A DNA stretch of 64,000 nucleotides, taken from contig OY540809.1 of NCBI GenBank assembly GCA_961205875.1, positions 33,926,267 through 33,990,266 of the forward strand, read 5' to 3'. This DNA is from Sialis fuliginosa. Its lineage: Eukaryota > Arthropoda > Insecta > Megaloptera > Sialidae. The position numbers were made by a program, and so were the translations under genes. The stretch's first letter is position 1. Each line of letters begins with the position of its first letter. Below are positions 1 to 64,000 of the stretch, in pieces. A model generated the notes under the pieces. That model was not told where the DNA came from. It saw nothing but the letters and a program-made list of their open reading frames with translations, and searched no databases.

Positions 1-290
1 AGAGAAAATAAAATTCTAGATGACATGTTATAAGAAAAAGCAAATCCAGAGTACGTCTCGTGGTTTGATAATAACAACAAAAAGAAAGCCGACGACGACG
101 CTGCTGGCTCGATCAAAAGTATCCGTGCGTTTGCCGGACGGTTTATCCGTCACCATTAGCGCATTCGTTCGCAAATTCAATTTCCGGTTAATTCATGCCG
201 ATGTCAACGTACCAGACTCCATGGAGTTCATCTGCGATCTGTCATCTTGCCCGTTACAGATGTATGTATATGTGGTGTGAGATGTCGAAG
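1..290 (+). other. GC-richer unique block, possible host exon or UTR
   Basis: This stretch is more balanced in base composition than the AT-rich DNA that follows. An open frame of 86 codons runs from the ATG at 20 to a stop ending at 280. The predicted product is basic at its start and includes the piece HADVNVPDSMEFICDLSSC, but I recognise no domain, signal peptide or family. There is no clear Kozak context or splice site to fix its ends. It could be an untranslated exon or conserved promoter-proximal DNA of a gene lying outside the window. Coding status is uncertain. Confidence 0.2.
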
Positions 291-1187
291 CTATTGTCAA
301 AGTTGGTGATCTGTTTTCGTTATCGAATACTGTAATCTATTAATCTTTTAAATGGTTTTATCCACGACTTATATATAATACATGTATTACATACGTAGTT
401 TTTTACTATATAATGCTATATATTAATCCCAGAGGGAATAATGAATAATTTGAGAAATTGTGATTGGTGCACAAGAGGGAATAATGACCATTATTCCCTC
501 TTGTGCACCAATCACAATTTTTCAAATTAAATAATACCATGGAAACAAAATACACAAACTCTAAAGTCTAAAAAGTCTATTAAAATGAGTGCAACGTATA
601 CATGATGACATGAGAAAAATGCGATAGAAGCTATGACGTTTTGTGAATTTCATTTGAAATTATTTTAACTTCTTTTAAAAAAATGACGAGAGAAGTATTG
701 TTCCTAAAATAAGAGTATTTTACTAAAGACTGATGGAATAACTATCAAATCTAAAAATTAATGTTGTTGGGTGAAAATTACATCAGTATGGATCAACGAA
801 AGTATGTAAAATTATTTTATATTAATTTGAGGTTAGAACAAAAATGCTTGTGTTGAAGCTTGCATTTCTTGTATTCAGTTGTGTTTTATGAAAGTAATTC
901 AAATAGTTGTAGATAAAGTACAGTATACTACTCGCAATAATGGCTATTATTGACTCGTGGTATAATATACTATTATTATTAACTTATGTATTTACAGTAT
1001 TATAATAAAGAGTGTGACTGTATGTTCGATGATCTTAAAACCAATTTTGATTAGACCTTCGCTAGAGGGTTTCGGTAGTGAAAGGCTATGTAAAATTACA
1101 CTCTTATCAGGAAGCCGAGCAGTGAGAAAAAATGTTGCATAATTCGAAGAAATAGATACATTAAAGTCGTACACCTGATTAATATAA
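291..1187. other. AT-rich intergenic DNA, no gene seen
   Basis: Apart from the strong hairpin at 455-520, I see no coding frame, RNA gene or recognisable repeat here. Short reverse-strand frames near 992-1201 are AT-rich and run into the MITE that follows. Confidence 0.5.
455..520. repeat. Perfect 32-bp inverted repeat with 2-nt loop
   Basis: The arms 455-486 and 489-520 are exact reverse complements with only two bases between them. The core is TTGGTGCACAAGAGGGAATA. Pairing continues imperfectly outward to about 440-541. This is probably the centre of a small foldback MITE or a recent inverted duplication; no target duplication is clear. Confidence 0.8.
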
Positions 1188-1189
1188 TA

Positions 1190-1762
1190 AGGTACTGGCA
1201 CCAGTTATGGTCGCTATGTATAAGAGCAAGGTTTACTGTTTTTGTGATTGACGGTTTTTTTTTTGTAATTATCGTGAACTTATTTAACTAATAAAACAAG
1301 TAACTCTTTATTTAATCAATTTAATTACCAAAGTCCGCAAATATAGTTTGTTTTCTAAATTGTAGCCTTTTATTTTGTTTATGTTTTTTCTCCAGTAATG
1401 GATAAAGTAAATCCAGTAATGAGCATACAGTGATGAACACTTGCTAATGATTACAAAATGATAAGTATTAAGACACAAAAGATATAAAAGAAAGAATCGT
1501 TAAATTTGAAACAGTGTATAGCAGTTGCTATGATAATATAATAATTAATAAATAAATTATACTTATAATTAGTATAAATTTCCACCGTTTTGACACCTAT
1601 TGGCCGATTGTCACAAAATCTCGCTGTAAGACAGTTAAATATGTATATAGATTAATATTCAGAAATGATAGTAATCAAATATCAACAAATATTTCTAATT
1701 CAGTACATTTAATTTAAAAATATCCATTACTGGGGTCATATCCAAGACTGGTGCCAGTACCT
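1190..1762. mobile_element. MITE family A, copy 1 (TA-flanked)
   Basis: The terminal inverted repeats read AGGTACTGGCACCAGT on the left and end ACTGGTGCCAGTACCT on the right, with TA directly outside both ends (1188-1189 and 1763-1764). At 573 bp and without a coding frame, it is a non-autonomous element; the TA target suggests the Tc1/mariner superfamily. Three further copies lie at 36847, 46891 and 63654. All share a core with repeated 'CCAGTAATG' motifs. The longest copy is this one. Confidence 0.85.
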
Positions 1763-1764
1763 TA

Positions 1765-2429
1765 TATCATAATAAGTTTATCTATAAAACACTGATCGTC
1801 AAGAAAAAAAATAGTGTACCATTTCTAAAAATGAATTAATTGTTTTAAAAAATTGTTTTTAGAGTTTTTTATTATTCTTGATCATTTTTAAAACGACTAA
1901 ATAAATTCACAAATCTAAAAAAGCAACGTACAATTTCCAATATCTATCAGTTTAGTTCGAATCAGTTTAAATAAATAGTACGTACAAAGTAATACAAATA
2001 CAACACAATAAATCAAAATCAATTCCGCCCATTCAATAACAAATAACGTACGAACATAAAAACAACGTCCAAGACACTTAAGGAAAACAAGTGAATCGAT
2101 AAATAAATAAACAAAACAAATAACAAGCGAACGCCGCAACAATCGTCTCGATAAATGAGAGAACCAAACGCCGGATAAACTGCACGGTCCCGAAAACTTC
2201 TCCATAGATAAATTACGGCGATTTATCCGTACCGGAAGTTGTACTACACAACAAACAAAAAGCGATTTGGCGGAACTGATATCCGGTATCGCTTCTTCCT
2301 TTCTCTCTTTGGACGTAGACTTGCTATCTTGTGCACACCATTTGCCATATCCAAGATGTTCTGTGTTAAGGCTGAACGCGTACCAGGTTTCAATAATTTA
2401 GCTAATATACATTTCATTTATATTTTTTA
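1765..2429. other. Unique AT-rich DNA, no gene seen
   Basis: Short open frames on both strands (for example 1915-2205 reverse and 2239-2454 forward) give low-complexity hydrophobic peptides with no family resemblance. Around 2130-2300 the composition is slightly more GC-rich, which could mark unique host DNA. No splice or promoter signal was convincing. Confidence 0.4.
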
Positions 2430-2473
2430 TCTATCTATACTTTTTACTTATTAACCAGCAGCCTAGCGATCCA
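2430..2473. repeat. 44-bp direct repeat, left copy, abutting Helitron-like element
   Basis: This 44-mer, which includes ACTTATTAACCAGCAGCCTA, ends at the base immediately before the Helitron-like 5' TC. Its partner at 3296-3339 starts at the base immediately after the 3' CTAG. The two differ at only two positions. Confidence 0.9.
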
Positions 2474-3295
2474 TCCTTAATATATATAAAGCTCAACGTC
2501 TCTCTGTCTGTCTGTCCGGTAGTGCGCCACTTATCCGATTTACGTGTTTTTTTTTTAATTCATAGGTACGTTCTCTGACCAGGTTATAGGCTATATTTTG
2601 TTACGTTAGGTAGCATTACAACTAAGCAGTGACGATAATAGTAAATCAAATCGAAAAAATTTTTGCCGTCGGCGCGCTATTTTGCAATACGCTGCGTAAA
2701 CCGTTCAATATTGAACAAAATAATGTATTAAAAAATTGTGTAGAATCAAAAGATCTACAATAAAGTCAGCGACACCATATGTCTAACTTTTATATTTAAG
2801 CCACAATGACTGCTTTTATGTTACAAAGAAAATTTAAAATATTTGGGTTGTTTACGTGGACTTATGACCTGCAAAAATAAATTATTTTATCGTCATAAGT
2901 ACTTAATGTAGATATAATTTGCCCTTTACTGCATCCAATTTGGTCGTATAGTTTAGAAAATGTCGAAATATACATACGGGAACATATTATTCGCGCGATG
3001 GCGACCCGTGTCGCGGCATGCAGCAAGGAGGTAGCGTACCAAGTAGACGCAGGGCAGAGGGAATGTTCATAGGCCTTTTGATTGTTAATTGTTTATTTTA
3101 TTTTCAATAATTAACTTTTAAATAAAACAAAAATTATGTTTACTTTTTGTTCTGTTTCGTTTTTGTTAGGTAGGTAATTTAAGTGTTGTTTACAATAATA
3201 ACTAATTGTGTTTGTACTTAATTCAACTATATATTTTTAAATCCTAAACAATATTTCCGTAGTCCACGCGAGCGAAGCCGCGCGGGCCCAGCTAG
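2474..3295 (+). mobile_element. Helitron-like non-autonomous element, family H2, copy 1
   Basis: The element begins TCCTTAATATATATAAAGC and ends in CTAG, inserted between A (2473) and T (3296), which are the Helitron hallmarks of 5' TC, 3' CTRR and an A/T target. A short GC hairpin (CGCGAGCGAAGCCGCG, 3267-3282) lies just before the 3' end, as in Helitrons. It is 822 bp long and has no Rep/helicase frame, so it is non-autonomous. A near-complete copy lies in reverse orientation at 51942-52816, and end fragments lie at 14630, 19982 and 49085. The ends resemble Lep1-type elements of insects. The exact 44-bp duplication at its borders is unusual for a Helitron. Confidence 0.8.
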
Positions 3296-3339
3296 TCTAT
3301 CTATATTTTGTACTTATTAACCAGCAGCCTAGCGATCCA
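3296..3339. repeat. 44-bp direct repeat, right copy
   Basis: Partner of 2430-2473, 42 of 44 bases identical. It begins at the first base after the element's CTAG end, so the pair behaves like a target-site duplication. Confidence 0.9.
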
Positions 3340-3459
3340 TAGTAATACAAAATAAACATTTTAAGTGATCTATTTATAATGCAATACAAAATTAGAAATA
3401 TAGATTGAAATGTGTCACAACCCACAATTAAGGACCACAGGTTACTAGTATTTAATTAA

Positions 3460-3958
3460 CCCATTAACGCCCGCCGTACACACCTCATTTTATAATTTGT
3501 GTTGGTTTCTATGGATATTAATTCACAATATTTCCTTAAAAATCAGATGCTAGTAGTGCAACAAACAAAATCTGTTAACGTTATTAGTTTCATGAGTGTT
3601 TAAACGTTTTTTAATTGCTGCGAATTATTTGTATATGAATAGAGGCATGTGATATGCTAATATATTTTATCCAACTTAAGCATGTGATATCGAATTTTGT
3701 TTAAATCATATGGAATAACTTAAATATATACAATACATATAACTTAACTTTTAAATGTAATTTATTTGAAAAACAGTCTCACACAAAATAGGCTTCATAT
3801 CTGCCAAATTTACTCGCTCGAATACACACCGTTTATTTTTTTTATTTAAAAAAAAATTGTGTTGTAATATTTAATTAAATATATTGTATGTGTACTGTAC
3901 TTAATTTCCTTTAAAAAAATCTTCTGCATATTTTTGTTTTCTTTTGGACGTTAATGAG
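3460..3958. mobile_element. piggyBac-like MITE, family P1, copy 1
   Basis: TTAA lies directly outside both ends (3456-3459 and 3959-3962). The ends read CCCATTAACGCCC and, inverted on the right, CTCATTAACGTCC. The 499-bp length, the lack of any coding frame and the TTAA target together indicate a non-autonomous piggyBac-superfamily element. The second copy at 5747-6252 is similar along its whole length. Confidence 0.85.
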
Positions 3959-3962
3959 TTAA

Positions 3963-4577
3963 TCTAAATATTATTATAAGAATAGGTATTTAATATGTAA
4001 TGTTTATTGATCTTCTTCGAAATTTTGGGTTAAGTTTTTACATTTTGATAGAACTAATGACGTAATATCTATAACTGCTTATGCTTATGTATATCGAAAA
4101 TTAGTAAATTCTTCGCTACTACTTAGAGATTAATTTTTAGATTTTAACTAAACTCGCTTTGTTTCTTCTGACATTGAGCGTTGAGATTAATCATGCGCCT
4201 CCAACCTCGTTTCTCATCGCCACCGCTTTTCCTTCGCTGTAAGAAGTAAGTCTCAGCAATGGGGAGAGTTAATTACTTAAAATATTAAAAGCCGTGACAA
4301 GTCGAGATGTAATTTCATATTGAAATGCCGTTCTGCCGAGCGCCGGATGAATTTCACTTCGTGTTTTCTTGTCAAGGGGAAGGTGTGATTTTTTAAAAGA
4401 TTTTGTATGTACCTATAATACAAGCAATTTATGTAATCTATGAAAATTTCGTTTTGATATATTATATAAATACTTATTATAAATATTTTATTTATATAAC
4501 CTACTACTATGTATATACAAAATATAAATATGTATATCGTACGACGGTTACAGCTGTTATTGCCATTTGTATATAAA
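3963..4577. other. Intergenic DNA, no gene seen
   Basis: Mostly AT-rich. Two short GC-richer patches near 4180-4270 and 4320-4380 look like unique host sequence, but they contain no frame or splice signal that I would defend. Confidence 0.4.
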
Positions 4578-4737
4578 TATTAGTTTTCTAATATCCTAAT
4601 GTCAAAACATAATACACATTCGTAGAACAACTAATTTGGCAATTTGAATTTAGTTGCATTTGTTTCCAATTTGTTTCCAAATTTTAAGTGTGTTTTTCAC
4701 CCCTTTAATGACTGTTTGGTCACGTACAAATAATAAA
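4578..4737. repeat. Dispersed repeat D, copy 1
   Basis: The segment from TATTAGTTTTCTAATATCC to the CACGTA motif recurs in the same orientation at 62569-62815, with shared blocks such as TTTCACCCCTT. No terminal repeats, target duplication or coding frame were found, so the class is unknown. Confidence 0.65.
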
Positions 4738-5105
4738 TGTCCCTTAGATTCAATTGAACTGCAAATGTACCAAATCTTATCAAAATTAGTGAGATAATAC
4801 TCGCAACATTCACGTTTTAGACGATAATATAGTAACAAAATTTTGAATCTTTCCAAAACCCCTAATCCGATTAGCACCAAAAGGTCTGGAGTACTCACTG
4901 AGACAAACATTTTCCCCAAAAATAATTCAGATCGGTGCATTTTTACAGTAGTTATCGTGAACGAAAAAAAATTCTACATCCAGAACACAGACACAGAGAC
5001 ACACGCACAGCCACCATGCGGAAATTAACTTTCCTTTACGTTTTGAAGTTAGTACAATCAGAATCTGTCATTATCTCGGACACGATTTTTCGACGGTATT
5101 ACAAT

Positions 5106-5152
5106 ACTTCCATTTCCTTCGGAACATGGAAGTAAAGGAAGGAAATGGAAGT
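5106..5152. repeat. Small hairpin in AT-rich DNA
   Basis: ACTTCCATTTCCTT at 5106 is answered by AAGGAAATGGAAGT ending at 5152. Together with the preceding 4840-5100 it forms a mildly GC-richer stretch whose two short forward frames overlap and look spurious. Confidence 0.6.
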
Positions 5153-5155
5153 AAA

Positions 5156-5742
5156 AACAATAATTTTTGAGGGTTCTGAGATCCAGGGCCCCGGGCCTTC
5201 ATAGACCCCCTTCTACCTGGACCTGATCCCCTTCAACATCAAGTTTTAATAATCTCAATTTATTTCCAATTAAAAGATAGCAACCATAAGTTTAGATAAC
5301 GAATACATTCATCATTTTAATTAATAGATAAAACAAGACATTCGAAAAATTGAATAAATACGCCACGTTTTTAAATGAATTGAAATTGTAATATCCTAAA
5401 TGAAATCATTCTGTAGGTTATTAAAACTATATACATGTAAACATGTTCTGTAAATATCCCTCACTTTTTGGAAATTTCATTTCCGGCCAATGATTTCCTT
5501 TGCTTTTTATTCTCCGTTGTTTTTTTTATTTCCTCGTTTTTTTCTCTTGCGTTCTCTTCAAAATATTTGTTCTTGATAAACATTTATTTAACGTTGTGGA
5601 AAAGTTAATCATATTTCTCCATTTTAGCTGTCGCTTAAGACATCGACTATAGTTGCGTTGTAATGATGCTATGAATCATTCATTTTTGAATTTTTATTTA
5701 TTTATTGAGGCAGTATTAGTTCTAGTATAATTTGTTTTCTAT
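5156..5742. other. Intergenic DNA, no gene seen
   Basis: There are homopolymeric T runs near 5519-5545 and a short GC-rich patch at 5180-5220. No frames, repeats or RNA structures were recognised. Confidence 0.45.
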
Positions 5743-5746
5743 TTAA

Positions 5747-6252
5747 CACATTAACGCCCACCGTACACACTTGTGTACACCTTTTTTTATAATTCGTGTT
5801 GCTTTCTATGGATATTAATCAACAATATTTCCATAAAAATCAGATGCTAGTAGTGCAACAAACAAAATCTGTTAACGTTATTAGTTTCAACGTGTTTTAA
5901 TTGCTGTGAATTATTTGTATATGAATAAAGGCATGTGATATGCTAATATATTTTATCCAACTGAAACATGTGATTTCGAATTTTGTTTAAATCATATGGA
6001 ATAACTTAAATATACATATAACTTGATTTTTAAATGTAATTTATCTAAAAAAAATGATATCAGAAAAGCAGTCTCACACAAAATAGACTTCATATCTGCC
6101 AAATTTACTCGCTCGAATGCACACCGTTATTTTTTTTCTTAATATAAAATAAAGTTTTTGTTGTAATATTTAGTTAAATATATTGTATGTGTACTTAATT
6201 TCATTTTTTTAAATCTTCTGCATGTTTTAGTTTTCTTTTGGGTGTGAATGGG
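5747..6252. mobile_element. piggyBac-like MITE, family P1, copy 2
   Basis: TTAA duplicates lie at 5743-5746 and 6253-6256. The ends read CACATTAACGCCC on the left and GGGTGTGAATGGG on the right. It is 506 bp and matches 3460-3958 along its length, including the central AAATCAGATGCTAGTAGTGC block. It has no coding capacity. Confidence 0.85.
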
Positions 6253-6420
6253 TTAATAAGCATCTTATTAAATCTCACCTAACTGCCGAATTATCGTTTG
6301 TAAGCGACAAAAAGTTAATTTCATAGGAGGTATTTTTTAGAATTAGGTTATTTAGGTTTTTTGGTTCAATTTTTTTTCATATTTGCGATAGTTCTGACAT
6401 AAAAATATGTAACACTTTAA

Positions 6421-7234
6421 CCCTTAACTGCCACTGTGAGATACCAGGCGTCCCACATTGTTTCAACTTCAATTTAAGCTGTTTAAATTTTTGAAAATAG
6501 TTTTGGTGGCGACCCCTATGAACTATCGTCCATTGTTAGAAGACCTAGCATAAGTTTAATAGCGTCTGTCTAGTTGTGGTCATCACGACAAGCAGATTGG
6601 TGTGTCAACTACAGTCATTTTGCGAATTTTTTTCATAATTTTGTTTTGTGTTTTATTTTATTTATTTATTTTTTAGTTCTTCCATATTCTTTTCATACAA
6701 CTTTATTAGAAACTATTAATTTTAAATATTCTTAATATGCTCCTGCCAAAAAAATATTGATTTTGTTGTGTCAAAATTATAATTTTATGACAAAAAAACA
6801 TAAAAAATAAATTTTTATAAATAAAAAAAAACATTTTTTTACCGAGAAAGTAAGATGTTTTTTCATTGACATCCGTCTCTTCAGATGTCAAAATAAATGC
6901 ATTTTTTCAAATGGCTACTTCCACACTATTTTTTCCCTTAAAGAGTTACATATCAAAATTAAAAAAAAAAATTTAATTAAAAAAAAGTATTTTGTAAAAA
7001 AATCCATTTCTTCGATTTTTACAAGGTTTTCAATTTTTTAAATATAGGTATGTATTAAATATTATTTATTTTTTAAATAACCGATTGGAGTGCATTCCAT
7101 ATCATTCGAAGATGATAAAGGAATTTTATTGAATTAAAATATTCAATAGTTTACTAGTAGTTAGCATTTTAGTGTCTGGAGTACACGAGGTGACCCCAGT
7201 GTATGTTATTCTAGAGAGGTGGAGCAGTTAAGGG
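6421..7234. mobile_element. piggyBac-like MITE, family P2, copy 1
   Basis: TTAA is present at 6417-6420 and 7235-7238. The terminal inverted repeats are CCCTTAACTGCC and, on the right, GAGCAGTTAAGGG. It is 814 bp, very AT-rich inside and lacks a transposase. A shorter, inverted, internally deleted copy lies at 13932-14325. Confidence 0.85.
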
Positions 7235-7238
7235 TTAA

Positions 7239-7742
7239 ATACCCCAGCCTGTATTCATTCCTTTAGTTGACATGCATCATGATATCTATATGCACATTTT
7301 AACGCCTTTAAATACAAAAAATACACGTATCGCTAACTTTAACGACAGCTTCTTACAGTTTCGATGAATGCACATGACAGAGATACGCAGTATGTGTGTG
7401 TGTGTGAGTGTATGTATGAGAGAGAGAGAGAGAGGTATGCTGCACTCAGCCAGGTGTGGACCGTTATTGGAGTTTAATTGCCTTCACGCGCCCGAGAGCA
7501 CGAATACGGCATGTGTAATGTTGCGAATCCTGTGTTCGAACCCCGGGGTTATGCGTCCTCTCGAACTTGTCACCTGGGAAGGGAGAGGGGTCGCACGTCC
7601 ATCACCCATTGGTGGAAAGTTTAGTGGTTTGTGGTTGTAAGTTTAGGGAAACGTCTTAAGTGTGATCGCTATCCACCCTTATTTTATAGGAAAAAATAAA
7701 TATTTACATCAGAATATGGTTAAATTCATAAAAAAAACTGTT
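7239..7742. other. Spacer with microsatellites and a B-box-like motif
   Basis: There is a TG run at about 7393-7410 and an AG run at 7418-7434. At 7531-7546 the sequence GTTCGAACCCCGGGG resembles the Pol III B box of tRNA-derived SINEs, but no convincing A box or poly(A) tail could be placed. The 90-codon frame at 7368-7640 runs through the microsatellites and is not treated as a gene. Confidence 0.35.
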
Positions 7743-7746
7743 TTAA

Positions 7747-8398
7747 GGGGGCAGACCCAGTTGGGCCTTCCAAAAAAGCTCTTTTTTAGGATTTTTTTTG
7801 GCCACGTATTAAAATAATTAATAACAAATGTTTTTCCACATGAAAGATATGTACTTACAGAAAATATTATAATTTTTTTATGGCAAAATATTAAAAAATA
7901 AGTGGGATACAGCAAATTTGGGGGGGGTCAAAAAAAAAATGTTTTGCCATGATCACTGCTGCTCGCCACTAGATAATCTGAAATAAAAAACAAAACAAAA
8001 GGGATCATTAGCTAATGACATAATGCTCCGGATGAACGAAGGGATTTGAAAAATTTTGAATTTTCACAAAATGGCGGATATTGAAAGTCAAAATTCTTTA
8101 TTCGACTAAAATTTCACTCGCATTTTCGGATACAAAAAAAATAATAATCGTCCATAAAAAAATCCTTCATTGAGAAAAATTTCAAACCGATCGGCAAAAG
8201 CCGTTCTCAAGTTACAGTGATCACCGACTTCGAAAACATGGTTTCGAGAAAAACGTGTTTAAAGTTTTGAGTACAATTTTGAATCGTCTATGGACAGGAC
8301 ATTTGTCTGAAATTTTCAGAGAATACTTTTGAAATATTCTACTTTGAGAAAATGCAAAAAAATGGATTTTTTTCAAAATTCTAACTGGGTCAGCCCCC
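7747..8398. mobile_element. TTAA-flanked MITE, family P3
   Basis: TTAA lies at 7743-7746 and 8399-8402. The ends are GGGGGCAGACCCAGTT and AACTGGGTCAGCCCCC. It is 652 bp and non-coding. Internal motifs (a 'GATCAC' with a GCTGCTCGCC context near 7960 and GTGATCACCGACTT near 8217) recur in similar order in the TTAA element at 15730-16599, suggesting a shared ancestor. The target and ends place it with piggyBac-like elements. Confidence 0.85.
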
Positions 8399-8402
8399 TT
8401 AA

Positions 8403-10162
8403 ATAGGGCTGCATAGAAAAGTTTCAATCTCGTGTGAAAGATACTATTTCTCTATTTTTACATTTTCTGCTTGCATAGAAAACCGAGACTTGGTGTCAAG
8501 GCGAGACCACGGAAAATTTTATGTCGGCGTATAGCCCTAATTTAAAAGATCTTTTTAAATGTTTAATGATCTGTTCGTGCGGCAGAAGTTCAAAAGTGTG
8601 AACATGTAACAATACAAAATATTAAATATTATTTCTGCAATTACGGTATCTCTGCGTTTTCAATTAACAGTTAATTAAAAATGTAATAAAAAGCTCCCCT
8701 ATATCATTTGTTTGCTTCTGCAATTTGTTCTTAAAATTGTTCGTCAATATAACATTAATATAAATGCAGTTTGCAGAAGTGTATGCATTTATTAGTAATT
8801 AAAAAAATTTCATCAATTTTTAATACTTATAACAAAAATTGAATGATTTGTTTGTCGATCAACTATATACAGAAATTTTCTTTAAGCCATTAGAAACATC
8901 AGTGTTTACCGCTTGAATAGCCCTGCGTTTAAGAGAGGTGAATTTTTGAAAATGTAAACAAAATATGAGAATAATAGTTATAGAAGTCATCTGTTCTGTC
9001 TTGCTTCAATAAGCTTTCATTTGACACCCTACACGATGTCTTGAAATTTTTTGTTTCCATTTACTTATTTATCTTCTTTGGAGTAAATTAGGAATATTCT
9101 AAAAATCAGCAACATACACTTTGTTTTCTAGTTCTAGGTATAAAAACTAAAAAAATTACGAACAAATGATTTAAAAGAACTTTTCTACGACTTAACAATT
9201 ATTTTTATTAAAAAACTCAGACACCTAGACTTCTGCAAATTATATTTTTGTTATTAATATTGATAAATGAACACATTATAACAATTACAGAAACGAACTA
9301 TTAATATGTGACCTTTTTTTTTGAAATTTTGAAATTCGTTTATTTAAAAAATCTGCAGCCTCCAAGCTCAGAACCTACTTTGATCGATTTGTTATATCAA
9401 AAACTTCATTGCATGTTGCTGTCAGCGATCGTATACCCATTCTGCCACCACCTACCTAACTAAGAACTATACTAGCTACTAACTAGAATATCATCATAAA
9501 TAAATAAAAATAATGATGACAAAATAATTTTCGGAAGAAAACTTCATTTTTATCTATTTTACTTCAGAGAACGGTGAAAATAATTCATTTTAATAATTCA
9601 CACAACTAATAGTACCATAATACACCCCTGTGTACAACAAACAGTAAAAATAAAATCTTAAATATTAGTAAAACGTGCGCATTTTTTACGAGAAAGAGAA
9701 CACCCGTACCGCGGTGTGTATACAAATTTAAAGTTTATGTTAAACCCCCGCGAGTTGGCTTTGAACATTGAGATTAAATATTAACGAGCACGACTTCCAT
9801 TCGGCCGACGATTCGCGGAGATTTTCAAACACAGGTAAATCGGATTCTGAACAAGTTTTGAGATACAGGTTGTCGGCTTTTTAAAAACATGCGTTTCTTT
9901 ATAATTCCTTTTTATTTACAAATTATGTGTTTTTATTTATTTTATAAATATGATTCACTACCTTTTTGCAGGTTGATTTGTGTTTTTTTTTGTTATGTAA
10001 AATTTTCGTTTGGAAAAAAATATTTTTTTCTAGAAGTTATGGACTATTTACTAAATATGGACCAAATGATGGATAGAAAAAGATGATAATATACCTATAT
10101 CTCTATACCTTTTACAGTATGAATTCACACTTATGGAATATAATTTCACATTAACGAAAATA
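8403..10162. other. Intergenic DNA, no gene seen
   Basis: Mostly AT-rich and without clear repeats. A GC-richer patch at about 9690-9840 ends in CAAACACAGGTAAATCGG, which fits a splice donor (CAG/GTAAAT) at 9834, so an untranslated host exon is possible. Nothing else supports it. Confidence 0.35.
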
Positions 10163-10170
10163 GATTTCAC

Positions 10171-10439
10171 CAGCCGCGGATTTAGGTATGGGCAATATGG
10201 GCTACTGCCTAGGGCGGAAAAATTTTGAGGGGCGGTAGATTCTGGGAGAATACAACTTTTTTAGTTTTAATAAATAACAGTATCTAAAAAAAGGAATACA
10301 GAAAATTACTCCGATTATCAAAACGATTTTTCTACATCTTGTACAAATTAGTAAAAAAAGGATATATTATTATTTTCCCTTGGTAGAGGGACGGCAATTT
10401 TATTTGCCCAGGGCGGCACTTAACGTAAATCCGCCACTG
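10171..10439. mobile_element. hAT-like MITE with 8-bp duplication
   Basis: An exact 8-bp direct repeat GATTTCAC flanks the element (10163-10170 and 10440-10447). The ends read CAGCCGCGGATTTAGG and, inverted on the right, CAGTGGCGGATTTACG. The length (269 bp), 8-bp duplication and CAG ends fit a non-autonomous hAT element. It contains no protein. The target lies inside a local stretch with repeated 'GATTTCACA' motifs. Confidence 0.9.
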
Positions 10440-10447
10440 GATTTCAC

Positions 10448-13400
10448 ACAAATCAAATATAATATCATACTAACGAAAACAGGTTTCGCACAAATGAAAT
10501 ATAATTTCACATTAAAGAAAACAGAATTCACATATAGGAAAATTAATTTATCAGATGTGAAATTAATATCAACAAATCAATATAGTTTTGAAGGTTTTTT
10601 ATTCCTTATAATGTTAAATATACATGTTAATTATATCATATTTTAATAAGGTCTTCCTGGCGCAATGATGCAGCGTTTCAACAATTCGCGGTGAACCATA
10701 AGTTGTGGGCATGTTGGGTTAAAAATTAATTTGTAAAAATGCAACATTAATTGGATTTTATATCTGAAAAACAATTTCGCAGTAAAGATAAAGTTTTGCA
10801 CTCTCACAATTAAAACATAAAACCCGGAAATAGCATTAATAATATGTAAATTAAATAAGTAATAGATACTAAATATGATGAAATATTACACACATGCATT
10901 TTGATACCTGAAAACACATAATTTCTAATGCATTTTTCATTTCCACACTCCATTAAAATTTACAAAAACACCATAAACAATTTCCATCAACATCATCAAT
11001 CAGCTAGTGGGGATACAAAATTGGCGCTCTTCTCTTTTAAAATATCAATTTATGTCGCCAAAAAAAGGTGGTACGGGAACAAGCGAAATCCGTGTCTGTA
11101 TGTTTAGATTGTGACGGAATGTTTCAATTCCCAACTAAAGCATCTTCATCAGTCATTCGTTCAGAAACAGTTAATCAGAGGAGGCTTGTCTTCCTAGGAG
11201 ACGTAAGAGATACGTCTTTAGTGCGCTGTATGAGAAGACAGAGACGGTAGAACGCGCGCGCGCGCGCTCTTGCGGCGACGGTTTCAAGTACAGTGGTGTG
11301 AGTGGGGGGGAAAGAAGAACGAGTTGAAAGTCCCGTACATGGACTACTAGATATTAATGAGGTAGTTTTTTAGGGTTTTGCGATTGAGTATCTGATTATT
11401 GTTGTGTTTAAAACGAAACAACCGAATCTGGAGTTCACAAAATTTTCTGCAGTGGTTTATGATCAACATTTCAAGAAAAAAATTGAGCCTAATTTATTTG
11501 ATTAACCTACATGATACTAAGGAAGTTCATTTTTTCTGAAGAGCTACTCTAATGCTGTAGATTGATTAAGGATGTATGGGATGTATTTAAAAATGCTACC
11601 AAATACATGAAAGTTGGTTGGAATGTTCTCATTAGCATTCTAATGCAATAAACAAAATATTAAATTGATTCACTAAGCCGTTTAGGAAATATATAGGAAA
11701 CTGATATTTTTCGACATTTTTTAGGTAAAACACATTGATAAAAAGCTACCGATTTTCTAATTTTTGGACGGAGTATAGTATTTGATTAGTTGAATATTTA
11801 TGCAAAATATCATAAGTATTCACTAAACCGTTGCCGAGAAATAAATTATAATACAACAAAATTTTAAATTTCCTGCTCTACAACTGTTATATACATATTG
11901 TATATGTAAATTTGATAACACTGTATACGAAGTATTTTTTGAAAAAAACGATTATAAAAAAGATCTTTGTTTTTTATAATTAAAGTATTAAAGAAAAGTT
12001 TAGTACATTGTGCAATTAAAAGTGCATAAATAATAAAATATCAAGATATTTTATTAGTGTTTGACAACATGTTTACCAACCTGAAAATGACAATAGCGTT
12101 GTGAAAACTGATATTAGAATATTAGATATTTAAGTTAATAATAATAAATATTAATAATTGTTATATTTATAACACAGGATTGCGTATTTTTAGTATTTAT
12201 ATAAACTATATTTATTAATTTGCAGCTATAAATAACGTTAATTATATTTAAAATATATTTTTGTTAAGTTTAATGTACCGTATAATCAGTGTCAAAAATA
12301 TATAATATTATATTAAAATCTTTACAAATTTAACCAAAATAGTCATAGGAAAGGGAAAATTAGCTTGATATATGTAAGTTAACGACTCTAGCTATAATCA
12401 TTTATAACTTCTATTACGAAATTTATAACGCAGATATTTGTACATTTCAAAATTTAGCTACTTTTGTATCTGATTGTACGTCCATATCACCCTTAAATCT
12501 CATAATAGTTAAAATATTAATTAAAACTTTATTATAACAAATCAAATACACTCGGTTGTTTCAAGATTTTAATCTCATAATGTTTTAAGCTAAATACGTG
12601 TGTATATTTATACAAAAATATATCATCAGCAAATTTAGGTTGAAAAGAATTTGTCCGAAACCATTGTATGCTAACTACTTTTTTGCCTAACAATGTTTTA
12701 CATTTAATGTCTCGACATATAATTCTTTTTATTGTCCCTCGAAATATTTTATAAAATACATGTTTTATATTTACGTGACGATTTGCAAACAAAGCAGAAA
12801 TATTGTGGTATAAATTTTTGTGTTAAAAAAATTACATCAAATATTCGTTGTATCCTGGAAAATAAATCTCTCTTATATTTCAGTCATTTTAAAATTACAT
12901 TACACGGAAAAAAATGTTGAATGGTTTACTTTCTTTTTCAACGTTTCTCTTAAAATAAATAATATTGAATATATGAAAATATTTTATCTATCAATAAACA
13001 GTAGGTATAAATGATAAGATTTATCTTAAAGGGATAATAATATTTGTATTCTAATATTGAGAAATAAATAATCAAAATATTAGCAAATGGCTTTAAAAAA
13101 AGTAAAGGTATTTATATGGTTCTAAAATTTGTATATGAAAATTGATCCATTCCAGGGATCTTTGATTCTTATCGTAAATAGAAGATTGATGTTATTTTTC
13201 TAGATTATGGGTTTAAACCTACTATTTGTTGATTTATTTGTGTTTGCACATTGTACCTAAGTACATACTTCTAAATTCAAAAATAAAAACTGTAGTAATA
13301 AAGTTTTTCCTTTTGAACCATTCAAATCTTCATTAAGAAAATGAAAGTAATGGTTATCATGTTAAAAATATTAGTCCTCTTAATAAATCTTATACAAACT

Positions 13401-13931
13401 ATTTAATCAAGTAAAACCTATATAATAAATTTACTGCGGAAAATGTAACTCTCCCTCCCCATTTTATGAAATCTTGCTTCACCGAACAGGCATAAAATGA
13501 AAAACATAAACCTAAAACGAGCAATTTGTCGTGGTGTATATATAAACACTCTTTTTCACTGTGTAGAGTAGTGTAAATGTAGCTCCATCTATTTAGTGAA
13601 CTAATAAACACGGTCGTCCATTGCATTGCGCGTCTTCCGTTTCCGACTGACATTAATATTCCAAAAGTGTGTCTATTACGCAACGTCACTAAACATGACA
13701 AGTTATGTAATTTGTCACCCCCTTTGCCGCCCGTTCTCCATTCTTCAACCCTGACTACAGCGCTATGGTTGCGTTCCAACGTGCAGAGCTGGATTTAAGG
13801 GATCTTCGAGGTGTTTGCAAAAATTGAAATTATATTGCTCTTAAGTGATTTCTTAAACTTTGTTCTTGCAGAATCGTTTCTAGTCCAACAGCTCAGTGTG
13901 TTTGTATAGGTTTATGTTATTTATTTATTAA
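10448..13931. other. Long intergenic stretch, no supported gene
   Basis: This 3.5-kb stretch is AT-rich except around 11060-11340, where unique GC-richer DNA contains a run of alternating CG (11253-11267), rare in such a genome and suggestive of a promoter or CpG patch. The 60-codon frame at 11068-11250 and the 126-codon reverse frame at 13399-13779 give unrecognisable peptides. The latter is the longest simple frame nearby, but it has no splice or start context to support it. No RNA gene was seen. Confidence 0.4.
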
Positions 13932-14325
13932 CCTTTAGCTGCTCCACCTCTCCAGAATAACATACCTGACACTAGAATGCTAACTACTCGTTAGCTATTG
14001 AATATTTTAATTCAATAACCAATCGGTTATTTAAAAAAATATAATATTTAATATATTTAAAAAATTGAAAAACTTGTAGAATTCGAAAAATAACTCTTAA
14101 TTTTTAATAATAAAATCTAAAATTTTAGGTTGTTACTCTTGAGATATAACACTTTAAGGGAACAAATAGTTTGGAAGTAGTCGTCCGAAAGATGTATTTA
14201 TTTTGATATCTGAAGAGACGGATGTCAATGAAAAAACATCTTACTTTCAGTTCACTGGACTAACGTTAGGGGTCGCCACCAAAACTATTTTCAAAAATTT
14301 AACCAGCTTAATTGGTAGCTAAGGG
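13932..14325. mobile_element. piggyBac-like MITE, family P2, copy 2 (inverted, deleted)
   Basis: TTAA precedes the left end (13928-13931). The left end CCTTTAGCTGCTCCACCTC is the reverse complement of the right end of the copy at 6421-7234, and the right end GGTAGCTAAGGG matches that copy's left end. At 394 bp it has lost about half of the interior, and its right TTAA has decayed to TTCAA. Confidence 0.75.
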
Positions 14326-14629
14326 TTCAATTTTATGAAAAAAGATATTGGAAACTTTATGTTTTACAATATTGGACTGGGATTCCTTAAGAATAAAAAG
14401 TACAAACAAATTGTATTTTGACAAAAATTGATTTTAATTTATTTATGAAATTTCAGACAATTTTGTAATTCTGAATTAGGTGCATTACCATTACTAAGAA
14501 AAATGAAATAATACGTGTTTAAAGAAGCTATTTAAATTTTTGTAGTTTTTGATATTGAGAGCCCTATACATATAACATTTGTATTTAAATTTTTTTTGTC
14601 AAACACTTTCAGAGCAATGTTCCCAAAAT

Positions 14630-14802
14630 TAAATTTAATTAATAATTATTTGTAATTTTTGTTCTGATTCGTTTTTTTAGGTAATTTATGTTTTGATTAG
14701 TTATTATTACGATAATAACTAATCGTGTTTGTACTTAATCAACTATATTTTTCAAAATTCTTAAACAATAATTCCGTTGTCCACGCGGGCGGGTACAACT
14801 AA
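14630..14802 (+). mobile_element. Helitron-like 3' fragment, family H2
   Basis: The sequence matches the 3' part of the element at 2474-3295, including ATAACTAATCGTGTTTGTAC and the terminal GTCCACGCGGGCGGG. It ends CTAA followed by T, which still fits the CTRR/T rule. The 5' part is absent. Confidence 0.65.
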
Positions 14803-15450
14803 TATTTTATAAAAATAAATAAAATATGTTTTCCAAAAAGATATAAATATATTGTTGTTTTTTTTTTTTGATCCGGCCCTGGTTAAGGTAGAACCTCCAG
14901 GCATTTGAATTGGGTAAATCGCAGAAAACCATGTAGAAAATTTGTCATCATGTACTCTCATAGCTTCATTGCTAAGAGTTCCTTTATCGACTAGAGCTCT
15001 CTTTTACATAGCATACCTCTATGCGACTTTATATTATACGAGGTTTATTTTGCAAAACAAGTTGAAGTATTTATATTTGACACGTGACAAATATAAATTT
15101 GCAATAATATATAACACTAGGGGTTCTGCCCTTGGTTGCTTTGCACCTCAACCTTAATATTATAGTTTAATAAAGAATAATATTTTTTGACAGATATATG
15201 AAAATTTAAATTGTTTAGTTGTGTTGCTAACTTCATGTGTTACGTGACAGACAAAAACCGTTATAGTAGTATGTCTGAGATACTGTGTATAAGTTGCGTC
15301 TTGTTAATTTTTGTATAAAAAAATATTTTCAGTTATTGGTATTTAAAAAAACTAATAGTTAATAATATTGATGACTATTATTTTTATTAGATTTTATGCA
15401 GTATAAAACAATTGGCAAATGATTAAAAATTTCAGAACTAGAAATATAAG

Positions 15451-17077
15451 AAAAAACATCTGCTAAGTAAATGTACAGTGCTTCCTCGTGCCAAATTCAC
15501 CAAAGGTATTTAATTATTGAACAATTTAAATAAAAACCGATAAAGTGTTCAAACAAATTGCCTAGCATTAGGTAACCATTTAATTTTTATACAATAGTAC
15601 TAAAATATATCATTTTGAAATTTTTGATTATTTTTCTGTAAGTATATTTTTAATTTTTTGACAATTTCAAACTAAATCTAAATTTATGCAAACGTCAAAA
15701 TGACTTTTAAAACATCAAAAAGACATTAAGGGGGGGGTAAGGTTTGTTTCGTCGAAAAAAGACCTTTTTTCATGAATTTTTTTAGAAAAAATTATTACTG
15801 TAGGTTTATTTTACTTATTATTATATGAAAGTACAACATTTGAAGAATACTTAAAAAAATTTTTGTTCAAAAATAGCGAGGAATAACGGATTTATCGTAG
15901 ATCTCCGCAGGCGCCTCGAAAAAAAGTTTTTGTGCGGTGACCAGCCTACAGCATCACTGGATCATCTGAAACCAAAAAATCAAAATGCTTTCTCCAGTTT
16001 ATTACTTTATTTTTCAATTGACGTCGAGTTTTTTAATTTTTCAATTTTTCAATTTTTGGTACCATTTTGAAGCCAAAATGACGATTTTAGACGAAAAAAT
16101 CGACCTATTTGTTATTGTAAAATTGTTAGTAATTAAAATTTTTTGAAAAACTCGACGTCACTCGAGAGCTATATATATGTAGAATATTTGTACAAAATTT
16201 CAAAACGATCGGTTCAGTAGTTTTTTCTGTAGGCTGGTCACCGACTTTAAAAATGACGTGTTTGGGAAAATCGATTTAAAATTTTGTACACTGAAAAAAT
16301 GAAAATATCTTGAAAAAACTGGTACCGTACACATTTTATTTACCTGAAGATATTAAGACCAAAAGAGGGGATAATATCAATACAATAGAGACCGAAGCAG
16401 CTGCCGCTCGCCGCTCAGCGCAGGTAGCTGAAAGGCGCGCAAACCTAAGTTAGAGGTACGGTTATTCAACCTACTGTAACTTCGTTAGTTTTGCTCCGAA
16501 TGACCTAAAACTTTAATACAACATTCTTGAGATGTTGTAGGTTCAGAAAAAATAAAAATAAAAAAATAGAAAAAAAAGTTGTCAAACCTTACCCCCTCCT
16601 TAAATATGTCAAAGTAAATATCAATTAAAAAAAAACAAAACACGATTTTTCAAAGCAAATTGAGATAAATCTTTGTAAGGGAATATTTTACAACAAACGT
16701 TATAGACGTGTATTATAGGAAATTGAATGCTCTACAAAAAAGATCCTATAAAATTTTTACTTAACATGTGTCGTTCTTGAGATATCTTTAAAAAATAAAT
16801 ATTTTGGGATGTCACCCCTCCCCCTTACATACGATTTTGATAATTTTGAAATGGAACCGTCGTCAAACCGGATCCAATCATCCAACCAAATTTCATTAAT
16901 ATCGGTTCAGTGGTTCACATACACAGACGAACAGACAGACCGACACGGAACGAAAAGTGTTTGTCTTGACGTGAAATGGAAAGATCAATTCAAAATTTTG
17001 AATCGGAGAACAATTTTTTTGTTTCATTCTAAAACGATCACAAAGCTTCTCGTATCTTCGATCTTGCGAGAAAGCAA
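15451..17077 (+). mobile_element. Dispersed element family R, copy 1, interrupted
   Basis: Starts at AAAAAACATCTGCTAAG and ends at the AAAGCAA after CTTCGATCTTGCGAG, the same limits as copies at 34283-34992 (reverse) and 39126-39891. The left GCTTCCTCG and right CGAGGAAGC motifs form a short inverted repeat set slightly inside the left end. The 3' half carries GACAGACAGAC-type runs and a pseudo-frame (16809-17084) that repeats in the other copies but has no real homology, so I read it as non-coding. A TTAA-flanked element (15730-16599) splits it. Class unresolved; a decayed non-autonomous DNA transposon is likely. Confidence 0.6.
15730..16599. mobile_element. TTAA-flanked MITE inside R copy 1, family P4
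   Basis: TTAA lies at 15726-15729 and 16600-16603. The ends read GGGGGGGGTAAGGTTTG and CAAACCTTACCCCCTCC. Internally GGTGACCAGCCTACAG (about 15937) is answered by CTGTAGGCTGGTCACC (about 16229), forming a second inverted pair. At 870 bp without a transposase it is non-autonomous. The uninterrupted R copy at 39126 shows the empty site (GACATTTAATATGTC). Confidence 0.85.
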
Positions 17078-17529
17078 AATATAGAAGCAATTATTAAAAA
17101 TAAATGCGTAATAAAACAACAATTAACGAACCCATGTTATAGAACGAATTAATGAAATAGAACATTATTCCAAGTGTTTGGAGACTTACAAATCAGATTA
17201 TATATACAGACCTAAGCTATTCATAACAGTTTCGTACATTTGTGTATATTATTGAATCAGTTAGAAGGTTTAGGGCGTCCGCATTACCACGGTATCATAA
17301 CAGTAACATTAACAATAATTCACGGGACCGCAACCTTCCAATATCATGTAACGTCACACACCTTCCGGACCCAACAAATCAAACTTTACCGGAGAATGTA
17401 CTCCTAGCAGTCACGGCATAGTAAAGTAGGTAGCGATAAACCCTTTACTTATGTGGATTGTGATATTGAATTTAGTTTAATAGTATTTCCATTTTCGTTA
17501 TATACGGTCTTTCTGAAATCGTGGCGTAC
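17078..17529. other. Unique DNA, no gene seen
   Basis: More balanced composition around 17270-17460, perhaps unique host DNA; no frame, splice signal or repeat was recognised. Confidence 0.4.
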
Positions 17530-17728
17530 TAGGGTCGATCCAGATTATCGTGATAGTCCCGGTTTGGTCTCGCTCCAATCAAAGTATAAATAAACAATGA
17601 AAGCATCCACACTATAGGTATCGTGCCGGTCTCGCTCCAGTCACACTCCAATACAGTATTTACTATACTGAATATTTGACTGGAGCGAGACCGGACCGGG
17701 ACTAGCACGATAGTGTGGATCAGCCCTA
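17530..17728. mobile_element. 199-bp foldback MITE
   Basis: The two halves are imperfect reverse complements: TAGGGTCGATCCAG and GGTCTCGCTCCAATC on the left face GACTGGAGCGAGACC and GGATCAGCCCTA on the right. The TAGGG ends are hAT-like, but no 8-bp duplication is clear. Confidence 0.75.
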
Positions 17729-17813
17729 AAGGAATTCCAATTAAAAAAAAAAAAACTTTAAAAATTGTCTGACCTTGGACTTCAAAAAGGTGAAGGTTTT
17801 CAATTTGGCTGTA

Positions 17814-18599
17814 CAGGTATACGTCGTTTTGTGCCGGTTCGATTTACGCCGGTTCACAATTCCGCCGGTTGGTGCCGGCGTGGGATTTCCCGGTTCGGCC
17901 GCCACCAGACGACAGTAGGCGCCGCGATTCTAATAGCAGACACACTTTTACACATTGTTTTATTCTATTACCGTGCGTACGCGAGCAGCCTATTGTTTGT
18001 GTGAAATTGTTTCCGAGTTAGTTTTCGTTTTGTTTTTAAGAAAAATAAAAAGGTATGATTATATCTTTTTTTATTTAACCTTATATCGTCCATTATATTT
18101 GTGTTCATTTTACGCTGGTGTCTCTCGGAACGGAACCCCGGCGTAGAGCTGGGCGCGGGCCGTGAATTTTTCGGGTTGACGTGAGCGATTTTAAAATATT
18201 GGATCGTGAGCGGGCGTGATCGTGAGTCAAAATAAAACAATCGGGCGTGACCGGGCGTGAGTACATTTTTGTCATGCGTGAGTCCGTGAGTATATGTATG
18301 TATATTTTGATATTTCTTTAATTTCTGATCTCATGCATATATGATAATCTGTTAAATCGAATTTTTATATTAAACATTTTATTTATAATATAATATTCGG
18401 GTCACGAGCGTGACCCGTCGTGCGTGATCGGGCGTGAGTAAAAAAATAGAATTCGTGAGCGGGCGTGATCGTGAATACTTTTTTTGTAACCGTGAGTGAG
18501 CGGGCGTGACTAAAAAATTTTCTCTCGTGAGCGTGCGTGATCGTGAGCAAAAATTACTCACGCGCCCAGCTCTACCCGGCGTAAAACGACGTTTACCTG
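17814..18599. mobile_element. Tigger/pogo-like non-autonomous element, interrupted
   Basis: TA flanks both ends (17812-17813, 18600-18601). The terminal repeats are CAGGTATACGTCGTTTTGTG and, inverted on the right, CAGGTAAACGTCGTTTTACG. The CAGGTA start and TA target fit pogo/Tigger-type members of the Tc1/mariner superfamily. Without the hAT insertion at 18145-18574 it would be about 350 bp. The forward frame at 17765-18004 straddles the left border and is not a gene. Confidence 0.85.
18145..18574. mobile_element. hAT-like MITE nested in the Tigger-like element
   Basis: An exact 8-bp duplication CCCGGCGT lies at 18137-18144 and 18575-18582. The ends read AGAGCTGGGCGCG and CGCGCCCAGCTCTA. The interior carries subterminal repeats of GCGGGCGTGATCGTGA on both sides of an AT-rich centre, typical of transposase-binding arrays. 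It has no coding capacity. Confidence 0.9.
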
Positions 18600-18601
18600 T
18601 A

Positions 18602-19458
18602 TATATTTTTTTACCTACATATGTATTTTCGGACATAACTCCGAGAAATATGCACTTATTCAGTTGATTTTTATTTATTGGAAAGAGTATACTCTCGTGG
18701 TGGTCCCATATAATTTTTTTCAGAATCTGACCAATGACTTCGAAGATACGCCACTCAAAAGGGAAAAAAACGACTTAAAAAAAAAACACGAAAAGTATAC
18801 CTACGAGTATATAATAAATAAATTTAATAAATTTTAACGGTCGGTGCCAAGCAAATAAAAAAAAAATTATAAAGAAAAAATGAAAACAGACTTCAAAAAC
18901 TGTTAAATTTAATTATTATATGTATGTAAAGGTATATTTTTCATTGTTTTTAGGATTTTTTAGAGTCGGTTTTATTTATGTTTTTAAGTTTTTTATTATA
19001 GCATTCTTTTCAGAATAAACGTTGTAAAAGGACGACTTGATGTAATTATCGATAATATCGTTCTCCATGTTCCGAAAATTATTTATAGACTTGAATGTAT
19101 GACAACATAAAATATGTAAATAAAGTAAAGTTTTTGTTTTCAGTTTTTTAAGATAAATATTTTATTGTTCAAAAATATTCGATGTTGCAATTCAATGCCA
19201 CAGCTATAATATATCAAAGAATATTCAAGGAATATTGCAGTTTATCATGTCACAAATTTAATTTCCTTTGATGTTAGAATACTTTTATTTTATAGCCATA
19301 TTTTACAGATAGTTGCAGCATTTTCTAAACTATAAAACACAATACATTTATATTTAAGTATATATATTATTATTGACATTGCTTTTTGATGTTTAAATTT
19401 AATAGTGTAGTTAAATTTTATTTTGTACATTACCATTTATATTTGTTTGATTGACCTT
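18602..19458. other. AT-rich DNA with a possible old retroelement tail
   Basis: At 18835-18980 the motifs GTCGGTGCCAAGC, GACTTCAAAAAC and GAGTCGGTTTTA resemble repeats common in insect genomes and may derive from a non-LTR element, but no frame survives. The rest shows no gene or clear repeat. Confidence 0.3.
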
Positions 19459-19686
19459 GGGTTGCACAAAGCAAAATGAATCACAATTAGTTAATCAGTT
19501 GTTTTAAAACCATTACTACGTTAATTTTAAAAAACAATCACGGTTATGATATATTTTATAAGGTAAAAAATAATCATATTTAGTGAATTGTTCATTTAAA
19601 AATTGAGATTAAGTTTAAAATTAACATTAATCATGGTTTGAAAACAACTGATTAACTAATTGTGGTTAATTTTGCTTTATGCAACC
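19459..19686. mobile_element. MITE with about 48-bp terminal inverted repeats
   Basis: The left GGGTTGCACAAAGCAAAAT and AATTAGTTAATCAGTTGTTTT blocks are mirrored on the right by AACAACTGATTAACTAATTG and TTTGCTTTATGCAACC. About 228 bp in all and AT-rich inside. Superfamily is uncertain because no target duplication stands out. Confidence 0.75.
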
Positions 19687-19850
19687 TGACGTGAATCATT
19701 TAATTTTAACAAATTATCAAATATTGGAATATTTGCACGATATTATAAGTTATAACTTTAGATCTGTGGAGTGGGCTCTTATCTGGGTTTTAAACTGTAA
19801 ATGAAAAATAAATTAATAAACAACATACCTACACTAAGAATTTTTTATCC

Positions 19851-20166
19851 CAGCTTCGCATAGGAGTTAATATTTGATTGAAGGGTTGTAATTTGTTTCA
19901 TTATATCCGGCGGGAAAAATACCACGAGAGTAGGGGTTTCAAGGGGAAAAAGAACCCCCTTTCTCGCATAGGAGCCGAGGTATTTACTATTATTGTCACT
20001 GCTTATTCGTTATGTTACCTAACGTAACAAAATATATCCTATAACTTGACCAGAGAACATATCTATGAATTAAAAATAAAACATGTAAATCGGATAAGTC
20101 GTTCTCGAGTTATAAGCGCACGAACGGACAGACAGAGAGACGTTGAGCTTTATAATATATATATGG
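19851..20166. mobile_element. Chimeric Helitron-like fragment (H1 joined to H2)
   Basis: From 19851 to about 19988 the sequence matches the interior of family H1 in forward orientation (GTTGTAATTTG, GGCGGGAAAAATACCAC, CGCATAGGAGCCGAG). From about 19982 to 20166 it matches the 5' part of family H2 in reverse orientation (TGTTACCTAACGTAACAAAA, GAGACGTTGAGCTTTAT). The join falls in a shared ATTTAC. The end nearest 20166 is the H2 5' end, slightly decayed. Confidence 0.65.
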
Positions 20167-20733
20167 AGTGTTTATTTTTTACATTTGTTTACTTTCATTA
20201 ATTTTGATTCAATTTTTTTTACTTTTAAATAAAAACTTTTTGAACGTATCTGTCGACAAAATGATCTACAATTAAATTTGACATAAAAAATATTTGATAT
20301 AATATCCTTTAAAATAATATTAAGAAATAATTCCAAGTGATATTTAATTAAATAAACTAACCTGGTCGGCACAAGACTTTTTTATACATCATGATACAGA
20401 AGAAATTATATAAGTTAACACTTTCTGCTCAGATATTGAATATAAACTCCATTACATTAATTGTTGTTTTTGTTAATGTTTGGGATATATTTTAATTCTA
20501 TTAAGTATGTGATTAATTTATTTCAAACGTTTTTATTATAAATCAGAATAATAATTTTTCTGTTAAAAAATGTTGTTTTGTCAAAAGCTTCTTATTTATT
20601 TGATATTTCAACAGTTTAACACGTTTTACATATTATTATTTCTATTTAATTGACAGTTGTAATAATAAATGCTTTTATTTTCATAGATAACTAGATTATT
20701 CATATTATAAAAAATATTTTTAAATAAAAACTA

Positions 20734-22453
20734 AAATTATTATTTTTTGGTCTATTCATAAAAGTACAAAAAAATAATAGGACATAAATTATAGAAAATA
20801 ACGTTCTCTACAACTTTTATTTAAAACATTTTTTTCTAATATAAAAATTTATATCAGTAAACATCCGTTTCTGGTTTAATGATGGTTTTCAAAAGTATGA
20901 GGTGCGCATCTACTGTATACAAGAAGCTTAAGTTTAAAATGTATATGTTTGTATGTCTCGCCGTTTTTGCTGTAGAGCGTTCACAGACACATATACTTCA
21001 TTGAAATAACGGTCGTGTTTGATTCAAGGACCCTCAAAACGTGAAATTCCGTTAAAATATCGAGTTCGATTTTTTTCAGGATCACTATACTTTATTATAT
21101 TGTACATTCCACGTATATATAAAAAAAAAATACATATTTCATTAGAATTTTTCAAACAGTTTTAATTCTAAAATATGTACAGTCACCTGCAGAACTCGTC
21201 TGGCACCCTAAAGGCCATAGTCGCTTACAACAGATTTCAAATTTAAAGAAAAACATCATCGGTTATCTTTTTCTAGGGCGGAGCTTACACTTGCAGTTAT
21301 AACATTTTAAATAAAAACAATAAATATACGTCCATTTCAAATAATGATTTATTATTACAAATTTTGCTTTTGTTACCTAATTTCTTATATTTATTATAGT
21401 TATTTACTTATGTATATTTTAAATCTAATATGTATCTACAATTTATATTGGATTTGGATATTATTTTATACATTTTAACAATTAAATATTAATATATTAT
21501 TTTTTGCTATTACATTTTACGTTTTACACATCATATTTTTCGAGATAAGCGGTAAAAGATACAAAAATAAGCTTTTTTTATTTAGGTAGAGTTAATTAAT
21601 TAATTGTATAAACAATCAATTTTCATAAAAATTGTGTAGTTTGTAATATACAATAAAATAATTAAAAAACTACTGAACCGATTTTTATGCGGCTTTCACT
21701 AATAGATAAATAATTGTTCGGAGCAGGTTTTTGGCTATTATTTTTTTAATGTTGCTGGTTCTATGAAACAACTGTATTCGTTTATAATAAAAAAGACTCG
21801 ACAATAAGATTTCATTGCCACTATTTGCCATATTGGTAAATTTTACTTTTTTATGGCGACAATCGATTATATAAGTCTTTGGAAACACATACAAACAGTT
21901 TTACAAAAATTTGTATTGTGAATCATAAACAAGCATAATTCCATTATTAATAATTTAATTAAACAAAAACAATTGAAAATATCAAGTCCTTATTTTCAGT
22001 TAATGTTCTGTACTACACAATGTTTATTTTCCAGGGATATCAACTTAAAAAACGTTCAACTTTATTAGTTATTACAGCTTGTGTTTTCAGCCATTTTAAT
22101 CAGCGTAACGGATAAACAAATCATTTTTTAAAATTTTTTTCAAAATTTTACATGAAATTTTTTTTGTATAATACTTATTTATACCGCTATTTACCAAAAA
22201 TCAGAAAATCTTAAGAATTTTGCAAATGAACCATGGATAATTCCTGTCGCGGACAACCAAATTCGGAGCAAACTTAGGGTATTATTCTACACCATATTTG
22301 TAACAAATGCTGTTACTATTAAAACTGTATCCAAAATAATCTATTTTAGCCTCCACAGCCTGGACTATAAAAGTTGTAGAGAACATTATTTTCTATAATT
22401 TATGTTCTATTCTTTTTTTGTATCTTTTATGAATTGACCAAAAATAATAATTT
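20734..22453. mobile_element. Inner foldback element A with about 85-bp arms
   Basis: The arm 20734-20828 (with AATAGGACATAAATTATAGA) is inverted at 22368-22453 (with TCTATAATTTATGTTCTATT). The 1.5-kb interior has no inverted counterpart, no recognisable frame and no RNA gene. It directly adjoins element B, and both sit inside the outer arms. Confidence 0.6.
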
Positions 22454-23923
22454 ATAGTGCGAGAGCTGATGACATATTTTTCTGCCCCATCTGAGCACTA
22501 GGCAGACTTACAGAAATCGTTTATTCATATGTTGTACATCATGGGAAATATAGTCCCAACCCCCATACCCGGGGATAAAGGGGTTTAATTCCTTAGTGAA
22601 CATGTAAAGAAAAAGTGCATTTTTGCCCCATGTGAGCACTAATAAAATCACCACAGGGAGTTAGTTTATGAAAAGTTAGATAGTGAAAGTGCAATGGGCA
22701 GACGCGTAGGGTGGGGATAAGGGGCAGGCAGACGCACTCAAAGATGCAATATTTTTTTTGAAAATTGCCCCATTTGAGCATTGATGAATTTTGGAGGGAT
22801 GGCAGTTTTTGATCTGTAGATGATCGAAAAAACAAAGGTAGACGCGTAGGATGGGGATAAAGGACGGGCAGACGCGCTCAAACATGTAATTTTTTTAATG
22901 AAAATTGTCTCATTTGAGCATTGATTAATTTTTTGAAGGATGACAGGTTTTGATCTGTAGAGAAAAAACACAGGCAGACGCGTAGTGTGGGGATAAGGGA
23001 TGGGCAGACGCAATTGAAAGTGTTATCCTATTTTTTTAACTGGGTTGTTTTGTAATTATTTTTTTTGCTTGAAGTTGTCCGCAATGACTCTCTAGATAAC
23101 ACATTAGTTCTTTGAAAACACATTTGTTTACCCCCAACTGACACGAAAAGAAAAAATTTCATTAATATGAAAATCTAAAAAAAATATTAAACGTGTAAAA
23201 AAGTAGGCGCTGAAATTTTTTTTTATTATATTTTGATTATATTCTTCTTATTCTGTGTAATAAACTAAAAACAAAAAATAAATAAATAAAACAGAACTCT
23301 TTGGGATTCGAACTTGGGACTTTGAGTTTTATAAATTTACAAATTTCAGCAAAACGGTACTCAACATCAAAAAAACTACAACAGACATATTTTCTTCTTA
23401 CTTAGATGATTCTAAAACATATTTGATATCATCGGTGGAATATTTAGTACCGAAGATACAATGTTTTTAAAAATTTTACAACCCTTTGCCACTTTCAATT
23501 GCGTCTGCCCTCTCCTTATCCCCACACTACACGTCTGCCTAAGTTTTTTCGGTCATCTACAGATCAAAATCTGTCATCCTTCAAAAAATTCATCAATGCT
23601 CAAATGAGACAATTTTCATTAAAAAAATTACATGTTTGAGCGCGTCTGCCCGTCCTTTATCCCCACCCTACGCGTCTGCCCATTGCACTTTCACTATCTA
23701 ACTTTTCATAAACTAACTCCCTGTGGTGATTTTATTAGTGCTCACATGGGGCAAAAATGCACTTTTTCTTTACATGTTCACTAAGGAATTAAACCCCTTT
23801 ATCCCCGGGTATGGGGGTTGGGACTATTTTTCCCATGATGTACAACATATGAATAAACGATTTCCGTAAGTCTGCCTAGTGCTCAGATGGGGCAGAAAAA
23901 TATGTCATCAGCTCTCACACTAT
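22454..23923. mobile_element. Inner foldback element B with minisatellite-bearing arms
   Basis: The ends are ATAGTGCGAGAGCTGATGAC and GTCATCAGCTCTCACACTAT. At least 240 bp of outer arm is nearly identical inverted sequence. Inside each arm are repeats of about 140 bp built on GCAGACGCGTAG and GGGGATAAGG. The left arm has three such motif blocks (near 22690, 22838, 22974); the right arm has two (near 23655, 23504). Overlapping reverse-strand frames at 22593-23013 are produced by this minisatellite and are not genes. Confidence 0.8.
23280..23395 (-). mobile_element. Possible tRNA-derived SINE remnant
   Basis: On the reverse strand GTCCCAAGTTCGAATCCC (complement of 23307-23324) matches a Pol III B box in a T-arm-like context. 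Upstream (higher coordinates) TGATGTTGAGTACCG may be a decayed A-box region. A body and tail are not definable. It lies in the loop of foldback element B. Confidence 0.35.
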
Positions 23924-24342
23924 TAGTTTTTATTTAAAATTAATTTTAATAATATGAAATCTGTATAGTTATCTATGAAAATAAAATCATTTATTATTAT
24001 AACTGTCAATTAAATAGATGTATAGAAATAATAATATCTAAAACGTGCCAAACTGTTGAAATATTAAATAAATAAGAAGCCATTGACAAAACAACATTTT
24101 TTTAAACATAAAAATTATTATACCGATTTATAATAAAAACATTTGAAATAAAATCACAGAATAGAATTAAAATATATTATCTCGAACATTAACAAAAACA
24201 ACAATTAATGTAATGTAGTTTATATTCAATTTCTTAGCAGAAAGTATTAACTAATGTAATTTTCATCTGTATCATGATGTATAAAAAAGTCTTGTGTCGA
24301 TCAGGGCAGTTTATTTGCAATAATAATTTGCGTTTCTTGTAA

Positions 24343-24660
24343 TCTACTATATATAACGAAGTGTCCTCACTCACTCACTCACTGATAATCATTTTTTTGA
24401 CCATTTCCACTCATCGGAGAAACTTGAAATTTGGTATATACATTCCTTGGGGGTAAAAAATAACAACTAGTGGGCCTTTTTTGAAAAAGTTTATAAATGG
24501 GGTAACAAGGGGCCCCCAATTTTTCAAAAAAAAAGTTAGAATTTTTTTATTATTTTTTTTATATTTCTTGGGCGATATAATGTAAGGTTCAAAGTTCAGA
24601 TTTAAAAAAAAAGAAAAAAAAAGGAAAAAAAAAGTTTTGATGTAAAAAAGTATCAAAACG
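24343..24660 (+). mobile_element. Helitron-like 5' fragment, third family
   Basis: Starts TCTACTATATATAACGAAG after an A, followed by a CACT run and by GAGAAACTTGAAATTTGG, a layout like the 5' part of the other Helitron-like copies. No 3' hairpin or CTRR end was found, so it is truncated or diverged. Very A/T-homopolymeric after 24520. Confidence 0.4.
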
Positions 24661-25697
24661 AAAACCGATATTAGATTTTTTTAATTTTTTTCAAATACTT
24701 TGGTTAATTGACAACCATAAACCCGTGTCTGATTTTTGAAAAAGATATGTTAAAGAGGAGAAAATAAACAAAATACGTTTACATATAATGCGCTTTAAGC
24801 ATTTACTAAATTAATTGCAAATGTCGTAACTATGGATACATTATATTTTATTGATTATTTTAAAAAAATTTAAATGTCAGTGGCCATTTAAAATTTTGAA
24901 GTGAACAATAAAATATAACAAAAAAGAAATATAAAGAACATAACGAATGAAAAAATATGCACAACTCTAATGTAATATATAATTAAAATTTTCATAAATA
25001 AATTTGACAAAAAAATTGAAGACAAACAATTACAGCATTCGGACACAATTCGACCAACATTCGGCGATAGATATGTGTTCCCGGTACAAATAAAAATTAA
25101 GTATATAATGACATTTTTTTAATCTTAAGTCATTGAATTATCAGTATTTTTACTTTCATAGGTATAGGTATTTTATTATATTTATTTGTAATCATAAATA
25201 TCAGAAGAATTTATATAATTTCAAATTAACATTGTAATTTTAAATGATATTATTTTAATTGTTGTTTGAAACTGTATATCTGTCATCTTTACCCAATGTA
25301 CTAACCTAAAATGTACATTTACAAAATTAAAACAAGATGTTGATTTATTGCAAATTGTTACGAAAGCTTCATTCAATTGACAAGACCTATATTTGATTGT
25401 AATTAATTAATTAATTGTACAAAGGGTGTACGAGTATCTACAAGAGCTAATAATGTATTTATATAGACACATTGATGAATTTTTGAAAGACACGAGCAGA
25501 AAAACCAAAAATGAAATTATTTTTAATATTCATAAAATGTTCAAATCATGTAAGTACATGATGTAATACAATACATGTACCAGAAGTCATAAAATAATTT
25601 TTTGTCGTTGTCATATCAGAAACAAATGTCATAATATGTATTTAGTATGCAATATATTTTCATACGACAAGAGTTGAAAACGCATCGTAAACAAATA
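24661..25697. other. AT-rich intergenic DNA, no gene seen
   Basis: No frame, repeat or RNA structure was recognised in this kilobase. Confidence 0.5.
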
Positions 25698-25699
25698 TA

Positions 25700-25988
25700 C
25701 AGGTAATCCTCGACTTATAATTGTCTTTGTCTCTTTCTTACATGCACATATTACATAAATGAAACAAACAGTTCCGGGAATTTCCCAAAAATGTAATTTA
25801 TTATTATTTATGTAGATATTTTTGGGAACCCGCAACTGTTTGTTATGTATAGAAAATGCGATTCGCTTCACATCAAGGAAAACGTCCAAAGCAAAAATAT
25901 GTACATATTGTACGTGTTAACTTACAACTTATTCTATTTACGATCGATGTTTAGAAACCTATCTCGGTTGTAAGTCGAGGAATACCTG
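25700..25988. mobile_element. Tigger-like MITE, 289 bp
   Basis: TA lies at 25698-25699 and 25989-25990. The ends are CAGGTAATCCTCGACTTATA and, inverted on the right, CAGGTATTCCTCGACTTACA, which closely follow the usual Tigger terminal pattern. An inner hairpin (CAGTTCCGGGAATTTCCC against GGGAACCCGCAACTG) sits near 25768-25838. The reverse frame overlapping it is a shadow. Confidence 0.9.
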
Positions 25989-25990
25989 TA

Positions 25991-27132
25991 CTACGATATA
26001 TAACGTATGTCTTATCAGTTTAAGCGTAAAAAATATCAAAGTTAATATTCAATGTTTTTAAATGCTGCGAGAAGTTCAAACATGCTTGACTGATTTAAAT
26101 TTACTTTTTTCCTTATTTTATATATTACTTACAAAATAACCAAGACGTTCCATTAAAATTTCAGGATTTTTGAAGTGTTCTGTCGTAGGAAAAGTTTAGG
26201 AAGCACTGTTCTACATCATACTTCAATATCAACCAAATTGAGTTATTGAGGGTAAAAAATATATTGAAAAAACCTCATAGATAAACCATATTTAGTTTGT
26301 GCAATAAAGTTTTAACAGGTACGATTTTTCTAAAATATCTTAAAATTAATAAAATTAAAATTGATAAAAGCCCAGCTCTAATGAATAAATAAGAAAGCAC
26401 TCCGTCACAGCACTATATTATTCCGTCGCGGGAAAGTACCTACCATATAGGCCAGTCAGGATCCACTCAGGGCTAGCTACGTCACTGGTTACGATACTAT
26501 ATTATTGTTGGTTACGATATTTCATAAAACAGATATCGGTGCTTAGAATACATTGTCTGGAGGAATACGATAAAAGTTTTAACAGATTTTTTAGCGGAAA
26601 AGAGAATTTTGTCGCTTATATATGAGATTTTTAGAATCGATAACTCAATTTCGCAAAAAGTGTATCTTACGATACTTTGCCTTGGAGGGGACGATATAGA
26701 AATAATTTAACCAGGTATGTTATAATTTAGGTATATAAAAACATAGTACCTAGCCATGGAATACGGAATTTTATAATTTACGGTTTCAATATTTTATTTT
26801 ATTAATTTAGGTTACTATGATTATGTCTCTTTAAAATATTTTGTCGAACAATTAAATGATTTTTGACACATATTAACAATTAAATATTTTGAAATGCCTA
26901 TATTGATTGAAAATTTAAATATGAAGAAACATTTCACTTCTATGAAAGGTAAAATATCGAAATTAATTATTAGGTTTGGTGTAAATTTTTCGAAACACAA
27001 TTTTTCGAATCACAATTTTTTGAATCAAAATTCTTCGAATGAACAATTTTTCGAAAAATTTAAGTTTTATTGTTCAAATTTTAATTAGTTAATAAAATAT
27101 TAAGTAAAGTAATATTTGGACATTTTACGATA
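25991..27132. other. Intergenic DNA with short tandem motif
   Basis: Near 26990-27060 the motif CAATTTTTCGAA(T) repeats about four times imperfectly. The 64-codon frame at 26894-27088 is created by this repeat. Nothing else was recognised. Confidence 0.45.
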
Positions 27133-28087
27133 TCCATACTAATATTATAAATGCGAAAGTGTGTTTGTCTGTCTGTTTTCTGTTTGTTACCTTTTCACGG
27201 CTAAACCGCTTTACCGATTTTGATGAAATTTGGCAGTGAGATAGCTTGCATCCCGAGGACGGACATAGGCTATTTCGTATCTTAAAAATTCAACCCCTAA
27301 GAAATTGCAAGGGGGTGGAAAATTTTTAATTTTTTTTTAGTAATTATTATTTTACCCCCCGATACATATGAAGGGTTGTAAGTGGTTTTATTTGATCCGG
27401 TGGGAAAAATACCACGGTGGCGTAGGTTTTAGGGGGCAAATCAACCCTCTATCTCGCATAGGAGCCGAGATATTTACGATTTTGTATAATGAAAGAAAAC
27501 TAAAAATAAGAAAAATTTAATATTTTACCCCCTGTCACATATGAAGAGTTGTAATTGATTACATTCGATCTGGCGGGCAAAAATACTACGGAAGAGGGAT
27601 TATTAGGGGGACAAAACAACCCCTTATCTTACATAGGAGTCGCGACTTCTATTATAAATGCGAAAGTGTATCTCTCAGTCTGTCTATTTGTTACCTGTTC
27701 ACGACTAAACTGCTTTACCGATTTTGATGAAATTTGGCAGTGAGATGGCTTACATCCCGAGGACGGATTAAGGCTATTTCGTATCTCGAAAATTCAACCT
27801 CTAAGTAATTGAAAGGGGGAGGAAAATTTTTAATTTTTTTTAGTAATTAATATTTTACCCGTTACATATGAAGGGTTGTAAGTGGTTTTATTCGATCCAG
27901 CGGGAAAAATACCACGGGGGCGGGGGTTTTAAGGCGGAAAAACCCCTCTATCTCGCATAGGAGCCGAGACATTTACGATTTTGTATAATTGAAGAAAACT
28001 AAAAAAAAGATAAATTTAATATTTTACCCCCTGTCACATATGAAGGGTTTCGAAATCCACGCGAGCGAAGTCGCGGGTAGCAGCTAG
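27133..28087 (+). mobile_element. Helitron-like element family H1, head-to-tail tandem
   Basis: One 5' end (TCCATACTAATATTATAAAT, after A at 27132) and one 3' end (CTAG at 28084-28087, before T) enclose two successive copies of the family body. The second begins at about 27651 with CTATTATAAATGCGAAAG and repeats the ACCGATTTTGATGAAATTTG block. The 3' hairpin CGCGAGCGAAGTCGCG (28053-28068) occurs once, so the first copy lacks it. Each unit also has an internal repeat around CATATGAAGGGTTGTAA. Lep1-like ends; no Rep/helicase frame. Copies of H1 lie at 35547 and 45631. Confidence 0.8.
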
Positions 28088-29089
28088 TATAAATATAAAG
28101 ATTAAAATCATTACTTTTGCAATAACACATGCGTTAATTTTAACCCACTCGTAGGTATACATATTTAACAAAATATAAAAATTTCAAATTCCTTTTCTTT
28201 AATCATTAGGCATTATAATGGCTAGTTTAAAATTTATAAATTTTTAAATTACATTTAAAAAGGTGCAATGACTATCACTGGACTTTCTTTGTCGTTTTTT
28301 AACGACTACAGATCGGCACATAGCCATCAAGTCGAAAATAATCAGAATGGATTCAGAGAAGGTTAAAATGGATATTGCCATCAAAATCCGAAATTGAAAA
28401 AAATGGTTTAACAATACTAACTTTAAATTTCAAAGGGGGGTAGACAAAACAAGTTTTGAAGTTCGAAGCAAAAGAATTGTAGTATATTAAATTAAGAAAT
28501 TTTTATTTGATTTGCTATAGTTTTACATATGTTGTTTCTTATGGGGTATGACCCCTATGATCCCACCCCCTTTATTGCTTTAAATTTATAAGTTTCTTTA
28601 AGGGGAGCATAACATTCAACGAATATTCTTCGCCTTTCAGTGGGGGGAGAGGGCTTACATACTCCTACCCCCCCTTCAAAACGTTTTAATCTTCACTTTA
28701 TCCATATTAATGAGACATATATTTATTTTATATCAAGTTTAATATATTTAAATACTAAATTCGGAATATCAAATATTTATTTCCACAAAATTTACTTATA
28801 CAATTTTCAATAGATTACATAATAATTTAATTGCACAAATATATATGAGTACTATAAACGAAGAGTAGTTCTTTATCTAGCAAATGAATTTCAAAATATC
28901 TGTCTTTGTTTGATACATGGAAAAATGATTGAAATATTATTATAATCAAATGGGAGGAGCCTACTAAGTTTGTGATAAACGAAAATGAATACAAAATGCA
29001 AGACCATTAATGCAGTTGACTGTACATACGTTGAAATATCAATGCCTTAAAAATTAGAATTAATGAAGAAAACACATTTTCGGAATTTG
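28088..29089. other. Intergenic DNA, no gene seen
   Basis: Short G or C runs at 28430-28440 and 28663-28672 bracket 240 bp and may be weak terminal repeats of an old element, but alignment is poor. No frame was recognised. Confidence 0.35.
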
Positions 29090-29091
29090 TA

Positions 29092-29591
29092 AAGGATGGT
29101 CCGGTTGGGGATACAGATATTTTAAGAGCTGATTTTTTGGCTCATTGTGAGTAAAAAATTGTACGGGAAGGTGGGGTCTATCTTCAACACCCTCTGAGCT
29201 ACAGAATGTTTAAAAACTTTCTTCAGACTTTGTATGGTGAATTTGTAGGTAACATTATAAATAAAAATATTACATATTATAGGTACTTTTGGGGAAAAGT
29301 GTAATTTTCATAAAAATTGTCAAAAAAATAAATATATATTTTTTTATTTTGTTGAGCAATGACTCTGAACTGGAAACACGGGTAGCAATAACCTAATACT
29401 GAAAAAATACGTTAGTTAATTACCTATGAAACTAACTCATTGTGGTTGCTCTAGTTACGTTACTTTGTTTTAAACATCCTGTAGCTCAGAGGGTGTTGAA
29501 GATAGATCCCACCTTCCCGTACAATTTTTTACTCACAATGAGCAAATGAATCAGCTCTTAAAATATCTGTATCTCAAACCGGACCATCCTG
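29092..29591. mobile_element. Mariner-type MITE with about 125-bp inverted repeats
   Basis: TA at 29090-29091 and 29592-29593. The ends read AAGGATGGTCCGGTTGGG and, inverted on the right, CAGGATGGTCCGGTTTGA. The arms extend through AATTGTACGGGAAGGTGGG and CACCCTCTGAGCTAC on the left and their mirror on the right. It is 500 bp and non-coding. Confidence 0.85.
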
Positions 29592-29865
29592 TATATTAAT
29601 TTTAAAAAATTAATCATCATTCGTAGACACCTACGTATCATTTTTATTTCTTTTAACACATTTTTATGTTAAGTTTAAAATTGATACATAAATAGTATCA
29701 AGAATTTAAAAAAAACTATCCGTAACGTTAAAGTAAAAGAAATTTCAAAACCCTATAAATAAAAAAGCCACATTTTCGTATATTTAAATTTCTCGTAACA
29801 TTGCAAAGGAAATAATTCACGATGGCCATAGAGAGTAACGTTGTCGGTGATAGCTAGAGCTGTAG

Positions 29866-30000
29866 GTCTGTGAAAGCCGTGTGCGGGTGGCAGATTTAGG
29901 AGACCGCGACTACCGTTTCACTGCGGACGACTCTGATGTGGTCGGACTACACACCCCACCCTACATCGACCCCCTCTCGACGCCGCCCCCGCAATACTGA
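29866..30000 (+). CDS. Candidate terminal exon of an unrecognised host gene
   Basis: In the frame ending at the TGA of 29998-30000, codons are open back to 29866, where a TAG (29863-29865) closes the frame. The stretch is markedly GC-rich, with a run of C- or G-ending codons (GAC, CGC, TAC, TTC, GCG, GTC, CAC, ATC, CTC, CCG) unlike its surroundings. The predicted end includes DYRFTADDSDVVGLH and closes in PLSTPPPQY. An upstream intron is inferred: possible acceptors are AG at 29865, 29893 or 29899, none with a strong pyrimidine tract. An AATAAA follows at 30108. I do not recognise the protein; the acidic, proline-rich tail would fit the cytoplasmic end of a signalling or membrane protein, but that is a guess. 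A GC-rich untranslated stretch is the main alternative. Confidence 0.35.
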   Translation, partial: VCESRVRVADLGDRDYRFTADDSDVVGLHTPPYIDPLSTPPPQY

Positions 30001-30107
30001 CCGTCCGGGTTTTTGCTTCTTAACAATTTATATGTGTGCGCTTCTTTTTTTGCTACTATCATTTAAATAAGTGTTGTTGAGCTTATATTATATTCGGTTT
30101 GTATGTG

Positions 30108-30113
30108 AATAAA
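30108..30113 (+). terminator. Polyadenylation signal AATAAA
   Basis: The hexamer lies 108 bp after the stop of the candidate exon at 29866-30000 and is followed by a T/G-rich stretch (30117-30150). The motif is common by chance in AT-rich DNA, so its value comes from the context. Confidence 0.3.
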
Positions 30114-30732
30114 AAATTGTATATTTATTTTGCCTAGAAATGCGTGTGTTGATTTTATTATTGTTGTTAGTATAAACAAATGCTATGCATAATACAGTTA
30201 TTCTCATTACAATAGATAGACTAATTTGGACATTAAAGCCGAAAGTTCGTTATATAATAAAGCGAGTTATCCGAACGCGTATGACGAAAAATTTTGTTTT
30301 TTAAATACAAGTTGTATTTCAATAACAAAAAGGTCAATCACTTTAAATTTTTTATCACATATTAGAATAATAATCTCTTGCTGTTTGATAGTTTTTCATC
30401 AAAATCTGTCGAAGCGTTTGGTCATGAAAATTAAGAGAACGGATATAATACATACTTAGTATAGGGTATAGCGGATACGTACATAAGTTGCAATCTTTGA
30501 TGACAATTATCTCGAGTTTAAAATTGTCGATCTCTTTAAAATTTCACGTTCGGAGAAATATCATTGTTCTTTTTATCTAATAATTTTTTAGGTTTCCGTA
30601 GAAAACTAGGAAACCTACTAGTTTCGCCATGTCCGTCCTCAAAAAATTTAAGCCGATTAAGATGAAATTTGATATACACACGAAGACTGATAACACAAAA
30701 ACAGAAATGATAAGATTTTTGAAAAAAAAAAT
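30114..30732. other. Spacer leading into a dispersed repeat
   Basis: From about 30590 the text TTTCCGTAG and CATGTCCGTCCTC resembles the repeat that continues to 31370. Frames at 30226-30459 (forward) and 30536-30784 (reverse) are unsupported. Confidence 0.35.
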
Positions 30733-30733
30733 T

Positions 30734-31305
30734 TTTGGACCCCCTTTCCATTGACTGAAAAGTGAACTCACATTTTTTTTCCACTTACCCCATTGAGTGG
30801 GGTGTCATTAGATAGGTCTCCTAAAATGCAATAAAAAATAATATATGACATTTTGATTTTAACCCTTCAGTCACGATATATTTGCGTTCAAAGTCGTGAT
30901 AAGAGCACCCTCCCCTCCTTAATTTCTAAACTATCTTTTCAAAAAATCTGAAAAAAATTTAGAATGTAGCTTTTAATTAGTACTTCCACTAAAAATTATA
31001 ACGAACACTGTCAAAATTATTTTGGACTCCCCTTCCATAGACTGAAAAGAGAACACATTTTTTTCACATATCCCATTGAGTGGGATGTCTCTAGATAGGT
31101 CTCCTAAAATGCAACTAAAATGTTATATGACCTTTTGATTTTAACCCTTCAGTCACGATATATTTGCATTTAAATGTCGTTATCAGAGCGTCCCCTCCCC
31201 CCTTCTACTTTCTAAACTATCGATGCAAAAAATCTTTTAAAAAATCCAGAATGTAGCTTTTAGTTAGTACTTTCAATGAAAATTATAACGAACACTGCAG
31301 CTAGA
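30734..31305. repeat. Two tandem units of about 287 bp
   Basis: Unit 1 (30734-31020) and unit 2 (31021-31305) share TAGATAGGTCTCCTAAAATG, TTTTAACCCTTCAGTCACGA, AGAATGTAGCTTTTA and the ending AACGAACACTG in the same order. A related single unit lies inverted at about 45870-46075. The head-to-tail arrangement indicates local duplication inside a dispersed element. Confidence 0.8.
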
Positions 31306-31372
31306 ATAGTTTATAAAAATAAAACAGCCAAGTGCGTGTTAGGCACGCACATGATAGGTTTCCGTAGTCATA
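31306..31372. repeat. Dispersed repeat with GTGCGTG hairpin, copy 1
   Basis: Contains GCCAAGTGCGTGTTAGGCAC followed by GCAC and GATAGGTTTCCGTAG; GTGCGTG and CACGCAC form a 7-bp hairpin (31331-31349). The same motif occurs at 45788-45828. This is a widespread insect repeat type; its class is uncertain. Confidence 0.6.
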
Positions 31373-33436
31373 AACTATTCTATCTGTGTGGTCTATGAAC
31401 GCTCTATAACCAAAATTATAAGACTTACAAGCATGCGGTATGTTGGAATGTATCTGCAATGAAATAGAAATAAATGATTATTCAAAACCCTAATCCTGAG
31501 AAAAACTACTTATTACTTATTCGATGACACCATCCAAATGTTAAAAAGCAAAAACACGTTAGATGTACAGGCACCTTAGATCTTCACGCGTTAAGTAGAT
31601 GCATTAGCATAAACTGCAAACTGACAATAGAGAGACATCCAACGGGCAAACATAAAGATGAAAGCAAAGAGGCGAATATGTGTGTATGTGTATGTAACTT
31701 TACCTCAAAGAGCGTTGCCCCCCCCCCCCTTTATCCTCTTGCTTAGTCGAAAACCTTGTGTCACTCTTCCCATGAAAAGCTTGTTGTTTCTACTCTCGTG
31801 CGATACAGAAGAGATTATAGATCACTGCGTTGTCTAGAATGTTTGAACGATTGTATATGATGTAGATTGGTTTTCAGTTCTACTCCGAACCCAGTTTCCA
31901 TGATCCTTAAAGCATATATTTGTTATAGTCATGTTATTTTGAATGTAAAGAACACGTTAATAGCAATATTTTCCTTTTTGACCTGACGGAAAAATGTCGA
32001 AGTATGGTATATTTTTTCGCGAGAGATGTAGATTTTTATATAGAGCATTTTTTAATAAAATCTAAGCTATATATTAATATAATTGACAGCCCACTGACAG
32101 TTCTAAAGATAAAGTTTACATGGATGACCTTGACGCTTGTGCGTTAAGTAAAAATCAACGATCTAAAAGCAGTGGTGAGAAGTGTACATCATAAAATATA
32201 TAGCATAAACATTATTAAACATTTATTATGGCTGATCTAAAATCTTGAGAAAATTCATAACAATTTGACACCTCGCAAATAGCGTTTGCTGAGCTTTTAC
32301 TCTAAAAAAATTTTTTTTTTAAAACCGTTTAAAAAAGTTGGCTTTTTCATTGACATTTCAGTGTGTAAAGTAGTACTTTTGCGTTCGCTGTGCTTAAAAG
32401 TAACTTTTACGCACGGCGTGCGCAAAAGTGTTTACTATTTCATAGTAACACATGCATTTTTACATTTTTTTTACGATTAATGAATTTTATAAATACTATT
32501 GTATTATTATTATTATATTATATTAAACTAATTACCAAAATTTAAGCACTATATTAATTATTGTAATGAAAAAAAATATTAATAAAATTAAATAAATTAT
32601 AAACAGTAGGTACATTAAAGTTTTTTTCTTGGCACAATTCATGGTATTATGTGTAATTTTCATATATCAATTTAGATTTTGCAGATAGTAAATTTGCAGT
32701 GGTAAATGTTATGTGCACCTCGAGTGTAAAATGAGTTTTTCGCACTCGTGTGATTGTTCGTCTCGGCTGGCGCCTCAACTAACAAACATTCCCACTCGTG
32801 CGAAAAACAGCTACTTTAGACCCCAGTTACACAAATAACTATTTGTAATATCCGACATTACAATAGTTTTTTATTCGCCATAATCAAGTATTACTTGATT
32901 TCATTCACATCACGTAATATTTCCCTATTTCCAATAGTTCAATACCGAGAAGAGCTCTATTAAATTCAATTTAATTAGATAGACATTTATCGATCAAAAT
33001 TGAATCTACCTAAACAACTATAAGTCCATCGGCTTGAATTCGTTAAACGTGTTGCGCTAGTTCGTAAACTCTAATACCTACGTTGAATTTTTCTGCACAA
33101 ACCGAGAGACACAGCTATGCGGTGAGTAACTAATCCTCTTTGTATCGTACGCAGCCCGGAGGTGAAACCCTTTGATGTGTTACGTGGAACAAGAAAACTT
33201 TGTCAACTGTCCAAATGATGACGATTTAACAAATTTAACTTTGAGTGTGCGTGCATAAAAAGTGCAAGCTGGTACGATAATATTATGTAAAAACTAAAGA
33301 CTGTGGTTACTTTACTGTGTTTCACAAATTAGGTAAAAATATTAGCAAACAAAAAACTACTTTTGCTTTGTTACAAAAAAAATCTGAATAGGCGATAGAT
33401 AGATATAAGTTTATTCCTTAGAACACACAGAGATTT
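31373..33436. other. Intergenic DNA with a weak first-exon candidate
   Basis: A C run lies at about 31720-31731. At 33117-33121 the text ATGCG is followed by GTGAGTAAC, a consensus splice donor at 33122, and is preceded by unique GC-balanced DNA (33020-33116). That could be a short first coding exon. Alone it is weak evidence. I see nothing else supportable. Confidence 0.3.
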
Positions 33437-33802
33437 TTAGAATAAGTCAGAAACAATACAAAAACAGTACATGTGCAGCAGAGTGCGTAATACAGTTATG
33501 TTACATTTGTAATTACATACAAAGGAAAAAAAATGTATGAATTCATTAACGCTATAAAAACACTTATTGTTAGTGATTAGATATTTTTTAATTCCTTTAT
33601 AAGCTATGAGACGGTATGTATAAATCGTTTTTAAACCTTGTCTTATAAAATTGTGATGTGATATTTGGAATTTATTAAATAGTGAACTGTTACTTGCTAC
33701 GAAGCAACCAGCCTCGTATAAGGATGGTAATGTTAGCAATTGGAATGTTGCGTATATAGTAGGGGGACGACATGATTCTCGGGGTTTAAGTTTTGATATC
33801 AT
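33437..33802 (-). mobile_element. LINE reverse-transcriptase C-terminal fragment
   Basis: The reverse-strand frame encodes LLTLPSLYEAGCFVASNSS followed by HHNFIRQGLK and YRLIAYKGIKKYL. This order (a 'LTLPSLY' helix, a run leading to an N-x-x-R/T-R-like block, then a 'Y-x-G-I-K-x-Y/F' block) is characteristic of the region after the polymerase domain in jockey/CR1-type non-LTR elements of insects. Only about 75 codons are recognisable; the rest of the 121-codon frame is past the likely end of homology. The TAAGTTTATTCCTTAG text at 33407-33422 may be the decayed 3' untranslated end. No endonuclease or catalytic FADD region is present. Confidence 0.5.
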
Positions 33803-34282
33803 AGCCCAATCATTTTAGATTTTTTCACGAAAAAACTGCCGAGTTGAAACTTTTGACGCAGTTGTGTGTCCCCGGCGGAGTAGATGATGAAATCACATTA
33901 TTGCCCATAAATTAATTACTGGAAGTGTCCGCCATCTTGGATTTTGGATTTTTGTCGATTTGAACGCGTATTTTGCATTTCTCGATAAAAAGGTTAGGAA
34001 TAATTTTGTAGAGAATTTAATTCTCCACAATCTTTATAAAGTCAATATTGTTGAAAAAATAGTATTTATTACTAATAATAAGCAAAAAGTGTTAAAAATT
34101 AAAAAAGTGGCGCAGTTTTTTCAACTTTTGTACCATTTTTATTGAAAATAAGTGGCTATTTAAATGACAAAGTTGTAAAGGACTCAATTTTCAACAGCTT
34201 TTGTACAAGCAAGTTTTTCGTACGAAGTGTAGATGGCGGCCGTTAAACTGCAAACTTAAGTGTTTGTGGTGTCAAGGCAATT
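33803..34282. other. Unique or old repeat DNA, no gene seen
   Basis: Contains GTCCGCCATCTTGGATTTTGG-like text often found in insect repeats, and GATGGCGGCCG near 34231. The 61-codon forward frame is AT-rich and unsupported. Confidence 0.35.
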
Positions 34283-34992
34283 TTGCTTCCTCGCAGTATC
34301 GAAGATACGAGAAGCTTTGAGATCGTTTTAAAATAAGAAAAAAATTGTTCTTCGATTTCAAAATTTTAACTGGATCTTTCCGTTTCAAGTTAAAACAAAC
34401 ACGTTTCGTTCTGTGTCTGTCTATCGAGTGAATCCTTGTCACACACATAACTCATGAAACACTGAACCGATATTAATGAAACTTGGATGTTGAGATCTAG
34501 ATTCAGGACGGTCCCATTTCAAAATCATCATTTATTTTTCAAGATATCTCAATAACGACACATGTTACGTGAAAATTGTATAGATTCTTTTTTGTAGAGC
34601 ATTCAATTTCCTGTAATATATGTAGGTCACCATAACACAATATTAGTGGTAAAATATTCCCTTACAAAGATTTATCTCAATTTGCTGTACAAAATCGTCA
34701 TTTGTTTTTTTTAATTGCTATTTACTTTGACATATTAAATGTCACTTTGACGTTTGCATAAATTTAGATTTAGGTTAAAATTGTCAAAAAATTAAAAATA
34801 TACGAAAAAATAATGTGCGTTTTAAGAACTAATATTTTTTAGCAAAATTGTATAAAAATTAAATGGTTTATCAATACCAGGCAATTTATCTAAACACTTT
34901 ATCGGTTTTTATTTAAGTTGTTCAATAATTAACTACCTTTGGTGAATTCAGCACGAGGAAGCACTGTGCATTTACTTGGCAGATGTTTTTTT
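34283..34992 (-). mobile_element. Dispersed element family R, copy 2 (reverse)
   Basis: Reverse-complement match to 15451-17077 without the TTAA insertion: it opens with TTGCTTCCTCGCAGTATCG and closes with CACGAGGAAGCACTGTGC and GGCAGATGTTTTT. About 710 bp. Contains the tract ACCGATATTAATGAAACTTG shared by all copies. No coding capacity. Confidence 0.75.
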
Positions 34993-35546
34993 TTTAAATA
35001 AAAACTCTTCAACATGTCACTTAAAGTATGATTACTGGCCCGCGATAATTAATCCTTGTCCGCCTCTGGCCTAGACAATCAACATACTGAAAGTTAAAAT
35101 AATGACAATGATTTTGAAAATGATAATTATAATAATACCTGTTTGTATTAAATTATACATACGAACGTACATATTGCTGCATTAGATTTTGAACTATTGC
35201 TGTATAATGTGTGATAGCACAATCACGTTATGGTTTTATTACAGAGATTAGTAACACTGCCAAATTGTTTCCAGTATACTCATTGGCATTGTTGTTATTG
35301 TAACAATATTGCATTTACACAAGTTATTGTCTTTTAGTGATATGAACAGATCTAGAAAATTATATCTAATTGTAAATTTAATTAATATATGCGTTATGTC
35401 TATAGTTACAGAAAATGCTGACATGTTTGATTCTAAATATTGAGGTATGATTATTAACTTCAGTACCTATATCATTACTATTTATTTTTATACATTCGTG
35501 AATTTTTTTTAGTTTGAAATTTGTACTAATATTATATAATATAATA
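34993..35546. other. Intergenic DNA, no gene seen
   Basis: No frames, repeats or RNA features recognised. Confidence 0.5.
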
Positions 35547-36151
35547 TTAATACTAATATTATAAATGCGAAAGTGTGTCTGTCTGTTTCTCTCTGTCTGT
35601 TTGTTACCTTTTCGCGGCTAAACCGCTGAACCGATCTTGATGAAATTTGGCAGTGAGATAACTTGCATCCCGAGGACGGACATAGGCAACTTCGTATCTC
35701 GAAAATTCAACCCCTAAAAAAGTGCAAGGGAGTGGAAAATTTTTAATTTTTTTAGTCATTAATATTTTACCCCCCGTTACATATGAAGGGTTGTAATTGG
35801 TTTCATTCGATCCGGGGGAAAAATATTACTGGGGAATTTTTTTTAGTAATAGATATTTCATCTCCTTTAACATATGAAGGGCTGTAGTTAGTTTTATTCG
35901 ATCCGGCGGGAAAAATACCACAAAGGTGGGGGTATTAGAAGAAAAAACAACCCCCTATCTTGCAAAGCAGTCGAGATATTTACGATTTGACATAATGAAT
36001 GAAAACCAAAATATAGAAAAAAATTATATTTCACACTCTTTTACATATAAATGGTTGTAATTATATGTAGTTTCATTCGATCCGGCGGAAAAAATATCAT
36101 GCGGATGGGGGTTTCGAAATCCACGTGAGCGAAGTCGCGAGTAGCAGCTAG
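35547..36151 (+). mobile_element. Helitron-like element family H1, single copy
   Basis: The 5' end reads TTAATACTAATATTATAAAT (the usual TCCA decayed to TTAA) and the 3' end is CTAG (36148-36151) before T. The hairpin GTGAGCGAAGTCGCGAG precedes the end. Internal blocks match 27133-28087, including the CATATGAAGGGTTGTAA repeats. 605 bp, no coding frame. Confidence 0.8.
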
Positions 36152-36846
36152 TGTTTTATATAATTAATATTGTATTAATAGTTTGAAATTAATAACTTAT
36201 TTTCAACAGGAAAATAAAATAAAATGTTATAAATTTTCGTCACAATTAAATTCACTTAAGAAAAAAAAGTGGGTGGGTGTTGCTGAGATTAGTAATGACA
36301 TCTAGCGAGCAAATACAAAACTAATAACTTCAAAAAATCTGTTTTACTGACTATCATAACAGATATCTGTATTATCTACATATACATAACTGTATAAGAT
36401 ATATGCACACCTTACCAAACCTTACTTCATCTTGTGTTTTTCGTTGTATGGTGCGTGCGAATTTCGTTGCATTACTAAAATTCACCCTGAACGCGCCTAA
36501 ATAAGTGTAACTTCAATAAATAATATAATATAAAAATTAATATTTTCATGAAATGTCCATTACTGTGGTCATTGACTTCTGGACATAAGACACATTGATT
36601 TGGTCGCTATCCCGACCAAATCTGCCTTAAAACTTATAAATAACAAGTACATAATTCTTTGTAATACAAGTGCTTTCGTGAAAATTGCCAATTGAAAAAA
36701 TATGAATGTCAAAAAGATTTGTGTGCACGTAAAATAATTAGTTAATAATTTTATAATTTATATCAACTACCTTCTTTTAAATACTCGATAATTCTGAATC
36801 ACGATTTATATCTTTCTTTAATAATTGTCTAAAAACATATAAAGTA
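36152..36846. other. Intergenic DNA, no gene seen
   Basis: AT-rich and unremarkable apart from a slightly more GC-balanced patch at 36420-36500. Confidence 0.45.
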
Positions 36847-37340
36847 AAGGCACCAGTTATAGCCGCTATAAGAGAAAGTTTTTGTTTTTCTTTTAATTAA
36901 TTGGCTTGTTTTTTGTAATTCTCATGAACTCATGTACTAATAAAACAAGTAACTCTTTATTTAATCAATTTAAAATCCACAAATATAGTTTGATTTTTAA
37001 ATTATAGCCTTTTATTTTGTTCATGTTTTTTTTCTCCAGTAATGGCAAAGGTATAAAACCAGTAATGAGCACGCAGTGATCAAATTTGAAACAATGTAAA
37101 GCAATTGCTATGATAATATAATAATTAATAAATGAATTATACTAATAATTAGTTTAAATGTTCACCATTTTGACACCTATTGGCCGATTGTCATCAAATC
37201 AGGTTGTAAGACAGTTAAATGTATATAAATTAATATTCAGAAATGGTAGTAATCAAATACCAATAGATATGTCTAATTCAGTACATTTAATGAAAAAATT
37301 GCCATTACTGGGGCCCGTGCCAAGACTGGTGCCACCACCT
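36847..37340. mobile_element. MITE family A, copy 2
   Basis: TA at 36845-36846 and 37341-37342. The left end AAAGGCACCAGTTAT is shortened relative to copy 1 and the right end is ACTGGTGCCACCACCT. Shares the CTCCAGTAATGGCAAAG and TTGACACCTATTGGCCGATT blocks with the other copies. 494 bp. Confidence 0.8.
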
Positions 37341-37342
37341 TA

Positions 37343-37698
37343 TATCTTTAAAAGATATTGATACTATGTATGTATATATATATATGTATATAAGCTTGTT
37401 TAAGTGGATGTGTGTGGGTGTGTGTACGTTTATCACGACTGTATATCGGGGAGACGTCGTGACGCCGGTCTTGACGTACGTTTTGAAACTCGAGCCAGTC
37501 CAAACCACATCACACAAACGTGATATTCTGAAGCGGTGATGGAAAATGTAGTTTTTTAAATGTACACTACACAAAAAAAATTGAGTCAATATTATTACAT
37601 TTATTCTGAAGTCAATAGTGCTGACACAAAATAATACGATAATTGTATCATAAGTTTCTGAATATTCCTACTTCACGCCGATTTATATGTAGATTATA
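37343..37698. other. Spacer with AT microsatellite
   Basis: A TATATATG-type microsatellite at 37366-37393, then a GC-balanced patch (37400-37520) with no defensible frame. Confidence 0.4.
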
Positions 37699-38503
37699 CA
37701 GGATGTCCCGTAAACATACCGACAAACTTTCAGGAGTTGTCGAGTACATTAAAACCAAGGTTTCGAACCGTTATTTTTTTCGTTTCGGTTTTCGTTCCGG
37801 TTCGAGTAAAAAAATATATTTTGGTTCGGTTCCGGTTTTCGTTCCGCAAAAAATAACGGTTTTTCTGGTGTTTTCGGTTCAACTCCGAGGGATTAATTAA
37901 AACAAAAATATTTGTATTTAACAAATTTTTTCTAACATAATTTAGAATATTTTATGGTACTTGTATGACTACACGAAAATCTATAATTTGTACTCCAGGG
38001 AGCACCTAAACATTCTATGTTTATGTTTATTTTTATGTTATCTCCTAAAGTATCAACTTTTAAAAAAAAATTGCAAAGGATGATAAGTTTTAAGGATTAA
38101 TCAAACAATATAAAGAAATAATTTTTTGAATTTTTTTATAATATTGATTAATTTTATAAAAAAAAGTTCCCAATCAAAAAAATAAAAAATGTCACCAAAT
38201 GTTCTAAAAATTTGTTTTGTATTTATTTGCTAATTCGAAGCACTTTTTATCTCTTGCAAATTTTTCTAAAAGTTTATCTTTTAGAAGATAAAAATAAAAA
38301 TAAATATAAACATAAAATTATGTATTAAAGAGCAGTTATTATGGATTTTCATAAGTTGCACCCTTCACAATTTTTGATCAATATACTTACATAAAAAATT
38401 TCAATCAAAAGGCAAAATTTATGAAATCATTAACAAAAAAACGATTATTTTAATGTCCTCGACAACTCCTGAAAGTTTGTCGGTATGTTTACGGGACAAC
38501 CTG
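37699..38503. mobile_element. Mariner-type MITE with about 55-bp inverted repeats
   Basis: TA at 37697-37698 and 38504-38505. The ends read CAGGATGTCCCGTAAACATA and, inverted on the right, CAGGTTGTCCCGTAAACATA; pairing continues through ACAAACTTTCAGGAGTTGTC and ends near 37756/38447. 805 bp. A second inverted pair lies inside (near 38016-38062 against 38262-38320), and a block at 37757-37890 rich in GGTTTTCGTTCCGG motifs looks like a separate insertion starting near CAAGGTTTCGAACCG. Confidence 0.85.
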
Positions 38504-38505
38504 TA

Positions 38506-39125
38506 TATATTATTTGTATTACACGTGAAAATAGGGCTTTTTATTTTAATTCTTGTGTTTAGTAAAATGTCCTACAATTTTTGTTATTTAATGAAAAATC
38601 AATTTAATGTTAAATTGAGTTCTATTATATTAATACTTTCAAACAATCTGTATCGATATAATTTAAATGTTTTTATAAAGCATCGATATCAAGGATTGTA
38701 TGGGTTGTTGGAAAGAGGGCGTCCCATTATCGGGTTAACTACAGTTTATATTTCAACTTTGGAGTTAATTTAAACTGACGCCCATCGAGTGTAAAATGAT
38801 TGATGTAGTTAAAAATTAAAAGAGCAAGTCACTAAAAAAATCCGCTTGGCCTCTTGTTTGATAAAAATCTTTACGATGGATTTTTGCTATTAAACTGATG
38901 AGTTTTTTTTTTCAAGATAATTCCTAAAAAAATATCATTTTATATTTGATGATAGAACGGCATTATTTTTTTTAAATTATTTCATATAAATTTTTGTTAT
39001 GGTTGTGCTTTTTGGTAGATAATTTTAGATTAAAGGGATTTTTTGTACTAATGTTATTTAAAATAGTTTAATATTTATTGTCAATTCTGTGTATTAGAAT
39101 CCTACAAAATGATTAAAATGAAATT
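38506..39125. other. Intergenic DNA, no gene seen
   Basis: The 106-codon frame at 38453-38773 overlaps the preceding MITE and is AT-rich; I do not call it. Confidence 0.45.
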
Positions 39126-39891
39126 AAAAAAACATCTGCTAAGTAAATGCACAGTGCTTCCTCGTGCTAAATTCACCAAAGGTAGGTAATTAATTATTAA
39201 ACAATTTAAATAACAACCGATAGTGTTTAGATAAACTGCCTGGAATTGGTTAACCATTTAATTTTTTTATAATTTAACTAAAAAATCTTAGTTCGAAATA
39301 TTTTTTAAAATGCACCTGATTATTTTTTCGTATATTTTTAATTTTTTGACAATTTCAATCTAAATCTAAATTTATGCAAACGTCAAAATGACATTTAATA
39401 TGTCCAAGCAAATATCAATTTAGATAAACTAAACACGATTTTTAAAAATAAATTGAGATAAATCTTTGTAATATTTTACAACAAACGTTGTAGACCCATA
39501 TTATAGGAAATTTTATGCTCTACAAAAAATATTCTATAAAATTTTCACGTAACATGTGTCGTTCTTGAGATATCTTGAAAAAATAAATATTTTGGGGTGT
39601 CACCTTACACATGATTTTGATGATTTTGAAATGGAGCCGTCCTCAAGCCAGACCCAACCATCCGACCAAGTTTCAACAATATCGGTTGTGATAAGGATTC
39701 AGGGGACAGACGGACACACACACACACACGAACGGATGGACAGACAGACAGACAGACACGGAACAAAAAGTATTTGTCTTGACGTAAAACGGAAAGATCA
39801 ATTTAAAATTTTGAAATCGAAGAACATTTTTTTTGTCTCAATCTGAAACGATCACAAAGCCTCTCGTATCTTCGATATTGCGAGGAAGCAA
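39126..39891 (+). mobile_element. Dispersed element family R, copy 3
   Basis: Uninterrupted copy, from AAAAAAACATCTGCTAAG to CGAGGAAGCAA. It shows the empty TTAA site that is occupied in copy 1. A CA run and GACA run lie at 39714-39757. The 96-codon frame at 39556-39846 repeats the pseudo-frame of copy 1 with different length and is not taken as a gene. Confidence 0.75.
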
Positions 39892-40701
39892 TAAGTTACA
39901 TACCTTTATCAAGTTTATTCAATTATGTACTTTGTTCAAATTAAGACAAAAATATGGGAAAAAGAAAAGATAAAAATATAGAAACTACTTTTCAACGCTC
40001 TAATTAATTATAATTTAATAATGAGGGAAAAGGTATTCCTTCGAATGATAAAGCTGCAAATTTTATAATCCTATGGGAAATTGAATGTAAGTTTTTTTAA
40101 TTTATGAGAGAAAAATTCTTACATTTAATGTTTGCCTTTTCGACGACCATAAATTTTAATTTTTAAATTAAAGTTATAAAAATTTAAAATATACGTTTAT
40201 TTGTCATAGTTTTTTTTTATATAATTTATCGTTTAATGTTTTACAAAATATTTACCGTTTAAGATATTAAATTGTTAAAGCCCAAGTTTTTTTTATCAAT
40301 TAATATTTGCGAAATACTTTTATTTCTTGAATATCTTCTGCGTTGCATTTTAAAAAAAATTTACTTTGATAAATGAAACATCAAAAAAAGTTTATAAAAA
40401 AAAATTATGTTTCATTTTTCAAAGTCGTTATTTCTGAAGAAGACCAAAAAATGATAAATGAGAAGAATGAAAAATCGCGAAAATATAAAATTAAAAATTG
40501 ATTTAAAATGTACTTTTCAGTAACTGCACCGATTAATTTGTCCTAAAAAAATGGTAATTTTATATTTGTATATTATTAATTCACTTATGAATATTAATAT
40601 TAATACTATAGGTATTATAATTATACAGAACAAATTATCTTTTAAGCGATATGTTATACCGGGAAAATGGTAAGAATATGAATACATATATAATAATAAT
40701 T
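39892..40701. other. AT-rich intergenic DNA, no gene seen
   Basis: No frame or repeat recognised. Confidence 0.5.
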
Positions 40702-41327
40702 AGAGATTGGAAAAATAGTTTTTCAACTATTGCGAAAAATGCAACTATTGTAATTTTTATTACATATCTCTATCTATTTTTAAACTATTTGCCTTTTTTT
40801 TATCCAACGTTAAAAATTTTGTATTGAAAAAAAGTCATAAAGACAAAGTTTGAAATAATTCTAATTATTAATATTGATTTTTTTCAAAAAAATATACATG
40901 TTTATAGATAATAAACATAATATATATTTATTGTGATTTCCTAACAAGTTTGAGTTTTATTCATACAATTCTTTGTAGATTTTTTTAGTTTTATATATTT
41001 TTATAAATACATTTTGTCAATTATACAGATATTTTTCATAGATTTTATGTTGTGTTTTTACATATTTATTTGTTTAATTTTTTTTGGCTTCTAAAATCTA
41101 TCTAGAATCGACCATAACATGTTTTCCTCGAAAATTTCGGATTTGACACTTTTTACTAATACGTTGATTTCATTAATTTATTGATTAAATCAAAAAAAAA
41201 TTATTATTGTAACTATTTCACAACTATTTTGATTTAAAAAAACTATTTGCGAACTATTTTACAGAAAAAAAATCAACTATATAGTAACTTTTTCATTTAA
41301 AATAACAACTTTTTTTTCCAATCTCTA
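40702..41327. mobile_element. hAT-like MITE, 626 bp
   Basis: The ends read AGAGATTGGAAAAATAG and TTTTTTTTCCAATCTCTA, the same AGAG/CTCTA style as the element at 18145-18574. The flanks are both ATAATAATT, compatible with a duplicated target, but the local AAT repeat makes the exact 8 bp ambiguous. Subterminal ACTATTTG/CAACTAT motifs recur near both ends. Non-coding. Confidence 0.75.
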
Positions 41328-42078
41328 ATAATAATTAATCTACGACTTTTAATATACATATGTATGTATTTTTCAAAAGTGATTCTTTTGCGAAAAAATA
41401 ATATTTAAAAAAACATTTAATAGTTTCATCAAATACTGGTCGATCAAGGAATTAACCAGACCGTAAAGAAGATGTGGTCGGTCGAGAAATTTCGCTGTAT
41501 TTGAATATCATTTATATTATGTGTACTATACGTATGTGTATATACGTGTGTGTTTGTGTTATGATTTTGTAGTGCCCGTTTATATTCATGATTTGATGAA
41601 TTAATTATGGAGTAATTTATCAAACAGCCCATCACCGATGGTTTTCAAATTAAACAAGCAGGACCATGGCGTGTACGCTTCAAGCTGTTATAATGTGTAG
41701 ATATATTACACCAATATTGTGTCAAAACTTCCTTTAAAGTTCAGTATCTTACCACAACTAAGAGCTGCATTGTTGCATACGGAATTTTTGTTCATCTTAT
41801 CGTTTTTATTTATTTCTTCGTACAGAAATTATGAATAGTTAAAATATATTAACTAACGGGTTCTAAAAAGCAAAAAAGTTTGTTCTGAAATTATAATTGT
41901 ACGAGAAACACGCTTTCAATTTATTTTCAAAAAAGACGTGTATGTGTGGTAGTCAAAAAATCTGTTTCCGGTAAAACCATAAGTTGGCGGATGAAGCCAA
42001 CTTACCGAATTTCAAACAGTTTTTATTATGGCTGTTAAAGTCTTCATGCAAGCTTGTCAGATAAATGGAAAGACCGAA
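41328..42078. other. Intergenic DNA, no gene seen
   Basis: A TG-rich microsatellite-like stretch at 41520-41560; no gene or clear repeat. Confidence 0.45.
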
Positions 42079-42718
42079 ATAACACAGGCCGACATCATTT
42101 TTGGTCTCTCTACTTAAATAGGTGATTTCGGAGGTTTTTGACTTGCTGAAACTGAATCCGTCACGTCAAGTTTTTGATATAACCAATCCTAAAAGTGTCC
42201 AAAATGATGATTTTAGTAATATTTAAGAATTTATTACCAGTTAGGTAACTTTTTTCTAAAGTTTTCGTTCATGGTAAGAAGTAGTACTATCTTTACTCTT
42301 TAAAATATTCTGCTGTACGATTTTTTTTCACCGAAATAAACTAGTTTGAAGTTTATGTTATATTTAATTTTGTATCACTGTGTCTACTCTATTAAGAAAA
42401 ATATCATATATTCAAACTAGTATATTTCGGTGAAAAAAAATCGTACAATAAAAAATAAAAATTGGTTTTAAAGAGGAAAGATAGTACACTATTTCTTACC
42501 GCGAACGAAAACTTTAGAAAAAAAGTCTCTACTTGGTAATAAATTCTTAAACATTGCCAAAATCGTCATTTTGACACTTAAGTTAGATTATATCAAAAAC
42601 CTGACGTGATGGAGCAATTCGGGTGACGGATTCGGTTTCATCACGCCAAAAAACTCCGAAATCACTTATTGAAGTAGAGACACCAGTACAAAAGTATTTT
42701 TTTGTCGGCCTGTGTTAT
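42079..42718. mobile_element. 640-bp foldback element, arms of about 300 bp
   Basis: ATAACACAGGCCGAC (42079-42093) is mirrored exactly by GTCGGCCTGTGTTAT (42704-42718). Inward, GTGATTTCGGAG, GAATCCGTCAC, TTTCTAAAGTTTTCGTTC and TTTTTTTTCACCGAAAT all have inverted partners, so nearly the whole element folds on itself around about 42398. There is no coding frame. Arms have diverged by small indels, so it is not recent. Confidence 0.8.
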
Positions 42719-43502
42719 CTTCGACCAAAACCAATAATGCTTTTGTTTCAGTGACGTGATGACAAGTAAAATAACAGGTTACTGTATCATATTCATCCCA
42801 TATTTTTTTCATCAATTAATAAACATTTGCACCCCTTTTTCTCGCTAAGTACGTTATATCAATTAATCTATTTTCCGTACATCCTCGCTGACAGCCCCCC
42901 CTCTAACTTCAAGAGGAGGGGGTAGAAAGAACGAGTTAATCTGTCCGTTTTGCCGCGCGAGACGTTGAGAGTGATTGATTACAGATACGTATTAAGCAGA
43001 ATGAATATGTTTTGTTTCGTACCCACTTAGCATAGTCGCTACTAGATGGTGCTGCTTCCGCCAATGAATAACGCAGGAATTCGCCAGTTTCTTAAACACT
43101 CCTTTTTATGATAAAGTTTTAGTTGGAGCATTGAGTCAATGGTTTTACTAGATGTAAAGTGTTGCTTAGATTGAGGATAATAACTTCTAATGAGTTTGAA
43201 TAGAGTGTCGAGAGACTTTAATAAATAACAGAAATTTCGTAATAATCTTAGAATATTTATTGTGTCGTTTAATATTGTGTATTACAATTTTATTTTTTGT
43301 TATCACCCTTTATTTAATCAAAAACAGTGCTTAAGTAAATTTAATAATTATTTAATTTGCTTATTTACTAACAAGGAGACCTTATTCTATGTCACAAACT
43401 TTGAGCATTGTCATATTTATGTTGTGGTATTTGACCAAAGGCTACTACAACACTTCTAAATGTCTCCATGTTAAATTTCCTATGGCTTAAAATACACTAT
43501 TA
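42719..43502. other. Intergenic DNA with a small GC hairpin
   Basis: CCCCCCCTCTAACTTCAAG followed by AGGAGGGGG at 42894-42921 makes a short hairpin. A unique GC-balanced patch covers 42940-43100. The frame at 43262-43459 is unsupported. Confidence 0.4.
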
Positions 43503-44730
43503 GGTTGTTGCAAAAATAATGCACGTTTATTATTATAAACTTTAAACTTATATATTTCAAAATATAACTAAGCTACTTAATCAAAATAAGAGCCATTGGA
43601 TTCGATACACTTTTCCCAATTAGAAACAAATTTGTTTATGTCGCTAATGTAAAACTTGGGAGTTCTGGAAGCAACAAATTGTTCGAAGGCACTTTTGGCA
43701 TCTGCTTGATTATTAAACTTTCTGCCTTGAAGGGATTTGTCGAGGTGCTTGAAAAAGTGATAATCAGTGAGTAAGAGGTCCGATGAGTAAGATGGGTGAG
43801 GTAAGGGTTCGTATCCTAATTTGTTCAGCTTTTGTAATGTCTCTTATTGTCGTGTAGACATATAGGACCTTTCCTGTTGATTAATGCTGGACATATGGAC
43901 CCCAATTTTTTATGCATTTCGTCAATTTGTTGACAATACCTTTCTGCTGTAATTGTTTCACCAGGATTTAAAAAGTTATAGTGGATTAATCCCTGTACAG
44001 ACCACCAAACGGGCACCATTGTCTTCTTTGGATGCAAACTTGGCTTTGGAAAGTGTTTAGCTTTATTTAATCACTGCCCTGAACGTCTTCTATTGTCATA
44101 CAATCCATTTTTCATCGCACATTACAATACGTTCCAAAAATGGATCGTTTTTGTTTCGTATAAGAAGCATAGAGCAAATTTCGTATCGACGATTTTATAA
44201 TTTTCGCTTTATTCGTGTGGCACCCATTTATCAAGCTTTTTTGTTTTGACAACCGTAGTTAAATACTGTGAAATGGTTCCTGGGTCTACTTGTAGCTCTT
44301 CTGCAAGTTCTCGGACAGTTGTATGTGGATTAGTTTCCCATATAACTTTCAACATGTCCGCGACCCTATTGGTCTTCCAAATTTACTTCACCTGCATGAA
44401 ATTTTTGAAACCAACGCCGCACCATGGATTCATCAATGGACCCCTGCCCCCAAACTTTATTGATGTTTCTGGCCATTTGCGCTGCACTGCGGCCGAGTTT
44501 GAACTCATAAAAATAATTTTTTCTAAAATCCTTTTTCGACATCTTTTTTTAATCACCTTAAAATAGGTGAAATTGAAATTTTATGAAAAATGTTCAAAGA
44601 AATAAAGGAAGTCAGTAAAAAAATCTTTAAAATGATATATGTATAACACTTTACATTAGGCGACAACTTTAAGAGAAAATAGTACCTAAATCTAGGCATA
44701 GGAAAAACGTGCATTATTTTTGCAACAACC
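43503..44730 (-). mobile_element. Near full-length mariner element
   Basis: The ends read GGTTGTTGCAAAAATAATGC on the left and an exact mirror (GCATTATTTTTGCAACAACC) on the right. TA lies immediately left (43501-43502); on the right the TA is one base further out (GTA), a small later change. The 1.23-kb length and the content, a single decayed transposase on the reverse strand, are those of a complete Tc1/mariner-superfamily mariner, close in ends and protein to the Hsmar1/SETMAR type. Confidence 0.93.
43577..44542 (-). pseudogene. Mariner transposase, decayed
   Basis: The transposase cuts and re-inserts the element at TA. Reading on the reverse strand from the ATG at 44542, the N-terminal helix-turn-helix part begins MSKKDFRKNYFYEFKLGRSA and includes MVRRWFQKFHAGEVNLED. 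The catalytic domain keeps CDEKW (first Asp, near 44115), FLNPGETITAERYCQQIDEM, LHDN (second Asp) and SSDLLLTDYHFFKHLDKSL (third Asp), the D,D34D set of mariners, and ends CIESNGSYFD before TAA at 43577. Length, about 322 codons against roughly 345 usual, shows small losses. Internal stops (after 'EDQ', and in the tract after CDEKW) and about three frame changes mean it cannot be functional. SETMAR-type transposases are the nearest relatives I can name. Confidence 0.92.
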
Positions 44731-45630
44731 GTATATGTGTACAGTGCTACAAGCATAAACACATTTTTTTTTTTAATAATACATACATCCCACGAAATTA
44801 AATACAAATTTCGGGATATTTTTTTTACAGAAGGTATATATAAAATATATTATGTACGAGTATATTGTACAGAGCCAACCGATTTATATATCTGCACACC
44901 TAGTAAAATACGGTTGGAAGTCAAAATGTCACACCTTTGGGTTATAATCACATATTTTATAATAAAATATCGTTGTAGCTTTATCTAACCCTTCGCCACT
45001 TTCCTAAACACTCGAAACTACATTTACTATATCTATTTATTTTGATTTATATTCCTCATTCTCAACTAAAATATCTATTTGTAAACAGTTAACACTTTTG
45101 AATTACCATTCTGTTGTGTTACTAGATGTACACTTGTACAGTGTACATGATTATAAATACTTAAGTACTGTTTTATAAAAATTTTGTCAGATTTGTTAAT
45201 TATTTTATAATTAAGAGGAAAATTAAGTGGGTATATTTTTACTATCAGAACAAAGTATAATTTTCATATCCACTCGCATAACTCGGGCTTAATGAATCTC
45301 GTAATTTGTTTAAAGTTACTTCGTGTCTCGAATATTACATATAATTCTCTATAAATTGTGTGTAACTTGTTTTAACTCTTAATGTGAAATGTAACTCTTC
45401 ATAACTTAATTTAAATGGATATGCGCATACTTGTATATGCTGTTTCAGTCTATATACACTAACTTTTATAACCTCAATGATAATAAATCCGAATTGATAA
45501 CTTAATAATATTTTCTATGTATAAGTGAGCACTCATATCACATCGTGGCAATAGGCAACTTGCAACTAGCAAGTACCTACATACATACAGTTATTTTAGT
45601 ACTTAAATAATCACTTTTACTTTCTTATAA
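44731..45630. other. Intergenic DNA, no gene seen
   Basis: Short frames at 44737-44988 cross the mariner border and are unsupported. Otherwise AT-rich and unremarkable. Confidence 0.45.
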
Positions 45631-45775
45631 TCCATACTAATATTATAAATGCGAAAGTTTGTCTGTCTGTTTGTTACTTTTTCACGGCCAAACTGATCTT
45701 GATGAAATTTGGCAAAGAGATAACTTGCATCCTGAGGAAGGATATACACTACTTTGTATCTCGAAAAATTTATTA
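45631..45775 (+). mobile_element. Helitron-like 5' fragment, family H1
   Basis: TCCATACTAATATTATAAAT after A (45630) is an intact H1 5' end. The match runs through GATCTTGATGAAATTTGGCA and stops near 45775, where a different repeat begins. The 3' end is absent. Confidence 0.75.
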
Positions 45776-45782
45776 GATAAAT

Positions 45783-46075
45783 AAAACGGTCAAGTGCGTG
45801 TTGGGCACGCACTTGATAGGTTTCCGTAGTTATTACGATTTATAAATAAGAGTTATTTCAATTTTTTTTATAAACTATTCTAGCTACAGTGTTCGATATA
45901 ATTTTCATTGAAAGTACTAACTAAAAGTTACATTCTGGATTGTTTTTAGATTTTTTGCATCGGTAGTTTAGAAAGTAGCTCTGATAACTACATTGAAAAG
46001 CATATATATCGTTACTAAAGGGTTAAAATCAATAGGTCATATAACATTTTTTGTTGCATTTTAGGTTGCCTTGGT
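45783..46075. repeat. Dispersed repeat with GTGCGTG hairpin, copy 2, plus inverted unit
   Basis: GTCAAGTGCGTGTTGGGCAC and GATAGGTTTCCGTAG match 31320-31370. From about 45875 the text (TCTAGCTACAGTGTTCG, GAAAGTACTAACTAAAAG, GGGTTAAAATCAA) is the inverted form of the 287-bp unit at 31021-31305. The join of the hairpin motif to this unit is the same as at 31305, but with orientation changed. Confidence 0.6.
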
Positions 46076-46888
46076 ATAAAAAAATATTTTTTTATCTAGC
46101 TTTAGCTCCTTAGAGCCCCCCCACCCCTGAAAAATTAACAAGTTCCACCCAAGCATAAAATGATTTGTCTCATGGTTGATTCAAATTCGTACGAAAAATG
46201 CATTTGTATAGTATAATACACATAACGTAATTAATTTAGTACTCAAAGTGTATAAAATAACAATATATTTTTTGCTTAGTGAGTACATTCGATACTTTAT
46301 AACCAATACACATTATTGATCCTAAACAACTACTTACTACGCGAATATACATATAAATTGCACACATTAGCTCAATACAAATCTACCGATAACTCCGTCA
46401 GATAAATACAACCCCATAACTTTCACTGAACATTGAATAACCTTCGCCCTGACCTTGTTTAGAGCTGATTTAATTCTGTATAATGTCAAACGTACCTGCG
46501 TTTTATGAAATATTGCATCATTTATATCTCAGTTAGGGTATATTACATCGCTCCGGTGGAAAGGACAACCCCTAACAAATGGGGTGTATACTGTACAATA
46601 TATTGTGTTGTTTGAGGTAAATATTTTGTCTCAAAATTATTCATTTATTTATCCGTACGGGATGTTTATTCTGATTAAAATATTAATAATTTATTTATGG
46701 GTTCTTTTTGTAAATTTTATAAGAAGAAAGATACGTTATTTTGTATGTTTTGTCATATTTATGAGTTATGAGAATGAATTTATATTTTTTTTATATTATA
46801 TTACAGTCGGACTTAGTAGTGACGAACAAAATCCAAGGATTTTTATTAAGGTGCATTTTCAAATAATTAGACTTTTTATAACAATGGA
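46076..46888. other. Intergenic DNA, no gene seen
   Basis: The 130-codon frame at 46584-46976 is AT-rich, predicts a low-complexity hydrophobic peptide and runs into the next MITE. I do not regard it as a gene. Confidence 0.45.
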
Positions 46889-46890
46889 TA

Positions 46891-47373
46891 AGGTACCAAT
46901 CTTTAAGAGCAAGGTATATTATTTTTTGGGACTAATGGGTTACTTTTTTGTAATTTTCATGAACTTATGTTACTAGTAAAACAACTACCTTTTTATTTAA
47001 TCAATTTAATTACCAAAGTCCGCAAATATAGTTTGTTTTTTAAATTATAACCTTTTATTTTGTTTATGTTTTTTCTCCAGTAATGAACAACGTAAAACCT
47101 GTAATGATCACCCAATGACGAACACTCAAGAAGAATATAAAATAAAGAATCGTTAAATTTACTCACTACACTAATTATTTACATAAGAAAATTCACTTTC
47201 CTTGGTATTCTACCGAACTTTATTTGTCCATTACTTTTAAACAAAATGATCAATTGTCATCAAATCCAATAACGGCAGTAATCAAATAACAATAAATATT
47301 TCTAATTTAGTACCTACATTTAGTTTAAAAATATTCAACACTGGGGTATTGTTCAAGACTGGTGCCAGTACCT
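46891..47373. mobile_element. MITE family A, copy 3
   Basis: TA at 46889-46890 and 47374-47375. Left end AGGTACCAATCTTTAAG is diverged; right end ACTGGTGCCAGTACCT is intact. Shares TTACCAAAGTCCGCAAATAT and CTCCAGTAATGAAC with the other copies. 483 bp. Confidence 0.8.
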
Positions 47374-47644
47374 TATATTGTACAATTTTGGGTGGTTAAA
47401 ATAATTGAAGAAACCCTAAAATAAAAACAAAATACTTGAAAAAACTATATCAATACAATAAATAAAATGTGAGGAGGAATTGTTGAGATTATTATTAGTA
47501 AATATATTTTTTTAATTATAAGGTAGAAATAAATTTTCTTTAATATTATGTTAGGATTGTTTTTACCAAATTATTGGAAATTTTAAAAAATAGATGATGT
47601 ATGTAAATCCTTACTGAAAGGAAAAATGGTCCCGTTCAAATTGG
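47374..47644. other. AT-rich spacer
   Basis: Nothing recognised. Confidence 0.5.
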
Positions 47645-47871
47645 CTAAATTCACCAAAGGTAGTTAATTCAACAATTTAAATAAAAACCGATAGTGTTTA
47701 TATAAATTGCCTGGAATTGGTTAACCATTTAATTTTTATACAATTTTACTAAAAAATATTAGTTCGAAATTTTTCTTAAAACGCACTTGAATATTTTTTC
47801 ATATATTTTTAATTTTTTGACAATTTCATTCTAAATCTTAATTTATGCATATGTCAAAGTGACATTTAAAA
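47645..47871 (+). mobile_element. Dispersed element family R, 5' fragment
   Basis: CTAAATTCACCAAAGG, AACCGATAGTGTTTATATAA and GCCTGGAATTGGTTAACCAT match the left third of R copy 3. The match ends near the internal TTAA region. Both outer ends are missing. Confidence 0.7.
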
Positions 47872-48485
47872 CGTAACATTTTGGATTATATTTTACGATT
47901 TTAGTCAATGTCATTATTAGTTTTAATTAAACAAAATAATATGCTGTTATAAAGAAAGACTTCAAATGATGTTTTATTTAATAATTGATTATTTAGTTAT
48001 AGACGTATTTCTTAGAAATATTATAAAAGCAGAAACTAAGTTACTGTTACAGATATATATTCTAAAAACAGATATGGAACATAAAAAAAAATTTTTATGA
48101 TAACAAAAAATACACATTTCATAGCTATTGTTCACAGAATATAATGTATAATATAAAAAACTGTACTTGATATTTATAATGGTAGCGGTAATTCTTTAAA
48201 TCTACTCGTTTTACACTTCTTCAAAATAATGAATTCACAAATACCATACAATAATCTAAACAATTTTACCTAACAAGAGAGAAACTTGTACATTTGTTGA
48301 TGAAAACCATTATCCGTTCATTATTTCTGTTTTCTCGTATTTCGCAGAACATTATAACAACAAAAAATAAACACCTATGAAAATTAAGGTAATTTTTTGT
48401 ATATAACATGATAATAATCACTAATGGCTACAGAAAATGTGAAGAAAAAAAACATTTAGTTATAAAAATATATTTACATTGTAAT
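47872..48485. other. AT-rich intergenic DNA
   Basis: No gene or repeat recognised. Confidence 0.5.
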
Positions 48486-48660
48486 CAGGGGCGTAGCTAC
48501 CGATATTTTAGGTGTAGAGGGCCCCCAACATGCATAAGCAAATAATCGTAAAACAAATACAAAAATTGGTAGTTACCACTTCTTTTAAATCTGCTGTTTA
48601 TTAAAAATTAACAAAATTTTGAAAAATTGTTAATGGGAGATCTATTTTTATTGTTGTCAC
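48486..48660. mobile_element. hAT-like element, one end only
   Basis: CAGGGGCGTAGCTACCG is a terminal motif common in insect hAT-type MITEs, followed by a GGGCCCCC block as in such elements. No matching right end was found, so the right limit is nominal. Confidence 0.4.
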
Positions 48661-48672
48661 ATATCACTAATG

Positions 48673-48902
48673 CCCGGTATTATAAAGAATTTGCTTTTGA
48701 GTGCAAATGCAAATTAGCTTCCAGCTAACGCTATCTGTTAGGTGTAAATTGATTTGAAAATGCTTGATATATTAAAGCAGTGGTAATAAATGTATAATAA
48801 CGTAAATGCTATGCATTTTACGAGGTACACTTGGCAGCACTTATTTTAAGTTACTGATTGTACTTATCGCGCATGCGTCAAAATCAAACTCATTATACCG
48901 GG
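48673..48902. mobile_element. Small inverted-repeat element, 230 bp
   Basis: CCCGGTATTATAAAG on the left faces CATTATACCGGG on the right. Non-coding. The right end abuts a GGGTGTTTTTTTAAACCTG motif that resembles another mariner-type end, so the border is uncertain. Confidence 0.55.
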
Positions 48903-49084
48903 TGTTTTTTTAAACCTGAAACATTCAAATATCTCGAAAAATAGGCACTCTACGGAAAAAATATCAATAATCAAAATTTAATCATTCCGCGGGGGAAATA
49001 CATTAGTGCAAAAAAAATAGTCCCACTCCCCCCTCTTTGTGGGTTGGGACTGGGGTAACTTTGAATCTTAAATAGAAACCTCAA
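48903..49084. mobile_element. Mariner-type MITE left part, truncated
   Basis: GTGTTTTTTTAAACCTGAAA with CAAATATCTCGAAAAATAGG is typical of a mariner-type MITE left end. A G/C-rich block CACTCCCCCCTCTTTGTGGG follows. It is cut by the Helitron-like fragment that starts near 49085. Confidence 0.4.
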
Positions 49085-49244
49085 TTTTTTATTGCAGATA
49101 CGGTTAGGTAATTAGGTGTTGATTAGTTTTTATTACAATAATAACTAATCGTGTTTGTAGTTATGTAAATTCAACTATATATTTTTAAAATCCTAAACAA
49201 TAATTCCTTAGTCTATGAGAGCGAAGCCGCGCGGGTCCAGCTAG
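49085..49244 (+). mobile_element. Helitron-like 3' fragment, family H2
   Basis: Matches the last 160 bp of 2474-3295: ATAATAACTAATCGTGTTTG, AACTATATATTTTTAAAATC and GAGAGCGAAGCCGCGCGGG. The end CTAG (49241-49244) is followed by T. The 5' portion is absent. Confidence 0.75.
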
Positions 49245-50315
49245 TGTATAATAAAACTAAGATTTATATTTTTATTGTTCTTTAGTTCATAAATTAAAAT
49301 AAAATTATCCCAAAATATAAGACACGTCAAATAGACTGTTCAATATATTTTGTGTTACTAAGAAACATTCAACTTAACCCACTTGCAAATTAAGTTTACT
49401 TACATACTCATAAATTGACTATTTTTAATAACCCTGTTTGAAATTTCTTACCTTTATAAATAATTTTGACGATCGACTTAATGTTGCGAGAAATCTGTAT
49501 AAAGAGGAAAACGACAGTGTTATTATTATCATAAACAGCAACTGCTACGTGAAATATTACATTCACAATCGTTCAAAGTAACTTGCGACATTCCATACGT
49601 TAAAATTGACAAGAACAAAGAAATATCGAATTGTGGTGTGCCGTGAAATCAAATTTATAAAAAGTATATATATTCTCATAGTACTATCGACCTCTTACCA
49701 CTGCATAGTCTTCTCAATTGCAGTAGAATTCATTTTTAAGTGTCGATTATTAGATATATTTTTTTGATAATGGAATTTTTCAATAATACCTATACCTATA
49801 GCCCTTTATTTGGCAGCCATATAACTATAGAAAATGATGTTGCCTGAGCGCAACACTGCCAAATAAAAGGTTAATATTATTAATTTTTAACAATCTATCA
49901 GAACTGATTATTTTTATTCTAATGGCAGTTTTTTATTTTAACATTCTTTTTTAATCAATACAAATTATTATCAAAAATAAAGTTATTTCTCATATAGCCT
50001 ATTGCAGATTATAAAAAAATGTATACAACACTATAACAATCATATTATAAATGCCAAGTTTTTTCTCAAATCGAATTTCTTACAAAATATTAAAATCTGG
50101 TATATTCCATAGAAACATACATTCCAATATATCTACAAAAAAAAATCTATCAGCGAATAATATGAGAAAATCATAATGAAGAAAGAAATTCCAATTAGCA
50201 GTTATATAAACTAAATATATTTCTTACAATTAGTAAATTTACTACTGGAAAAACGGAGAAACTGTGGTTTCTTAGTCACTTCAACTAAAAATATACTTAA
50301 AATGGAAACTGTTAG
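49245..50315. other. Intergenic DNA with one short hairpin
   Basis: CCTTTATTTGGCAG (49803-49816) is mirrored by CTGCCAAATAAAAGG (49856-49870); inside, GTTGCCTGAGCGCAAC forms a second small stem. It may be a tiny foldback MITE or a folded transcript. No gene is evident in the stretch. Confidence 0.5.
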
Positions 50316-50357
50316 GCTCCTAGTTAGGACTTCTTGTGAAGTCGAAACACGTGTTGA
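50316..50357 (+). ncRNA. Degenerate hammerhead-ribozyme-like motif
   Basis: The order CTAGTTAG, GACTTC-TTGT-GAAGTC (a perfect 6-bp stem with tetraloop), GAAAC, then ACGTGTT follows the hammerhead order of CUGAUGAG, stem II, GAAAC, short stem III and NUH. Stem I would be GCTC with GAGT, only four pairs. The CUGAUGAG box is changed at three positions, so self-cleavage is unlikely. Motifs like this mark Penelope-like retroelements and small retrozymes; no Penelope reverse transcriptase is visible here. Chance or another hairpin is possible. Confidence 0.3.
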
Positions 50358-51936
50358 GTGACATTGTTTTATTGTGGTTAAGGTGTATATTTTTAGTTTA
50401 ATTTTAAGTGAGTTAATTTACTGTTTATGATATTTGTTGTTATAAAGTACCTTCATGTTTGTATTTCGTTCTTTCTAAATAAATATCTATCGATTCAAGA
50501 GGTCGAAATGGTATTTTCTAGACGGTGTATTTTATAAAGTACCATTTTCGCGGATTGGGCAATAACTGAGAATGGATTGAGAAAATCTGAAACGACTTCT
50601 CTCAAACCTGTGGTGTAGATATTATTGGATTTTTCTTTTGAGCAAAAAAAATCTGAATTTAAAATTGTAATATCACTATTTCACTTATGATTTGTTAATA
50701 CCTACGTATAAGCGAGAGAGAACTTGAGTTATTGTTTTCTTATATACAGTCTGTACTAATAGTTATATATCGTCCCCTCCTCCCACTCGAATTTATATTG
50801 GGTCATTAATAAACTTAAAAATTGATCATCATAGATTTGTTTTCACGTTAGAAATGTTCAATTCCTCAAAGAAATCATCTCTTTTAATTTATTTTTAATT
50901 CTTTTTCATATATTTTGTCTGCTGGCTTAGCTTTTTCAGATAGCTCCTTCATGGTTGTTTTTTTTTTCTTGGAAAATGTGTGGTAATTGTATTTGTGTGT
51001 GTGTCTTAGTAGGAGAGACGAACAAGGTGGCCGGGATAGTAGTAATTATTTAAAGTTATTCACAGAGAACATATAGGGGATTTTTATTTTTATTTTAGTG
51101 TTTCTTAAGAATGTGATTATGTGGGTGTATAATACCTTATTTTTTAATAATTCTTTTGTTGATTGGATCGATTTTTCTTTGATATTCTCTCGTAATTTTG
51201 CTTTTTCTTATTGAATGTGATTAATGTCACATATGGTGCGGTTGTTGCATTCGTAAAAAGGATTATCAAATGATTTGATCTTGTAGAGATAGTGTGGAGT
51301 ATATATGCGCAATTTAGTCGTAGTTGATTTATTGCTGTGACGTCTTTCCTAGATTTCTTCATTGAATGAAACCATGGTTTTTCTTCGCGAATGTTTAGTT
51401 AGCATTTTAAATTTTTTAGTTAATCAGAAAAAATTTATTGAAGCAAAATAAAACCAACAAATAACCACTTAAAATGTATTAATGTATCAATACTAACCAA
51501 TTACGTTTAAAAATGGCATACAACGAACACTCAAAATTCTTAATGTTTTATTATTTTTCTTTTGTAAATCATTTTTTACAAATTCTTCATTAAATTCTAA
51601 ATGCGCCTGGAAGTTCTTATACTGAAGTAATGTAAATGTTTTTATATAAAAGTAAATGAACAAACAAATACAAGATGAATGTAATAGATTCATTCAATGA
51701 TTTGAACCAAAGTCGTTTGTCTTGCGGGAGACAGTTAAAGTCTCTACAGTAAAATACTATTCTGGAAAACTTTCTTACGTGAATATATTATATAATACAC
51801 TTTTTCTATTGAAAAACAAATTATAAAAAGTACTAATGACAAATCTTTACTAATTTCAATATTTTTCTAGGAATTAATTTTAGCAGAGTTTACTATTCAA
51901 TTAGTTCTAAGTTTTAAAAGTCGTATCACACATATA
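50358..51936. other. Intergenic DNA, no gene seen
   Basis: Short AT-rich frames (51144-51362 and 51493-51693, reverse) have no support. No repeats recognised. Confidence 0.45.
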
Positions 51937-53214
51937 CAGAACTAGCTGGGCCCGCGCGGCTTCGCTCGCTTGGACTACGGAATTATTGTTTATGATTTAA
52001 AAAATATATAGTTGAATTAAGTACAAACACGATTAGTTATTATTGTAATAAAAAGCAAACAACACTTAAATTACCTACCTAACAAAAACGAATCAGAACA
52101 AAAAGTAAAAATAATTTTGTTCTATTTAAATTTAAAAGTTAATTATTGAATACAAAATATATAATTGACAATCAAAATAATACCGGTCTGTTCCCTCTGC
52201 CCTGCGTCTAGTTGGCACACTCCCTCGCCGCATGCCGCGACACGGGTCGCCATCGCGCGAATAATATGTTCCCGTATGTATCTAGCGATATTTTCTTAAC
52301 TATACGACCAAATTGGATACTGTAAAGAGCAAATTATATGTACATTAAGTACTTATCACGATGAAATAACTTATTTCGATAAAGATTAATGTTTTGCATG
52401 TCATAAATCCACGTAAAAAAAAACAAATATTTTAAATTTTCTTTGTAACATAAAAACAGTCATTGTGGCTTTAATATAAAAGTTAAACATATGGTGTCGC
52501 TGACTTTATTGCAGATCTTTTGATTCTACACAATTATTAATACATTATTTTGTTCAATATTGAACGGTTTAAGCAGCGTATTGCAAAATAGCGGGCCGAC
52601 GGTAAAAATTTTTCCGACTTGATTTACTATTATCGTCACTGCTTAGTTGTTATGTTACCTAACGTAACAAAATATAGCCTATAACCTGGCCAGAGAATGT
52701 ACCTATGAATTAAAATAGAAACCACGTAAATCTGATAAGTGGTTCTCGAGTGATAAGCGCACTAACGGACAGACAGACAGACAGAGAGACGTTGAGCTTT
52801 ATATATATATTAAGGATGTCTCACGGGAACGTGTTGAAACTAATCAGCTGTCATTTTTAAATGGATGCTGTAATTGGAAAAACAAAAATAGCGTTGAAAA
52901 AAATAAAGTCTGCAATTTTTAATGAGTATAAATAAAATTTAATAAAATGTTAAAAAATATGCTATAATTATCGATAATTCTGTTAAAAATAACTAGAGGT
53001 GTACCGGAATGTATTTACATTGCCAACACTTTTTTCTCGAAAAGAAGCACTTTTCGAGAGTAAAAGTCAGATTGACGCGTACGTACTGTTTTTACCATAT
53101 CCTGAATAAAATTGGAGACTCCTTTTTTTCAACACAATTTTTATTTATTCAATAATTGCATCCATTTGAAAATAACAGCTGATTAGTTCCAACACCTTCC
53201 CATGGAACAGCCTG
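51937..53214. mobile_element. Mariner-type MITE split by a Helitron-like element
   Basis: TA lies at 51935-51936 and 53215-53216. Five terminal bases CAGAA (51937-51941) precede the Helitron insertion; the repeat resumes TGTCTCACGGGAACGTG at 52817. The right end, inverted, is CAGGCTGTTCCATGGGAAGG. Joining the flanks across the insertion restores a terminal repeat that matches the right end. Inner arms (AACTAATCAGCTGTCATTTT against AAAATAACAGCTGATTAGTT) confirm it. Without the Helitron it is about 403 bp. Confidence 0.85.
51942..52816 (-). mobile_element. Helitron-like element family H2, complete copy
   Basis: On the reverse strand it runs from TCCTTAATATATATATAAAG (5' end at 52816) to CTAG (51942-51945), between A and T of the MITE target. 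The 3' hairpin GCGAGCGAAGCCGCGC precedes the end. It is 875 bp, similar along its length to 2474-3295, and shares ATGGCGACCCGTGTCGCGGC. No target duplication, as expected for Helitrons and in contrast to the copy at 2474. Confidence 0.87.
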
Positions 53215-53216
53215 TA

Positions 53217-54418
53217 TATAACATAACAAAATTGTTCGCCCAACGTCCGAAATTTACATGAAACCATTTTTTTATATTGATATAGGTATTAATAATGTAC
53301 CGAGTATTAAACATGTCCATCTCAAACGATCCATTTAAAACACCCACCCAAGAAATATGCAATAATGATATTTTACACATAACTACACAAAACGCCCACC
53401 CAACTTCATTCTACTGATCTTATATTTGTAAAAAAAATCAAGGAACGAAACTTCGACTGAGTTTAATTTTTTTATTGAAACTAACCTCAGGTGATAAGTT
53501 TTGATAAAGTTTATGAAAAAAAACGTGTAAAAAGACGCGGATAGTTTTTCCAGTGGAGTTGATTAACTCAGTTACGTACCGTTTTAACTTTGAAGTGTTA
53601 GACAAAGATGGGCAGCTTGTTATATGAAGAAGAGGGATTTTTATATTTTTTGTCGTTATGCCGCCGAATCAAGGACGTGACATAAATGTAAAACTCCCAG
53701 ATGGTCGTTAGCGATTTTTTTTGAAAAGATCTCCACACATACATACGTATATATTATCCCATGCCCTGTAATATATTGTGACTATAGATACATAAATCTT
53801 TGCCCTGAATATTCGTGTATTATTCAAACATTACTGTTCGAAAAATTGCGTAACATTTGTGGGAATTTTATGGTTTTATATGTGATTAGAATTTTTATAA
53901 GAAATAATGGTTTCATCGAATTTTAATTAATAAAACTGTAAAATATTTACTTTCATTGGATGAATTTGTTTTATAACCATTCAGCTAAAAAATACAACAG
54001 TAAATGTATAAATTATTTAAATTAGTTGTACTTTCTTTGTTTTCTAACTACTTAAAGAGGGAACATATGAGTAGATGGCAGAAAAAATAGGTGAATTTTG
54101 GGAATTATTATCTCAAAAACTGTTTGTTCGAAGTCATCCAGATTTGTTTTATTCTAAAGAATATATATTGAGGTATGTTTACAAATTTTCAAATTTCAAA
54201 TTTTAAATTTTATATTTGTTTTTCTTAAATTGTGCCATATAGTATATAAACTTAAATGTCCGCGTTATCGCGTTTCTTCTCTTGGCTTTTCGACTTTCAT
54301 ACCTGAGTCTTCTTCAAAAGTGTTTCTGAAACTGCTATAATTTATATTGGTCGAGGGAGGAGATACAATGTAGGACATTCTAACGAAAAGTTTGATGCTC
54401 CATAAATCACCCTTAAAA
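53217..54418. other. Intergenic DNA, no gene seen
   Basis: A patch near 53530-53720 is GC-balanced unique DNA; frames at 53183-53380 and 54265-54495 (reverse) are unsupported and the second overlaps the mariner end. Confidence 0.45.
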
Positions 54419-54593
54419 TACTGATAATGATCCGGAACTGGCCACCAAATGGCACCATATGTAAAAAAAAAATAATTCATAGCTGTAAATATCAACCATC
54501 AAACCTCTGCTGTCAAAATTTCATGACATTCCATCGAATAGTTTATGAGATACAGTCATTTGAACAAAGCAACCTCCAAGTTTTAAAAAAAAC

Positions 54594-54794
54594 ATGGAAA
54601 ATACAGAAATTCGTGCAGTGATCAAGTATCAATTTTTGAAAGGGCAAGAAATCATCGATGACTTCCAAAAAATTTTGGGGAAATCTGCTCCGTTGAAAAC
54701 GGCTCCAGGGAAAGAGATTTTACTCAAATGAAGAAGTTTTCACCGCAATAAATGGCTATTTTGAGGGTTTGAGCACCGATGATTATATGAAAGG
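54594..54794 (+). pseudogene. Mariner transposase remnants, N-terminal and C-terminal pieces
   Basis: From the ATG at 54594 the frame reads MENTEIRAVIKYQFLKGQEI, a typical mariner N-terminus, and stops after about 45 codons. In another frame EEVFTAINGYFEGLSTDDYM follows, which is the C-terminal region of mariner transposases. The sentence is cut at the codon after MKG by the TA-flanked palindrome and continues beyond it at 59496 as KMLEDRWTRCIELKGDYVEK, then TAA (59560-59562). The catalytic D,D34D domain is missing altogether. The gene is dead. Confidence 0.85.
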
Positions 54795-55359
54795 TACACT
54801 GCTTGTCACAATTAGTGGGACACTTTTTCAATGTAACACAGTTTTGGTAAAAATTGTCATATTAATATGAAAATTCATAAAAATCATAATTGTGGTGTTG
54901 TTTCAAAGCCCAAAGAGTAAAAACTTTGTGCGTGCATCGATAACGGGTGTACAACCCTTGGAGAGGTGAAAAATGGAAAGTGACAATTTCAAGTATTGAA
55001 AAAAAAGTTTAAAAACTGTTTATTCCAAGTTAATGATAAAATTCACATTAATTTTTATACGTAGAACTTATTTGAACCCTAAAGGTATAAATTATTTTTT
55101 TTAAATCAATATTTAATTCTATTTACCACCTGTTATCATCCCCTAAGTTTAGGTTATTAGAAATATAGGAAAATATGAAAGAAATTTTAAAAATCTTCAA
55201 GGGTTGTTAGAAATAATCACAATAAATATAAATATACAATTTCAATAAAATCCAGTAATTTTCAACCACTTTTCTACCCTTTAATATTCAACCCCCTGTG
55301 TATTACAATTAATTCGAACAACGTAGGTAAAGATAATTTTTTTAAATTCACAAAATAGG

Positions 55360-56222
55360 TAGTAAACTGTATATACAATGGTACTGTATGTTAAAAAAAC
55401 ACAAATAAATTATAAGGGTAGGCATCAACCCTTAAATACTAAATCGCCCCAAATAGTAGGGTAGAATATTAAATTTAAGTGTGATTTTATAAGAAATCAA
55501 TTAATGCTCTTATTTGAAGATTTTTGTGAAAATTTTGTGCACCACAATTCACCCCTACGGATGTAGCTACCCTAAATTAAAAAAAATTACACTTTTTTTA
55601 AAACATCGTATCTAAAAATTCAGTGGAATTTTTTTGTCATCCTTTCGTAATATAAAAGGCCAACATTTGATCTTTCTACACCGGTAAAATTAAAACAATA
55701 CACTATCAGGAACTACCCTTAAATTCTTATTACTTAAAAATAAAATAAATTTTATTTCAATTAATATTGAAAATATAGGTATCTATGGAAATTAATGACA
55801 AATTTACGAGTTTTTCGTAAGTTTGGTTAAAATTAATTCAATCGTTTTGAGACGTTTCTGATAATAAATTGTTTTAATTTTACCGGTAACGAAAGAACAA
55901 ATGTCGGCCTTTTATATTACGAAAGGATGAAACAAAAATACCACGGACTGTCTAGATACCATATTTAAAAAATTGTGTATATTTTTTGAATTGAAGGTAC
56001 CTATATCCGTAGGGGTGAATTGTGGTGCACAAAATTTTCAAAAATATTGTTAAATAACAGCTTTAATTGATTTTTCATAAAAATAGGGTTGTAAATTGAA
56101 TTCAATTTACAACCCTATTATCGGGGGTGATTTAGTTCTTAAGGGTTGATGACTACCCTTATAACTTATTTGTGTTTTTTAACATATAATTCTATTGTAT
56201 ACACAGTTTACTACACATTAAG
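55360..56222. repeat. Older inverted repeat inside the left arm
   Basis: 55360-55783 and 55784-56222 are diverged inverted copies: GCACCACAATTCACCCCTAC faces GTAGGGGTGAATTGTGGTGC, and AAGGGTAGGCATCAACCCTT faces AAGGGTTGATGACTACCCTT. The second copy covers most of the stretch missing from the right arm. Confidence 0.8.
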
Positions 56223-56474
56223 TAAATTTCAACGTTTCAGAATGATTGAATTAATTTGAGCCAAACTTAATAGTCCAGTAATTTTAGATATAAATGTACC
56301 TAATCTGGGAAAAAAATAGCAGATAGCTGAATTTTTGTATACACCTTCGTTACAGTGTTATAAATAACGTGTAAAAAGTCCCCAACGATATCAAGCCGGC
56401 GTTGCGAGATATTGAAGGTCTAACGTGACGAAAAACGGTTATTCGCGAATATCTCGCTTCCTATGACTCGGAGG

Positions 56475-56711
56475 TCAATAAGGGTTATTATATAAACGGT
56501 GTATTATTAAATTCTTAAGAAAAAAGGCTCTTTCCATTTTTTTTTGAAAAACAACCGTTCTCGTGGTAGAGCGCGGAGAAAGTATGGCTATATATTTGCA
56601 TACGGTATGACGCACTCTATGGCAATTGACTATTTGCATATGACTATTACTAAATGAAAAAATTACAGGACAAAAATTAAAGAGTAGCAAATAATCTATA
56701 AGGTGTGTCAT
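56475..56711 (-). other. 78-codon open frame in left arm, duplicated in right arm
   Basis: The predicted peptide begins MTHLIDYLLLFNFCPVIFSF, is hydrophobic at its start and cysteine-containing, and has no family I recognise. An identical frame lies at 58043-58279 on the other strand because the arms are identical here. Since identity extends well outside the frame, it gives no evidence of selection for coding. Probably fortuitous. Confidence 0.25.
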
Positions 56712-57324
56712 TCGGATATATTAAAAAAAAAGTTTTTATCAATTTTAATCACATTTAGTAGAACTGCAAACATAGCGATTTATGAAAAATTACCATTTTT
56801 GTTCAATTTTGTGTTCAAAATCTACACCTAAGCTTTTGTAAAGTTATTTAATGGTTCTACTAAAATAAGCTTTGGACATATTGAGTAGAAAAGAGAGAAA
56901 AAATGTGTTAAATTGACCTGCATTTAACAATAGGTACGTCAAAAATTAAAAAAGCGAAAAAAAAATTATTTTATTATAAAATGCACCCTTTTTAAAGTTG
57001 TATGTGTACTTATGTTATAAATATGACTAAATAGTAATATTATAAATATTTTTAGGCTAAAAACATGTTTTTTATCATTTTTTTGCTAGAAAAACTTCTA
57101 TTCATATTACCGCAAGGTCTCTTGATAGCTCCTATTTCATATGCAAACCATCAAATTAAAAAAAAATTAAAAAAATAGATTCGCCATTAAATTTTGAATA
57201 ATAAACAATAAATTATTTTTTACTTAATTTTATATTTTCCGTGTAATGGGAAGCCAAAATCAACGAATACTGGACGATGACAAGAAAATTGGTGTCCGCG
57301 CGATTCTTTTTTTGTTTTATAAAA

Positions 57325-57430
57325 TAAGGATTGCATCGAGATAGGAACATGAAATTCGGTATTATTGTACATCAAACTCTCCTCCTTAAAAACAGATGTG
57401 TCGCAACTCTCAATTCTTATTCGGTCCCAG
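57325..57430. other. Spacer at the palindrome centre
   Basis: The 106-bp single-copy spacer between two TTTTATAAAA motifs (57315-57324, 57431-57440). Includes CATCGAGATAGGAACATGAA. A spacer of this size is what lets a long palindrome persist without rapid deletion. Confidence 0.8.
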
Positions 57431-59628
57431 TTTTATAAAACAAAAAAGAATCGCGCGGACACCAATTTTCTTGTTATCGTCCAATATTCGTTGATTTTGG
57501 CTTCCCATTACACGGAAAATATAAAATTAAGTAAAAAATAATGTATTGTTTATTATTCAAAATTTAATGGCAAATCTATTTTTAAATTTTTTTTTTAATT
57601 TGATGGTTTGCATATGAAATAGGAGCTATCAAGAGACCTAGCGGTAATATGAATAGAAGTTTTTCTAGCAAAAAAATGATAAAAAACATGTTTTTAGCAT
57701 AAAAATATTTATAATTTTACTATTTAGTCATATTTATAACATAGGTACACATACAACTTTAAAAATGGTGCATTTTATAATGAAATAATTTTTTTTTCGA
57801 TTTTTTAATTTTTGACGTACCTATTGTTAAATGCAGGTCAATTTAACACATTTTTTCTCTCTTTTCTACTCAATATGTCCAAAGCTTATTTTAGTAGAAC
57901 CATTAAATAACTTTACAAAAGCTTAGGTGTAGATTTTGAACACAAAATTGAACAAAAATGGTAATTTTTCATAAATCGCTATGTTTGCAGTTCTACTAAA
58001 TGTGATTAAAATTGATAAAAACTTTTTTTTTAATATATCCGAATGACACACCTTATAGATTATTTGCTACTCTTTAATTTTTGTCCTGTAATTTTTTCAT
58101 TTAGTAATAGTCATATGCAAATAGTCAATTGCCATAGAGTGCGTCATACCGTATGCAAATATATAGCCATACTTTCTCCGCGCTCTACCACGAGAACGGT
58201 TGTTTTTCAAAAAAAAATGGAAAGAGCCTTTTTTCTTAAGAATTTAATAATACACCGTTTATATAATAACCCTTATTGACCTCCGAGTCATAGGAAGCGA
58301 GATATTCGCGAATAACCGTTTTTCGTCACGTTAGACCTTCAATATCTCGCAACGCCGGCTTGATATCGTTGGGGACTTTTTACACGTTATTTATAACACT
58401 GTAACGAAGGTGTATACAAAAATTCAGCTATCTGCTATTTTTTTCGCAGTTGAAATCTAAAATTACTGGACTATAAGAAAAACTCGTAAATTGTCCATTA
58501 ATTTCCATAGATACCTATATTTTCAATATTAATTGAAATAAAATTTATTTTATTTTTAAGTAATAAGAATTTAAGGGTAGTTCCTGATAGTGTATTGTTT
58601 TAATTTTACCGGTGTAGAAAGATCAAATGTTGGCCTTTTATATTACGAAAGGATGACAAAAAAATTCCACTGAATTTTTAGATACGATGTTTTAAAAAAA
58701 GTGTAAATTTTTTAAAATTAGGGTAGCTACATCCGTAGGGGTGAATTGTGGTGCACAAAATTTTCACAAAAATCTTCAAATAAGAGCATTAATTGATTTC
58801 TTATAAAATCACACTTAAATTTAATATTCTACCCTACTATTTGGGGCGATTTAGTATTTAAGGGTTGATGCCTACCCTTATAATTTATTTGTATTTTTTA
58901 ACATACAGTACCATTGTATATACAGTTTACTACCTATTTTGTGAATTTAAAAAAATTATCTTTACCTACGTTGTTCGAATTAATTGTAATACACAGGGGG
59001 TTGAATATTAAAGGGTAGAAAAGTGGTTGAAAATTACTGGATTTTATTGAAATTGTATATTTATATTTATTGTGATTATTTCTAACAACCCTTGAAGATT
59101 TTTAAAATTTCTTTCATATTTTCCTATATTTCTAATAACCTAAATTTAGGGGATGATAACAGGTGGTAAATAGAATTAAATATTGATTTAAAAAAAATAA
59201 TTTATACCTTTAGGGTTCAAATAAGTTCTACGTATAAAAATTAATGTGAATTTTATCATTATCTTGTAATTAACAGTTTTTAAACTTTTTTTTCAATACT
59301 TGAAATTGTTACTTTCCATTTTTCACCCCTCCAAGGGTTGTACACCCGTTATCGATGCACGCACAAAGTTTTTACTCTTTGGGCTTTGAAACAACACCAC
59401 AATTATGATTTTTATGAATTTTCATATTAATATGACAATTTTTACCAAAACTGTGTTACATTGAAAAAGTGTCCCACTAATTGTGACAAGCAGTGTATTA
59501 AAATGTTAGAAGATCGCTGGACTCGGTGTATCGAGCTAAAAGGAGACTACGTTGAAAAATAAAATCAATTTTTGCCAAAATTCAAGTTCGTTCATTTCCA
59601 TTCCGAATCATTATCGGACATCCTAGTA

Positions 59629-60157
59629 AATTTAAACTTCATTTATTACAAATGTTAGTTGATACTTTTAAACTACAATTAAAACATTGTCATGTACATG
59701 TCAGTGTAATGTCATTTACAAAATCTTAAATAAAGTTGAATATGTTTACAGACTCCTCTTTAACCAAAAGTACTTGAATGTAGTCGCGAAAGCATTTGGC
59801 GAATGTAAACATCTTTTAAAGTGTCTTTCAGATATCAAAAACATACTTCAAAAACTGTTTACGAATTCAGATATTTATGCGAATGTACATACATACTCGT
59901 ATCTTCAAAATTCGTCTAAAACATTGATCTTGGCTTCTGACTCTTTTAAAAAGTACTGAAGATGTCCACTGTAACGTGCGGAGAAACGTTGGCCTATAGA
60001 ACGACTTAATCGACGCGAATTACAACCAGAAACCAAGAACGAATTGTAGATATTTTTATTGATCAATCTTCTTGAATTTTCGGTGTTTTTGGCCATAGCA
60101 TGAGGCGATTTGAAAGTTTCAAGTTTACCCGTTTTGTTTAAATTTAATTAAATTACT
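59629..60157. other. Spacer with an unplaced frame and repeat-like motif
   Basis: A 90-codon forward frame (59687-59959) is cysteine- and lysine-containing but unrecognised. Just after it, GCGGAGAAACGTTGGCC and GACGCGAATTACAACCAG resemble a dispersed insect repeat sometimes linked to Penelope-like elements. If so, the frame is part of a decayed element. Low certainty. Confidence 0.25.
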
Positions 60158-60165
60158 ATTAAAAC

Positions 60166-60776
60166 CAGCGCCGGCTTTAGGGGAGGGCGAACCAGAGCGA
60201 CCGCCCGGGGCGTCAAGCCAGATGGGGCGGCGCACAATGGGGCATAAGTAACTTTTTTGGTTCAAATCAGTTTACTGGCTGTAATTTTTGAGTAAACTTT
60301 TTTTTTTATCTTTAAATTTTTGGCGATCTGTTAAACCCGATTAAGCAAAAAACATAGCTAAATATAAACAATGTAATTTTTTTTTTAAATCCAAGAAAAA
60401 TCGATTATTTGATAGCTGCTAACTAACAAATCCTTATTCAGCAACCCAGAAAACCTTTAATAATGTATTAGCTGAGATATTAACTAATCAACTTAAGTAT
60501 ATATAAATTTATCAATTTTAATATGTTAATAATATAGGAAAAAGAGGTCTCGACGGTCTTAGGGCATTCGATAGTCTTAAAGTTAATGATGTACATAAGC
60601 TATATTTAAAAAAAAATTGGGGTCTTTAGGATCGCGCCAAGCTAAGATATTAACTATTCTTGATAATTAATCAATTTTAACTGCCATTTTCGGTGATTTT
60701 TTAACATTTTTTTAGGGGAGAGAGGGTGGAAAAATAAATCTCGCCCAGGGCGCCAGACTTGCTAAGGCCGGCTTTG
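60166..60776. mobile_element. hAT-like MITE with 8-bp duplication, 611 bp
   Basis: ATTAAAAC lies exactly at 60158-60165 and 60777-60784. The ends read CAGCGCCGGCTTTAG and, inverted on the right, CAAAGCCGGCCTTAG. Subterminal GC-rich blocks (CCGCCCGGGGCG; CGCCCAGGGCGCC) flank an AT-rich centre. No transposase. Confidence 0.9.
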
Positions 60777-60784
60777 ATTAAAAC

Positions 60785-62568
60785 TAAATATTATGTAGAT
60801 GACCTAAGATCATCCATAAAACACGATAAATATCTGTGCTTAAAATAAATTACTATTTTTAAGAGCCCGAATAATCGAGAGTACACTGTATAATATTAAA
60901 ATGCATATTAAGTGATCACTAATGTATATATCATTATTAATAGGTATCAAGTAAAATTTTAGTGTAAAAATCCTTCTTTCACCTAAAAAAATAACGTTTC
61001 TAAGAACAAAAGAAAAAAAATACTACCTGCTAAGTCAAAGTCAATTTATTCGCATATCCTTGATATAAGCCATGTGTAACAAATTCCGGGCAGTGTTGTT
61101 TCCGGACTTCGGCACTCGCCCGGATTAAATCGAGTGTGAACGTGGAAAAGTGCACAGTGAAGAAATAAATGTGGAAATCATTACAAATTGAGAGATACTG
61201 TTCTACAGGGTGCACTTTTAACATCGGTGTTCACTTTCTGGTATTATTTTTATGGTTTTTGTGTTATTAGAGAACGCTTTACTGGAAATACTTAAGTGCT
61301 CACAGTGATAAACTTTAAACTGTTCGTGTTACTTAAAAACAAAAGGCGGAATTGAATTCTTTGGAGTGTTTTAACTCGTTTACTGATATTTCTTGTTGTT
61401 GTTGAGTTTCAGAGCCGAACTTTAGGTTTTTTTATATAGGTATTGAATAATTACGAAGCCAAAATGAATGATTTTATGAAACAAACAAATATATTTATGA
61501 GTCTGTAGGCCCTTACAATTTTTTTATATAGTTTTTAGTCTTTTTGATTTATCTTCATACGAAAACTACTGAACTGATTGAAAAAGCATATAATTAGTTT
61601 ATGTTTTATGATAACTAAATTAGGGCAGGTCCGTATTATGGAAACTGTGTATTTGATATTTTCTAATAAACATATCTACACATAAAAATGACAAGAGGTC
61701 AATAATAGTTGTGATGTTGTTGTAATTAAACCTACAATTTATATTGATTAATTAAGTCAGGCATGTAATAAGAAAAAATGCAATAGTAATTTTGGTATAT
61801 ATTTTATCATACAATTCTAGTATTATAATAAAAAAAGCTACTATTATAATAAATTTAAGCAATAGTATTTTTTTTTAAATTTGATATAAAACTATGTATA
61901 CCTATCGATATCAAGTTGTAAAATTATATCATATACGTTGTATCATCAATAAAATTGATGTGTTTCTAAACAAAAGTACCTACTATTTATAGTTTCACAT
62001 CTTAAGGCCCTGTTGGATTTATAAAACATAAATCATGGAAACTTTCAATTGGAATTCATAGAATATTCGCGTTTGCACTATTGATATTGGAAAAACTAAC
62101 ATGACAGGTGTTTTCTCTACCAAATGGAAAGAGAAAATAAAACAAGCGGAGATGAAGTAATTTATCGCATTATAGATAAAAGTTGTTTTCATATACATAA
62201 TCATTTATTATAATTTTCGGAAGATATATAATATTCGACAATAAATTATAATTTTTAGTATTCTATAGCCGGTCAATAGATACTTACACACTATTACACA
62301 GTCTGTCCCATTTCCGATGAGACTGCTCTAAAGTAAAGAAGAAAACGCTTTGCAGTGCATTTCTTTCATCATATTTATTCAAAACAAGCTTGGGGTAGGG
62401 TGAGACCCTTTAGGTCCACACAATCAACTACCCAACACAGTATGATTATAAATACTTGAATACTGATTATTTATTGTTTCTGTATAGTTTATGTGAATAT
62501 TTTTTTAATATGTATATGAAAAATTTTAATGGATTGGTCAGTAATAAAACTCACCTTTGTATTATGAA
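60785..62568. other. Intergenic DNA, no supported gene
   Basis: A GC-balanced patch at 61030-61230 begins AAGTCAAAGTCAATTTATTC, text often seen at retroelement ends in insects, and includes CCGGACTTCGGCACTCGCCC; the reverse 64-codon frame there is unrecognised. The rest is AT-rich with no features. Confidence 0.35.
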
Positions 62569-62815
62569 TATTAGTTTTCTAATATCCTAATGTCAATAAT
62601 ATAACACACATTTTTAGAATAACTAATTTTCCAATTTGAATTAAATTGCATTTGTTTTTATAATAACTAATCTGACAACTTAAATTAAATTGCATTTGTT
62701 TCCAAGGCAACATGAATTGTAGACTTATTTATTAGTATTTAAAATTCAAATTTTGAGGGTGGTTTTCGCCTTTCACCCCTTCTATGGCTGTTTAGGCACG
62801 TATAACAACAAAAAT
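62569..62815. repeat. Dispersed repeat D, copy 2, with internal duplication
   Basis: Same family and orientation as 4578-4737. Here a block of about 50 bp (AATAACTAAT ... TTAAATTGCATTTGTTT) occurs twice in tandem (about 62617-62660 and 62661-62702), which the first copy lacks. Confidence 0.65.
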
Positions 62816-63295
62816 ACTGAAATACATTTTTCATTATTTGTATTGTAAAATATTATCTACTTATTCGTATATACTTTATATCTGGTATAGTGTAAAAATA
62901 AATTAATCTTAAATGACTTCCAATTGACATTTTAATAGAATTTTATCATTGAAACTTAAAATGATGTACATACATACATACATGTATTTTCATTTAATTG
63001 AAACGACAAAGTTAATTAACACACCCTGTACAGTTCACCTGTGCATTAAATCAGAATTGATTAAATACTTAACAAGAGTAGTATTGAAATGTTCAAGATA
63101 CGAAGTTAATTTATTATCGCGTTTAATGGTTTCTTTAATCTTAAATGATGAATGTGTATATTTGTTTTTTTTTTTTTTATTCTTTCAGACTGAATTTCAA
63201 TTACAACAATCCTGATAATTAATTTATCAAATTTTACTTCTTATGTTTTTAATCAATTCTAAATTGCGATATACATACATTATACGTGTATTATA
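62816..63295. other. AT-rich intergenic DNA
   Basis: The 88-codon frame at 62949-63215 ends in a T run and is unsupported. Confidence 0.45.
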
Positions 63296-63470
63296 CAGGA
63301 TGAGTCAAATTAGGTGGAACAAACTTGAACAGTAGATCGAGAAAAAAATTAAAGCAAAAAAGTTATATGAATAATATGTGTCCGGAAACTCTTTGTGAGG
63401 AAGCTACTAACTCCTAAAGATTTTGCCTAAAATTAATTTTTATTTAATATCTGGAGAACAAAATGAAATT
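63296..63470. mobile_element. Mariner-type MITE, left end only
   Basis: After TA (63294-63295), CAGGATGAGTCAAATTAGGT has the form of a mariner-type terminal repeat. No matching right end was found before the next element, so the right limit is nominal. Confidence 0.4.
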
Positions 63471-63653
63471 TGATAACCAGTTTAGTATTAATACGTGTTA
63501 TAGATTTTCAGATTTAATGATTATTTAGACCAGGGATGTATAGGGCCAGCGGGCCCTTTGATTTTTATCTAGTATTTTTTTGTTTTTAATTTTTTCCAAT
63601 GTTTGGTACTTTTATAAAGTCATATGCTAGGAAATAAACAGAAATATAAGATA

Positions 63654-63919
63654 AATGCACCAGTTATGGCCGCTATGAGAGAAAATTTTTGTTTTTTTTG
63701 GATTAATGGGCTTATTTTTTGTAATTCTCATGAACTGATCTTACTAATAAAACAAGTTACTCTTATCTTTATTTAATCAATTTAATTACCAACGTCCGCA
63801 AATATAGTTTCTTTTTTAAATTATATATTTTTATTTTGTTCATGTTTTTTCTCCAGTAATGGCAGTGGTAAAACTAGTAATGAGCACGTAGTTATGAACA
63901 CTTGCTAATGATTACAAAA
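63654..63919. mobile_element. MITE family A, copy 4, truncated on the right
   Basis: Follows TA at 63652-63653, with left end AATGCACCAGTTATGGCC. Matches copies 1-3 through CTCCAGTAATGGCAGTGG and the GAACACTTGCTAATGATTAC block, then is replaced by a T run. Confidence 0.8.
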
Positions 63920-64000
63920 TTTTTTTTTTTTTTTTTTATTTAACATTTATATTATCGCTACAACTAGTCTTAAAACTATCAAGCAGCTTATCTCTTATAA
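63920..64000 (-). mobile_element. Poly(A)-tailed retroelement 3' end, runs off the window
   Basis: On the reverse strand the text GATAGTTTTAAGACTAGTTG leads to TATAAATGTTAAAT and a run of 19 or so A. This is the form of a LINE 3' end inserted into MITE A copy 4. Only 80 bp lie in the window and no frame is present. Confidence 0.5.

Follow-up and report, generated by a model that had tools for sequence, protein, structure and literature searches.

A palindromic element nested within another in the genome of Sialis fuliginosa, and probable exchange between palindrome arms

Palindromic transposons are already known, and it is the measurable behaviour of their arms that we consider worth following here. 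Tc6 of Caenorhabditis elegans is a Tc-related palindromic element flanked by TA. The elements described below resemble Tc6 in being non-coding, almost wholly palindromic and TA-flanked, and they differ from it in that two unrelated families are nested, carry arms of ~1.05 kb and allow arm exchange to be measured over many copies. Palindromic MITE-like elements have been described in six of 32 clusters in Anopheles gambiae and are likewise repeated palindromic elements without a known partner; the clusters there span 430-1,678 nt and their TIRs 18-204 nt, whereas our elements reach 2.2-2.5 kb with arms of ~1.05 kb (PMC3212995). The foldback-like element Galileo of Drosophila shares very long terminal inverted repeats and a dynamic structure, but the target duplication in our case is TA (PMC4168063). 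Palindrome P6 of the human Y chromosome undergoes arm-to-arm conversion with rarer inversions, as we propose below, yet P6 exists once, on its chromosome, and its conversion is GC-biased, unlike the many dispersed copies here, which show no clear GC bias (PMC3723533). The arms of long inverted repeats in Caenorhabditis are also kept alike, with gene conversion proposed as the cause, although these repeats are gene pairs and the word stem 'transpos' is absent from that text (PMC1803023). Arm conversion in palindromic Tc1-type elements appeared in none of the titles listed in searches largely outside subscription journals, a weak sign of novelty on this point.

We analysed a window of 64,000 nucleotides, positions 33926267-33990266 of contig C1, in a genome of 392 Mb and 20 contigs. 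Our overall explanation, which we hold with considerable confidence, is that this window contains members of two nested, non-autonomous palindromic families that spread at TA sites, that were probably born by inverted duplication and whose arms later exchanged sequence.

Anatomy of the 4.7-kb palindrome

Two inverted arms, at 54797-57324 (2,528 bp) and 57431-59495 (2,065 bp), surround a spacer of 106 bp. The outer termini read CACTG...CAGTG and are flanked by the left and right target-site copies of TA at 54795-54796 and 59496-59497. The anatomy given in a preliminary description of this locus (i.e. inverted arms, 106-bp spacer, matching CACTG ends and TA on both sides) was thus borne out by alignment and sequence. 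When the two arms were aligned, three gap-free blocks (604, 426 and 1013 nt) matched at 98-99%, and an identity of ~98% over kilobase arms is far above chance expectation. No reading frame of at least 140 aa was found in the window, including the arms of both elements discussed below.

Within the palindrome lies a second pair of ends (GTCCAGTAATTTTAGAT...) with a TA pair of its own at 56271-56272 and 58472-58473. These ends delimit an inner palindromic element of 2,199 bp (56273-58471), which comprises a left arm on the forward strand (56273-57324, 1,052 bp), an asymmetric spacer (57325-57430, 106 bp) and a right arm on the reverse strand (57431-58471, 1,041 bp). The outer element, also palindromic and ~2.5 kb long, consists of 54797-56270 and 58474-59495. 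Its left part contains the left arm (54797 to ~55856) and the centre, interrupted by the inner element, while its right part, on the reverse strand, holds most of the right arm. A stretch of ~450 bp (55820-56270) in the left arm of the full palindrome has no counterpart on the right and represents the centre of the outer element; by alignment, it is an older imperfect inverted copy (~76%) of ~55341-55785. As read from the sequence, the 4.7-kb palindrome therefore arose when the inner element (2.2 kb) entered a TA close to the middle of the outer one (2.5 kb). The true arms measure ~1.06 kb in the outer and 1.04-1.05 kb in the inner element, and their sum through nesting accounts for the apparent arms of 2.1-2.5 kb; the unequal lengths of the combined arms follow from the inner element having landed to one side of the outer centre. 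Since outer copies vary at the insertion site, the exact empty site is not readable.

Two other readings of this arrangement were weighed. The preliminary description held that the palindrome behaves as a single transposed element with extreme arms of 2.1-2.5 kb, and a single foldback transposon of this kind would fit the matching outer ends, the TA flanks and arms that can be aligned nearly throughout. Such an element would not explain why the inner ends possess their own TA pair, why five outer copies without a large insert (L052 and L054-L057) measure only 2,473-2,483 bp or why TA-flanked inner copies occur at other sites. Moreover, the left outer/inner junction has one match genome-wide (at most 3 mismatches, 392 Mb), which is the window itself, and pieces of the arms used as queries led to two different sets of genome places among the best-scored candidates. 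The insert-free outer copies, the inner copies elsewhere and the junction found once rule out a single 4.7-kb element, so that we regard the foldback reading as extremely improbable, and the extreme arms give way to the shorter ones given above. The nest might alternatively reflect targeting, with palindromes as preferred landing sites of the inner element, and inverted pairs of 60 bp or longer do straddle 6 of 28 inner insertion sites. Of 300 random points in the window, 42 also had such a pair around them (28 of these away from the 4.7-kb element and its neighbourhood), and 18 inverted pairs of this size within 4 kb occur in the window; targeting is unsupported by this comparison and appears quite unlikely. 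Two nested palindromes can mimic one giant element, which serves as a general warning.

Two mobile families and their probable origin

Searching the genome for outer ends (TACACTGCTTGTCACAATTAGTGGGACA, at most 3 mismatches) returned 534 matches, 261 forward and 273 reverse, compared with 0 and 0 for the control, and end pairs ~2.47 kb apart were common among the first 100 matches listed. TA was present on both sides in all seven outer copies that were read. The family also includes a 1,077-bp derivative (L053) and a 3,506-bp copy with an insert (L051). Inner ends (at most 2 mismatches) gave 273 and 269 matches, 542 in total, with 15 and 16 for the control. We examined 40 inner loci (the window and L011-L049), of which 12 were without both ends and 28 were kept. 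Lengths fell between 2,018 and 2,204 bp in 26 of the 28, the remaining two being L041 (1,804 bp) and L038 (1,493 bp), and every one of the 28 had TA on both sides. The multiple TA-flanked copies with common ends that the preliminary description had named as the mark of a mobile family were thus recovered for both the outer and the inner element, and both families have spread over the genome at TA sites.

Both elements are likely non-autonomous and of Tc1/mariner type, judging from the TA flanks and, for the outer ends only, a presumed resemblance to Tc1-like termini. Each has the TA target-site duplication and terminal inverted repeats of the IS630-Tc1-mariner group. The outer CACTG... termini presumably resemble Tc1-type ends, while the inner GTCCAG... 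termini bear no obvious resemblance to them. As in foldback elements, long repeats make up most of each element: two arms of ~1.06 kb in the 2.47 kb of the outer one, and two arms of 1.04-1.05 kb in the 2.2 kb of the inner one. Foldback (FB) elements proper have a longer target duplication and tandem subrepeats in their arms, whereas here the duplication is TA alone and self-comparison of the palindrome revealed no tandem arrays in the arms. MITEs are short (below ~600-800 bp), non-coding and present in high copy; the two families share the last two features but, at 2.2-2.5 kb, exceed the size.

Movement most likely depends on cut-and-paste by Tc1/mariner-type transposases supplied from elsewhere. 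PF13358 gave 454 candidate places, of which 150 were scored; comparing these by eye with the ends listed for C1-C3 turned up no transposase between outer or inner ends. A related element with a transposase between such arms, which according to the preliminary description would name the partner, was not found in this search, and three candidates were rejected. The outer copy L051 (3,506 bp) has a PF01498 match, but by eye its transposase gene sits in a separate nested Tc1-like element of ~1.56 kb with its own ends and TA pair. L058, with ~2.96 kb between inner ends, contains foreign sequence in which no transposase was recognised by eye, and L061 is merely a shortened outer copy.

Two further Tc1-like families of this genome suggest how such palindromes may arise. 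At the locus L060, each arm of a palindrome that measures 1,676 bp with its TA carries the 5' half of a Tc1-like transposase (PF01498). Its family has six copies whose arms match 839 bp and 794 bp of the query and which all show one and the same gap of 33 bp, and longer relatives that also include the DDE part lie at C4:20334861 and C3:32381400. Conversely placed on the gene, the 3' half of a transposase (PF13358) occupies each arm of L059, a 1,624-bp palindrome whose sole PDB match at 0.001 was the Sleeping Beauty transposase (5cr4). Among 40 scored of 55 candidates, this family has at least six copies with a common 24-bp gap, some of them with indels, and at least 19 short palindromes, up to ~255 bp, derive from the same end. 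Pair counts in both families were made by eye from the listed coordinates. Because the parent gene is readable in each arm, palindromes of this half-transposase kind are evidence that non-autonomous elements can originate from inverted duplication of transposon ends. By analogy, the outer and inner families were probably born in the same way, starting from one transposon end duplicated in inverted orientation, and the earlier suggestion of growth by inverted duplication gains support from this analogy.

Probable exchange between arms

Inner arms were compared in 25 copies (50 arms), after dropping L017, L038 and L041, in which one arm is shorter than 900 bp; L050 was unused. For the outer family, L053 was unused and L051 entered the variant counts (7 copies) but was left out of the tree (6 copies). 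Trees of both families were built from arm cores only. Under independent evolution of the arms from the founding palindrome onwards, the distance within a copy should at least equal that between the same arms of different copies. The mean distance among the 25 inner copies was 0.029 within copies; between copies it was 0.045 for left arms, 0.047 for right arms and 0.050 for left against right. Among 94 inner doubletons (states in exactly two of the 50 arms), 54 lay on both arms of one copy, where chance predicts 1.9. Another 26 involved same-side arms of different copies and 14 opposite sides; a further 187 states, a point against conversion, were confined to one arm. The outer family behaved alike: of its 57 doubletons, 46 were shared by the two arms of a single copy (4.4 expected), with 72 singletons besides, and the L051 arms (739 bp) differ by one base. 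Left and right labels in the inner tree were as mixed as shuffled ones (16 changes, against a mean of 17 after shuffling), and placing all left arms in one clade made the tree 488 log-likelihood units worse (p-AU 1.6e-46). In the outer tree, a copy's own two arms were sisters in four of six cases, with support of 98-99, and a left-arm clade was rejected (p-AU 7e-5).

The tips and the spacer carry a second signal. All 28 inner copies have one A-type and one T-type tip, and the phase of these tips relative to the spacer is A-T in 23 and T-A in five (L017, L037, L038, L041 and L045). Crossover between inverted arms inverts the intervening DNA, and the simplest reading of the flipped phase is such a crossover, which would occasionally invert the spacer relative to the tips. 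The flipped copies may reflect as few as two events, since L037, L038 and L041 share a common insertion (flanks 92-100% alike) and L045 belongs to their tip subfamily; L017 belongs to the other. Within-copy distances, doubletons in both families, trees and spacer phase all agree with the continuing arm-to-arm conversion raised in the preliminary description. Inferred from variant patterns in many copies, the best reading of arm behaviour is arm-to-arm gene conversion with rarer crossover, by which mutations arising after birth would be copied between the arms of a copy.

Variants present in both arms are patchy and more numerous in older copies. Private variants are distributed unevenly (14 both-arm and 3 one-arm in L023; 0 and 12 in L039), and none of 20,000 permutations was equally uneven. 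Nine inner copies with a close sister had 25 one-arm and 0 both-arm variants, compared with 143 and 53 in the others (Fisher p 0.0009), a grouping chosen after the distances were seen. The lack of both-arm variants in these nine copies suggests that conversion is slow or episodic. Among the 25 variable columns of the single insertion represented by L037, L038 and L041, a comparison of low power, no change had been copied to both arms; this null counts against simple constant conversion at rest. Left and right inner arms still differ in their outermost ~36 bp and where arm meets spacer, as expected where conversion tracts run out of homology. GC-biased conversion was considered for the outer family and set aside: W>S and S>W changes numbered 51 and 74 in one arm and 17 and 16 in both arms, counts that show no clear bias.

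The likeness of arms could alternatively be a product of assembly or polishing. Reads from two near-identical arms are confusable, and differences are best preserved at the tips, from which reads extend into unique flanking sequence. Such an artefact seems unlikely in view of L018 and L019, which lie at separate sites: the two arms of each copy differ by 5.6%, while their left arms differ from each other by 0.3% and their right arms by 0.6%; the permutation result and the flipped phase in five of 28 copies are likewise not what polishing would produce. Repeated re-formation of palindromes from one arm, leaving arms that are young instead of converted, finds some footing in the inverted duplication of ends that does occur in this genome and in L058, a candidate whose ends are both of the same tip type. 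Equal tips are, however, what one-arm re-formation would give generally, and the A-type and T-type pair, together with a common asymmetric spacer, is kept in 28 of 28 inner copies, which makes this reading very unlikely. Gene conversion with rarer crossover is thus preferred for the arms.

Implications for palindrome evolution

We tentatively propose, at somewhat less than even confidence, that inverted duplication of ends is a main repeated route to non-autonomous elements in this genome, the resulting palindromes then acting as mobile, self-homogenising recombination units: through conversion, mutations would spread to the other arm or be lost, and the loop would be inverted by crossover. 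Five different palindromes were seen in this genome, only three of them demonstrably from Tc1-like ends. Near-identical arms need not imply a young palindrome. Studies of the human Y are limited to a single locus for each palindrome, unlike these dispersed copies, where many independent insertions of one palindrome make conversion and inversion countable over many sites and ages. The nested families offer a natural test bed for the evolution of DNA palindromes and, if our reading is true, their hundreds of dispersed copies would amount to a replicated natural experiment on palindrome recombination off the sex chromosomes.

Palindromes carrying half a transposase in each arm

Palindromes of two other Tc1-like families were identified in the same genome, each containing one half of a transposase in either arm. 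In L060 (G000:C7:505000-506900), a Tc1-like transposase is represented in each arm by its 5' half, the 33-bp gap is identical in six copies of the palindrome, and full-length relatives are present in the genome. In L059 (G000:C4:20905400-20907400), the half present in each arm is the 3' one, again from a Tc1-like transposase. The 24-bp gap is likewise identical in six copies, and the transposon end involved is also the source of 19 short palindromes.

The window itself holds another inverted repeat at 22442-23935 (351-nt arms at 95% identity, separated by 792 nt), with more inverted pairs immediately inside it, as well as an 88-aa open frame on the minus strand (43577-43843), which we take to resemble the end of a mariner transposase.

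Insertion and possible excision in outer-family copies

The outer palindrome L051 (G000:C2:16748500-16752220) hosts a separate Tc1-like element of ~1.56 kb at about 1090-2645 which, as read by eye, has the ends CAGCCGCGTGCAAAAGTATTAGGCACC and is flanked on both sides by TA. A 139-aa piece of its transposase matches 24 places in the genome at an identity of at least 86%. Another outer copy, L056, has five additional bases (ATATT-like) where the outer copy of the window holds the inner element; these might represent an excision footprint.

Inner-family copies and their surroundings

One inner-family copy, L058 (G000:C1:23698540-23701540), has both ends of one tip type and contains unrelated sequence, part of which is a diverged 72-bp repeat.

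The inner copies L037, L038, and L041 have flanks in common (~450-510 bp on each side, 92-100% alike), which shows that a single insertion was multiplied along with the repeat around it. For the inner copies L023 and L024, the left and right flanks are mutually inverted repeats (97% over 331 bp; 81-94% in pieces), and these loci are additional cases of a palindrome interrupting a palindrome.
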